Assembly (NCBI RefSeq): GCF_000620125.1
Contig: NZ_JHVL01000030.1
Span: 1 to 43,204 of the forward strand
Direction: 5' to 3'
DNA: 43,204 bases
Source: Clostridiisalibacter paucivorans DSM 22131
GTDB lineage: Bacteria; Bacillota; Clostridia; Tissierellales; Clostridiisalibacteraceae
This document shows, in pieces, positions 1 through 43,204 of this stretch (positions are counted from its first letter, which is position 1; each line of letters opens with the position of its first letter). The notes beneath the pieces were generated by a model. The model saw only the letters and a list, made by a program, of their open reading frames with translations, was not told where the DNA came from and made no database searches. Both the position numbers and the translations under genes were made by a program.

Positions 1-330
1 CATAAAACAGCCTCTATTCCATTTAGGAAATGCGCTGTAACCAATGGAAGAAGGGCAATACAGAAAATGCTAGGTGATAGATGTGCAAGTAACCTAAAGC
101 TAAGCTTTTAAAGATATCGTTTCTAATAATATTAAATACAGGATATCTATGCCCTAACGGTCAGTAATGAGGATATAAAATTGAAATATAACAATGTCTA
201 AAATAATTTCGCCCTAACGGGTGTTAAATACATAAATTTAAAACCTAAAAATCAATAGTTATTGGATGATTAAATCTAAAGAAAAATAATTGCCAACTAT
301 TACTTGACAGTAACTAACCATATATTACCT
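1..330. other. Left-edge region without a recognised gene
   Basis: No convincing coding region is seen. On the plus strand a frame open from the left edge stops at about 113, and another stops at 40; neither gives a recognisable protein end. On the minus strand positions 3-1 read ATG, with AGAGG about 7 bases upstream, so a leftward gene could begin exactly at the window edge. The 10-mer gccctaacgg occurs twice, at 151-160 and 211-220, exactly 60 bp apart. A 7-bp inverted repeat (agatatc 112-118, gatatct 142-148) is also present. The nature of the stretch is unresolved. Confidence 0.3.
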
Positions 331-359
331 TTGATTTTTTATATATTATATGATATAAT
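331..359 (+). promoter_or_regulatory. Sigma-A-type promoter of rnpB
   Basis: The -35 element is TTGATT at 331-336 and the -10 element is a perfect TATAAT at 354-359, separated by 17 bases. The predicted start near 366 lies about 16 bases before the P1 helix of the RNase P RNA. Confidence 0.75.
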
Positions 360-381
360 TTATTTCTCAAAAGATAATAAA

Positions 382-724
382 CGACTAAATCAGATGGTCG
401 CATGTCTTTAATGGCATGAGGAAAGTCCGAGCTCCGTAGGGCAAAGGTGCTGGGTAACACCCAGTGGGGGCGACCCTAAGGATAGTGCAACAGAAATAAA
501 CCGCCTATTTTAATAATAGGTAAGGATGGAAAGGTGAGGTAAGAGCTCACCAGCAACTAGGCGACTAGTTGGCTCTGTAAACCCCATCTGGAGCAAGACC
601 AAGCAGGGACAAATGGAGGTGGCTGCCCGCTGCCGTCCCGTAGGTAGGTCGCATGAACCTGTTGGTAACAATAGGTCTAGATAGATGACTGTCAGATACA
701 GAACTCGGCTTATAGATTTAGTCG
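382..724 (+). ncRNA. rnpB: RNase P RNA, class A
   Basis: This is the catalytic RNA of RNase P, which removes 5' leaders from pre-tRNAs together with the RnpA protein. Hallmarks seen in order: gaggaaagtccgagctcc (P4/CR-I region, from 418), the gtgcaacagaaa block near 486-497, the ggatggaaaggtg block near 525, agtaaacccc-like sequence near 578, and the 3' cagatacagaactcggctta block around 694-712. The ends are fixed by a perfect P1 pairing: cgactaaat at 382-390 pairs with atttagtcg at 716-724. The overall pattern matches the ancestral class A of Clostridia, not the class B of Bacillus. The true 5' end may lie a few bases upstream. A terminator follows directly. Confidence 0.97.
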
Positions 725-733
725 CATATTGTT

Positions 734-767
734 AACATCTGCATTGTAGCAGATGTTATTTTTATTT
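734..767 (+). terminator. Rho-independent terminator of rnpB
   Basis: A perfect 9-bp stem (aacatctgc 734-742, gcagatgtt 749-757) with a 6-base loop is followed by a T-rich run. Confidence 0.9.
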
Positions 768-919
768 TGTGACGGAATAAAAGAGGGGTTAGATTTATTT
801 TAAACATTATAATATACAAATGAAAATTTACTTAGAATAAAATTAGTATCTGTAAAAATGCAAAAATAAAAATGTACCGTTGAGAGACAATTAGATAAAA
901 CAAACACAAAAACCAATAC

Positions 920-970
920 AATAGCAATACGATTCTCGATAATATCGAGAATCGTATTGCTATTTTGTTT
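920..970 (+). terminator. Perfect 45-bp palindrome upstream of phnD (terminator or attenuator)
   Basis: Positions 920-941 and 943-964 are perfect reverse complements around a single central base, giving 22-bp arms. The tail ttttgttt follows. It lies between rnpB and phnD and ends about 55 bases before the phnD start. As RNA it would form a very stable hairpin. A possible -10 (TATAAT 808-813) lies upstream, so it could attenuate phnD transcription. A bidirectional terminator, a mobile-repeat remnant or a palindromic operator are alternatives. The rest of 768-1021 shows nothing recognisable, and I saw no PhoP box there. Confidence 0.6.
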
Positions 971-1021
971 AAATTGTTATATCATATATTAGAAATCAAA
1001 TTACAAGGGGGATACTAAAAA

Positions 1022-1894
1022 ATGAAAAGATTAATTGCTTTACTATTGATGTTAGTTTTAGCTATTTCAGTAGTTGGTTGTGGACCTAAGGAAGAAGAAG
1101 TTATTAAAATGGGATTTGTGCCTATGAAAGATGGGGACAAACTGATAGAATCTGTAGAACCATTGACAGAAATGTTATCTGATGAACTAGGCATAAAAGT
1201 AGAAGGATTTACTGCTACAAATTATGTTGGAGTAGTAGAAGGATTAGGTTCAGGACAAGTTGATTTTGGATTTATTCCACCTTTTGCTTATGTATTGGCA
1301 AATAGTGAAAGTGATGCAGAAGCTATATTAACATCATTAAACAAATCAGGAGAAGCAAACTACCGTTCACAGTTTATAGTAAGGAAGGATAGTGGTATAA
1401 CTAGTTTTTCAGATATAAAGGGTAAAAAGGTAGCGTTTGTAGATCCATCTTCAACATCTGGATACTTATTTCCAGGAGCACATTTAATAAAAGAGGGAAT
1501 AGACTTAGAAAATGATATAGAGTATGTATATGCTGGAGGACATGATAAGGCATTACAATTATTATTAAATGGTGATGTGGATGTGGCAACTACCTTTGTG
1601 GATTCAAGAGATAGATACAAGAAAGATTTTCCAGATGCTATGGAAAAAGCTGAAATATTAGGCTATACTGATTATATTCCAAATATATCTGTAACTATTA
1701 AAGGGGATATGGATAAAGAGCTTAAAGAAAAAATAAGAGCTGCATTGTTAAATATAGCAAAGAATGAAGAGGGGTCCACACTATTAAAAGATCTATTTAA
1801 TATGTATGGATTTGAAGAGGCAACAGATAAAGACTATGATATTATAAGGGATACAGCAGAGACTATGGATATTGATTTAAAAGAGGCTAATTAG
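1022..1894 (+). CDS. phnD: Phosphonate/phosphite-type ABC transporter substrate-binding lipoprotein
   Basis: The 290-aa product captures phosphonate, phosphite or a related P-oxyanion outside the membrane and hands it to PhnE/PhnC. The N-terminus is a lipoprotein signal peptide with lipobox SVVGC (Cys20). Family motifs follow: GFVPMKD near the start of the mature domain, GQVDFGFIPPFAY, and DPSSTSGYLFPGAHL, where the Ser/Thr cluster normally binds the phosphonate oxygens. Length is normal for PhnD (PF12974). The ATG is preceded by aaggggg about 10 bases upstream. It is first in a three-gene operon with phnC and phnE. No C-P lyase, phosphonatase or phosphite dehydrogenase gene is in the window, so the substrate cannot be fixed; phosphate itself is also possible. 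Confidence 0.9.
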   Translation: MKRLIALLLMLVLAISVVGCGPKEEEVIKMGFVPMKDGDKLIESVEPLTEMLSDELGIKVEGFTATNYVGVVEGLGSGQVDFGFIPPFAYVLANSESDAEAILTSLNKSGEANYRSQFIVRKDSGITSFSDIKGKKVAFVDPSSTSGYLFPGAHLIKEGIDLENDIEYVYAGGHDKALQLLLNGDVDVATTFVDSRDRYKKDFPDAMEKAEILGYTDYIPNISVTIKGDMDKELKEKIRAALLNIAKNEEGSTLLKDLFNMYGFEEATDKDYDIIRDTAETMDIDLKEAN

Positions 1895-1905
1895 GAGTGA
1901 ATACA

Positions 1906-2637
1906 ATGCTTAAATCAGAAGGTTTAACTGTTTCTTATGATGGCAAAACATTGGCCATTGATGATATAAATATAGAAATTAAACAAGGAGAATTTGTAGG
2001 TATAATAGGTTCATCAGGAAGTGGCAAATCTACTTTATTAAAATCTATAAACTTATTGGTTAAACCCTCTAAAGGTAAGGTATATATAGATGATGTAGAT
2101 ATTACAAAACTAAATAATACTCAACTTAGGAATATAAGAAGACAGATAGGATTTGTTTTTCAAGATTACAACTTAATTGAAAAAGTTACTGTATTAGACA
2201 ATGTACTGATAGGAAGACTTGGATATAAGTCTTCCCTAAAATCTTTTTTTGGCTTATTTAGTGATGAAGAATATGAAAGTGCAAGAAAAGCATTAATGCA
2301 AGTAGGCCTAAGTGAAAAGATATTTGAAAGAGCGGAAGAGCTAAGTGGAGGACAAAAACAAAGAGTAGCTATTGCTAAGACTCTTTGTCAGAGTCCAAAG
2401 ATTATTTTGGCCGATGAACCAGTAGCAAGTTTAGATATAGCTACTTCGCAAAATATAATGAATTATTTTAAAGCTATTAACGATAATAAAAATATTACTA
2501 TACTGATTAATCTTCATGATGTAAATTTGGCTAAGAAATATTGTCATAGGATCGTAGCTCTTAAAAAAGGTAAAATTCTTTATGATGGGAAAGCAGGTGA
2601 TCTAAATAATGAACTCCTTAAAGAATTATACAGCTAA
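1906..2637 (+). CDS. phnC: Phosphonate-type ABC transporter ATP-binding protein
   Basis: The ATPase subunit drives the PhnDCE importer from the cytoplasmic face. In the 243-aa product the Walker A motif GSSGSGKST spans residues 35-43. The ABC signature LSGGQKQR and Walker B IILADEPVASLD follow, then the switch His in NLHDVNLA. A GTG nine bases upstream (1897) is in frame but lies inside the Shine-Dalgarno sequence aggag (1893-1897). The ATG at 1906 has ideal spacing from that site and is chosen. The start sits 11 bases after the phnD stop, and the gene overlaps phnE by 29 bases, so translation is probably coupled. Closest named family: PhnC (TIGR02315-type). Confidence 0.9.
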   Translation: MLKSEGLTVSYDGKTLAIDDINIEIKQGEFVGIIGSSGSGKSTLLKSINLLVKPSKGKVYIDDVDITKLNNTQLRNIRRQIGFVFQDYNLIEKVTVLDNVLIGRLGYKSSLKSFFGLFSDEEYESARKALMQVGLSEKIFERAEELSGGQKQRVAIAKTLCQSPKIILADEPVASLDIATSQNIMNYFKAINDNKNITILINLHDVNLAKKYCHRIVALKKGKILYDGKAGDLNNELLKELYS

Positions 2638-4186
2638 GAATAGATTACATAAAAGTTTATATTTTTTAGGAGCTATTATTATTTTGATTTTTCTCGGATT
2701 TAAAGTAGAGTTTGATTTTATAAGACTATATAAAGGGATTCCTAGTATGATTGACCTTTTTGTGAGGATGCTAAAGCCAAATACATCTTATGGTGTAGAA
2801 GTTTTTGACAAGTTAAATGAAACAATTCAAATAGCTATAGTATCATCTATAATAGGTGTATTGTTAGCATTGCCTTTTTCTCTTTTTATTGCAAATAATA
2901 TTGCTCCAAATAAATATATAGGGACTATACTAAGTGGAGTATTTTCTTTTTTTAGAACTATACCAAGTCTAATATGGGCAGCAATTTTGGTAAGTATATT
3001 TAGTATAGGCAAATTTGCAGGAATAATTGCTCTCACTATTATTGCGTTTTTAATATCATTAAAATTATTTAGAGAATATATTGAAGCTATTAATGAAAAT
3101 CAATTGAGTTCAATTAGATCAGTAGGTGCTAATGCTATACAAGTTTTAAGATATTGTGTTCTGCCTTATATATCTGAACTATCTGTTTCTATTTTTTTTA
3201 TTGTACTTGAGACAAATATCCGTAGTGCAACTATTCTAGGGCTAGTAGGTGCTGGAGGAATAGGTCAGATTATGTGGAGAGATTTAAATCATCTTAGATA
3301 TGATAATCTATCTACTTTAATATTGGTTTTATTTTTAACAATTTTAATTATAGATTTATTAAGTTTGTTTGTAAGAAAATATTTTATAAAAAAGACTATA
3401 AGATTTAGAGATATTAATACATATAGAAGGTTTAAAGTGTTTAAGATTTTTTATGTGCCAATCTTAGTGATATTATTGTTTTTATTTGCATTTAGTTCTT
3501 TAAATATTACTTATGATAGATTTGTATTAGGGATAGCACAGGGAAAGAATGTTATACTTAGAATGGTAAGAGTAGACATTACTTGCTTTTCTAAACTTAT
3601 AGAAGGGATATTAGAAAGTTTTTTCATAGCTATATTTGCTACAATAGTAGGAGGATTATTGTCTTTAATTTTTTCATACTTAACAGCTTATAATACTTCA
3701 CCTCATAAGGGAGTTTCTATATTTTTGAAGGGAATTATAAATATTTTAAGGACATTTCCCCCTATTATAACGGCAATAATATTTTTTAGAGGGGTAGGAC
3801 CAGGACCTTTGGCTGGAGCTATGGCTCTTAGTATCTATACGACGGGGGTACTTACAAAAATGTATAGTGAAGTATTGGAAAGTGGAGAAAAGAATATACA
3901 AAATAGTATAATAACAACAGGAGCAACTAATTTCCAGTCTTATAGACATGGACTATTACCCCATACATTTTCAACCTTTGTTAGTTTAGCACTATATAGA
4001 CTAGAATCAAATATTAGAAATTCAACTATTTTAGGAGTAATTGGTGCAGGAGGAATAGGTACTACCTTAGCTATGAATATAACATGGAGAAATTGGGAAA
4101 AAGTGGGCTTCCTACTTCTTGGTATATCTATAATGGTAATAATTATAGATAAATTAAGTCAATACTTAAGAAAGATATTTGCGTAA
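2609..4186 (+). CDS. phnE: Fused double PhnE permease of the phosphonate-type importer
   Basis: At 525 aa this is about twice the usual PhnE length (roughly 260-290 aa). It contains two complete permease halves. Each has a cytoplasmic EAA-type loop (about residues 157-190 and 416-455) followed by a glycine-rich motif, GLVGAGGIGQI in the first half and GVIGAGGIGTTL in the second. It thus replaces the PhnE1/PhnE2 pair or a homodimer with one polypeptide forming the whole channel. The start ATG lies within phnC, with aggtga 8 bases upstream. The reading frame is continuous through the junction, and a highly charged segment near residues 255-275 links the halves. A terminator follows at 4316. Confidence 0.9.
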   Translation: MNSLKNYTAKNRLHKSLYFLGAIIILIFLGFKVEFDFIRLYKGIPSMIDLFVRMLKPNTSYGVEVFDKLNETIQIAIVSSIIGVLLALPFSLFIANNIAPNKYIGTILSGVFSFFRTIPSLIWAAILVSIFSIGKFAGIIALTIIAFLISLKLFREYIEAINENQLSSIRSVGANAIQVLRYCVLPYISELSVSIFFIVLETNIRSATILGLVGAGGIGQIMWRDLNHLRYDNLSTLILVLFLTILIIDLLSLFVRKYFIKKTIRFRDINTYRRFKVFKIFYVPILVILLFLFAFSSLNITYDRFVLGIAQGKNVILRMVRVDITCFSKLIEGILESFFIAIFATIVGGLLSLIFSYLTAYNTSPHKGVSIFLKGIINILRTFPPIITAIIFFRGVGPGPLAGAMALSIYTTGVLTKMYSEVLESGEKNIQNSIITTGATNFQSYRHGLLPHTFSTFVSLALYRLESNIRNSTILGVIGAGGIGTTLAMNITWRNWEKVGFLLLGISIMVIIIDKLSQYLRKIFA

Positions 4187-4269
4187 ACCTATGATATATC
4201 CAAAATAGACTTGAATTAATTTATGCTATATAAAATTATAGCAGATAGTTTTACTGGAGATATTTAGTG

Positions 4270-4299
4270 AAATTGGATATGAAAAAAGCAATCCAATTT
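4270..4299. repeat. Hairpin downstream of phnE
   Basis: A 9-bp inverted repeat, aaattggat (4270-4278) and atccaattt (4291-4299), lies just before the main terminator. It has no T-run of its own and is probably part of the phnE 3' end. Confidence 0.4.
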
Positions 4300-4315
4300 G
4301 AAATTTCATTAAAAC

Positions 4316-4370
4316 AGTCGTTAACTTCCAATGATTTAAAAAAATATGGAGGTTAACGACTATTTTTTAT
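4316..4370. terminator. Bidirectional terminator between phnE and the brnQ operon
   Basis: 15-bp stem (4316-4330 with 4347-4361, one G-U pair) and a 16-base loop, followed by a T-run on the plus strand and a shorter T-run on the minus strand. It separates the convergent phn and brnQ operons. Confidence 0.85.
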
Positions 4371-4377
4371 ACTAATT

Positions 4378-4620
4378 TTATCTAGAATTTTCGATACCAA
4401 AGCCTATAAGACTACCTAATATTATTAACATAAGTATTATTAACATAAGAACTCTATCATATTGTTTATTTTTTATATTTATTAGAAGAGCTTTTATACA
4501 TAGGAAATATATACTTCCTACAATTATAATAGTATAGCTAAGAAGGCCATAATGACATATATACCAATCTAATATATTTGTAATGAAGTCTAATCTAGGC
4601 TCCAATGAATTTGACCACAA
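4378..4620 (-). CDS. Small membrane protein of unknown function, partner of brnQ
   Basis: I do not recognise this 80-aa protein. It has two hydrophobic helices, roughly residues 24-45 (LLSYTIIIVGSIYFLCIKAL) and 58-75, joined by a short Lys/Arg-containing loop, and a short polar N-terminus with two Trp residues. The start is TTG, supported by a perfect AGGAGG with 7-base spacing. It lies 25 bases downstream of brnQ on the same strand and has the shared convergent terminator after it, so it is probably co-transcribed with brnQ. A role as accessory subunit of the transporter is only inference from position. Confidence 0.7.
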   Translation of the reverse strand: MWSNSLEPRLDFITNILDWYICHYGLLSYTIIIVGSIYFLCIKALLINIKNKQYDRVLMLIILMLIILGSLIGFGIENSR

Positions 4621-4645
4621 TATTTCGCCTCCTAAAAATTGTTTA

Positions 4646-5941
4646 TTATATTAAAACTTTTTCTTTTATCTTTGTAATTAGATGAGTTAATATAATTCCT
4701 AGGACTGCTGGCAATATCCAACCAAAACCACTATCAGCAAGAGGGAACATTTGGATAACCTTATTTATATAAGAGGTGTTAACACCCATTGCAGATAGAC
4801 CATCTACTAGACTTACACAGAATGCTCCAATAGTTGCACCTAGATAAATGCGTTTATTTTGAATCAAGTTATCAAAAACATTAATAATTACTAATACAAT
4901 TGCTATTGGATATACTATTTTTAAAATAGGATCGGCAAATACTACGATAGCTTCAACGCCTGTATTAGAAATGATTATACTTATTATAGTTGATATTATA
5001 ATAGCAGTAGAGTATTTTACTTTATCTTTACTTAATTTATTGAAAAAATGTCCTACAGTTGCAGTAAGACTAACTGATGTTGTTAAACAAGCAGAATACA
5101 CACATAATCCCAGTGCTACTTTTCCTAAACGACCTAATACTGCAGTAGTTATACTAGTTGTTAAAGCTGCTTTTTCTATATGTAGTGGGAAAATAGAACT
5201 ACCTGTAGCTCCTAAATATAAAAGTCCTCCATAAACAATTCCTAAACCGATAGCTGCAATAAGACCTGTTTTTGCAACTACTTTGAATTGGTCTTTTTTA
5301 TTTATTATACCTTTATTTTTTATATCATCAATTATTATACTACCAAAAACTATTGCAGCAAGTAAATCCATAGTTTGATATCCCTTTTCAAATCCTATGG
5401 AAAAAGGTTGAGATATTTGTGTATTTACAGGTATACCTATTGGAGTTGAAACACCTTTATAGATAATAATTGATATCATTATTAGGAGTATAGGTGTTAA
5501 AAATTTTCCAATAATATCCACAATGCCAGACGGCTTTATTGTTAGAAGTAAGGTTAATCCAAAAAAGATGATTGAACTCATAATTGGACCTATTGAAGAT
5601 GAAAATGGTTTTACTCCTAATTCATAAGCAGTTGCTCCAATCCTAGGTGTAGCCAATAGTGGACCTATCAATAATATTATTATAGTACTAAATATTATGG
5701 CGAATTTGGAGCCAACTTTATTTAATAAACTGTCAATAGAGCCGCCAGATATGGCTATAGATAGTATTCCTAGTATAGGTAGACCTATACCAGTTAAAGA
5801 AAAACCTAATAGACTTGCTTTCCATTTTACTCCTGCTCCTAGGCCGATAGAGGGAGGAAAAATCAAATTTCCTGCGCCAAAAAACATTGCAAATAATGCA
5901 AAGCCAATAACTAAAATTTTTTTAGTGCCGAGTTTTTTCAT
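4646..5941 (-). CDS. brnQ: Branched-chain amino acid:cation symporter, BrnQ (LIVCS) family
   Basis: An integral membrane carrier for Leu/Ile/Val uptake driven by Na+ or H+. The 431-aa product starts MKKLGTKK and quickly reaches the family hallmark FAMFFGAGNLIFPP. About 12 hydrophobic segments follow, including the typical LATPRIGATAYELGV and FGSIIIDDIKNKG stretches. Upstream in-frame codons reach 5980, but AAGGAGG ends 7 bases before the ATG at 5941, which fixes the start. A possible -10 (TATAAT on the minus strand, 5990-5995) lies upstream. No T-box was seen in the leader. The small membrane protein gene follows 25 bases downstream. Confidence 0.93.
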   Translation of the reverse strand: MKKLGTKKILVIGFALFAMFFGAGNLIFPPSIGLGAGVKWKASLLGFSLTGIGLPILGILSIAISGGSIDSLLNKVGSKFAIIFSTIIILLIGPLLATPRIGATAYELGVKPFSSSIGPIMSSIIFFGLTLLLTIKPSGIVDIIGKFLTPILLIMISIIIYKGVSTPIGIPVNTQISQPFSIGFEKGYQTMDLLAAIVFGSIIIDDIKNKGIINKKDQFKVVAKTGLIAAIGLGIVYGGLLYLGATGSSIFPLHIEKAALTTSITTAVLGRLGKVALGLCVYSACLTTSVSLTATVGHFFNKLSKDKVKYSTAIIISTIISIIISNTGVEAIVVFADPILKIVYPIAIVLVIINVFDNLIQNKRIYLGATIGAFCVSLVDGLSAMGVNTSYINKVIQMFPLADSGFGWILPAVLGIILTHLITKIKEKVLI

Positions 5942-5995
5942 TAGCCAACCTCCTTGAAAATTCAAAATATTTTTAAACAACCAAATATTATTATA

Positions 5996-6360
5996 CCATA
6001 AATTATTGTAAAATTCTAAGAAATTAATATATTCTCACAATTGTTAAAAATATAGCAAAGTGGTTAGGGGTTGTAATATGTATATAATAAGGAATTTTAA
6101 TAAAAGAAGCTCATTTTATATTAAAAAATGGAGATGTATCAGGAATATAAGACTTTATATTTTATATATAATCAAAAGGGGTTGTCAAAAGTTTAAAGAT
6201 TATTGTTCAAAACACTGAAGGATATTAAATGGAAAGGATTCTAGCTGGTGTTACATTTGGTTTTATTTATAAAATCTCAGAAAATGTCAAAATTTGCGAA
6301 AGATTTATGAAGGAATTACCTACTTTTATGGAGAATATTGGAATAAAAGGAGGTATGATT
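5996..6360. other. Intergenic region between brnQ and the 6361 gene
   Basis: This very AT-rich divergent spacer of about 365 bp probably holds the brnQ promoter at its left end. A 46-codon frame at 6078-6218 with a weak tagggg site has no recognisable product. No repeat family, RNA gene or clear rightward promoter was seen. Confidence 0.4.
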
Positions 6361-6771
6361 ATGATAAAAACACTAAATGATATTTTTGAAAAAATTATAA
6401 GTTTATCAGAAAAAAGAAGATTAATTAGAAAAAATATTAAAGAGAATTTTACATATATCATATCTAATAAACCAGATATAAAACTGAGAAAAACAGAGAA
6501 AGAATTAAAAAAATTACTAGAACAAATAGATTATGAGACGATAAAAATTATCCAGAATATAATATATTTGGGTAGAGATAGAGAATACGATATAGAATCT
6601 ACATTAGAAGATATTTTCAGAAGTACTAAACGCAGTGTATCCAAATCAGAATATATCAATAAGAAAGTTGAAATAGAACATATACTTGAAAAATATTTAT
6701 TAGATATACATTTAAAAAATGGACTTAAAATTTTGAATATAAATTATAAAACAAATAACAAAGAATACTGA
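6361..6771 (+). CDS. Small helical protein of unknown function (possibly DUF3775-like)
   Basis: The 136-aa product starts at ATG 6361, chosen because AAAGGAGGT ends 6 bases upstream. An in-frame ATG at 6355 is too close to that site, and an open frame reaches back to 6229 without a ribosome site. The protein is Lys/Glu/Ile rich, almost all predicted helix, with no signal peptide. The segment YLGRDREYD followed later by a LEKYLLDIHLKNGL stretch resembles the general layout of DUF3775 proteins, but this match is weak and from memory. It is followed by its own terminator and precedes the encapsulin operon. No function can be assigned. Confidence 0.6.
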   Translation: MIKTLNDIFEKIISLSEKRRLIRKNIKENFTYIISNKPDIKLRKTEKELKKLLEQIDYETIKIIQNIIYLGRDREYDIESTLEDIFRSTKRSVSKSEYINKKVEIEHILEKYLLDIHLKNGLKILNINYKTNNKEY

Positions 6772-6800
6772 AAGGAAAATGTTCTTTATTTATATAGCAA

Positions 6801-6835
6801 AAAAAACAACTCTACTGAAAACAGTAGAGTTTTGT
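6801..6835 (+). terminator. Terminator after the 6361 gene
   Basis: 10-bp perfect stem, aactctactg (6808-6817) and cagtagagtt (6822-6831), with an AAAA loop. The A-run before and T-rich tail after make it potentially bidirectional. Confidence 0.85.
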
Positions 6836-6969
6836 AATTATTAAAGGGGACTTTGTTAGGTGTAGTAACATCGTCTAGATATATATTAATAAACAATTGT
6901 GTAGAAAATATGAACAATCTATGAATAAATAGAAAAAATTAAAGATATATAAAAAACATATTTTTATAT

Positions 6970-6994
6970 GATTAAACATATATTAACAGGGTAT
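6970..6994 (+). promoter_or_regulatory. Sigma-B-like promoter candidate of the encapsulin operon
   Basis: GATTAA (6970-6975), 13 bases, then GGGTAT (6989-6994). This resembles the Bacillus sigma-B consensus GTTTAA-N12/14-GGGTAT, with one mismatch in the -35. GGGTAT is unusual in such AT-rich sequence. It lies about 50 bases before the first start codon. No sigma-B gene is in the window, so the assignment rests on the match alone. Confidence 0.35.
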
Positions 6995-7010
6995 GTTTAT
7001 ATACAGAGAG

Positions 7011-7029
7011 ATAATACATAAAGTATTAT
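7011..7029 (+). promoter_or_regulatory. Inverted repeat (candidate operator) before the encapsulin operon
   Basis: ATAATAC (7011-7017), 5 bases, GTATTAT (7023-7029): a perfect 7-5-7 inverted repeat of 19 bp between the candidate promoter and the ribosome site. Size and symmetry would suit a Fur/PerR-family dimer, which would make sense for an iron-storage operon, but the sequence is not a canonical Fur or PerR box. Confidence 0.35.
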
Positions 7030-7043
7030 AAAAGGAGGAGATA

Positions 7044-7394
7044 GTGTTGTCACAATATCATGAATCAGTAGAAAAATTAGATGAAAAGACTAAAGATTTT
7101 ACAAGGGCATTAAATAGTTTAAAAGAAGAAATAGAGGCGGTAGATTGGTACAATCAGAGGGTGAATGCATCTTCAGATGAAAGTCTAAAGGCCATAATGG
7201 CACATAATAGGGATGAAGAGATAGAGCATGCATGTATGACAATAGAGTGGCTAAGGAGAAATATGGACGGATGGGATGCAGAATTAAGACAGTATCTATT
7301 TACAGAAGGTGATATTACTGAATTGGAAGAAGAACAAGGTGATGAAGGGTCCCAGAGCACAAAAAAAGGTCTTAATATAGGCGATTTGAAATAA
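7044..7394 (+). CDS. Encapsulated ferritin-like protein (EncFtn cargo)
   Basis: This 116-aa iron-oxidising cargo is packed inside the encapsulin shell encoded next door. The core matches the EncFtn family: SLKEEIEAVDWYNQR then AIMAHNRDEEIEHA. By analogy with the Rhodospirillum rubrum protein the ferroxidase residues are Glu29, Glu59 and His62, with Trp35/Tyr36 next to the site. All are present. The C-terminus carries the shell-targeting peptide GLNIGDLK after an acidic, flexible linker (about residues 94-108). GTG at 7044 follows AGGAGG; the next codon, TTG 7047, has slightly better spacing and could be the real start. The shell gene begins 20 bases after the stop. Confidence 0.95.
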   Translation: MLSQYHESVEKLDEKTKDFTRALNSLKEEIEAVDWYNQRVNASSDESLKAIMAHNRDEEIEHACMTIEWLRRNMDGWDAELRQYLFTEGDITELEEEQGDEGSQSTKKGLNIGDLK

Positions 7395-7414
7395 TCAAAA
7401 GGAGGAATAAAGAT

Positions 7415-8200
7415 ATGTTAAAAAGGGAATTAGCACCCATTACAGATAAAGTATGGGAAGAAATTGATGAAAGGGCATCAGATGTATTGAAGACTTTTCT
7501 TTCAGCAAGAAAGGTAGTAAAAGTAGAGGGCCCAAAAGGTTGGGATTATACAGCTATAGAAGATGGTAGGTTAAAAGGTGTAGATGTAGAAGAAGATGAT
7601 ATTTCTTTTGGAATATATGATATAAAGCCTTTAATTGAAACAAGAATGGAATTTGCATTAGATAGATGGGAGTTAGATAACCTTACTAGAGGAGCTAAAG
7701 ACATAGATTTAGAGCCATTGGAAGATGCTGTTAAGAAGATTGCTATGTTTGAAGAGGATGCTGTATATAATGGCTTGGAAAAAGGTTCTATACAGGGGCT
7801 AGTAAATGAAGCAAATACTAAATTGAAGTTTGGTAAGAACAGTGCTGAAATTTTGGAAAATATATCTGAAGGTATATTAAATCTAAAGAAGGCGTATGCA
7901 GAAGGTCCATATACATTAGTAGTAGGTGAAGAAGCATTTAAAAGAATAAATTCAGAATCTAGTGGATATCCATTATTGAAAAGAATAGAGTCTTTGATAG
8001 GAGGTAATATAGTTCTTAGTCATGCATTAGATGGAGCTTTATTATTACCATTTGATCATGATGATTTAGAATTAACTGTAGGCAATGACTTTTCTATAGG
8101 ATATCAAGCCCATGACATAAAAAAGATTAGATTTTTTATTACGGAATCTTTTACGTTCAGAGTTCTTGACCCCAACATAATTGTAAAATATAATATGTAA
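7415..8200 (+). CDS. enc: Encapsulin nanocompartment shell protein (family 1)
   Basis: This HK97-fold protein self-assembles into a hollow icosahedral compartment that holds iron oxidised by the ferritin-like cargo. At 261 aa it is close to the Thermotoga maritima T=1 (60-subunit) shell, and the similarity runs end to end: LAPITDKVWEEIDERA at the N-terminus, VEGPKGWDYTA, LDRWELDNLTRG, GPYTLVVG, GNDFSIGYQ and ITESFTFRV near the C-terminus. It starts at ATG with AAAGGAGG upstream. With the EncFtn gene it forms a two-gene operon closed by a terminator at 8209. A role in iron storage and oxidative defence is established for the family and inferred here. Confidence 0.97.
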   Translation: MLKRELAPITDKVWEEIDERASDVLKTFLSARKVVKVEGPKGWDYTAIEDGRLKGVDVEEDDISFGIYDIKPLIETRMEFALDRWELDNLTRGAKDIDLEPLEDAVKKIAMFEEDAVYNGLEKGSIQGLVNEANTKLKFGKNSAEILENISEGILNLKKAYAEGPYTLVVGEEAFKRINSESSGYPLLKRIESLIGGNIVLSHALDGALLLPFDHDDLELTVGNDFSIGYQAHDIKKIRFFITESFTFRVLDPNIIVKYNM

Positions 8201-8208
8201 TAGGGTGT

Positions 8209-8250
8209 AAAGCCCTCTTGCCATTTTGGTGAGAGGGCTTTTAAATTTTA
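8209..8250 (+). terminator. Terminator of the encapsulin operon
   Basis: Stem aaagccctct (8209-8218) with agagggcttt (8232-8241), continued inward by further pairs, and followed by ttaaatttt. It separates the operon from the lipoprotein gene at 8274. Confidence 0.85.
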
Positions 8251-8273
8251 ACAGCGAAAAGAGGAGTGTAGAA

Positions 8274-9170
8274 ATGAAAAGAACAATCGTATTTGTAATA
8301 ATAATTTTACTATTATCTACAGCATTTATCGGGTGTCAAAGGAAAGAATTGACTGGAGATGAGAAGATAATTAAAGAATATGCATTGATGGTAAAAGATA
8401 ATGTGGAACCTTTAGAGTTAATAAAATATGTAGATAAAAATATATCTAAAGTAAACGAGAAAAATGCAGATAGATTAATTATGGGAATAGAAAAAGCTAA
8501 GGAATTCCATATAGGAAGATATACCAGTATAGTATTTGATAAAGAAAGGCAAAAAAAATTGATAGCATTATTTCCAAATAAATTTGAATATAACAGGATA
8601 GAAGAGATTCAAGATGAAGGATTAAAGGAAGCTGTAGTAGAAATGTATAACGGAGGATATAAATTACAAAATATAGAAGGCGCATATTATCCTGCTCTAG
8701 ATTATGAATATTTAAAAAAATATAATAAATATCTTTCTGGAGAAATAAACGACTATATAGAAATAATGGCTAAAGAAAGTGGCGAACAGGCTATTATAGA
8801 GGGACATAGAGCTGTGGATTGGGACGAATTAGAGTCTAGAACCATAAATGCTGAGAATTATATAAATAAGTATCCAGAGGCAGTCAGAAGGCCAGTCATT
8901 GGAGAAGTATTATTTCATTATCTTAAAGTTTATCTATTAGATGATGGCAAGGTTGATCTCGAAAATAATACAATTAAAACTGAAGTTATAAAAGAATATG
9001 AAAAGGTAATTGAAAATCATCCAAATATGGTTACAACAGAGATTTTAAAGGAATATGTTGATATAGTAAAGAAGAACAATTACAAAGTTACAAAAGATGT
9101 AGAAAATTATGAAAAAACATTTTATGTAAAAGGGTTAATGGATATAAATAAAAAGTTTGATTTAGACTAG
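8274..9170 (+). CDS. Lipoprotein of unknown function
   Basis: The 298-aa product has a clear lipoprotein signal peptide: MKRT, a hydrophobic run of about 15 residues, then FIGC with Cys21. The mature part is charged and predicted mostly helical, with no motif I recognise. It may form helical repeats (for example ELIKYVDKNISKVNEKNADR and EVIKEYEKVIENHPNMVTTE). Surface attachment on the outer face of the membrane is inferred from the lipobox. The start at ATG 8274 follows gaggag with 7-base spacing; the frame is open back to 8226, inside the preceding terminator, so that part is not coding. It appears monocistronic, between two terminators. Confidence 0.85.
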   Translation: MKRTIVFVIIILLLSTAFIGCQRKELTGDEKIIKEYALMVKDNVEPLELIKYVDKNISKVNEKNADRLIMGIEKAKEFHIGRYTSIVFDKERQKKLIALFPNKFEYNRIEEIQDEGLKEAVVEMYNGGYKLQNIEGAYYPALDYEYLKKYNKYLSGEINDYIEIMAKESGEQAIIEGHRAVDWDELESRTINAENYINKYPEAVRRPVIGEVLFHYLKVYLLDDGKVDLENNTIKTEVIKEYEKVIENHPNMVTTEILKEYVDIVKKNNYKVTKDVENYEKTFYVKGLMDINKKFDLD

Positions 9171-9236
9171 AACAGAGTACCACCTAATATTTTGATTATA
9201 TTATAATGTATATATAATATAAAATGGTGAATCTTA

Positions 9237-9296
9237 TAATGTGTAAAATTATTAAAAACACCTGAGCTCAGGTGTTTTTAATAATTTTACACATTA
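9237..9296. terminator. Perfect 60-bp palindrome, bidirectional terminator
   Basis: Positions 9237-9266 are the exact reverse complement of 9267-9296, centred on gagctc. The GC-rich core cacctgag is flanked by A-runs on one side and T-runs on the other, so it can terminate both the lipoprotein gene and ychF, which converge here. The right arm includes the last sense codon and stop codon of ychF. Confidence 0.9.
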
Positions 9297-10378
9297 AACC
9301 TAAATTCTACTACATCTCCATCTTTCATGATATAATCTTTGCCTTCCAGTCTTAATAATCCCTTTTCTTTAGCTTGGGGATAGCCGCCACATCCTTTTAA
9401 TGCTTCGAAATCTATTACTTCTGCTCGGATGAATCCCCTTTCTATATCTGAGTGGATCTTGCCAGCTGCTTGAGGTGCCTTAGTCCCTTCCTTTATGGTC
9501 CAAGCCCTTACTTCTTTGGGACCTGCTGTCAAGAAGGATATAAGGCCTAATAATTTGTAACTGGCCTTTATAAGCTTGTCTAGTCCTGATTCTTTTAGCC
9601 CTAATTCATTTAGGAATTCCATTTTTTCATTGTCTTCTAATTCTGACACTTCAGCTTCTATTTTACCGCATAATGTTATAACTTCAGAGCCTTCTTTAGA
9701 GGCATGTGCCTTTACTTGTTTTACAAATTCATTATCGGTCTCTGAAATTATGTCTTCTTCGGAAATATTTGTAGCATATAGTACAGGTTTATTAGATAAT
9801 AAATTTAATTGTTTTATAATTTTTTTCTCTTCTTCATCAAATTCTATGCTACGAACAGGATTGCCTTTTTCCAAGGTATCAACTATTATTTTTAATATCT
9901 CTAGTTCTTTTTTTAGGGATTTATCATTTTTAACTAATTTTTCTGTTTTAGCTAGTCTTTTACTCATTATTTCTAAATCTGACAATATAAGCTCAAGGTC
10001 TATAATCTCTATATCTCTAAGGGGATCTATGTTTCCTTCTACATGAGTTATGTTTTCATCTTCGAAACACCTTATGACATGTACTATAGCTTCAACCTCT
10101 CTTATATGTGACAAGAATTTATTTCCTAATCCTTCACCTTTACTAGCCCCTTTAACAAGGCCTGCTATATCGAAAAATTCAATTGCTGTAGGTACTTTTT
10201 TAGCGGCATTAAACATTTTTTCTAATACATCTAACCTTTCGTCTGGTACTGAAACAACTCCCACATTGGGTTCTATGGTACAAAAGGGATAATTGGCCGA
10301 TTCAGCCCCTGCCGATGTAATTGCATTAAACAAAGTACTTTTTCCTACGTTTGGTAAACCTACTATTCCTAATTTCAT
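9287..10378 (-). CDS. ychF: YchF/OLA1-family ribosome-associated ATPase
   Basis: A 363-aa Obg-related P-loop NTPase that binds ribosomes and hydrolyses ATP rather than GTP. Motifs: G1 GLPNVGKST near residue 6, G3 DIAGLVKGASKGEGLGNKFL, and at the G4 position NISE in place of NKxD, the change that gives the family ATP preference. A coiled-coil region lies in the middle, and a C-terminal TGS domain ends in KDGDVVEFRFNV. Length is typical. The ATG at 10378 is chosen because the protein then begins directly with MKLGIVGLPNVGKS; the longer frame starts at TTG 10399 in the AAAGGAAG site. It converges on the lipoprotein gene, with a palindromic terminator at its end. Confidence 0.96.
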   Translation of the reverse strand: MKLGIVGLPNVGKSTLFNAITSAGAESANYPFCTIEPNVGVVSVPDERLDVLEKMFNAAKKVPTAIEFFDIAGLVKGASKGEGLGNKFLSHIREVEAIVHVIRCFEDENITHVEGNIDPLRDIEIIDLELILSDLEIMSKRLAKTEKLVKNDKSLKKELEILKIIVDTLEKGNPVRSIEFDEEEKKIIKQLNLLSNKPVLYATNISEEDIISETDNEFVKQVKAHASKEGSEVITLCGKIEAEVSELEDNEKMEFLNELGLKESGLDKLIKASYKLLGLISFLTAGPKEVRAWTIKEGTKAPQAAGKIHSDIERGFIRAEVIDFEALKGCGGYPQAKEKGLLRLEGKDYIMKDGDVVEFRFNV

Positions 10379-10446
10379 ATATTTGTATCTTCCTTTCAAT
10401 ATTATTTATAATTTACAACTTTAATTATATTATAATTTCAAATCAG

Positions 10447-10466
10447 TAGTTATTGATCAATAACTA
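10447..10466. repeat. 20-bp perfect palindrome upstream of ychF
   Basis: TAGTTATTGA and its reverse complement lie back to back at 10447-10466, in the divergent ychF/pstS spacer. It could be an operator for ychF or a chance AT-rich palindrome. Confidence 0.35.
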
Positions 10467-10523
10467 TCAACTATATAATATATAACAGATTAAATTATAC
10501 ATCAACACTGGATTGTATTCAAC

Positions 10524-10588
10524 TTAACCTATTCTTAACATTTCATTAACAATATCACAACACATATATTGGTTATTGCTGGTATAAT
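10524..10588 (+). promoter_or_regulatory. PhoP box and -10 element of the pst operon
   Basis: Four hexamers repeat every 11 bp: TTAACC (10524-10529), TTAACA (10535-10540), TTAACA (10546-10551) and a degenerate ACAACA (10557-10562), each separated by 5 bases. This is the Bacillus-type PhoP binding pattern. A perfect -10, TATAAT, lies at 10583-10588. The -35 position has no TTGACA match, as expected for a promoter that needs PhoP. phoPR is in the same window. Confidence 0.85.
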
Positions 10589-10637
10589 CATTTTTGAAGT
10601 TAGGAAATTAAATTAATTGTATGAAAGGGGACATAAA

Positions 10638-11561
10638 ATGAAATCTTTAAGAAATTCAAAAATGATAATTTTAGTGATGGTGTTATTGCTTTCAATTTCA
10701 GTATTTGTAGGATGTAGTGGTGAAAATGATAGTAATGGTAATGATGGTCAGGAGCAGTCTTCAGATAACGGTGAAGGTGGTAAAACTGGTGGCGAATCTG
10801 ATGGGTTAGAAGGTACTATTTCAATAGCAGGGTCTACATCAGTTACACCCCTTGCAGAAAAATTAGCTGCTGCATTTATGGAAGCAAATCCAAATGTTAA
10901 GATTGATGTACAGGGCATAGGTTCATCTGCTGGTGTTAAAGCATCTAATGAAGGGGCAGCAGATATAGGAATGGCATCAAGAAATTTAAAAGAAGCAGAA
11001 AAAGAATGGGGATTGACTGAACATATAATAGCCTATGATGGTATAGCAGTAGTTGTACATCCAAGTAATGATGTTGAAGGTTTAGATAAAGAAATGATAA
11101 CAAAGATATTTAAAGGTGAAATAAAAAATTGGAAAGAAGTTGGAGGAAAAGATGATGAAATTTTAGTTGTAAGTCGTGAAGCTGGTTCTGGAACTAGAGG
11201 TGCTTTTGAGGGAATAATGGATTTGGAAGAAAAAAATGATGACGGCAAAAAGATAAGTGCTGTAAGACAAGATGCATTGATAGCTGAAGGAAATGGAGCT
11301 GTAAGACAAAACATAGCAGGTAAAGAAAATGCCATAGGATATATTTCGTTATCATATATGAATGAATCTGTTAAAGGAGTTAAAGTAGAGGGTGTTGAAC
11401 CTACTGTGGAAAAAATATTAGCTGGAGAATATAAAGTGTCAAGACCATTTTTGATGTTAACTAAAGGAGATATGAATCAACTAGTTAAAGCATATATGGA
11501 TTTTGTAATGAGTGATGAGGGACAAGAAATAGTGTCAGAAAAGGGTATACCAGTTAAATAG
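10638..11561 (+). CDS. pstS: Phosphate ABC transporter substrate-binding lipoprotein
   Basis: The 307-aa product binds inorganic phosphate outside the cell for the PstCAB importer. The signal peptide ends in lipobox VFVGC (Cys26). A Gly/Ser/Asn/Asp-rich linker of about 35 residues follows. The binding domain shows GSTSVTPLAEKL, GSSAGVKAS and SREAGSGTRGAFE, which supply the phosphate-contacting Ser/Thr/Asp/Arg residues in this family. The start at ATG 10638 has AAAGGGG seven bases upstream; the frame is open to a TTG at 10617 without a site. It is first in pstSCAB-phoU and lies behind the PhoP box at 10524. A hairpin separates it from pstC. Confidence 0.95.
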   Translation: MKSLRNSKMIILVMVLLLSISVFVGCSGENDSNGNDGQEQSSDNGEGGKTGGESDGLEGTISIAGSTSVTPLAEKLAAAFMEANPNVKIDVQGIGSSAGVKASNEGAADIGMASRNLKEAEKEWGLTEHIIAYDGIAVVVHPSNDVEGLDKEMITKIFKGEIKNWKEVGGKDDEILVVSREAGSGTRGAFEGIMDLEEKNDDGKKISAVRQDALIAEGNGAVRQNIAGKENAIGYISLSYMNESVKGVKVEGVEPTVEKILAGEYKVSRPFLMLTKGDMNQLVKAYMDFVMSDEGQEIVSEKGIPVK

Positions 11562-11593
11562 ATTTATACTGACTAATAGTTTTAGTTTAAGAT

Positions 11594-11615
11594 AGAGGGG
11601 CGAAATCGTCCCTCT
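11594..11615 (+). other. Intercistronic hairpin between pstS and pstC
   Basis: agagggGCG (11594-11602) pairs with CGTccctct (11607-11615) around an AAAT loop. No T-run follows, so it is more likely an mRNA-stabilising or partial-termination hairpin that keeps pstS more abundant than the membrane subunits. Confidence 0.6.
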
Positions 11616-11670
11616 TACTGTCAAGTATACTAAGAAATTATATTCAGGACATTTGCTGGAGGGATGTGTT

Positions 11671-12633
11671 ATGTTGCAAGGTGAAAACATAATATTAAAC
11701 GATGATAATAGAGATAATATGGATGAAACTAATATGAAAGAAAATAAAAAGAATATTGATTATATGGGTGAAAACAAGAAGAATTCATTGTTAGAAAAAA
11801 TAGTGGAAATAATATTTTTTCTAAGTGCATGTGTAGCAATAATAAGTATAGGTACTATAACCATATTTATATTTATAAAAGGAAGTCCTGCCATTTTCAA
11901 GATAGGTATTAAGGATTTTGTATTGGGAAAAGAATGGCAACCTATGGCCGATATATATGGCATATTTCCCATGATTATAGCATCGGTTTATGCTACTTTG
12001 GGGGCTATAGTGATAGGGGTGCCAATAGGATTGTTTACAGCTATTTTTATAGCCGAATTGGCACCACCATGGCTTGTGAAAATAGTTCGTCCAGCAGTAG
12101 AACTTTTAGCAGGTATACCTTCCGTTGTATATGGTTTTTTTGGATTGATAGTTATTGTACCAATGATAGACAAATATTTTGGTGGTGGAGGAAATAGTCT
12201 GTTAGCTGCTTCTATAATACTTGGGGTTATGATTTTACCTACTATTGTGAGCATATCTGAAACATCTATAAGGGCAGTACCCAATGAATATAAAGAAGGC
12301 TCTCTTGCAATGGGTGCATCTCATATACAGACTATATTTAAAGTAATAATACCAGCAGCTAAATCTGGTATACTGGCAGCAGTTGTATTAGGTATAGGAA
12401 GAGCTATTGGAGAAACCATGGCAGTTATTCTAGTTGCAGGTAATACGCCTATGATACCTGGATCTTTATTAGATAGAGTTAGACCTATGACGGCTAATAT
12501 AGCATTGGAGATGGGATATGCATTTGGACTTCATCAAGAGGCCCTTTTTGCCACAGGTGTAATACTATTTATATTTATTATGATTTTAAATATAATTTTA
12601 AACATGGTAACTTATAGGGCAGGTGAAAAATAA
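11671..12633 (+). CDS. pstC: Phosphate ABC transporter permease PstC
   Basis: One of the two membrane subunits of the phosphate importer (320 aa). It has about six membrane segments, and the EAA-type loop NEYKEGSLAMGASHIQTIFK that docks onto PstB. The start at ATG 11671 follows ggaggg with 7-base spacing; a TTG at 11653 is in frame but has no site. The N-terminal 38 or so residues before the first membrane segment are unusually polar (Asn, Asp, Lys, Glu rich), longer than in many PstC proteins. The stop overlaps the pstA start by one base. Confidence 0.94.
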   Translation: MLQGENIILNDDNRDNMDETNMKENKKNIDYMGENKKNSLLEKIVEIIFFLSACVAIISIGTITIFIFIKGSPAIFKIGIKDFVLGKEWQPMADIYGIFPMIIASVYATLGAIVIGVPIGLFTAIFIAELAPPWLVKIVRPAVELLAGIPSVVYGFFGLIVIVPMIDKYFGGGGNSLLAASIILGVMILPTIVSISETSIRAVPNEYKEGSLAMGASHIQTIFKVIIPAAKSGILAAVVLGIGRAIGETMAVILVAGNTPMIPGSLLDRVRPMTANIALEMGYAFGLHQEALFATGVILFIFIMILNIILNMVTYRAGEK

Positions 12634-13460
12634 TGGAAATTAGAAAAATAAAGGATGGTATAACTAAGAGTATTATATGGTCAGCAGCGATATTAACTGT
12701 AGGTATACTTGTATGGATAATATCTTATATTGTTATAAATGGAATATCAGAGATAGATATAGAATTTCTAACCACAGCACCAGTAGCAGAAGAGGGTGGG
12801 ATATTTCCTATGATTTTTATAACAATATATATTATACTAATAACTATTGCCATAGCAACACCTATAGGCATATTTGCAGCAATATATTTAGTTGAATATG
12901 CAAAGCCTGGTAAGATAGTTAGAACTATAAGGTTTGCTACTGAGAGTTTGGCGGGGATACCTTCTGTAATATTTGGACTTTTTGGGATGTTATTTTTTGT
13001 TACTACATTAAAATTTAGTTGGTCCATAATGTCGGGGGCTTTAACCCTTAGTATTATGGTACTACCTACAATAATTCGGACCACAGAAGAAGCATTAAAA
13101 TCAGTGCCAAATTCTTATAGAGAAGGAAGTTTGGCGTTGGGTGCATCTAAACTTAGGACTATAACATTTGCTGTATTACCCAGTGCTATACCTGGGATAT
13201 TAACTGCTGTAATACTAAGTGTAGGAAGAATAGTGGGAGAAACAGCAGCCGTCTATTTTACTGCTGGTACTGTGGCTAGGATGCCTGGTTCGGTGATGGA
13301 ATCAGGTAGAACATTGGCTGTGCATTTATATATATTGGCGAAAGAAGCATTATCATTTAGTAAGGCTTTTGCAACCGCTACTATCTTGATAGCAGTGGTG
13401 CTAATTATAAATATTATAACTAATATGTTGGCTTCTAAATTAAACAAAACTGGTGTTTAA
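12633..13460 (+). CDS. pstA: Phosphate ABC transporter permease PstA
   Basis: Second membrane subunit of the importer, 275 aa with about six hydrophobic segments. The EAA loop reads [19 protein letters not shown] conserved [19 protein letters not shown] segment parallels the ELLAGIPSVVYGFFG segment of PstC. The ATG overlaps the pstC stop (TAATG), which signals translational coupling and strict co-production with PstC. pstB begins 20 bases after its stop. Confidence 0.94.
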
Positions 13461-13480
13461 GATTTTATAGGGGTGAGAAA

Positions 13481-14236
13481 ATGACTGAAAATAAAATAAC
13501 TGTTAGAGATTTAAATCTTTTTTATGGAGATTTTCAAGCACTTAAGAATATAAATATTGATATAGATAAAAATAAAATAACAGCATTAATAGGACCCTCT
13601 GGTTGTGGTAAGTCTACTTTTTTAAAGACTTTAAATAGAATGAATGATCTTGTAGAGGGAGTAAAAATAACTGGAGATGTGTTAATTGATGGACATGATA
13701 TATATAAGAATATAGATGTTATAAAGTTGAGAAAAAGGGTTGGGATGGTATTTCAAAAGCCAAATCCATTTCCCATGAGTATATATGATAATATAGCATA
13801 TGGGCCTAGGGCTCATGGAATTAAAAGGAAGTCTGTATTAGATGAAATAGTTGAAAAGAGTCTAAGGGATGCAGCTATATGGGATGAAGTTAAAGATAGG
13901 TTAAAGAAAAATGCATTGGGTATGTCAGGAGGTCAGCAACAGAGGCTATGTATAGCTAGAGCATTGGCAGTGGAACCTGATGTATTATTAATGGATGAAC
14001 CAACATCTGCACTTGATCCTATAGCCACAGCTAGAATAGAAGAGCTTACAGAGGAATTAAAGGAAAAGTATACTATAGTTATAGTTACCCATTCTATGCA
14101 GCAAGCAGGGAGAATATCTGATAATACAGCATTCTTCTTATTAGGAGAATTAATAGAATTTAGTGAAACAGCTAAGATTTTTTCCAATCCAAGTGATAAA
14201 AGGACAGAAGATTATATAACAGGAAGATTTGGTTAA
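13481..14236 (+). CDS. pstB: Phosphate ABC transporter ATP-binding protein PstB
   Basis: The 251-aa ATPase of the phosphate importer works as a dimer under PstC/PstA. It carries Walker [10 protein letters not shown], the family-specific [10 protein letters not shown] region, Q-loop [15 protein letters not shown], signature [15 protein letters not shown], Walker [13 protein letters not shown] and the switch His in [10 protein letters not shown]. Length and motifs are standard for PstB. ggggtga lies upstream of the ATG. It is followed 17 bases later by phoU. Confidence 0.97.
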
Positions 14237-14253
14237 CGGGGAGGTATGAAGCA

Positions 14254-14901
14254 TTGAGAAGAAATTTTGATTATCAATTACAAGAATTACAGGAAATGCT
14301 ATTAAAAATGGGTGCATTGGTTGAAAATATAATAGAGCTTGCTATAGATTCATTAGTTAAACAAGATGTAGAAATGGCAGATAGAGTGATAATTCTAGAT
14401 GACAAAGCAGATAAAATGGAAGTAGAGATAGAAATAAAATGTCTTGAACTTATTGCATTACAACAACCTAAGGCAAAAGACTTAAGAAAAATAAGTTCTA
14501 TTTTAAAAATAATAACAGATTTAGAAAGAATAGGAGACCATGGAGTAAATATTTCTAAGGCAACAAAAAAAATGTCCAATGAGAAATATATAAAACCGTT
14601 GATAGACATCCCTAAAATGGCAAATCATGCTAAAATGATGATAAAAAAAAGTTTAGATAGTTTTGTAAAAGAAGATGTAAAATTAGCTGAAGGAGTCGCT
14701 AACACAGATGATATAGTAGATGATATATATGAGTCAATGTATGTGGAATTATTAGAAATGTTGAGTAAGGACAAAAGTATTATGAATCAAGTGATAGATT
14801 TATTGTTTATAGGAAGATATATTGAACGAATTGCTGATCATACAACTAATATATGTGAAAGAGTAATATATATGGTAACAAGTGAAAGGGTTGAATTTTA
14901 A
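14254..14901 (+). CDS. phoU: Phosphate-signalling regulator PhoU
   Basis: The 215-aa, all-helical cytoplasmic regulator links Pst transporter activity to the PhoR kinase and damps phosphate uptake. It contains two PhoU repeats, each with the metal-binding type motif, LERIGDHGVNISK in the first and IERIADHTTNICE in the second. The start is TTG at 14254, with ggggaggt ending 8 bases upstream; the ATG at 14246 touches the Shine-Dalgarno sequence and is out of frame. It ends the pst operon. PhoPR lies 25 kb away in this window. Confidence 0.95.
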   Translation: MRRNFDYQLQELQEMLLKMGALVENIIELAIDSLVKQDVEMADRVIILDDKADKMEVEIEIKCLELIALQQPKAKDLRKISSILKIITDLERIGDHGVNISKATKKMSNEKYIKPLIDIPKMANHAKMMIKKSLDSFVKEDVKLAEGVANTDDIVDDIYESMYVELLEMLSKDKSIMNQVIDLLFIGRYIERIADHTTNICERVIYMVTSERVEF

Positions 14902-14927
14902 AAAAGAAGTAATAAAAAGTGAAAAAT

Positions 14928-15003
14928 AAGAAACAATAAATATGGGAGGTGTGAAATTTGCAAAAGAGAAGTCTATTTACCCTAATAATATTTATTGTTT
15001 CTT
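14928..15003 (+). promoter_or_regulatory. 16-bp inverted repeat enclosing the yhcN-like ribosome site
   Basis: Arms at 14928-14943 and 14988-15003 are perfect reverse complements. The loop holds the ribosome site (14944-14950) and the TTG start (14958). In RNA this would place the initiation region in a 44-base loop, with the 3' arm inside the signal-peptide codons. Confidence 0.45.
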
Positions 15004-15473
15004 TTTCTTTGATGGCTTGTCAACCAGCAGAAAAGCCTAACTTACCTGATAACAATAACACCAATGACATAGGAAGATACAATAATAACAATAACAACAT
15101 GAATAACAATATGAATAATGATATGAATATGGATAATAATATGTCTGCTAGGGCTGAAAACATAGCTGATAGTGTAGTTGATATAGCAGGTGTAGATGAT
15201 GCAACTGTTGTTATTACAGGAGATACTGCATTGGTAGGTGTAGATATAGCTGGAAATGATAATGGAGAGGTAACGGATAAGTTAAAAAGAAGTATAATTA
15301 ATGTAGTAAAAAAAGTAGATAACAGAATAGACAATGTGATTGTGACTGCTTCTCCTGATTTTTTTGATAGAATAGATAATATAGCAAGAGATATAAAAAG
15401 AGGAAAACCTCTATCAGGATTTGTAGATGAAGTAAACGAAATAATTAGAAGGGTAGCTCCTACTGCAGATTAA
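14958..15473 (+). CDS. YhcN/YlaJ-family sporulation lipoprotein
   Basis: The 171-aa product has a lipoprotein signal peptide ending SLMAC (Cys21). A low-complexity linker very rich in Asn and Met follows (about residues 32-62). The C-terminal domain matches the YhcN/YlaJ family: IADSVVDIAGVDDATVVITG, TALVGVDI, and DFFDRIDNIARDIKRGKP. Family members are made in the forespore and found at the spore inner membrane in Bacillus; their biochemical role is unclear. The start is TTG, with gggaggtg 8 bases upstream. The start lies inside a 16-bp inverted repeat. A strong terminator follows directly after the stop. Confidence 0.88.
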   Translation: MQKRSLFTLIIFIVSFSLMACQPAEKPNLPDNNNTNDIGRYNNNNNNMNNNMNNDMNMDNNMSARAENIADSVVDIAGVDDATVVITGDTALVGVDIAGNDNGEVTDKLKRSIINVVKKVDNRIDNVIVTASPDFFDRIDNIARDIKRGKPLSGFVDEVNEIIRRVAPTAD

Positions 15474-15474
15474 C

Positions 15475-15508
15475 AAAAAATCCAGTCTTAAGACTGGATT
15501 TTTTTGTT
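15475..15508 (+). terminator. Terminator after the yhcN-like gene
   Basis: A perfect palindrome at 15475-15504 (core tccagtctt/aagactgga, A-run before, T-run after), starting 2 bases after the stop codon. Confidence 0.92.
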
Positions 15509-15555
15509 TTTAAGAACTCTTTTGTGAAAAATTATTTTAAATATTAAATATCGGG

Positions 15556-15573
15556 TATAATAGAACTATTATA
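15556..15573 (+). promoter_or_regulatory. Promoter -10 with overlapping inverted repeat before the M16 operon
   Basis: TATAAT at 15556-15561 lies within the inverted repeat TATAATAG-AA-CTATTATA (8-2-8). No convincing -35 is seen. The symmetric element would be well placed for a repressor blocking the M16 operon promoter. Confidence 0.4.
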
Positions 15574-15627
15574 GATATAAATATAAATTAATATTTTAAT
15601 TTAAATATAAAGTTGGAGGTATAAAAT

Positions 15628-16929
15628 ATGGCAGATATTATACGAAGAGAAATTGATAATGCTGTAAATGTAAACATAATTAATTCTCAAAAATTCAAAT
15701 CACAATTGATAAGTATCCATATAGCAAGACCACTTTCAAAGAAAGAGGTTACATTGAATGCTTTAATACCTTATGTATTGAAAAGAGGTACAAAAAATTT
15801 TAATAGAGCTATAGATATAGAACGGAAACTAGAAGAATTATATGGTTCTCAAATGATTTCTACTATAGATAAGAAGGGAGAGAAACAGATTTTAACCTTT
15901 GCTATAGAAGGTCCTTTAGATCAATTTGTAAAAGCAGAAGGAATGCTTCTAGAGAGTATAAAGTTGATAAATGATATAGTAAATAATCCTTATATTTTAT
16001 CAAATGAATTTAAAGATACTTATGTTGAACAAGAGAAAAAAAATCTTATGAATAGAATACAAGGAAGAATAAATAATAAAAAGCGATATGCAGTAGATAG
16101 ATGTATAGAAGAAATGTGCAAAAATGAATCATATAGTTTGTATAAATATGGATATGTACAGGATTTAAAAGATATAAATGGCAAAAAATTATATGAACAT
16201 TATAAAGAGATTATGGCAACTAGCCCCATAGAAATAAGTGTTGTGGGAAATGTTGATGTAGATGATACTATAAAACTATTAAAAGAAAATCTAAAGTTCG
16301 AGAGAGAAAATATAATTGAAATACCTAAAGAGGTTATAAAAAAAGAAGTTAAGACTAAAAATATGGTAACAGAAGAAATGGATATAAACCAAGGGAAAAT
16401 AACTATGGGATTTAGAACAAATATAGATTATAAAGATGAACTCTACGAGCCTTTTTTGATAGCTAATAATATATTAGGAGGAGGACCCAATTCTAAACTA
16501 TTTTTAAATGTGAGAGAGAAAGAGAGTCTCGCCTACTATATAAATTCTAGAACGTATAAATACAAGGGAATAATGTTAATATCAGGTGGAATTGATTTTG
16601 ATAAATTTGATAAATCAATTGACATAATAAAAGAACAAGTAGAGGCACTTAAAAAAGGGAATTTCAGTGATGATGATATAGATCAAGCTAAAAAAGCCTT
16701 AATTACATCTATTCAGTCTATGACAGATAGTAATTATTCTATTTCTGATTTTTATGTAAGTCGAGCACTTTCTAAAGATAAAAAGGATATCTCTGAGATT
16801 ATAAACAATATTAAAAATACAAATAGAGATAAAATAATTGAAGCTGTTAGCAAATTAAGCCTAGATACTATATACTTTTTAAAAAGCAAAGAAGAAAATG
16901 CTGAAGGGAGGAATATAAATGGAAATTAA
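15628..16929 (+). CDS. M16 peptidase-family protein, non-catalytic partner (YmfF-like)
   Basis: This 433-aa protein has the fold of M16B peptidases but lacks the zinc-binding HxxEH motif; the corresponding region reads LNALIPYVLKRGTKNF. The C-terminal half keeps the substrate-clamp hallmark NVREKESLAYYINSR preceded by LGGGPNSKLF. Such inactive subunits pair with an active one, here encoded directly downstream with an 11-base overlap. In B. subtilis the ymfF/ymfH pair has been linked to the final steps of EF-P modification; transfer of that role is inference. ATG with ttggaggt upstream. No EF-P gene is in the window. Confidence 0.85.
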   Translation: MADIIRREIDNAVNVNIINSQKFKSQLISIHIARPLSKKEVTLNALIPYVLKRGTKNFNRAIDIERKLEELYGSQMISTIDKKGEKQILTFAIEGPLDQFVKAEGMLLESIKLINDIVNNPYILSNEFKDTYVEQEKKNLMNRIQGRINNKKRYAVDRCIEEMCKNESYSLYKYGYVQDLKDINGKKLYEHYKEIMATSPIEISVVGNVDVDDTIKLLKENLKFERENIIEIPKEVIKKEVKTKNMVTEEMDINQGKITMGFRTNIDYKDELYEPFLIANNILGGGPNSKLFLNVREKESLAYYINSRTYKYKGIMLISGGIDFDKFDKSIDIIKEQVEALKKGNFSDDDIDQAKKALITSIQSMTDSNYSISDFYVSRALSKDKKDISEIINNIKNTNRDKIIEAVSKLSLDTIYFLKSKEENAEGRNINGN

Positions 16930-18217
16930 AGAATTAGCAAGTGATAGACTAGAGGAAAAAATAAGAGAAGTACAATTAGATAATGGGCTTAAGTTATTTT
17001 ATATGCCTAAAAAGGGATTTAGTAAAAAGTATGCTATATTTACTACCAAATATGGCTCCAATGACAATAGATTTGTACCTTTAGGAAAAGATGAGTTTGA
17101 AGATGTTCCTGAGGGTATAGCCCATTTTCTAGAACACAAACTTTTTGAAGAACCTGAAGGCAATATTTTCAATGAATTTTCAAAATTGGGCTCATATGTT
17201 AATGCATTTACTAACTTTAATCAGACAGCGTATTTATTTTCATGTACAGAAAATTTCTATGAGAATTTAAGCCTATTAATAAAATTTGTTCAAAATCCTT
17301 ATTTTACAGATGAAAATGTTAATAAAGAAAAGGGGATAATTGAACAAGAAATAAAAATGTATGATGATGAGCCTGGATGGAAGGTATTTTTTAATTGTCT
17401 CAAAGGTATGTATAAAAAACATCCAGTAAGAATTGATATAGCTGGGACAGTTGAATCTATAAATAAAATAACTAAGGAAACATTATATAAGTGCTATAAT
17501 ACCTTTTATCATCCCAGTAATATGATTCTATTTATGATTGGAGATTTAGATTTTGAGAAGTCTATTGATAAAATAATGAATGTTATGAAGGAAAGTCCTT
17601 CTAATAATGTTAAGGAAATAAAAAGATTCTATTCTAAAGAACCTAAAGAGATAAACGAAAAGTATATAGAAGAATCATTGGCAGTATCAGTGCCTCTTTT
17701 TAATATGGGGTTTAAAGATTTAGACATAGGTACTGATGGGACAGAATTGTTGAAAAGAAATATAGAAACAGAAATATTGCTAGAGATGTTGTTTGGTAGC
17801 AGTACAGAATTCTATCAATATTTATATGATAGTGGATTGATAGATAATAGCTTTGGATTCCAGTATGTTGGACATAAGGACTATGGGCATTCTATTATAG
17901 GTGGCCAATCAGAGGATCCTAACAAGGTATCTGAAGAGATACTTAAATATGTAGAGAAATTAAAGCTTGAAGGATTAAAAGAAGAATTATTTATTAGAAT
18001 GAAGAATAAACTTATGGGTTATCATATAATGGATTTCAATTCTTTAGAGAACATAGCCAATGGATTTGCGTCTTATTATTTTGACAATATATCATTATTT
18101 GACTATATATATATATTAGAAAAAATTACATTAAAGGATGTAGAAAATAGGCTAAAAGCTCATTTGACCAAAGATAACTACACTTTATCTATTATATATC
18201 CAAGGAAAGATATATAG
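16919..18217 (+). CDS. M16B zinc metallopeptidase, catalytic subunit (YmfH-like)
   Basis: The 432-aa product carries the inverted zinc motif HFLEH at residues 69-73 (two His ligands and the catalytic Glu) and a downstream Glu-rich segment EKGIIEQEIKMYDDEPGW, which supplies the third ligand in M16 enzymes. The NAFTNFNQTAYLF segment also matches the YmfH group. The C-terminal half is the second, inactive M16 repeat. It overlaps the preceding non-catalytic partner by 11 bases with gggagg upstream of the ATG, so the two are made together as a presumed heterodimer. A hairpin follows at 18299. Substrate unknown. Confidence 0.9.
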   Translation: MEIKELASDRLEEKIREVQLDNGLKLFYMPKKGFSKKYAIFTTKYGSNDNRFVPLGKDEFEDVPEGIAHFLEHKLFEEPEGNIFNEFSKLGSYVNAFTNFNQTAYLFSCTENFYENLSLLIKFVQNPYFTDENVNKEKGIIEQEIKMYDDEPGWKVFFNCLKGMYKKHPVRIDIAGTVESINKITKETLYKCYNTFYHPSNMILFMIGDLDFEKSIDKIMNVMKESPSNNVKEIKRFYSKEPKEINEKYIEESLAVSVPLFNMGFKDLDIGTDGTELLKRNIETEILLEMLFGSSTEFYQYLYDSGLIDNSFGFQYVGHKDYGHSIIGGQSEDPNKVSEEILKYVEKLKLEGLKEELFIRMKNKLMGYHIMDFNSLENIANGFASYYFDNISLFDYIYILEKITLKDVENRLKAHLTKDNYTLSIIYPRKDI

Positions 18218-18298
18218 TTAGATTTAGTTAGTGTAAAAAAAGGAAATGTAGTAAGAAAATTATTTATATTATTTAAAAACTATGATATTATATAAAAT

Positions 18299-18342
18299 GG
18301 GCTGCTAGGGCGTTTCTTAGTAGCTCAATTATTTGATTTTTT
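18299..18342 (+). terminator. Possible terminator between the M16 operon and lgt
   Basis: 11-bp stem (18299-18309 with 18316-18326, including three G-U pairs) followed by a T-rich stretch at 18331-18342. It abuts the lgt ribosome site, so it could also attenuate lgt. Confidence 0.55.
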
Positions 18343-18356
18343 AGGAGGTAAAAGTA

Positions 18357-19091
18357 TTGGAACCAGTAGCTTTTGAAATATTTGGTATATCTATAAGGTG
18401 GTATGGTATATTAATATCCTTAGGTCTTTTATTAGGAGCTATACTAGCTATAAAAGAATGTAAAAGAATAGGGTTTAATGAAGAAAAATTAATAGATCTT
18501 TTATTATTTGCTGTACCTGCAGCAATAATAGGAGCCCGTTTATACTATGTAATATTTTCTTGGGAATATTATAGATGGGATTTTATGAAAATTATTAACA
18601 TAAGGGGTGGAGGATTGGCAATTCATGGAGGAATAATTGCCAGTGTATTGACTGCAATTATATTTTGTAAAATTAAAAAAATTGATTTCTGGTTAATTGC
18701 AGATATAACTGCACCTAGTATTATATTAGGTCAAGCTATAGGAAGATGGGGAAATTTTATAAATAAAGAGGCATATGGAACACCTACAGATCTGCCTTGG
18801 GCTATACTAGTAGATGGGCAAAGGGTTCATCCAACATTTTTGTATGAATCTTTATGGAATTTGTTGATTTTTTTCTTTTTGATTTGGTATAGAAAAAATA
18901 AAAAACAATTTAATGGAGAAGTATTTTTATTGTATTTATCTCTATATTCTGTGGGAAGGTTCTTTATAGAAGGTCTGAGGATAGACAGTCTAATGTTGGG
19001 ACCTCTTAGAGTGGCTCAAGTTATAAGCTTGATAATTATATTATTATCTACTGCTATTTTTATATATAAAAAAAGAGTTAAAAGTCTATAA
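18357..19091 (+). CDS. lgt: Prolipoprotein diacylglyceryl transferase
   Basis: This membrane enzyme moves the diacylglyceryl group of phosphatidylglycerol onto the lipobox Cys of prolipoproteins. It would act on PhnD, PstS, the YhcN-like protein and the 8274 product of this window. The 244-aa protein has about seven membrane segments and the Lgt signature GRWGNFINKEAYG. The catalytic-region motifs GGLAIHGG and HPTFLYES are also present, as is the SVGRFFIEGLR segment. The start is TTG at 18357, with AGGAGG 8 bases upstream. It probably forms its own unit before the Spo0E-like gene. Confidence 0.96.
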   Translation: MEPVAFEIFGISIRWYGILISLGLLLGAILAIKECKRIGFNEEKLIDLLLFAVPAAIIGARLYYVIFSWEYYRWDFMKIINIRGGGLAIHGGIIASVLTAIIFCKIKKIDFWLIADITAPSIILGQAIGRWGNFINKEAYGTPTDLPWAILVDGQRVHPTFLYESLWNLLIFFFLIWYRKNKKQFNGEVFLLYLSLYSVGRFFIEGLRIDSLMLGPLRVAQVISLIIILLSTAIFIYKKRVKSL

Positions 19092-19178
19092 ATGTAAAGG
19101 AAATTATAAAAAAAGAAGTATGCTAGAGAAATATGGTGTCAAATCTTAAAAAATACTGTAAAAGAAAAAAGTGGATAA

Positions 19179-19207
19179 TTGACTATTTTTGGATGATATA
19201 ATACAAT
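19179..19207 (+). promoter_or_regulatory. Sigma-A-type promoter of the Spo0E-like gene
   Basis: TTGACT (19179-19184), a 17-base spacer and TACAAT (19202-19207). An alternative TATAAT overlaps but at poor spacing. The start codon follows about 32 bases later. Confidence 0.6.
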
Positions 19208-19238
19208 ATATATACCATTTGAGGGGAGGTCTTAAATT

Positions 19239-19394
19239 ATGACATTAATGGACAAGATTGACGAATTAAGAGACAAGCTTAATAAGTCTATAGAGTGTGA
19301 AGACAATTTTGAGGAACTGTATGAATTAAGTAAGAGGCTTGATAAATTAATAGTATCTTATTATGCTAATAAAAATAATAAGATGTCAAGCTAA
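19239..19394 (+). CDS. Spo0E-like aspartyl-phosphate phosphatase
   Basis: A small gene of 51 codons. It starts at ATG 19239 with aggggaggt ending 8 bases upstream and ends TAA 19392-19394. The product is a short helical hairpin: MDKIDELRDKLNKSI, a turn, then LYELSKRLDKLIVSYY. The second helix matches the Spo0E-family signature centred on SQELD, here SKRLD, followed by the conserved KLIVxYY. Known members dephosphorylate Spo0A-P and delay sporulation. Bacillus Spo0E itself is longer, but 45-60-aa members are common. It has its own promoter and a strong terminator (19458). It lies between lgt and the mraZ operator; inverted MraZ boxes start 8 bases after its stop. Confidence 0.85.
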   Translation: MTLMDKIDELRDKLNKSIECEDNFEELYELSKRLDKLIVSYYANKNNKMSS

Positions 19395-19401
19395 AGAAAC
19401 T

Positions 19402-19419
19402 CCCCACTTTAAACCACTT
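19402..19419 (-). promoter_or_regulatory. Inverted pair of MraZ-type boxes
   Basis: The minus strand reads AAGTGG twice, 10 bp apart (complements of 19414-19419 and 19404-19409). The whole 18-bp stretch is the exact reverse complement of 19579-19596 in front of mraZ. It begins 8 bases after the Spo0E-like stop. Confidence 0.55.
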
Positions 19420-19457
19420 GTAAATTAGAAAAATTTTAATAGTAATTTTTTGTTTAT

Positions 19458-19513
19458 CAGACTAAATGCCTATTGTTTTTTAAAAATATAGGTATTTGGT
19501 CTGTATTTTTTTG
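19458..19513 (+). terminator. Terminator after the Spo0E-like gene
   Basis: 15-bp stem (19458-19472 with 19489-19503, two G-U pairs), 16-base loop, then tatttttttg. It isolates the dcw cluster from upstream transcription. Confidence 0.88.
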
Positions 19514-19578
19514 CAAAAAAAATTTTTTTATTATTTAAAGAAGGATTTTAGATTACCACTATAGAATAGGAATAATGT

Positions 19579-19604
19579 AAGTGGTTTAAAGTGGGGGAAA
19601 GTGG
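19579..19604 (+). promoter_or_regulatory. MraZ operator: three direct boxes before mraZ
   Basis: AAGTGG is repeated at 19579-19584, 19589-19594 and 19599-19604, exactly one per 10 bp. This equals the known MraZ operator design (GTGGG-type or AAAGTGK-type boxes at 10-bp steps). A further partial match, CAGTGG at 19619-19624, keeps the 10-bp phase with one position skipped and runs into the mraZ ribosome site. Autorepression of the dcw operon is inferred from the family. Confidence 0.8.
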
Positions 19605-19634
19605 TATAAAGACCATGTCAGTGGGGTGGGTTGT

Positions 19635-20066
19635 ATGTTTATTGGAGAGTATCAGCATTCTTTAGATACTAAGGGCAGAGTCATAATTCCATCTAAATTC
19701 AGAGATGAATTAGGGGATGTATTTGTTATGACTAAAGGACTAGATAACTGTCTTTTTGTTTATCCTATGGAAGAATGGAATATTTTACAAAACAAACTTA
19801 AGACTTTACCTCTTACTAAAAAAGATGCTAGGGCATTTGTTAGATTTTTCTTTTCTGGAGCTACTGAATGTCAATTAGATAAACAGGGAAGAATATTGGT
19901 ACCTTCAAATTTAAGGAAACATAGTGACATTACTAAAGAAGTGGTAATTATAGGTGTGTCAAACAGATTAGAATTATGGGATAGGGAAAGATGGGATGAA
20001 TATAATACAGATGCAGATTTGAATTATGAAAGTATCGCAGAAAAGATGGTGGAATTAGGAATATGA
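19635..20066 (+). CDS. mraZ: Transcriptional regulator MraZ
   Basis: The 143-aa protein is built from two AbrB/SpoVT-like halves, each with the DNA-contacting loop: [13 protein letters not shown] and [13 protein letters not shown]. It forms ring-shaped oligomers that bind repeated boxes before its own gene and control the dcw cluster. ATG 19635 is chosen because family members begin MFIGEYQHS; the frame is also open from GTG 19626. The ribosome site is G-rich (gtggggtggg) and may overlap a weak MraZ box. First gene of the division and murein cluster. Confidence 0.97.
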
Positions 20067-20084
20067 GTTTAAGAGGTGACTGTA

Positions 20085-21017
20085 TTGGAATATAAACATG
20101 TATCAGTTTTATATGATGAGGCATTAGAAGGCCTTAATATAAAAAAAGATGGTATATATATAGATGGAACTTTAGGAGGCGCTGGTCATTCAAAGGGCAT
20201 ATTGGATAGACTTGATACTGGAAAGCTTATAGGTATAGATCAAGATATCAATGCAATAAATAATGCTAAAAAGAAGCTTAAGGAATATGAAGATAAAGTT
20301 ATTTTGGTTCATAATAATTTTAAAAATATAAAGAGCATATTAAAGGATTTAGATATAGATACTGTAGATGGGGTATTATTGGATTTGGGAGTATCATCCT
20401 ATCAGCTTGATGAAGCATCTAGAGGTTTTTCATATATGCAGGATGCTCCACTAGATATGAGGATGGATGAATTTAGCAAGATTTCTGCTTGGGATATAGT
20501 AAATAATTATTCGGAAGAAGAGCTAAACAGGATAATAAGTGAATATGGTGAAGAGCGATGGTCGAAAAGAATAGCTAAGTTTATAGTTAATGAAAGAATG
20601 GATAAATCTATCGATACTACAAGAGAATTAGTAAGTGTTATAAAGAAGGCGATACCAAAAGGAGCTAGAAACGATGGCCCTCATCCTGGGAAGCGTACAT
20701 TTCAAGCTATTAGAATAGAAGTGAATAAAGAGCTTTCCATATTGAAAGATGCAATACTGGATATTGCTTCTGTTTTAAACACTAAAGGAAGGATATGTAT
20801 AATAACATTTCATTCTCTGGAAGATAGAATAGTAAAAAATACATTTAAGTATTTGTATAAAGATTGCATATGTCCAACAGAATATCCAATATGTAGATGT
20901 GACAAAAAAAGAGAGATTAAGATCATAACTAAAAAACCTATAATGCCATCGCAATATGAAATAGAAACAAATCCTAGAGCTAGAAGTGCAAAATTGAGAA
21001 TTGCTCAAAAGATTTAG
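20085..21017 (+). CDS. rsmH: 16S rRNA (cytosine1402-N4)-methyltransferase
   Basis: This enzyme, formerly MraW, methylates N4 of C1402 in the 16S decoding centre using SAM. The 310-aa protein has motif [13 protein letters not shown] (from residue 25), motif [14 protein letters not shown], the PLDMRMD segment, [15 protein letters not shown] and [10 protein letters not shown]. The start is TTG 20085, giving MEYKHVSVL as in the family, with agaggtga 5-6 bases upstream. The GTG at 20076 is inside that site. The C-terminal part has Cys residues in [12 protein letters not shown], common in clostridial RsmH. Confidence 0.96.
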
Positions 21018-21047
21018 TGTTCTAAAAGCTGAAAGGGGTGAATAAAT

Positions 21048-21524
21048 TTGATAGTAGCAAAAAAAGAATTAGAATATTATAATGAAAATTCTAAGTACCC
21101 AAAACCTAAGAAAAGAGCAGAAAATAAAAAAAATAAAAAAAGTAATGTTAAAATTAAGGTGAAAGTATTTACCCTTGCAGCGATTACATTTTCAATTTGT
21201 TTAATAGTATTATTAAGATATGCATATATTTCTCAACTAAAGTATGACATAGTGAATTTTGAAGGAAATATAGAAGAGTTAAATAAGGAAAAACAAAAGC
21301 TAGCATTGGAATTAGAGGCTATTAAAGAGTCAGGATTAATAGAAAGGAAGGCCATAAATGAACTTAATATGGTTTATCCTAAAGATGAACAGGTTGTTTA
21401 TATAGAGATAGATGCTGATAAACAAGTCTATAATGAAAAAGGAAATATAAAGAGTCAACAATCAAAGGGTATAATAACTGTGATAAAGAATAAGATAAAT
21501 GGGTTATTTGGTTTAATACAGTAA
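21048..21524 (+). CDS. ftsL: Cell-division protein FtsL
   Basis: This bitopic division protein links FtsQ/DivIB and DivIC to the septal synthase. The 158-aa product has a Lys-rich cytoplasmic N-terminus, one membrane segment (about residues 39-60) and an extracellular coiled coil (about 68-100, VNFEGNIEELNKEKQKLALE). A polar tail follows, longer than in Bacillus FtsL. Sequence identity in this family is low, so the call rests on topology and position between rsmH and the PBP gene. The start is TTG 21048, with aaaggggtga upstream. Confidence 0.85.
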   Translation: MIVAKKELEYYNENSKYPKPKKRAENKKNKKSNVKIKVKVFTLAAITFSICLIVLLRYAYISQLKYDIVNFEGNIEELNKEKQKLALELEAIKESGLIERKAINELNMVYPKDEQVVYIEIDADKQVYNEKGNIKSQQSKGIITVIKNKINGLFGLIQ

Positions 21525-21542
21525 AGGCAAGGGGGCTTTTTA

Positions 21543-23750
21543 ATGGCATCGCCTACTAGGACTACAAAAAAAAGACTTTTGTTTACTCTTTTTATGATAT
21601 GTTTAGGTATTTTATTACTAACCAGTAGATTAGGATATATACAGATAGTTACAGGAGATAAATTGAGAAAAGAGGCCTTAGAGCAATGGACTAGAGATAT
21701 CCCAGTAGAAGCCAAACGGGGAATAATATATGATAGAAATGGTAAAAAATTAGCTGTAAGCATTAGTACAAATACTATTTGGTGTAGACCAGCTGATGTA
21801 GAGAATCCTGACGAAACTGCTGGAGAAATAGCTGATATATTAGGACTGGAAAGAGATGATGTGTATAAAGATATAACTAGCAATCAAAGCTTAGTTAGGA
21901 TAAAGATGTGGGTAGATAAAGATACAGCAGATACTTTAAGAGATAAGGGATTAAAAGGCATTGAAATCGTAGATGACAATAGGAGATATTATCCCTTTGG
22001 GAATTTTGCATCTCAAATACTTGGTTTTACTAATATAGACAATGTGGGGCTTTATGGTATAGAGAGGACTTATAATAAATATTTAAGTGGTACTCCAGGA
22101 AGATGGATAAAGACTGTAGATGCAAAGAATATGGAGATGCCTTATAATAATGAAAGGTTGTATGACCCTAAAAATGGTATGAGTGTAATGCTTACTATAG
22201 ATGAGACAATACAACATTTTGCAGAAAAGGCTGCTATAGAGACATTGGTAAGAAACAAGGCTAAAAATGTTTCTATACTGATAATGGAACCTAAAACAGG
22301 TGATTTACTTGCAATGACTACTAAGCCTGATTACAATCCCAATGACAATAAGGCATTATTATACAATCCTGAAAAACCTTGGGAAATATTAAGTGAAGAG
22401 GATATAACTTTTTGGAGGAATAAACCTTGGGTGGAAAAAGAACAAGAGCTTTATGATAGTTGGAGAAATTTTCCTATAAATGATGTTTACGAACCAGGTT
22501 CTACATTCAAGATTATAACTTCTGCTGCTGGGCTAGAAGAAAATGTAGTTAAACCTGATAGTCCATTTCATTGTGATGGTTACATAACTCAGGTAAAAGG
22601 TGCTAGACTTAAATGTTGGAGTTATTATAATCCCCATGGAGATGAGACTTTTAAGGAAGGAGCTCAGAATTCTTGTAATGAGGTTTTTGTTGAATTAGGA
22701 TTACGATTAGGTAAGGAGAGAATGTATAAATATGCTAAGGCCTTTGGATTTGGCGAAAAAACAGGTATAGAATTGCCAGGAGAGGCGTTGGGGTTTGTGA
22801 GGCACTATGATAATATGAGGGAAGTAAACCTTGCTACCATATCATATGGTCAAGGTATATCTGTTACCCCTATTCAGATGATAACTGCTATATCTGCTGC
22901 ATCTAATGGTGGATATTTAATGAGACCTAATATAGTAAAAAGGATAATAGATGAAGAGGGAGGTACAGTAGAAGAAATAGAGCCAAAGGTGAGAAGGCAA
23001 GTTATTTCTAATAGAACATCTAAAACATTACTTGATATTTTAGAATCAGTTGTATCCGAGGGTACTGGGAAAAAGGCATATGTACCAGGATATAGAGTTG
23101 GAGGAAAGACGGGGACTGCACAGAAGGTTATTGATGGAAGATATGTTCAAGGAAAATATGTATCTTCTTTTGCAGCAATAGCTCCAGTTAATGATCCTAA
23201 AATGGCTGTACTAGTCTTGATAGATGAACCAGGAACAGGCCAATACTATGGAGGACAGATAGCTGGACCTGTAGCAGGTCAAATTATCAAGGATACATTA
23301 AATTATCTGGAAGTAGAGCCTCAATTTACAGAAAAAGAAGAAAAAGAATTGGAAGGACAGATAGTGGTAGTTCCTGATGTTAGAGGAAAGACTATTGTTG
23401 AGGCTTCTAATACGTTAAAACAATTAGGGCTTTCTTATAATACTGAAATTTTAGAAGTAGAAAAAGATAATAAAGTCATAGATCAATTTCCATTACCTGG
23501 AACTAAAGTTCATAAGAGCTCTATGATAGATCTTTATATGAATACTAGAAGACAGAGAGATAATATGATTATTATGCCAAATTTGATAGGAAAAAACGAG
23601 GAAGAGGTGGCGAATATATTAAATAGATTGAGTTTAAGATTTAAATTCAAGGGTGAAGGCACAGCTATCTCTCAAAATCCTAAAGCAGGTAGTACTGTGA
23701 ATTTCAACTCTCTTGTTGAGGTTGAATTTGAAAAGACAAATTCAAACTAA
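21543..23750 (+). CDS. spoVD: Class B penicillin-binding protein with two PASTA domains (SpoVD/FtsI type)
   Basis: This is a transpeptidase that cross-links peptidoglycan at the septum or spore cortex. The 735-aa protein has a single membrane anchor (about residues 12-29) and a dimerisation/pedestal domain. The transpeptidase motifs are STFK (Ser320 nucleophile), SCN (377-379) and KTGTAQ (from 522). Two PASTA domains lie at about 605-670 and 676-733. B. subtilis SpoVD has one PASTA and FtsI/PBP2B two, so this single gene may serve vegetative division, sporulation or both. A terminator follows, so transcription may partly stop here. Confidence 0.92.
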   Translation: MASPTRTTKKRLLFTLFMICLGILLLTSRLGYIQIVTGDKLRKEALEQWTRDIPVEAKRGIIYDRNGKKLAVSISTNTIWCRPADVENPDETAGEIADILGLERDDVYKDITSNQSLVRIKMWVDKDTADTLRDKGLKGIEIVDDNRRYYPFGNFASQILGFTNIDNVGLYGIERTYNKYLSGTPGRWIKTVDAKNMEMPYNNERLYDPKNGMSVMLTIDETIQHFAEKAAIETLVRNKAKNVSILIMEPKTGDLLAMTTKPDYNPNDNKALLYNPEKPWEILSEEDITFWRNKPWVEKEQELYDSWRNFPINDVYEPGSTFKIITSAAGLEENVVKPDSPFHCDGYITQVKGARLKCWSYYNPHGDETFKEGAQNSCNEVFVELGLRLGKERMYKYAKAFGFGEKTGIELPGEALGFVRHYDNMREVNLATISYGQGISVTPIQMITAISAASNGGYLMRPNIVKRIIDEEGGTVEEIEPKVRRQVISNRTSKTLLDILESVVSEGTGKKAYVPGYRVGGKTGTAQKVIDGRYVQGKYVSSFAAIAPVNDPKMAVLVLIDEPGTGQYYGGQIAGPVAGQIIKDTLNYLEVEPQFTEKEEKELEGQIVVVPDVRGKTIVEASNTLKQLGLSYNTEILEVEKDNKVIDQFPLPGTKVHKSSMIDLYMNTRRQRDNMIIMPNLIGKNEEEVANILNRLSLRFKFKGEGTAISQNPKAGSTVNFNSLVEVEFEKTNSN

Positions 23751-23752
23751 TC

Positions 23753-23795
23753 AAAGGCAACTTCAAACAAATTTTGTTTGAATGTTGCCTTTTAA
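23753..23795 (+). terminator. Terminator between spoVD and murE
   Basis: 16-bp stem with one bulged T (23753-23768 with 23776-23792), loop aaatttt, then a short T-run. It divides the dcw cluster into two transcription blocks or acts as an attenuator. Confidence 0.8.
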
Positions 23796-23845
23796 AAAGA
23801 AATAAATGGTAATTTTTTAAAAATGTATATTGTGAGGTGTAAATA

Positions 23846-25309
23846 GTGAAATTATCCCAGTTATTAGAGAATATATCTTATGTGGAATTTAAAAATTATA
23901 AAGATGTAGATATTTTAGGGATTGCATATGATTCCAGAAAAATAAAACAAGACTTTATTTTTGTAGCCATAGAAGGATTTAAGGTAGATGGGCATAGATA
24001 TGTAGAAGATGCAATATCTAAAGGCGCAAAGGCTGTAATGGTAGAAAAGTATGTAGATGCGGTGGACAACATTATACAAATAAAAGTAAAAGATACTAGA
24101 GAGGCATTGGCTGATATTTCAGCAAATTTTTATAATAGACCCTCTGAAAATTTACGATTAGTTGGAATAACTGGTACTAATGGAAAAACAACTACAACAT
24201 ATTTGATTAAATCTATTTTAGAGGTGTATAATAAAAAAGTTGGTCTAATAGGTACCATTGGAAATATAATTGGAGATAAGATAGAAAAAACTAATAATAC
24301 TACACCAGAATCATTGGAACTGCAAATGATATTTAATGATATGGTAAAAGATAATATGGATACTTGTATAATGGAGGTGTCTTCACATTCATTGGCGTTA
24401 AATAGGGTGTCTTCCAGTGACTTTAATATAGGTATATTTACCAATCTTACTCCAGAACATCTTGATTTGCATAAAACTATAGAAAATTATCTAAGTGCAA
24501 AACTAAAATTGTTTTATATGACCAGTAATTACAATATAATAAACGGAGATGATCCCTATGGCAAAAATATAATAAATGAAATAAAATCTTTAAAAACACC
24601 TTTATTGACATATGGAATAAATGAGTGTTGTGATATAAGAGCTAAGAATATAAGACATTCTTTAGAAAGTGTAAAGTTTACTTTACTAATAAAAAATGAC
24701 AGTATAGATATAAATATGGATATACCAGGAATATTTACTGTATATAATAGCTTAGCTGCTGCAGCATGTGCATATGCTATGGGGATAGATCTACAAACTA
24801 TAAGAAATGGACTAGAAAATGTGCATGGAGTTAAAGGGAGATTTGAGGTAGTACCTGTAGATAAAGACTTCACTGTAATAATAGACTTTGCCCATACTCC
24901 CGATGGATTTGAAAAGGTATTGAGTACTATAAATGATTTTGCAAAGGGAAGAAAGGTTGCTATTTTTGGCTGTGGCGGAGATAGAGATAAAACTAAAAGA
25001 CCTGTAATGGGAGAGATAGCAGGTAAATACGTGGATTTATGTGTTTTAACCAGTGATAATTCCCGTTCTGAAAAAACAGAAGATATTATTAAAGATATAG
25101 TATTAGGAGTAGAAAAAACAGGATGTGATTATGTAAATATACCAGATAGAAGAGAGGCTATTAAATATGCTTTATTAAATAGCAAACCAAATGATGTTAT
25201 TATTTTATTAGGAAAGGGACATGAAACTTATCAAATAATAAATGATAAGGTATTACCTTTTGACGAAAGGGAAATAATCATGGATATATTAGAAAAAAGT
25301 TCAAAATAG
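23846..25309 (+). CDS. murE: UDP-MurNAc-tripeptide synthetase MurE
   Basis: This ATP-dependent ligase adds the third stem-peptide residue (usually meso-DAP in sporeformers) to UDP-MurNAc-L-Ala-D-Glu. The 487-aa product has the three Mur-ligase domains: an N-terminal UDP-binding domain with DSRKI, ATP loop GTNGKTTTTY, TTPES, MEVSSHSLAL, and HTPDGFEKVL near the C-terminal domain. At the third-residue recognition site the family reads DNPR for meso-DAP enzymes; here it is DNSR (residues 404-407). Arg is kept, Pro is lost. Start GTG with tgaggtg upstream. murF, normally next, is absent; mraY follows after 47 bases. Confidence 0.93.
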   Translation: MKLSQLLENISYVEFKNYKDVDILGIAYDSRKIKQDFIFVAIEGFKVDGHRYVEDAISKGAKAVMVEKYVDAVDNIIQIKVKDTREALADISANFYNRPSENLRLVGITGTNGKTTTTYLIKSILEVYNKKVGLIGTIGNIIGDKIEKTNNTTPESLELQMIFNDMVKDNMDTCIMEVSSHSLALNRVSSSDFNIGIFTNLTPEHLDLHKTIENYLSAKLKLFYMTSNYNIINGDDPYGKNIINEIKSLKTPLLTYGINECCDIRAKNIRHSLESVKFTLLIKNDSIDINMDIPGIFTVYNSLAAAACAYAMGIDLQTIRNGLENVHGVKGRFEVVPVDKDFTVIIDFAHTPDGFEKVLSTINDFAKGRKVAIFGCGGDRDKTKRPVMGEIAGKYVDLCVLTSDNSRSEKTEDIIKDIVLGVEKTGCDYVNIPDRREAIKYALLNSKPNDVIILLGKGHETYQIINDKVLPFDEREIIMDILEKSSK

Positions 25310-25356
25310 ACTATAAAATATGGTAAATTTTTGAAGAACATGAGAGGAGAAAAAGT

Positions 25357-26331
25357 ATGGTGGACTATAAGGATATAATAAGGATTATTCTTATTTCCTT
25401 TATAATAACTTTAATTCTTGGTCCTATTTTAATACCAATTTTGCGAAGATTAAAAGTAGGGCAAAGTATAAGACAAGAAGGTCCTAAAACTCATCTAAAA
25501 AAAAGTGGAACTCCTACAATGGGTGGGGTCATGATATTAGGAGCTTTGCTAATTACTACATTTACTTCAGGATTTATAAACAGAGATTTAATAATACTTA
25601 TAATTATAACTTTGGCTTTTGGTGCCATAGGGTTTATAGATGATTTTATTAAAGTTGTATTAAAGAGGTCGTTAGGACTTAAGGCATATCAAAAACTTAT
25701 TGGCCAAATTATTGTAGCTGTTATATTGGCTATTTATCAATCTAATAATACAGTGTTTGGCACTCAGATTTTCGTACCATTTTTTGATAGGTTGATTGTA
25801 GATTTGGGTATATTATATATTCCTTTTATAATTTTTGTAGTTGTAGGTACTGTAAATAGTGTTAATCTTACTGATGGATTAGATGGATTAGCTTCAGGAG
25901 TGACATTGATAGTGTTGGCATTTTTTAGCCTTGTATCTATGAAGATGGGCTTTTATAGTATTACTATTTTTTCTGCTGCACTGGCTGGAGGATGCTTAGG
26001 CTTTTTAAAATATAATGCGTACCCCGCAAAGGTATTTATGGGAGATACAGGTTCACTTGCATTGGGTGGGGCAGTTGCTACTATTGCTGTAATGTTAAAT
26101 CTACCTTTAATAATTCCCATAGTAGGCGGGATTTATTTTATGGAGGCTTTATCAGTTATTATTCAAGTGGTTTGGTTTAAGACTACTGGTAAAAGGGTAT
26201 TTAAGATGAGTCCTTTGCATCATCACTATGAATTGATGGGATGGAAAGAGACTAAGGTAGTCACTTCGTTTTGGTTTGCAACAGTTTTTTTATGTCTTAT
26301 AGGGGTTTATGGATTGAGATATTTTATATAA
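25357..26331 (+). CDS. mraY: Phospho-MurNAc-pentapeptide transferase MraY
   Basis: This integral membrane enzyme transfers phospho-MurNAc-pentapeptide to undecaprenyl phosphate, giving lipid I. The 324-aa, roughly ten-helix protein has the catalytic motifs FIDDFIKV, NSVNLTDGLDGLASG, FMGDTGSLALGG and the MraY-specific histidine cluster PLHHHYELMGW. The start ATG has GAGAGGAG upstream. It lies between murE and murD without murF. Confidence 0.97.
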   Translation: MVDYKDIIRIILISFIITLILGPILIPILRRLKVGQSIRQEGPKTHLKKSGTPTMGGVMILGALLITTFTSGFINRDLIILIIITLAFGAIGFIDDFIKVVLKRSLGLKAYQKLIGQIIVAVILAIYQSNNTVFGTQIFVPFFDRLIVDLGILYIPFIIFVVVGTVNSVNLTDGLDGLASGVTLIVLAFFSLVSMKMGFYSITIFSAALAGGCLGFLKYNAYPAKVFMGDTGSLALGGAVATIAVMLNLPLIIPIVGGIYFMEALSVIIQVVWFKTTGKRVFKMSPLHHHYELMGWKETKVVTSFWFATVFLCLIGVYGLRYFI

Positions 26332-26348
26332 TAGAGTAGGTGATAATT

Positions 26349-27728
26349 TTGAATTTATGTGGCAAAACTATTTTAGTATTGGGATTAGGAATAAGTGGTG
26401 TATCTACAGCGAAGGCTTTAAATGAAATGGGAGCTAATGTAATTATAAATGACAAAAAAACAAAGGATGAATTGAAAGATTATATCTGTAAACTTAGTGA
26501 TTATAATATAAAATATGCCCTTGGATATAATGATATGTCATTAGAGGGAATAGATATGGTAGTTAAAAGTCCAGGAGTTCCTATGGATCTAAATATAATA
26601 AAGAAGGCTGTAGAGTCCGGTATAGAAGTAATTACAGATATTGAATTAGCATATAGAATTACAGAGATACCTTTTATTGCAATAACAGGAACTAATGGAA
26701 AAACTACAACTACTACATTGGTAGGAGAAATATTTAAGAATGCAGGTTTTAATGTTAAGGTAACGGGAAATATAGGAGTGGGAATACTTTGGGAACTAGT
26801 AAACAATAAGGATATAGATATTTTTATTATAGAGGCTAGTAGTTTTCAGTTAGAGAGCACCAAATATTTTAAACCCAAGGTAGCAGTTATTACTAATATT
26901 ACTCCAGATCATATAAATTGGCATAAAGACTTCAAAAATTATATCAATTCCAAGAAAAAAATATTTAGGAATCAAACTAAGGAAGATTTTATAGTATTGA
27001 ATTATGATGATGATTTATTGAAGTCTTTGGAAAAAGAAATTGATTCAAAAGTGATATTTTTCACTCAAAAACATAAAATTAAAAATGGTATTTATTTAAA
27101 TAATAATTATATAGTATATGACTATGATAATGAGTTTGTTAAGGTAATGGATTATAGAGATATAAAGATGCCAGGAATGCACAATTTGGAGAATTCTATG
27201 GCTGCTATAGCTACTGCAAAGGCCATGGGAATAAAATGGGAAACTATAATATATACATTAAAGACATTTGAAGGAGTAGAACATAGATTGGAATTTGTAG
27301 ATGATGTAAATGGAATATCTTTTTATAATGATTCCAAAGGGACTAATCCTGATGCATCTATTAAGGCAATAGAAGCCCTTAATAAACCTATAACTCTTAT
27401 AGCAGGAGGTTATGATAAAGGCAGTGATTTTGAAGACTTTATAAATGCTTTTAATGGTAAAGTAGATAATATTATATTATTAGGTGAGACTAAAGAAAAA
27501 ATAAGAAAGGCAGCAATAAAATTGGGATTTAATAATATATATATAGTAAAAGATATGGAAGAAGCTGTTTTAAAAGGGTATCAAATAAGTAATTCTCCCC
27601 ATACTGTATTACTTTCTCCGGCTTGTGCCAGTTGGGATATGTATAATAGCTATGAAGAAAGGGGGAGACATTTTAAAGATATAGTAAGGAATTTAAGGAG
27701 GCAAGGGGATGATAAAGAGGAAAGCTAG
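26349..27728 (+). CDS. murD: UDP-MurNAc-L-alanine:D-glutamate ligase MurD
   Basis: Adds D-Glu to UDP-MurNAc-L-Ala in the cytoplasm. The 459-aa product starts MNLCGKTILVLGLGISG (nucleotide-like N-terminal fold). It has the ATP loop GTNGKTTTT, the EASSFQLE segment specific to MurD, TPDHINWH, FYNDSKGTNPDAS and the C-terminal SPACASWDMYNSYEERG. TTG 26349 is chosen: the in-frame GTG at 26340 is part of the taggtgat ribosome site. It overlaps the next gene by 20 bases. Confidence 0.95.
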   Translation: MNLCGKTILVLGLGISGVSTAKALNEMGANVIINDKKTKDELKDYICKLSDYNIKYALGYNDMSLEGIDMVVKSPGVPMDLNIIKKAVESGIEVITDIELAYRITEIPFIAITGTNGKTTTTTLVGEIFKNAGFNVKVTGNIGVGILWELVNNKDIDIFIIEASSFQLESTKYFKPKVAVITNITPDHINWHKDFKNYINSKKKIFRNQTKEDFIVLNYDDDLLKSLEKEIDSKVIFFTQKHKIKNGIYLNNNYIVYDYDNEFVKVMDYRDIKMPGMHNLENSMAAIATAKAMGIKWETIIYTLKTFEGVEHRLEFVDDVNGISFYNDSKGTNPDASIKAIEALNKPITLIAGGYDKGSDFEDFINAFNGKVDNIILLGETKEKIRKAAIKLGFNNIYIVKDMEEAVLKGYQISNSPHTVLLSPACASWDMYNSYEERGRHFKDIVRNLRRQGDDKEES

Positions 27729-28812
27729 TGATTTTACTCTGATGATAGCTACTATATTACTGGTTTTTATAGGCATTATAATGGTTTTTAGTTCCAGTTA
27801 TCCAGATGCTTATTATAAAATGAAGGATGGATACCATTTTCTAAGAAAACAAGTTATAGCTAGTGCATTAGGTCTTTGTGCTATGATATTTTTTATGAAT
27901 TTTAATTACTGGGTACTCAAGAGGTTGTCTAAGATTATATTTATAGCTTGTATTATACTTGCTCTGTTGATATTTACTCCATTGGGAACTTCTTATCTTG
28001 GAGCTAAGAGATGGGTTCAAATTGGAACTTTTACTTTTATGCCTTCTGATGCTATTAAATTAGGTTCCATAATATTTTTAACTTCTTTTTTATCTAAAAA
28101 AGAAGATGTATTGAAGGACTTCAAAGAAGGAGTAATACCATCATTGCTTATAATTGGTCTTTCATGTGGGTTGATATTATTGCAAAAAGATTTAAGTACC
28201 AGTGTAACATTAGGAGCAACTTTGGTATTAATACTATTTATAGCTGGAATGAAAATGTATCAATTAATTGGATTAGGTGTTTTAGGACTGAGTGCAATAG
28301 TTGCTGCTATCAGGATGGAAGAATATAGGTGGAAGAGGATAACTTCATTTATAGATCCTTTTGCAGTTAAATCCGATGAAGGATGGCAGGCAGTACAGTC
28401 TCTTTATGCTTTGGGGTCAGGAGGCCTTTTTGGATCAGGATTAGGGCAAAGCAGACAGAAGTTTTTTTATATTCCTGAGCCTTATAATGACTTTATTTTT
28501 TCTATAATTGGAGAAGAATTAGGTTTTATTGGATGTATGACTGTAATATTATTATTTATGTTAATTATATGGAGGGGAATAAGAATAGCTATTTCTATAG
28601 ATGATTTATTTGGATGTCTTTTGGCATCTGGAATAATATCTCTTATAACTATTCAAGCGTTGATTCATATAGGTGTTGTAACATCATCTATTCCACCAAC
28701 AGGAATACCTCTTCCATTTGTAAGTTATGGAGGTACATCATTACTTATCTTCATGTCATCAATTGGTATATTGTTAAATATATCTAGATACTCAGGTATT
28801 GATAGGAGTTGA
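27709..28812 (+). CDS. spoVE: SEDS-family peptidoglycan polymerase (SpoVE/FtsW)
   Basis: A polytopic SEDS glycosyltransferase that polymerises lipid II and pairs with the class B PBP encoded upstream. The 367-aa product has about ten membrane segments. Hallmarks: LGAKRWVQIGTFTFMPSDAIKLG, ILLQKDLSTSVTL, the DEGWQAVQSLYALGSGGLFGSGLGQS loop and PPTGIPLPFVSYGGTSLL. FtsW and SpoVE cannot be told apart with certainty from sequence; the gene order murD-spoVE-murG fits SpoVE, and only one SEDS gene is in the cluster. ATG with aaggagg upstream. Confidence 0.92.
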   Translation: MIKRKASDFTLMIATILLVFIGIIMVFSSSYPDAYYKMKDGYHFLRKQVIASALGLCAMIFFMNFNYWVLKRLSKIIFIACIILALLIFTPLGTSYLGAKRWVQIGTFTFMPSDAIKLGSIIFLTSFLSKKEDVLKDFKEGVIPSLLIIGLSCGLILLQKDLSTSVTLGATLVLILFIAGMKMYQLIGLGVLGLSAIVAAIRMEEYRWKRITSFIDPFAVKSDEGWQAVQSLYALGSGGLFGSGLGQSRQKFFYIPEPYNDFIFSIIGEELGFIGCMTVILLFMLIIWRGIRIAISIDDLFGCLLASGIISLITIQALIHIGVVTSSIPPTGIPLPFVSYGGTSLLIFMSSIGILLNISRYSGIDRS

Positions 28813-28817
28813 AGCAT

Positions 28818-29924
28818 ATGAAATTTCTTGTTACTGGCGGGGGTACTGGAGGTCATATATACCCTGCTCTTGCTATTGCTCATAAAATAAAGGAAACTTT
28901 TCCCGATGCTCAATTATTATATGTAGGAACTGATAAGGGAATGGAATCACAAATAGTTCCACGGGAAGGGTTTAGATTTAAAAGCATAAGGGTAAAGGGA
29001 TTTAGAAGAAAGATTTCTTTAGATACATTAAAATCAGTTAAAGAGTTGGTTTTAGGTATGAAAGATGCTAGAAGAATTATTAAACATTTTAATCCTGATA
29101 TGGTCATAGGTACAGGAGGATATGTATGTGGACCTATGGTTATATTAGGAGCTATGAAGGGAATCCCATCTATCATACATGAACAAAATGCATTTCCTGG
29201 AGTGACTAACAAAATATTATCTAGATTCGTAGATTGTGTAGCTATAAGCTTTGAAGAAAGTAGAAAATATTTTAAAAAAGCTAAAAATGTACATTTGACA
29301 GGGAATCCAATTAGAAATAATTTTACTAATATAGATTTAGATAAAGCCTATAAAAAGTTTAATTTTAAAAAAGATATCCCTATAGTATTGTCTTTTGGTG
29401 GAAGTGGAGGCCAGAAAAGCTTAAATAGTTCTATGCTGGGTCTAATAAATAAATATAGTGATAGAAAAGATATTCAAATACTACATGTTACAGGAAAAAA
29501 TCATTATGATAAATTTAATGAGGGATTATATAAAAGAGGTTTAAATAATTTGAGTGATCATATAAAGGTGGTGCCATATTTATATGATATGCCTTTAGCC
29601 CTTGGAGTTTCTAATTTAGTTATAACAAGTGCAGGAGCTATAACTTTGTCTGAGATAACAGCCCTGGGAATACCATCTATTCTTATACCTAAGGCTTATA
29701 CTGCTGAGAATCATCAAGAGTACAATGCTAGAGCGATGGAGAAAAATGGTGCCAGTGTAGTTATTTTAGAAAAAGATTTGAATAAAAATATATTATATGA
29801 CACTGTGGAGGAACTGTTGAATAATAAAAAGAAGATATCGATTATGAAGAAAAAAACTAAAGCATTAGGCAAATTAGATGCAACAGACAGTATAATGAAT
29901 TTAATTGGTGAACTTTTAAAATAA
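28818..29924 (+). CDS. murG: UDP-GlcNAc:lipid I N-acetylglucosaminyltransferase MurG
   Basis: A peripheral membrane enzyme that adds GlcNAc to lipid I, making lipid II. The 368-aa GT-B protein shows the N-terminal loop GGGTGGHIYPALA, GTGGYVCGP, HEQNAFPG, the second glycine-rich loop SFGGSGGQKSLN and the UDP-GlcNAc-binding ITSAGAITLSEITALGIPSILIP. ATG 28818 is chosen because taggag lies 9 bases upstream; the TTG at 28809 abuts it. Confidence 0.96.
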   Translation: MKFLVTGGGTGGHIYPALAIAHKIKETFPDAQLLYVGTDKGMESQIVPREGFRFKSIRVKGFRRKISLDTLKSVKELVLGMKDARRIIKHFNPDMVIGTGGYVCGPMVILGAMKGIPSIIHEQNAFPGVTNKILSRFVDCVAISFEESRKYFKKAKNVHLTGNPIRNNFTNIDLDKAYKKFNFKKDIPIVLSFGGSGGQKSLNSSMLGLINKYSDRKDIQILHVTGKNHYDKFNEGLYKRGLNNLSDHIKVVPYLYDMPLALGVSNLVITSAGAITLSEITALGIPSILIPKAYTAENHQEYNARAMEKNGASVVILEKDLNKNILYDTVEELLNNKKKISIMKKKTKALGKLDATDSIMNLIGELLK

Positions 29925-30015
29925 TACAAGTTTAGTAACACCTTGTTTAGAATATGCATAGACTAATTATATATTTGCTATACATAAAGGTATTGCGTAT
30001 TCTGGAGGTGTAGTG

Positions 30016-31269
30016 ATGGCCAAATATATCATTGAAGGCAGTAAGAGGCTTATAGGAGAAATTTCTGTTGGAGGGGCAAAAAATTCTGTTCTTCCAATAC
30101 TGGCTGCCACAGTTATCAATAGAAGTTCAAGCATTATATTTAATGCACCTAAAATTAAAGATTTATATATAATGATAAAAATTCTTAAGTCCATAGGCTG
30201 TAAAGTTAAATTTTCAAATAATATTGTATATATTGACTCAAGTACAATAGATAAGGTTGAAATACCTGAAGATTTAGTAAGAGAAATGAGGTCTTCTATT
30301 ATACTATTGGGAGCAATGCTCAGTAGTTGTGGTGAGACAATAATATCCTATCCTGGTGGATGTGAAATTGGTCCTAGACCTATTGATTTACATCTAAGTT
30401 CGTTGAAGGCTATGGGCGCTGAAATAAATGAGTCCCATGGATTTATACATTGTAAGTCTAAAAGATTAACAGGAGCAGATATACAATTGGATTATCCCAG
30501 TGTAGGCGCTACAGAAAATATAATATTGGCAGCAGTAAAGGCCAAAGGAACTACAATAATAAGAAATGCTGCAAGAGAACCTGAAATAATAGATCTACAG
30601 AACTATTTGAAAAAGGCAGGATGTAAAATTTATGGGGCTGGCACCAGTGTTATTAGGATTGATGGAGTAGATAGTTTGAAAGAGGTAGAACATACTATTA
30701 TACCTGATAGGATAGTGGCAGGGACATATATGATAGCATCTGCAATTACGGGTGGAGAATTGGTATTAAAAAATATAGAAGTAGACCATATTCAATCTAT
30801 AATTGCAAAAATTAAAGAAACTGGATGCAATATTTATAATAATTGTACTGCATTAAAAATAGTAGGCCCTAAAAGATTGGAACCAATTGAATCTATACAG
30901 ACTTTACCATATCCAGGCTTTCCTACAGATATTCAAGCTCAGACTATGGCACTTCTCACTTTAGCTAGAGGAACCAGTGTTATAACAGAAACTGTATTTG
31001 AAAATAGGTTTAAACACGTATCTGAACTTATAAGAATGGGAGCAAATATAAAAATAGTAGGTAAAGTTTCTATTATAAAGGGAGTATCAGAACTTACAGG
31101 GGCTAAGGTTACAGCTAAAGATTTAAGAGGTGGGGCCAGTCTTGTATTGGCAGGACTTGCAGCTTCAGGTACTACAATAGTTGATGGCATAGAACATATA
31201 GAAAGAGGATATGAAGAATTAGACATAAATCTAAACAGGTTAGGGGCAAGTATAAAGAGACAATTTTAG
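30016..31269 (+). CDS. murA: UDP-GlcNAc 1-carboxyvinyltransferase MurA
   Basis: First committed step of murein synthesis: transfer of enolpyruvate from PEP to UDP-GlcNAc. The 417-aa product carries the GGAKNSVLP substrate-binding motif near residue 20 and the catalytic loop YPGGCEIGPRPIDLH with Cys116, so it is expected to be fosfomycin-sensitive. PGFPTDIQAQ and FENRFKHV further support MurA. ATG 30016 is chosen (ggaggtg 5 bases upstream); a GTG lies one codon before. In Clostridia a murA in this position, after murG, is common. Confidence 0.96.
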   Translation: MAKYIIEGSKRLIGEISVGGAKNSVLPILAATVINRSSSIIFNAPKIKDLYIMIKILKSIGCKVKFSNNIVYIDSSTIDKVEIPEDLVREMRSSIILLGAMLSSCGETIISYPGGCEIGPRPIDLHLSSLKAMGAEINESHGFIHCKSKRLTGADIQLDYPSVGATENIILAAVKAKGTTIIRNAAREPEIIDLQNYLKKAGCKIYGAGTSVIRIDGVDSLKEVEHTIIPDRIVAGTYMIASAITGGELVLKNIEVDHIQSIIAKIKETGCNIYNNCTALKIVGPKRLEPIESIQTLPYPGFPTDIQAQTMALLTLARGTSVITETVFENRFKHVSELIRMGANIKIVGKVSIIKGVSELTGAKVTAKDLRGGASLVLAGLAASGTTIVDGIEHIERGYEELDINLNRLGASIKRQF

Positions 31270-31323
31270 CAGCTTAGGCTGCGTTGTTTTGGGTGGACAT
31301 GCATTGGAGAGGAAGGATTTTAT

Positions 31324-32085
31324 ATGTCTAGTAGAGGAATAGTGGAGAAAAAGGTAAAGAGAAGAAAAAGGGGATTATTTTTATTAATATTAATAGCTAT
31401 TATATCTTTATTTGTTATATTGGTAACAAAAACTGATTTTTTTCATATAAAAGAGATTCAAGTTACTGGAAATAAAAGGTTAAATCATGATAGAATAGTA
31501 TTAGCATCGGGTATTATGAAGGGAGAAAATATACTTAGAATAGATAAAAAAATTATTACAGAAAACCTTTTGTCTCATCCATATATAAAAGATGTATCTA
31601 TAAAAAGGAAATTACCTAAAAAGGTAGTTATAAATATAAAAGAACGGGAAGAGATAGCAGTATTAAAATATATGGGTTCATATATATATGTGGATAATGA
31701 CGGCATAGTACTTAGTATTCTTTCTGAAAATGAGAAGCCAGATTTACCTATAATAGAAGGGTTTGAGATAGAAGACTTTACTATAGGTAAAAAAATAAAA
31801 TCCAAAGATAATATGGATACATCTAAATTTTTCAATATGATATCAATATCTAAAGATTTAGATATTATTAGCACTATTAAAAAGATAGAGATAGATGAAA
31901 ATTCTCAAATAAATGTGGTATTGTATGATAACTTAATATTTGCATTTGGGGGATTAGATAATGTAAAATATAAATTAAGTTCTATAAAAAAAATGGGTGA
32001 AGAGTTGGAAAAAAGAAATATAAAAACAGGCACTGTATATTTAAATAGAGGAGATAATCCTATCTATACACCTGAGATAGATTAG
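31324..32085 (+). CDS. divIB: Cell-division protein DivIB/FtsQ
   Basis: This bitopic divisome protein stabilises FtsL/DivIC. The 253-aa product has a basic cytoplasmic N-terminus (VKKRKRG-like), a membrane helix (about 17-35) and a POTRA domain (about 39-108, HIKEIQVTGNKRL to KVVINIKEREE). A beta-type domain follows. ATG with gagaggaagg upstream. It precedes the two DUF881 genes by 12 bases. Confidence 0.92.
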   Translation: MSSRGIVEKKVKRRKRGLFLLILIAIISLFVILVTKTDFFHIKEIQVTGNKRLNHDRIVLASGIMKGENILRIDKKIITENLLSHPYIKDVSIKRKLPKKVVINIKEREEIAVLKYMGSYIYVDNDGIVLSILSENEKPDLPIIEGFEIEDFTIGKKIKSKDNMDTSKFFNMISISKDLDIISTIKKIEIDENSQINVVLYDNLIFAFGGLDNVKYKLSSIKKMGEELEKRNIKTGTVYLNRGDNPIYTPEID

Positions 32086-32097
32086 GGGGAAGTTTAT

Positions 32098-32829
32098 ATG
32101 AATACAAAAAGTAAAATTGCTATTTTAATAGTCAGCATGATTCTTGGAATTATTTTAGCTATACAATTTAACACAGTAAAAAGTATAGTTGGTCCAGGAT
32201 ATTTACCAGTACAGAGGAGTAAAGAGCTTGCTGTAGAATTAAATAATCTTCAAAAAGAAAAGGAAAATTTATTAAATGAACTAGAGAATTTGGAAAAAAA
32301 GGTAAAACAATATGAAAGCAGTGCATCTAAAGAAAATGTATATATAGAGGAACTTTCTAAAGAGTTACAAAAATATAGAATGTTTGCAGGATATGAGAGG
32401 GTGCAAGGAGAAGGTATAGTTTTAAATATAGATGATCCTAAAAGAGAGATTGTTTATGGAGATGAAACTAGCACTATAGTAGAAAATTATGATTACCTAT
32501 TACAAATAATAAGTTATCTTAACGTTTCAGGAGCCGAAGCAATATCGATAAATGGGCTAAGGTATACAAATTATACCGAATTTCTTTTAGCTGGTAATCA
32601 TCTGAATATAAATGGAGTTCCTATATCTGCTCCCATTGAGATAAAAGCCATAGGACCTCCAGAGGATATGGAAAATGCCCTAAGGCTTAAAGGGGGAGTA
32701 TTAGATATACTTAAATATGGTTTTGAAATGCAAATAAGTTTAACACAGAAGAAAAATATTATAATTCCAAGATATACCAAGATACAAGAGTTTAGATATG
32801 CAAAGCCAATAGAAAATATTAATGGATAA
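32098..32829 (+). CDS. DUF881 family protein, first copy
   Basis: The 243-aa product has one N-terminal membrane segment (about 6-24) and a coiled coil (about 42-90). The extracellular DUF881 domain follows, with MFAGYERVQGEGIVLNIDD, SYLNVSGAEAISINGLRY and ISAPIEIKAIGPPEDMENAL. It belongs to the YlxW/YlxX-like group found between divIB and ftsA in many Firmicutes. Function is unknown; location suggests a role at the septum. A near-paralogue follows immediately. Confidence 0.9.
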   Translation: MNTKSKIAILIVSMILGIILAIQFNTVKSIVGPGYLPVQRSKELAVELNNLQKEKENLLNELENLEKKVKQYESSASKENVYIEELSKELQKYRMFAGYERVQGEGIVLNIDDPKREIVYGDETSTIVENYDYLLQIISYLNVSGAEAISINGLRYTNYTEFLLAGNHLNINGVPISAPIEIKAIGPPEDMENALRLKGGVLDILKYGFEMQISLTQKKNIIIPRYTKIQEFRYAKPIENING

Positions 32830-32863
32830 TGTGGTTATATGCCTTAGAGGGTGGAATGTTAAT

Positions 32864-33589
32864 ATGAAAAAAAGTTTTTTGAACAAAGGAATTATTTTTA
32901 TACTATCAGTTGGATTAGGTGTGTTGTTGCCTATACAGTTAAGGCATAATGTGGAAGACAATATATTTGTAACCATTGACTCTATACAAGCTATGAAAAA
33001 TGAGATAACTAAAAATAGAGAAGAGATAGATGATATTAATAAACTTATAGAAAAAAAGAAAAAAGAGTTAGAAAATATAGAGGCAGCAGATAATAAGGGA
33101 GATATAACAGATGTATTGAAAAATGAACTATATAAAGTTAAAGTATTAGCTGGATATGAAGATTTAGAAGGACCAGGAATTTTGATAAGGATAGAAGATA
33201 ATGATGAAAAATATAATATTGGAGAAGATATTGATGATCAAATAGTACACGATACAGATATATTAAATCTTTTGAATGATTTAAAGGTGGCAGGAGCAGA
33301 GGCTATAAGTATAAAGGGACAGAGGGTCTTAGTAAATTCAGAAATACAATGTGGTGGTCCTATTATATGGATAAATAAGAGGGCAGTAACGGCCCCATTT
33401 GTTATAAAGGCTATAGGGGACCCAAAGGTATTATATGCTTCAATAAATGCTCCCGGTACCTATGGGTATGTATTGAAAAATGATTACAATATAAAGATGA
33501 GAACTGATACCAGTGATTATATCCTTATATCTAGGAAACAAGGTGATTTATCATTGGAATATATTAAACCTGTTAAAGAAGGTGAGTAA
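32864..33589 (+). CDS. DUF881 family protein, second copy
   Basis: The 241-aa paralogue of the preceding protein has the same plan: membrane anchor, Lys/Glu coiled coil (about 38-75), then a DUF881 domain (VLAGYEDLEGPGILIRIED, LKVAGAEAISIKGQRV, TAPFVIKAIGDPKVLY). The start at ATG 32864 has gagggtgga upstream; the frame is open to 32822 inside the first copy, without a site. The pair probably arose by tandem duplication and may form a heterodimer. Confidence 0.9.
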   Translation: MKKSFLNKGIIFILSVGLGVLLPIQLRHNVEDNIFVTIDSIQAMKNEITKNREEIDDINKLIEKKKKELENIEAADNKGDITDVLKNELYKVKVLAGYEDLEGPGILIRIEDNDEKYNIGEDIDDQIVHDTDILNLLNDLKVAGAEAISIKGQRVLVNSEIQCGGPIIWINKRAVTAPFVIKAIGDPKVLYASINAPGTYGYVLKNDYNIKMRTDTSDYILISRKQGDLSLEYIKPVKEGE

Positions 33590-33590
33590 A

Positions 33591-33932
33591 ATGTTAATAG
33601 CTTTGATTGGAATTTTAATAGGTGTTATAGTAGGGCTTTATTTGCCTATAACATATTCTCCCAGCTATTCCCTTTACATGTCGGTAGCCATATTGGCGTG
33701 TATGGATTCAGTATTTGGGGGATTAAGGGCTACTTTAGAAAAAAAGTTTAATACAGGTATATTTATTTCAGGTTTTTTTGGCAATGCTGTTTTAGCAGCT
33801 TTTTTAGCCTATGTGGGAGATAAATTAGGTGTACCCTTATATTATGCTGCTATATTTGCTTTCGGTAGTAGATTGTTCCAAAACTTTGCGATAATAAGAA
33901 GACATTTTTTTAATAAAAATGAAGAAAAATAA
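33591..33932 (+). CDS. sbp: Small basic membrane protein Sbp (DUF1290)
   Basis: This 113-aa protein has three hydrophobic segments and a basic C-terminus (RRHFFNKNEEK). It matches the Sbp/DUF1290 family, which is conserved next to ftsA-ftsZ in Firmicutes: GLYLPITYSPSYSLYMSVA, ACMDSVFGGLRA and YAAIFAFGSRLFQN. Function unknown. ATG 33591 is two bases after the stop of the DUF881 gene, with aaggtga upstream. Confidence 0.92.
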   Translation: MLIALIGILIGVIVGLYLPITYSPSYSLYMSVAILACMDSVFGGLRATLEKKFNTGIFISGFFGNAVLAAFLAYVGDKLGVPLYYAAIFAFGSRLFQNFAIIRRHFFNKNEEK

Positions 33933-33969
33933 GGTACATACTGATTACTGGTCAAAGGGGTGATATAAA

Positions 33970-35211
33970 ATGGACCAACTAATAGCTTCGGTAGACATAG
34001 GGACTTCAAAGGTATGTGTAGCTGCTTTGGGTACTGAGAAAAATGGACAAGTTCATTTAGTAGGTATGGGAAAAAGTGAATGTAAAGGAGTAAAAAAAGG
34101 AGTTGTAGTTGATATTGAAGAAACTTCAAGGGCTATAATAGAGGCATTAAATCAAGCAGAAAACATGTCAGATCTAGAGATTACCCAAGCATATATAAAT
34201 ATGCCAGGAGGATATTGTAATATTATTAATAATAGAGGAGTAATTGCAGTATCAAGTGATAACAGGGAGATAGACTTTGAAGATATAAAGAGAGTGCTGA
34301 ATTCTGCTACTATACTTTCTATACCTCAAGACCAGAAAATAATAGATATTATACCAAATCAGTATATAGTAGATGGATATGATGAAATTAAAGATCCTAC
34401 TGGAATGGTAGGTATGAGATTAGAAGTTGATAGTGATATAATTACAAGTTCAACTACTACTGTATTGAATGCAGTTAAGTCTGCCAATAAAGCAGGTCTA
34501 GAAGTATTAGGGATAATAATGGAGCCCTTAGCTATATCCCACTCCACTTTGACTTCTGATGAGATGGAATTAGGTATTTTGACTATAGATATTGGTGCTG
34601 GAACTACAGATGTATCTCTATTTAAAAATAATAGAATTATATACTCTGAAATAATTCCAGTGGGAGGAAATCATATAACTAATGATATATCTGTGGGATT
34701 GAGAATATCCTTTAAAGATAGTGAAAGAATAAAAAGAAAATATGGTATGGCATATGCCAATGACTGTGATGAAAATACTTTAATAGAAATAAAGCCTATT
34801 GGAAAAGAAGAAATTGATAAGGTTAATTTGCTTGATGTTTCTGTAATAATTGAGGCTAGAGTTAGAGAAATACTTGAAATGGTATTTGAAAATATTAGAA
34901 GAAGAAGGCTGACTGGAGAACTATTGACCGGTATAGTTATAACTGGTGGAGGCGTTAGTTATCTTAAAGGAATAAAAAAGATAGGAGAAGAAATTTTTAA
35001 AATGCCTGTAAGGTTGGGACATCCTGAAGAAATAGGAGTAAAGGAGCCAATTTATTCTACAGCTATTGGTATAGTAAATTATGTTTTAAAGAGGAAATTC
35101 AATTATTATATAGAATATAATAATATTGAAAACAATAAAAATAGATTTAAATCTAAAAAAAGTAACAATGTATCATCTTTTTTCAAGAAATTATGGAATG
35201 ATTATTTTTAA
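33970..35211 (+). CDS. ftsA: Cell-division actin homologue FtsA
   Basis: The actin-like ATPase anchors FtsZ filaments to the membrane. The 413-aa product has [15 protein letters not shown] (phosphate 1), the 1C subdomain with [22 protein letters not shown] (phosphate 2) and [14 protein letters not shown] (adenosine motif). Basic, aromatic residues at the C-terminus ([12 protein letters not shown]) form the membrane-targeting helix. ATG with aaaggggtga upstream. ftsZ follows after 35 bases. Confidence 0.96.
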
Positions 35212-35246
35212 TAAAACTGAAAACTCAAAGGCTAGGGGGTCATAAT

Positions 35247-36350
35247 ATGTTTGAATTTGATGTTGATATGGAACAATTCGCCCGAATAAAGGTTATAGGT
35301 GTAGGTGGCGGTGGAAACAATGCATTAAACAGAATGATAGAAGAGGATGTTAAAGGTGTTGAATTTATAGCTGTAAATACTGATAGACAAGCCCTTCACT
35401 CTTCAAAGGCAGAAATAAAGATCCAAATAGGAGATAAGCTAACCAAGGGATTAGGAGCTGGAGCTAATCCAGAAATAGGAAAAAAGGCTGCTGAAGAAAG
35501 CAGAAATGAAATTCATGAATCTTTGCAAGGTGCAGATATGGTATTTATAACTGCAGGTATGGGAGGAGGTACTGGTACTGGAGCAGCTCCTATAGTTGCC
35601 GAAGTTGCAAAGGAAATGGGTATATTAACAGTAGGAGTTGTAACTAAACCCTTTATGTTTGAAGGTAGAAGAAGGATGTTACATGCAGAAAAGGGTATAG
35701 AAGAATTAAAGGGAAGGGTAGATACCTTAGTTACCATACCAAATGATAGGCTTCTACAAGTAGCTGAGAAAAAAACTAGCATAGTAGATGCATTTAGAAT
35801 AGCAGATGATGTGTTGAGACAAGGTATTCAAGGTATATCAGATTTAATAGCTGTACCAGGGTTAGTAAATTTAGATTTTGCAGATGTTAAGACTATAATG
35901 CTAGATCAGGGACTAGCCCATATGGGAATAGGACAGGCTAATGGTGAAAACAGAGCTACAGAAGCTGCTAAACAAGCTGTACATAGTCCTCTTTTAGAGA
36001 CATCTATAGAGGGAGCTAAGGGAGTGTTATTAAATATAACAGGAGGTCAAAATCTAGGTTTGTTTGAAGTAAATGAAGCAGCAGATCTTATAAAGCAAGC
36101 GGTAGATAGTGATGCTAATATTATATTTGGTGCAGTTGTAGATGAAAATCTAAAGGATGATATAAAAATTACTGTTATTGCTACAGGGTTTAGTGGTTCA
36201 AAACCTAATGAAAATACAAAGACTAAAAGTAAAACTCGAAAGAGTATAAATAGATCTCAACAGAGACAGCAAAATGAAGAAGAAAAAGTAGAGGAAATAG
36301 ATACTGATGATTTGGATATTCCTACTTTTTTAAGAAAGAGGAATAAATAA
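35247..36350 (+). CDS. ftsZ: Cell-division GTPase FtsZ
   Basis: This tubulin homologue forms the division ring. The 367-aa product has the N-terminal [18 protein letters not shown], tubulin signature [11 protein letters not shown]7 loop [11 protein letters not shown] and a disordered, charged linker (about 310-350). The conserved C-terminal peptide [11 protein letters not shown] binds FtsA and SepF. ATG follows agggggt. A terminator begins at the stop codon. Confidence 0.98.
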
Positions 36351-36394
36351 AAGAAAGACTTACGGATAATTTTTCGTAAGTCTTTCTTTTTTCA
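36349..36394 (+). terminator. Terminator after ftsZ
   Basis: A 16-bp perfect stem (36349-36364 with 36375-36390) starts within the ftsZ stop codon and ends in a T-run. Confidence 0.93.
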
Positions 36395-36407
36395 ATAATA
36401 GATGGAT

Positions 36408-36454
36408 TTCGACTTCAATAAATGACATGTTTTTAAGACTTAATATATTATAAT
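36408..36454 (+). promoter_or_regulatory. Candidate Spo0A-controlled spoIIG promoter
   Basis: A -10 TATAAT at 36449-36454 is preceded by ATGACA (36422-36427) with a 21-base spacer. The minus-strand AGTCGAA (36408-36414) resembles an 0A box (TGTCGAA). The long spacing and adjoining 0A box copy the architecture of the B. subtilis spoIIG promoter, which is sigma-A dependent and activated by Spo0A-P. Confidence 0.45.
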
Positions 36455-36534
36455 AGTCATAAACCAAGCTTTTAAAGAATAAAAATTTATATAGGGAATA
36501 AATGTATATCTGTAGGACAAAGGGGGCTTGAGAT

Positions 36535-37425
36535 ATGAGCATTTATGCTGAATATCTCGTTTTAGAAAATTTTATAATCAATTTTATTATATTGTATATA
36601 GTTAAAAAATATACTGGAGCAAATACTACTAAGTCCAGAATGGTAATAGGAGCATTGACAGGGGCTTTATATACACTGGTAGTATTCTTCCCGCAATTAT
36701 ATTTTTTAGCTAAATTGCCAGTTAAATTAGCTGTATCAGTTTTAATAATTATACTGGCATTTAATCCAGAAAGGATTAGAGATTTCATGAAATTAATAGC
36801 TACATTTTATGTTGTTTCTTTTGTATTTGCTGGTGCATCTTTAGCTTTGATCTTTATATTTGATGTAAATAATTACACAGAAAATGGAATTTTTTATATA
36901 GATGGATTCTCTATAGGAATGTTATTTTTGGCAATATTTATTTCTTTTATACTTATAAAATTTGTATGGGGATATATAAAAACAAAATTAAAAAGGAAAG
37001 ATATGTATGTACCTATATCAATAATATTAAATAGAAAGATTATAAATATAACAGCTTTAATGGATACTGGTAATTCATTAAAGGATCCAGTTACAGATGT
37101 ACCTGTAATAATTGCTCAATTTTCAGAAATAAAAGAGCTATTGCCATATGATGTACAACAGTTTTTTTCCCTGTATAAAGAGGATAATTTAAATGTACTG
37201 TGGGAAGTCATGAGCAAATCTATGGACAATATAAAGTTTAGAATTATTCCATTTAAAAGCTTGGGAAAGGAAAATGGTATATTGTTAGGATTTAAGCCTG
37301 ACAAAGTAGTAATTAATACATCTGAAAAAACTGTAATCTCTGATATCATTGTGGGAATTTATAACAGTGATTTATCTTCAACCAGAGAATATTCAGCATT
37401 ACTTCATCCAGAATTATTAAGTTAA
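36535..37425 (+). CDS. spoIIGA: Sporulation sigma-E factor-processing peptidase SpoIIGA
   Basis: A membrane aspartic protease that cleaves pro-sigma-E in the mother cell after a signal from the forespore. The 296-aa product has five N-terminal membrane segments (to about residue 150) and a cytoplasmic protease domain with ALMDTGNSLKDP, where Asp177 is the catalytic residue. Length and order match the family. ATG with aaaggggg upstream. It is immediately followed by its substrate gene sigE. Confidence 0.95.
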   Translation: MSIYAEYLVLENFIINFIILYIVKKYTGANTTKSRMVIGALTGALYTLVVFFPQLYFLAKLPVKLAVSVLIIILAFNPERIRDFMKLIATFYVVSFVFAGASLALIFIFDVNNYTENGIFYIDGFSIGMLFLAIFISFILIKFVWGYIKTKLKRKDMYVPISIILNRKIINITALMDTGNSLKDPVTDVPVIIAQFSEIKELLPYDVQQFFSLYKEDNLNVLWEVMSKSMDNIKFRIIPFKSLGKENGILLGFKPDKVVINTSEKTVISDIIVGIYNSDLSSTREYSALLHPELLS

Positions 37426-37463
37426 TGATATCTCCAATACTATAATTAGAAAGGAAGAGGACT

Positions 37464-38192
37464 ATGAAGATTTTTAATAAGATTAAATTGTTTTTACAAA
37501 TTAAAATCATTAAATTGATAAGGAAGATATCCCCCTATTATGGAACTGATATTTTCTATATAGGGGGTAGTGAAGTTCTTCCACCTCCATTGAAAAAAGA
37601 TGAAGAAATGTATTTGATAGGAAGGATTAATCAAGATGATTCAGTGAAGTCAATATTAATAGAGAGAAATCTTAGACTGGTAGTATATATAGCAAGAAAA
37701 TTTGAAAATACAGGTATATCTGTTGAAGATTTGATATCTATAGGTACTATTGGTTTGATAAAGGCAGTAAATACTTTTAATCCAGAAAAAAAGATAAAGT
37801 TAGCTACATATGCATCTAAATGTATAGAAAATGAAATACTTATGTATTTAAGAAGAAATAATAAAACAAAAACTGAGGTATCTTTAGATGAACCATTAAA
37901 TACAGATTGGGATGGAAATGAACTTTTATTATCAGATGTACTAGGGACAGATAATGATATTATATTTAAATATCTTGAGGAGGAAGTAGATAGAAAATTA
38001 TTGAAGGAAGCCATGGAAAAACTCACAATAAGAGAGAAGAGAATAATGGAGTTGAGGTTTGGGTTAGGCAAAAAAGATGAAATGACTCAAAAAGAAGTAG
38101 CTGATGTATTGGGAATCTCTCAATCTTATATATCTAGACTGGAAAAAAGGATAGTGAAAAGACTTAAAAAAGAGATGGCAAAGATGATATAG
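37464..38192 (+). CDS. sigE: RNA polymerase sporulation sigma factor SigE (pro-sigma-E)
   Basis: Early mother-cell sigma factor, 242 aa. The N-terminus is the amphipathic, basic pro-sequence that tethers it to the membrane, ending around [14 protein letters not shown], where SpoIIGA cuts in Bacillus. Regions 2 ([35 protein letters not shown]), 3 and 4 ([20 protein letters not shown]) are highly conserved. It forms the spoIIG operon with spoIIGA (38-base gap). Confidence 0.98.
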
Positions 38193-38279
38193 TTTTAATT
38201 ACTTTAATTGAATAAAAAGGATTTAAAAGGTTAATAATTTAAACTAAAGGGGGTAATATAGCAGGAAAGGATGAAATAA

Positions 38280-39053
38280 ATGCATATAAATAAAGTAGAG
38301 ATATGTGGAGTAAATACATCTGATTTACCTGTACTTACCAACAAAGAAATGAGAAAATTGTTTGATAGAATACACAAGGGAGATTTAAGTGCTAGAGAGG
38401 AGTTTATTCAAGGCAATTTACGACTTGTACTTAGTGTTATTCAAAAGTTCAATAAAAGAGGAGAAAATCCTGATGATCTTTTTCAAGTTGGCTGTATAGG
38501 TTTAATAAAGGCAATAGACAATTTTGATCTTAGTCAAAACGTTAGATTTTCAACATATGCGGTTCCAATGATAATAGGTGAAATAAGAAGATACCTTAGG
38601 GATAATAATTCTATAAGAGTTAGTAGATCTTTGAGAGATATAGCATATAAGGCTCTTCAAGTAAGGGAGCAATTAATAAATAAAAATTCAAAGGAACCTA
38701 CAATATCAGAAATATCATCAGAACTTAATTTACCTAAAGAAGATGTAGTTTTTGCATTGGATGCAATACAGGACCCCATATCCCTATTTGAACCTATATA
38801 CCATGACAGTGGTGATGCAATATATGTCATGGATCAAGTTAGTGATGAAAAAAGTGAAGATGAGATGTGGCTTGAAGGGATTGCTTTAAGAGAAGGTATG
38901 AGAAAATTAAATGATAGGGAAAAACTTATATTAAATTTGAGATTTTATCAAGGAAAAACTCAGATGGAGGTAGCGGAAGAGATAGGTATATCTCAAGCAC
39001 AAGTATCTAGATTGGAAAAAACCGCCTTAAAACATATGAGAAAGCTTATATAG
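38280..39053 (+). CDS. sigG: RNA polymerase sporulation sigma factor SigG
   Basis: Late forespore sigma factor, 257 aa. The N-terminal segment MHINKVEICGVNTSDLPVL is the SigG-specific leader. Region 2 (NLRLVLSVIQKFNKRGENPD, DNFDLSQNVRFSTYAVPMII), region 3 and the region 4 helix-turn-helix (MEVAEEIGISQAQVSRLEK) follow. As in Bacillus it lies just after spoIIGA-sigE. AAAGGATG precedes the ATG. Own sigma-F or sigma-G promoter expected in the 87-base gap, but I could not identify one clearly. Confidence 0.97.
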   Translation: MHINKVEICGVNTSDLPVLTNKEMRKLFDRIHKGDLSAREEFIQGNLRLVLSVIQKFNKRGENPDDLFQVGCIGLIKAIDNFDLSQNVRFSTYAVPMIIGEIRRYLRDNNSIRVSRSLRDIAYKALQVREQLINKNSKEPTISEISSELNLPKEDVVFALDAIQDPISLFEPIYHDSGDAIYVMDQVSDEKSEDEMWLEGIALREGMRKLNDREKLILNLRFYQGKTQMEVAEEIGISQAQVSRLEKTALKHMRKLI

Positions 39054-39090
39054 TTATATTGATAAAGACATAAGAATAAAAATGTTTACT

Positions 39091-39134
39091 AGTCCGTAGT
39101 TGATTGTAGAAATACTACGGATTTTTATTTTTTT
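39091..39134 (+). terminator. Terminator after sigG
   Basis: 8-10-bp stem (tccgtagt 39093-39100 with actacgga 39114-39121) followed by a long T-rich tail. Confidence 0.88.
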
Positions 39135-39213
39135 AAAAAGTAATAAATACTTGAAATTATTAATATATTTATAATATGTTAAATACTATTTTACTTTTAG
39201 GAAAGGTGATAAT

Positions 39214-39453
39214 ATGATAAAGGCTTCTGATTTGAGGGAGAAAGAAGTAATAAACATAAAAGATGGTGCAAGGTTGGGGGTAATATATGATATAGAAGTA
39301 GATTTAGAGGAAGGATATGTAAATGCAGTAATTATTCCAGGTCCTAATAGGTTTCTAGGATTATTTAATAGAAATGGGGATTATATAGTGAGATGGGATA
39401 GTATAAAAAAGATAGGACATGATGTTATATTAGTAGATTTAAAGGAAGAGTAA
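39214..39453 (+). CDS. YlmC/YmxH-family PRC-barrel sporulation protein
   Basis: The 79-aa single PRC-barrel protein matches YlmC/YmxH: KASDLREKEVINIKDGARLG, DIEVDLEEGYVNAVIIPG, and YIVRWDSIKKIGHDVILVDL. In Bacillus the family is linked to sporulation, but the mechanism is unknown. ATG follows aggaaaggtga. Its position after sigG and before nrdR recurs in Clostridia. Confidence 0.92.
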   Translation: MIKASDLREKEVINIKDGARLGVIYDIEVDLEEGYVNAVIIPGPNRFLGLFNRNGDYIVRWDSIKKIGHDVILVDLKEE

Positions 39454-39528
39454 AATTAGACATGAATAAAAAAATATAATATAATCAGTTTATGATGGTC
39501 TAATATGAAATAAAAAGAGGTGTATTTT

Positions 39529-39984
39529 ATGAAATGTCCCTATTGTGATTATTATGAAACTAAAGTTATAGATTCAAGGCCTACCGGAGAAGGACAGGCA
39601 ATAAGACGAAGAAGAGAATGTATTAAATGTAACAAAAGATTTACTACTTATGAAAAGATAGAAGAGATACCTTTAGTGATTGAAAAAAAAGATGGAACTA
39701 GACAATCTTTTAATAGAAATAAAATATTAAATGGAATAATTAGAGCATGCGAAAAGAGACCTGTCCCTATAAATAAAATTGAAAAAATAGTGGACAACAT
39801 TGAAAAAGAACTCTATAATTCAATGGAAAAAGAAGTGACTAGTAAGCATATTGGAGAAATGGTAATGCATTATTTAAAGGATTTAGATGAAGTGGCATAT
39901 GTTAGATTTGCTTCTGTTTATAGACAGTTTAAAGATTTAAATACTTTCATGGATGAATTAAAAAAAATACTAGATAAAAAATAG
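39529..39984 (+). CDS. nrdR: Transcriptional repressor NrdR
   Basis: ATP/dATP-sensing repressor of ribonucleotide reductase genes. The 151-aa product has an N-terminal zinc ribbon ([26 protein letters not shown]) and an ATP-cone domain ([17 protein letters not shown]). The ATG at 39529 begins MKCPYC as in the family; GTG 39520 in the ribosome site is less likely. A repeat-like hairpin follows, which may serve as terminator. Confidence 0.96.
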
Positions 39985-40007
39985 AGGTATGAGGTAAATA
40001 CTGTGAG

Positions 40008-40118
40008 AAAAAAGTTAGTAGTTCCTAGTTAGTAGCTATTAGTTGATGCTAAAAATCCTAAGGATGTTATCATCGAACTAATAACTACTAGCTATTAGCT
40101 ATTAACTTTTTTATATTT
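40008..40118. repeat. Long imperfect inverted repeat after nrdR
   Basis: Left arm from 40008 and right arm ending 40112 pair over about 38 positions, with mostly G-U-compatible differences. The arms are built of degenerate agttagtag/tagctatta units. The right arm runs into a T-rich tail, so it can also act as nrdR terminator. It looks like a dispersed palindromic (REP- or MITE-like) repeat. It fills much of the 345-base gap before phoP. Confidence 0.55.
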
Positions 40119-40160
40119 ATATTATTTTTGTAGTTGAAAATTTGAATAGTCTTCTTTTTT

Positions 40161-40188
40161 TTAACAAGAATTTTACAATTCATACTAA
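40161..40188 (+). promoter_or_regulatory. PhoP box candidate upstream of phoPR
   Basis: TTAACA (40161-40166) and TTTACA (40172-40177) are 11 bp apart; a third unit, TACTAA (40183-40188), is weak. The site lies upstream of the phoP promoter and suggests autoregulation. Confidence 0.5.
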
Positions 40189-40223
40189 GAGCAGTAAATC
40201 AATGTTTTGATCAAAAAGGTGTC

Positions 40224-40252
40224 TTGACTTATGAAATACTTATAAGTATGCT
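40224..40252 (+). promoter_or_regulatory. Promoter of phoPR
   Basis: TTGACT (40224-40229), 17-base spacer, TATGCT (40247-40252), about 77 bases before the phoP start. The spacer and -10 include the palindrome ACTTATAAGT. Confidence 0.6.
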
Positions 40253-40329
40253 TAAAGTAGAGAATATTTGAGGAATACTAATTATAACGATATAAATGAT
40301 ATAAGACTAATTAAAAGAGGAGGATTTTT

Positions 40330-41022
40330 ATGAACTATGGAAGAATATTAGTTGTTGATGACGAAGAACATATCGTTGAATTGATAAAATTCAATTTAGA
40401 GAAAAACGGATATAAAGTGTTGGTTGCATATGATGGGGAGGAAGCATTAAAAAAGGCTGAGAAAGAGATTCCAAATCTTATAGTACTAGATCTTATGTTA
40501 CCTGTTATAGATGGTATAGATGTATGTAAAAAGTTGAAAATGAGTGAAAAGACCCTTGACATACCTATTATAATGCTCACAGCTAAAGGGGAAGAAACAG
40601 ATAAAATTTTAGGACTTGAGATGGGTGCTGATGATTATATAACTAAACCCTTTAGTGTAAGAGAGCTTGTTGCAAGAATCAAAGCTGTACTGAGAAGAAG
40701 TAAAGACAGTTCAAATAAAAAACAAGAGGTAATCAAGATTGATGATATAGAAATAAATATAGAAAAACATGAAGTAATTAGAGATGATGAAAAACTAGAA
40801 CTTACTTTAAAAGAATTTGAACTACTTAGGATTTTATCTGAAAATAGAGGAAAAGTATTGTCAAGAAATTTTTTATTGGATGAAGTTTGGGGATATGATT
40901 ACTATGGGGAGACTAGAACAGTAGATGTTCATATTAGACATTTAAGAAAAAAATTAAAAGATGATAACAAAAATACAAAATATATAGAAACAGTAAGAGG
41001 TATAGGTTATAAAATGAAATAG
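40330..41022 (+). CDS. phoP: Phosphate response regulator PhoP (OmpR family)
   Basis: The 230-aa DNA-binding response regulator has a receiver domain with acidic pocket VVDDEE, phospho-acceptor Asp54 in IVLDLMLP, and the Lys of YITKPFS. The winged-helix output domain (about 130-229) ends VDVHIRHLRKKL...VRGIGYKMK. Assignment to PhoP rests on the PhoR-type partner kinase and the PhoP boxes in the same window. ATG with agaggagg upstream. phoR begins 12 bases after. Confidence 0.9.
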   Translation: MNYGRILVVDDEEHIVELIKFNLEKNGYKVLVAYDGEEALKKAEKEIPNLIVLDLMLPVIDGIDVCKKLKMSEKTLDIPIIMLTAKGEETDKILGLEMGADDYITKPFSVRELVARIKAVLRRSKDSSNKKQEVIKIDDIEINIEKHEVIRDDEKLELTLKEFELLRILSENRGKVLSRNFLLDEVWGYDYYGETRTVDVHIRHLRKKLKDDNKNTKYIETVRGIGYKMK

Positions 41023-41034
41023 AGGGGGCATTTT

Positions 41035-42795
41035 ATGCAGAAAAAGATATATATTGTATTTGTTATTTTGGTACTAATGGGAATAACTATTACTGGAATT
41101 TTATCATTGGGTTTATTAAAGGGTAATTATGCTCAGAGCGTTGAAGAAAGACTTATAGCTAATGCAAAACTAATTAAAAATTTTATGGAATCTAATGATA
41201 ATTTTTATGATCTTAATTTAGACGAAATAGCTACAAAGTATTCCCAATCTACACAAGCTAGGATAACATTTATAGATAAAGATGGAGTAGTAAGAGGAGA
41301 TTCAGATGTAGATTTAGAGACATTAGAGAATCATAAAAATAGACCAGAGATAAAGAAGGCTATAAAAGGAGATTTGGGTATAAGTAAAAGACATAGTGAA
41401 TCTACAGGATTAGATATGTTTTATATAGCAGTACCTGTAGAGATGAACAATGAAATTGTAGCTGTAACGAGGATATCTTTACCTTTAGATTATGTCAATA
41501 CAGTTAATAAAACTTTGTTTAAATATATATTGGCATCTGTATTGGCAGGAATGGCTGTAGCCCTATTGTTAGGATATAGGTATGTAAAAGGTGTAACAGA
41601 ACCTATAAAGGCATTGACAGAGGCTACAAAAAATATATCCCAAGGAAATTATGGTGAAAGGGTATATTTTAATACAGATGATGAATTAGGTATATTGGCC
41701 AACAATTTCAATATTATGAGTGAAAAATTATCTTATACTATAAATCAGTTAGAAGATAGAAATACTAAAAACAAAGCAATATTGACTAGTATGATAAATG
41801 GAATCATAGCAATAGATAATAATAAAAAAATAATGTTTATAAATCCTGCAGCTGAGTCTATATTTAGAATATCTGAGGAAGATGTAAGGGGTAAACATAT
41901 ATTAGAAGTAGTTAGGAACAATTATTTAGATGAAGAAATACAGAAGTTGTTTTCAGGACAAATACCGTCTAAGGTTGAAATTGAAATATTTGACCCAATA
42001 TATAAAACATTGGCTATATATACCAATCCAATAAAACTTGAGAATGACCCGACTAGAAAGATAGGTGTGGTTATAATAATACAAGATATTACAGAAATTC
42101 GTAAGCTAGAGAGAATGAGGAAAGATTTTGTGGCTAATGTGTCCCATGAGCTAAAGACTCCATTAACATCAATAAAGGGATTTATTGAGACTCTGAAAGA
42201 TGGAGCATCTGAAGATAAAATGCTTAGAGATAAATTTTTAAATATAATAGATATAGAGGCAGGAAGATTGACTGCTATTATAGAAGATTTGTTAGTTCTA
42301 TCAGATATAGAGAATAAGCATAATATAGTTAAAAAGGAAAATATTAATGTAAATAAAGCTATAGAAGAAGTATTAAATATGATTAATGAGTTGAGTAAAA
42401 AAAAGGAGATACAAATTATTAATAAGGTAAATGCTAATTTGCCTGATATAGTAGGTAATTTAGGATGGTTTAAACAAATGCTAATAAATTTAATAGATAA
42501 TGCTATAAAATATACTCCATTAGGAGGTCAAGTCATAATTACAGCATATGCAGTCAGTGGTAATTTAATAATTAAAATTAAGGATACAGGCATTGGTATA
42601 GACAAACAACATTTATCAAGATTATTTGAAAGGTTTTATAGAGTAGATAAGGCCAGATCTAGAAAGATAGGAGGTACAGGGCTGGGATTGGCAATTGTAA
42701 AACATATAGTACTTGCATTTAATGGAAAAATAAATGTAAAAAGTGAGATTGACATGGGAACCGAATTCATGGTTAGTTTACCAATAAAATATTAA
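41035..42795 (+). CDS. phoR: Sensor histidine kinase PhoR
   Basis: The 586-aa membrane kinase activates PhoP at low phosphate. Order: TM1 (about 4-26), an extracytoplasmic PAS-like sensor (27-158), TM2 (about 159-182), HAMP (to about 235), cytoplasmic PAS (about 245-350), HisKA with His371 in NVSHELKTPLTSIKGF, and an HATPase domain with N box NLIDNAIKYTP, DTGIGI, FYRVDKARSRKIGGTGLGL. This is the Bacillus/Clostridium PhoR layout. ATG with agaggggg upstream. A new promoter-like region starts at its stop codon. Confidence 0.93.
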   Translation: MQKKIYIVFVILVLMGITITGILSLGLLKGNYAQSVEERLIANAKLIKNFMESNDNFYDLNLDEIATKYSQSTQARITFIDKDGVVRGDSDVDLETLENHKNRPEIKKAIKGDLGISKRHSESTGLDMFYIAVPVEMNNEIVAVTRISLPLDYVNTVNKTLFKYILASVLAGMAVALLLGYRYVKGVTEPIKALTEATKNISQGNYGERVYFNTDDELGILANNFNIMSEKLSYTINQLEDRNTKNKAILTSMINGIIAIDNNKKIMFINPAAESIFRISEEDVRGKHILEVVRNNYLDEEIQKLFSGQIPSKVEIEIFDPIYKTLAIYTNPIKLENDPTRKIGVVIIIQDITEIRKLERMRKDFVANVSHELKTPLTSIKGFIETLKDGASEDKMLRDKFLNIIDIEAGRLTAIIEDLLVLSDIENKHNIVKKENINVNKAIEEVLNMINELSKKKEIQIINKVNANLPDIVGNLGWFKQMLINLIDNAIKYTPLGGQVIITAYAVSGNLIIKIKDTGIGIDKQHLSRLFERFYRVDKARSRKIGGTGLGLAIVKHIVLAFNGKINVKSEIDMGTEFMVSLPIKY

Positions 42796-42845
42796 TATAC
42801 TTTTAACATTTATATCAAATATTTTTAACAATGAAATAGTATAAT
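42792..42845 (+). promoter_or_regulatory. PhoP-box-like promoter downstream of phoR
   Basis: TTAATA (42792), TTAACA (42803), ATCAAA (42814) and TTAACA (42825) follow at 11-bp steps, with the two perfect units 22 bp apart. A perfect -10 TATAAT lies at 42840-42845, and no -35 match is visible. Spacing from box to -10 is as in PhoP-activated promoters. It would drive the leader at 42855 and the gene beyond the right edge. Confidence 0.55.
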
Positions 42846-42854
42846 TATTTTAAA

Positions 42855-43201
42855 CAAAACAGCCACCAGCAAATTAATTATAAATTTTCCTATTTTTATG
42901 TGAAAGGAGTTATCTCCTTGTATAATATATTTAGGTTATCAAATAGGGAAACCTATAAAACCTTCTTTATTTATCTCTCAAAATCAGAGATAATTGTATT
43001 ATTAGATTGAGAGGATTATCGATCTCTCCTTGAGTCTTTGAACTCGTACTTGAAAGACTGATACCTCTCTCTAATAAGCAGTTTACGAATGAGTTGGATG
43101 TTGGTTGCTTTTTAGCTTCTCTCCGAATATACAACAAGGTGGTAACGCTTATTAGTAGAGTGGGCTCACAATCTAAAATATTTCTCTACGAGGTGCTCTT
43201 T
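42855..43201 (+). other. Probably structured untranslated leader at the right edge
   Basis: No reading frame of note. Several hairpins occur in succession: aaggag/ctcctt (around 42904-42919), taggtt/aaccta (42932-42955), ttatctct/agagataa (42971-42993), gagag/ctctc (43009-43028) and agtcttt/aaagact (43033-43059). A long-range stem joins ctctctaataagc (about 43066-43078) with gcttattagtagag (about 43148-43161). gtagag can alternatively pair with ctctac just before the site gaggtg, which precedes ATG at the very end (43202). This suggests a regulatory leader or ncRNA; no known riboswitch class fits. Confidence 0.4.
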
Positions 43202-43204
43202 ATG

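Follow-up and report, generated by a model that had tools for sequence, protein, structure and literature searches.

A conserved complement of the mraZ operator beside a spo0E-like gene suggests 3'UTR to 5' end RNA pairing in Tissierellales

In a small set of Tissierellales genomes, the MraZ operator in front of mraZ is matched by an inverted copy in the presumed 3'UTR of the neighbouring spo0E-like gene. The pattern of conservation indicates that the main constraint on this copy is probably complementarity between the 3'UTR of the spo0E-like mRNA and the very start of the mraZ (dcw) transcript. We regard as evenly balanced the further proposal that the spo0E-like 3'UTR pairs with the dcw mRNA at its 5' end and thereby couples sporulation control and division post-transcriptionally, in which case the MraZ operator would be both a protein site and an RNA target. 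Few gene groups in bacteria are as highly conserved as the dcw cluster. To our knowledge, MraZ is its main known dedicated regulator.

Results

The window, meaning the whole 43,204-nucleotide stretch of DNA that was analysed, is contig 22 of a 3.25-Mb genome (G000), the only one of its family (f1) among the genomes compared, in an order that includes Tissierella and Sporosalibacterium. Its gene order is lgt, a spo0E-like gene of 51 aa, mraZ, rsmH, an ftsL-like gene and pbp. The upstream neighbour lgt encodes prolipoprotein diacylglyceryl transferase (18357-19091, plus strand; Pfam PF01790, E 3.4e-84). The spo0E-like gene (19239-19394, plus strand) matches PF09388 (E 3.9e-9), and its product is a probable Spo0A~P phosphatase. 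mraZ, the first gene of the dcw cluster (19635-20066, plus strand), matches PF02381 (E 5.6e-48). The last two matches bear out gene calls that had been made from the letters of the sequence. The mraZ start is probably the conserved ATG at 19635 and not the GTG at 19626, because relatives start at the same MFIGEY ATG. A spo0E-like gene directly 5' of mraZ is a recurrent order in many sampled Tissierellales families, and it is also found in more distant Clostridia (L070, L083, L088).

Each of the two genes appears to have its own promoter. A sigma-A-like promoter for the spo0E-like gene, TTGACT-17-TACAAT (19179-19207, plus strand), was seen only by consensus scan (10 of 12 matches). TTGACA or TTGACT likewise stands upstream of the spo0E-like gene in L002, L012 and L014. 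A lone AAGTGG at 19169, before this promoter, has no partner and was taken as chance. Upstream of mraZ, the motif GAAGGATTTT ... TATAGAAT (19540-19567, plus strand) is conserved in 61 of 110 relatives, compared with 0.8% of shuffles. From the B. subtilis consensus we take it to be a sigma-H-type promoter, a feature that the earlier reading of this DNA did not include. Its presence suggests that dcw transcription is tied to the stationary-phase and sporulation sigma factor in this order. Transcription of mraZ would be expected to start about 8-10 nt past GAAT, near 19575, which would place the first operator box within the first few nucleotides of the mRNA.

The operator itself consists of three direct AAGTGG boxes in 10-bp steps, at 19579, 19589 and 19599 on the plus strand, as the sequence-only reading had described. 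MraZ operators in the dcw clusters of E. coli, Mollicutes and Burkholderia are tandem GTG-type boxes in 10-bp steps, which begin past the -10 box and span the mraZ transcription start (PMC8475190, PMC7761207). The boxes at 19579-19604 resemble these in their tandem arrangement, their 10-bp steps and their overlap with the expected start. Of 107 distinct leaders, 103 have the same kind of array just before mraZ, with at least three direct AAGTGG/GTG boxes spaced at 10 bp, when up to three mismatches are allowed. Across the leaders of about 100 relatives the GTGG cores recur in 10-bp steps and the middle box is AAGTGG in 96 of 103; the spacers vary freely. By its sequence, then, 19579-19604 is an ordinary MraZ operator. 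The weak fourth box noticed earlier is also present: CAGTGG at 19619-19624 (plus strand) lies in 10-bp phase with the others and overlaps the Shine-Dalgarno region, and at +40 seven of 103 relatives have AAGTGG.

Two further features of leaders and operators were observed. The mraZ leader often contains a short hairpin after box 3 and ahead of the Shine-Dalgarno sequence, as in L002, L011, L012 and L016 (where it reads GGAGGGTAATCCCTC), and in family f8 the 5' side of this hairpin shares bases with the arm complementary to the spo0E-like 3'UTR. L167 (G314) has a second GTGGTTTAAAGTGG away from mraZ, in an intergenic region beside a phosphoglycerate-mutase-like gene, which is a possible extra MraZ target.

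The exact 18-bp inverted two-box copy reported after the spo0E-like gene was found at 19402-19419. It reads CCCCACTTTAAACCACTT on the plus strand, carries AAGTGG at 19404 and 19414 on the minus strand, and is 100% complementary over 18 nt to 19579-19596 (plus strand), the leader arm, 159 nt away. Between the arms lies the intrinsic terminator of the spo0E-like gene (19458-19513, plus strand), also recognised in the earlier reading. Its stem at 19458-19503 folds at -22.2 kcal/mol (z -6.2) and is followed by the U run TATTTTTTT.

The two arms form the sole perfect inverted repeat of at least 15 nt with non-adjacent arms in the 43-kb window. When the 500 bp upstream of mraZ were subjected to 2000 dinucleotide shuffles, 16 bp was reached once and all other shuffles gave 13 bp or less. 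Exact AAGTGG-N4-AAGTGG occurs in the 3.25-Mb genome only at these sites and at one coding-region site. The exact match, its rarity in the genome and the shuffles rule out a simple chance origin. Two other accounts were also set aside. The copy is not a piece of a larger promoter duplication, as the likeness ends at the operator, and it probably does not mark a minus-strand promoter, as no conserved promoter was seen and the minus strand has no gene there. The other spo0E-like 3'UTRs of the genome hold no exact copy of the core 14-mer CCACTTTAAACCAC. A search of Rfam returned no family; its one match was at chance level (E 0.57), with 20.6 bits where the gathering score is 55.8.

Elsewhere in the window, 9237-9296 is a perfect 30+30-nt palindrome without a loop, possibly a bidirectional terminator. 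On contig C6 of the same genome, L111 132-479 encodes a small protein with a long GRPGYGP repeat run, which is collagen-like or spore-coat-like.

Comparison of the inverted pair among related genomes had been put forward as a check on the sequence-only reading. At about 100 mraZ loci, the DNA upstream of the operator was searched without bias for inverted repeats of it. The search detected 21 bp in L014, 19 bp in L012, 18 bp in L001 and, with one mismatch, 25 nt in L010; in about 95 other loci no repeat came close. In f8, another Tissierellales family, the copy is present in all four genomes compared (G007, G023, G037 and G041, the last as L129). These copies overturned the idea that the element is unique to G000, and the absence from relatives that would have counted against the earlier reading was not observed. 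In G000 and the four f8 genomes, the copy occupies the same site, within a few nucleotides of the end of the spo0E-like reading frame, with the terminator following it. In G007 (L010) several hundred bp have been inserted after the terminator and ahead of the mraZ promoter, yet both arms are retained. This insertion has small internal repeats, and the sister genome G023 is without it. Family f9 (G008, G024) has a decayed version, with GTGGTTTA and GGAAAGTGG as blocks of complement.

The core is strongly conserved within surroundings that cannot be aligned from one family to another. Among the five genomes, the 14-nt arm core is 93-100% identical, and the 40 nt past the arm are 33-50% identical between families and genera and at most 60% identical within a genus. 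The distances between the arms are 159, 196, 223, 262 and 579 bp. Across 249 genomes of the order, f1 and f8 are the only families in which a genome contains CCACTTTAAACCAC twice; in G041 a single copy is accompanied by a one-base variant. The 14-mer is rare in a class-wide sample, where most matches are the mraZ operator itself. A cultured carrier of the element is Thermohalobacter berrensis (L042), whose upstream sequence is the same as that of L014. The full element is known from five genomes only, three of them of one genus.

In a tree of MraZ and RsmH, G000, f8 and f9 fall among other families with the spo0E-mraZ order, and deep branches are poorly resolved. Family f18 is weakly placed as the sister of G000 (81/82 support) and is without the element, a position that makes losses or parallel gains necessary. 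One gain followed by losses and two gains at the same spot are both possible histories.

If the two arms are held together by RNA pairing, changes in one should be answered in the other. The arms of the five genomes were aligned without gaps, giving 24 pairs and 120 cells within helix limits set by the analyst. Standard pairs form in 95% of the 120 cells, a level matched by 0 of 500 shuffles. The covariation score was 0.246, compared with 0.117 in shuffled arms and at most 0.079 when the partner was slid by 1-3 columns. Two-sided changes occur in 6 of 24 pairs, a number equalled by 1 of 500 shuffles, a control that does not fully allow for the relatedness of the five genomes. These changes were supplied by G000, G037 and G041. 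They fall in the second spacer (U-A and A-U in f8, G-C in G000), in the first two bases of box 1 and in its 5' flank.

Duplex energies agree with a signal confined to the same families. Against shuffled 3'UTRs, the duplex of 3'UTR and leader scored z -2.8 in G000, -4.1 to -5.8 in f8 and -2.0 to -2.6 in f9. Scores lay near 0, like those of shuffles, in most other genomes with the spo0E-mraZ order (families f10, f11, f12, f16, f17, f18). In L070, L083 and L088, where the 3'UTR consists of the terminator only, the duplex is weak (z -1.7 to -2.4).

The sequence-only reading had interpreted the inverted pair as an opposed second MraZ operator. On a view of this kind, rings of MraZ would occupy both arrays with the 160-bp promoter region looped between them, or MraZ at the end of the spo0E-like gene would block its transcription. 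In support of this, G000 has two perfect boxes in the correct 10-bp step on the minus strand, and f9 keeps minus-strand GTGG boxes here, two of them in a 10-bp step. However, the third f9 box is 23 bp off and out of step, and the inverted array has two boxes only, the third being absent. The boxes are also altered. The second box of G041 is AAGCGG, a change that destroys the MraZ core and keeps the RNA pair as G-U, and a tally of the three main mraZ boxes over 103 leaders contained no AAGCGG. In f8 the first inverted box reads ACGTGG (G007, G023) or GTGTGG (G037), and also GAGTGG; the spacer of the inverted pair is TTTA in all five genomes. As for looping, four of the five inter-arm distances lie within about 3 bp of one helical phase, but they range from 159 to 579 bp and, as a set of five, show no significant phase.

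The spacers and flanks of the arms covary, although operator spacers are free in relatives. In addition, the copy always lies inside the presumed 3'UTR, a location that a protein site does not need. Since spacers and flanks covary and cores drift, MraZ binding would not be the main constraint on the inverted pair, and conservation does not point to an opposed operator with DNA looping. The pair is not an established second MraZ operator, because greater conservation of box cores than of spacers was looked for and was not found in the five genomes. We consider a second operator unlikely as the explanation, and MraZ may also bind the inverted pair in G000, where both boxes are perfect. The operators of PMC8475190 and PMC7761207 are without a described inverted second array; the inverted array here, in contrast, is conserved like an RNA complement.

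A functionless inverted duplication of the operator, its arms kept alike by template switching or gene conversion, is slightly harder to accept. The arms match beyond the protein boxes, and the match is best in mid-arm and frayed at the edges, as copying would give. However, such a duplication would need to have kept its place in different families as the surrounding 3'UTR was randomised, and to have survived the insertion of several hundred bp in G007. Copying also predicts identity and not an excess of G-U pairs; of the 13 non-Watson-Crick cells, 7 are G-U, a proportion that is suggestive only.

The arms could alternatively pair in cis, in transcripts that read through from lgt or spo0E into mraZ, so that a long stem around the terminator shields or processes the dcw part. 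This differs from pairing between separate transcripts only in being cis and not trans. The joint RNA fold, terminator included, reaches -68.3 kcal/mol (z -5.75 against shuffles). A strong terminator stands between the arms, though, so read-through should be minor, and stem and terminator do not compete. We judge an exclusively cis helix very improbable. Still more improbable is an invertible promoter, in which recombination between the 18-25 bp inverted repeats that flank promoter and terminator would flip the segment and cause phase variation: the orientation of terminator and promoter is the same in five of five assemblies, the segment can be as short as 159 bp or as long as 579 bp, and the dcw genes are expected to be essential.

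Discussion

The conservation described above argues for RNA complementarity between the two arms. One arm lies between the spo0E-like stop codon and the terminator, and the other follows the sigma-H-like promoter. Transcription of the spo0E-like gene would end at its own terminator, leaving the arm on the mRNA, and the mraZ mRNA would start at the operator. As the operator overlaps the transcription start, it would also form the first bases of that mRNA. The spo0E-like 3'UTR would then present an 18-nt perfect complement, or about 22 nt with wobbles, to the 5' end of the mraZ mRNA, and two separate transcripts of neighbouring genes could pair in trans. The earlier suggestion of a link between dcw control and the Spo0E-like gene gains support from an inverted pair that is conserved beside that gene.

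What would such pairing do? Pairing would take in about the first 20 nt of the mraZ mRNA, beginning at the predicted 5' end, and leave the promoter uncovered. Since it would stop ~38 nt short of the start codon, ribosomes should not be blocked. Indeed, the computed accessibility of the Shine-Dalgarno sequence and start codon changes from 0.36 to 0.43 in G000 when the arm is bound, and rises slightly in other genomes. A translation block is thus unlikely, as accessibility does not fall on arm binding. The most likely effect would be on mRNA lifetime, with the 5' end shielded from RNase J1 or RNase Y; cleavage by RNase III would be an alternative of opposite sign. We suggest that the element probably exerts an antisense-like control over the stability of the mraZ mRNA, and that its effect is more likely protective. 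Expression of a Spo0A~P phosphatase gene would in this way be coupled to a division operon that itself has a sigma-H-like promoter.

Known systems offer partial parallels. In the hbs mRNA of Bacillus subtilis, a 14-nt pairing between 3'UTR and 5'UTR protects the transcript from RNase Y (PMC7821165). Both cases involve a 3'UTR pairing with a 5'UTR in a Firmicute, but the two hbs UTRs belong to one mRNA, whereas here they come from two adjacent genes, each with a promoter and terminator of its own. In the icaR mRNA of Staphylococcus aureus, a UCCCC anti-Shine-Dalgarno motif in the 3'UTR pairs with the 5'UTR, blocks translation and leads to RNase III cleavage (PMC3868564). The spo0E-like arm likewise has UCCCC, a C-rich 3'UTR motif facing a G-rich leader. 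Unlike icaR, which pairs at the Shine-Dalgarno sequence within one mRNA, the pairing here would lie at the extreme 5' end, upstream of the Shine-Dalgarno sequence. A precedent for a target site at the very 5' end is the sRNA RoxS of B. subtilis, whose duplex with yflS mRNA stops RNase J1 (PMC5419742). RoxS is a free sRNA encoded elsewhere, while here a 3'UTR, that of the gene immediately upstream, would serve as the partner.

In kind, the element would be a variant of known 3'UTR-5'UTR or antisense pairing. In the literature searched, a conserved complement of this sort in the 3'UTR of a neighbouring gene is undescribed, and no work was found that ties MraZ, Spo0E and sigma-H together. If the proposal is correct, a 3'UTR would act on an adjacent, separately transcribed gene, as a variant of the icaR and hbs type, and an RNA layer would be added to dcw control. 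Two separate programmes, a sporulation regulator and cell division, would be joined at the RNA level, and in this clade of anaerobic Firmicutes the Spo0A phosphorelay would be tied to division by a direct genetic link.
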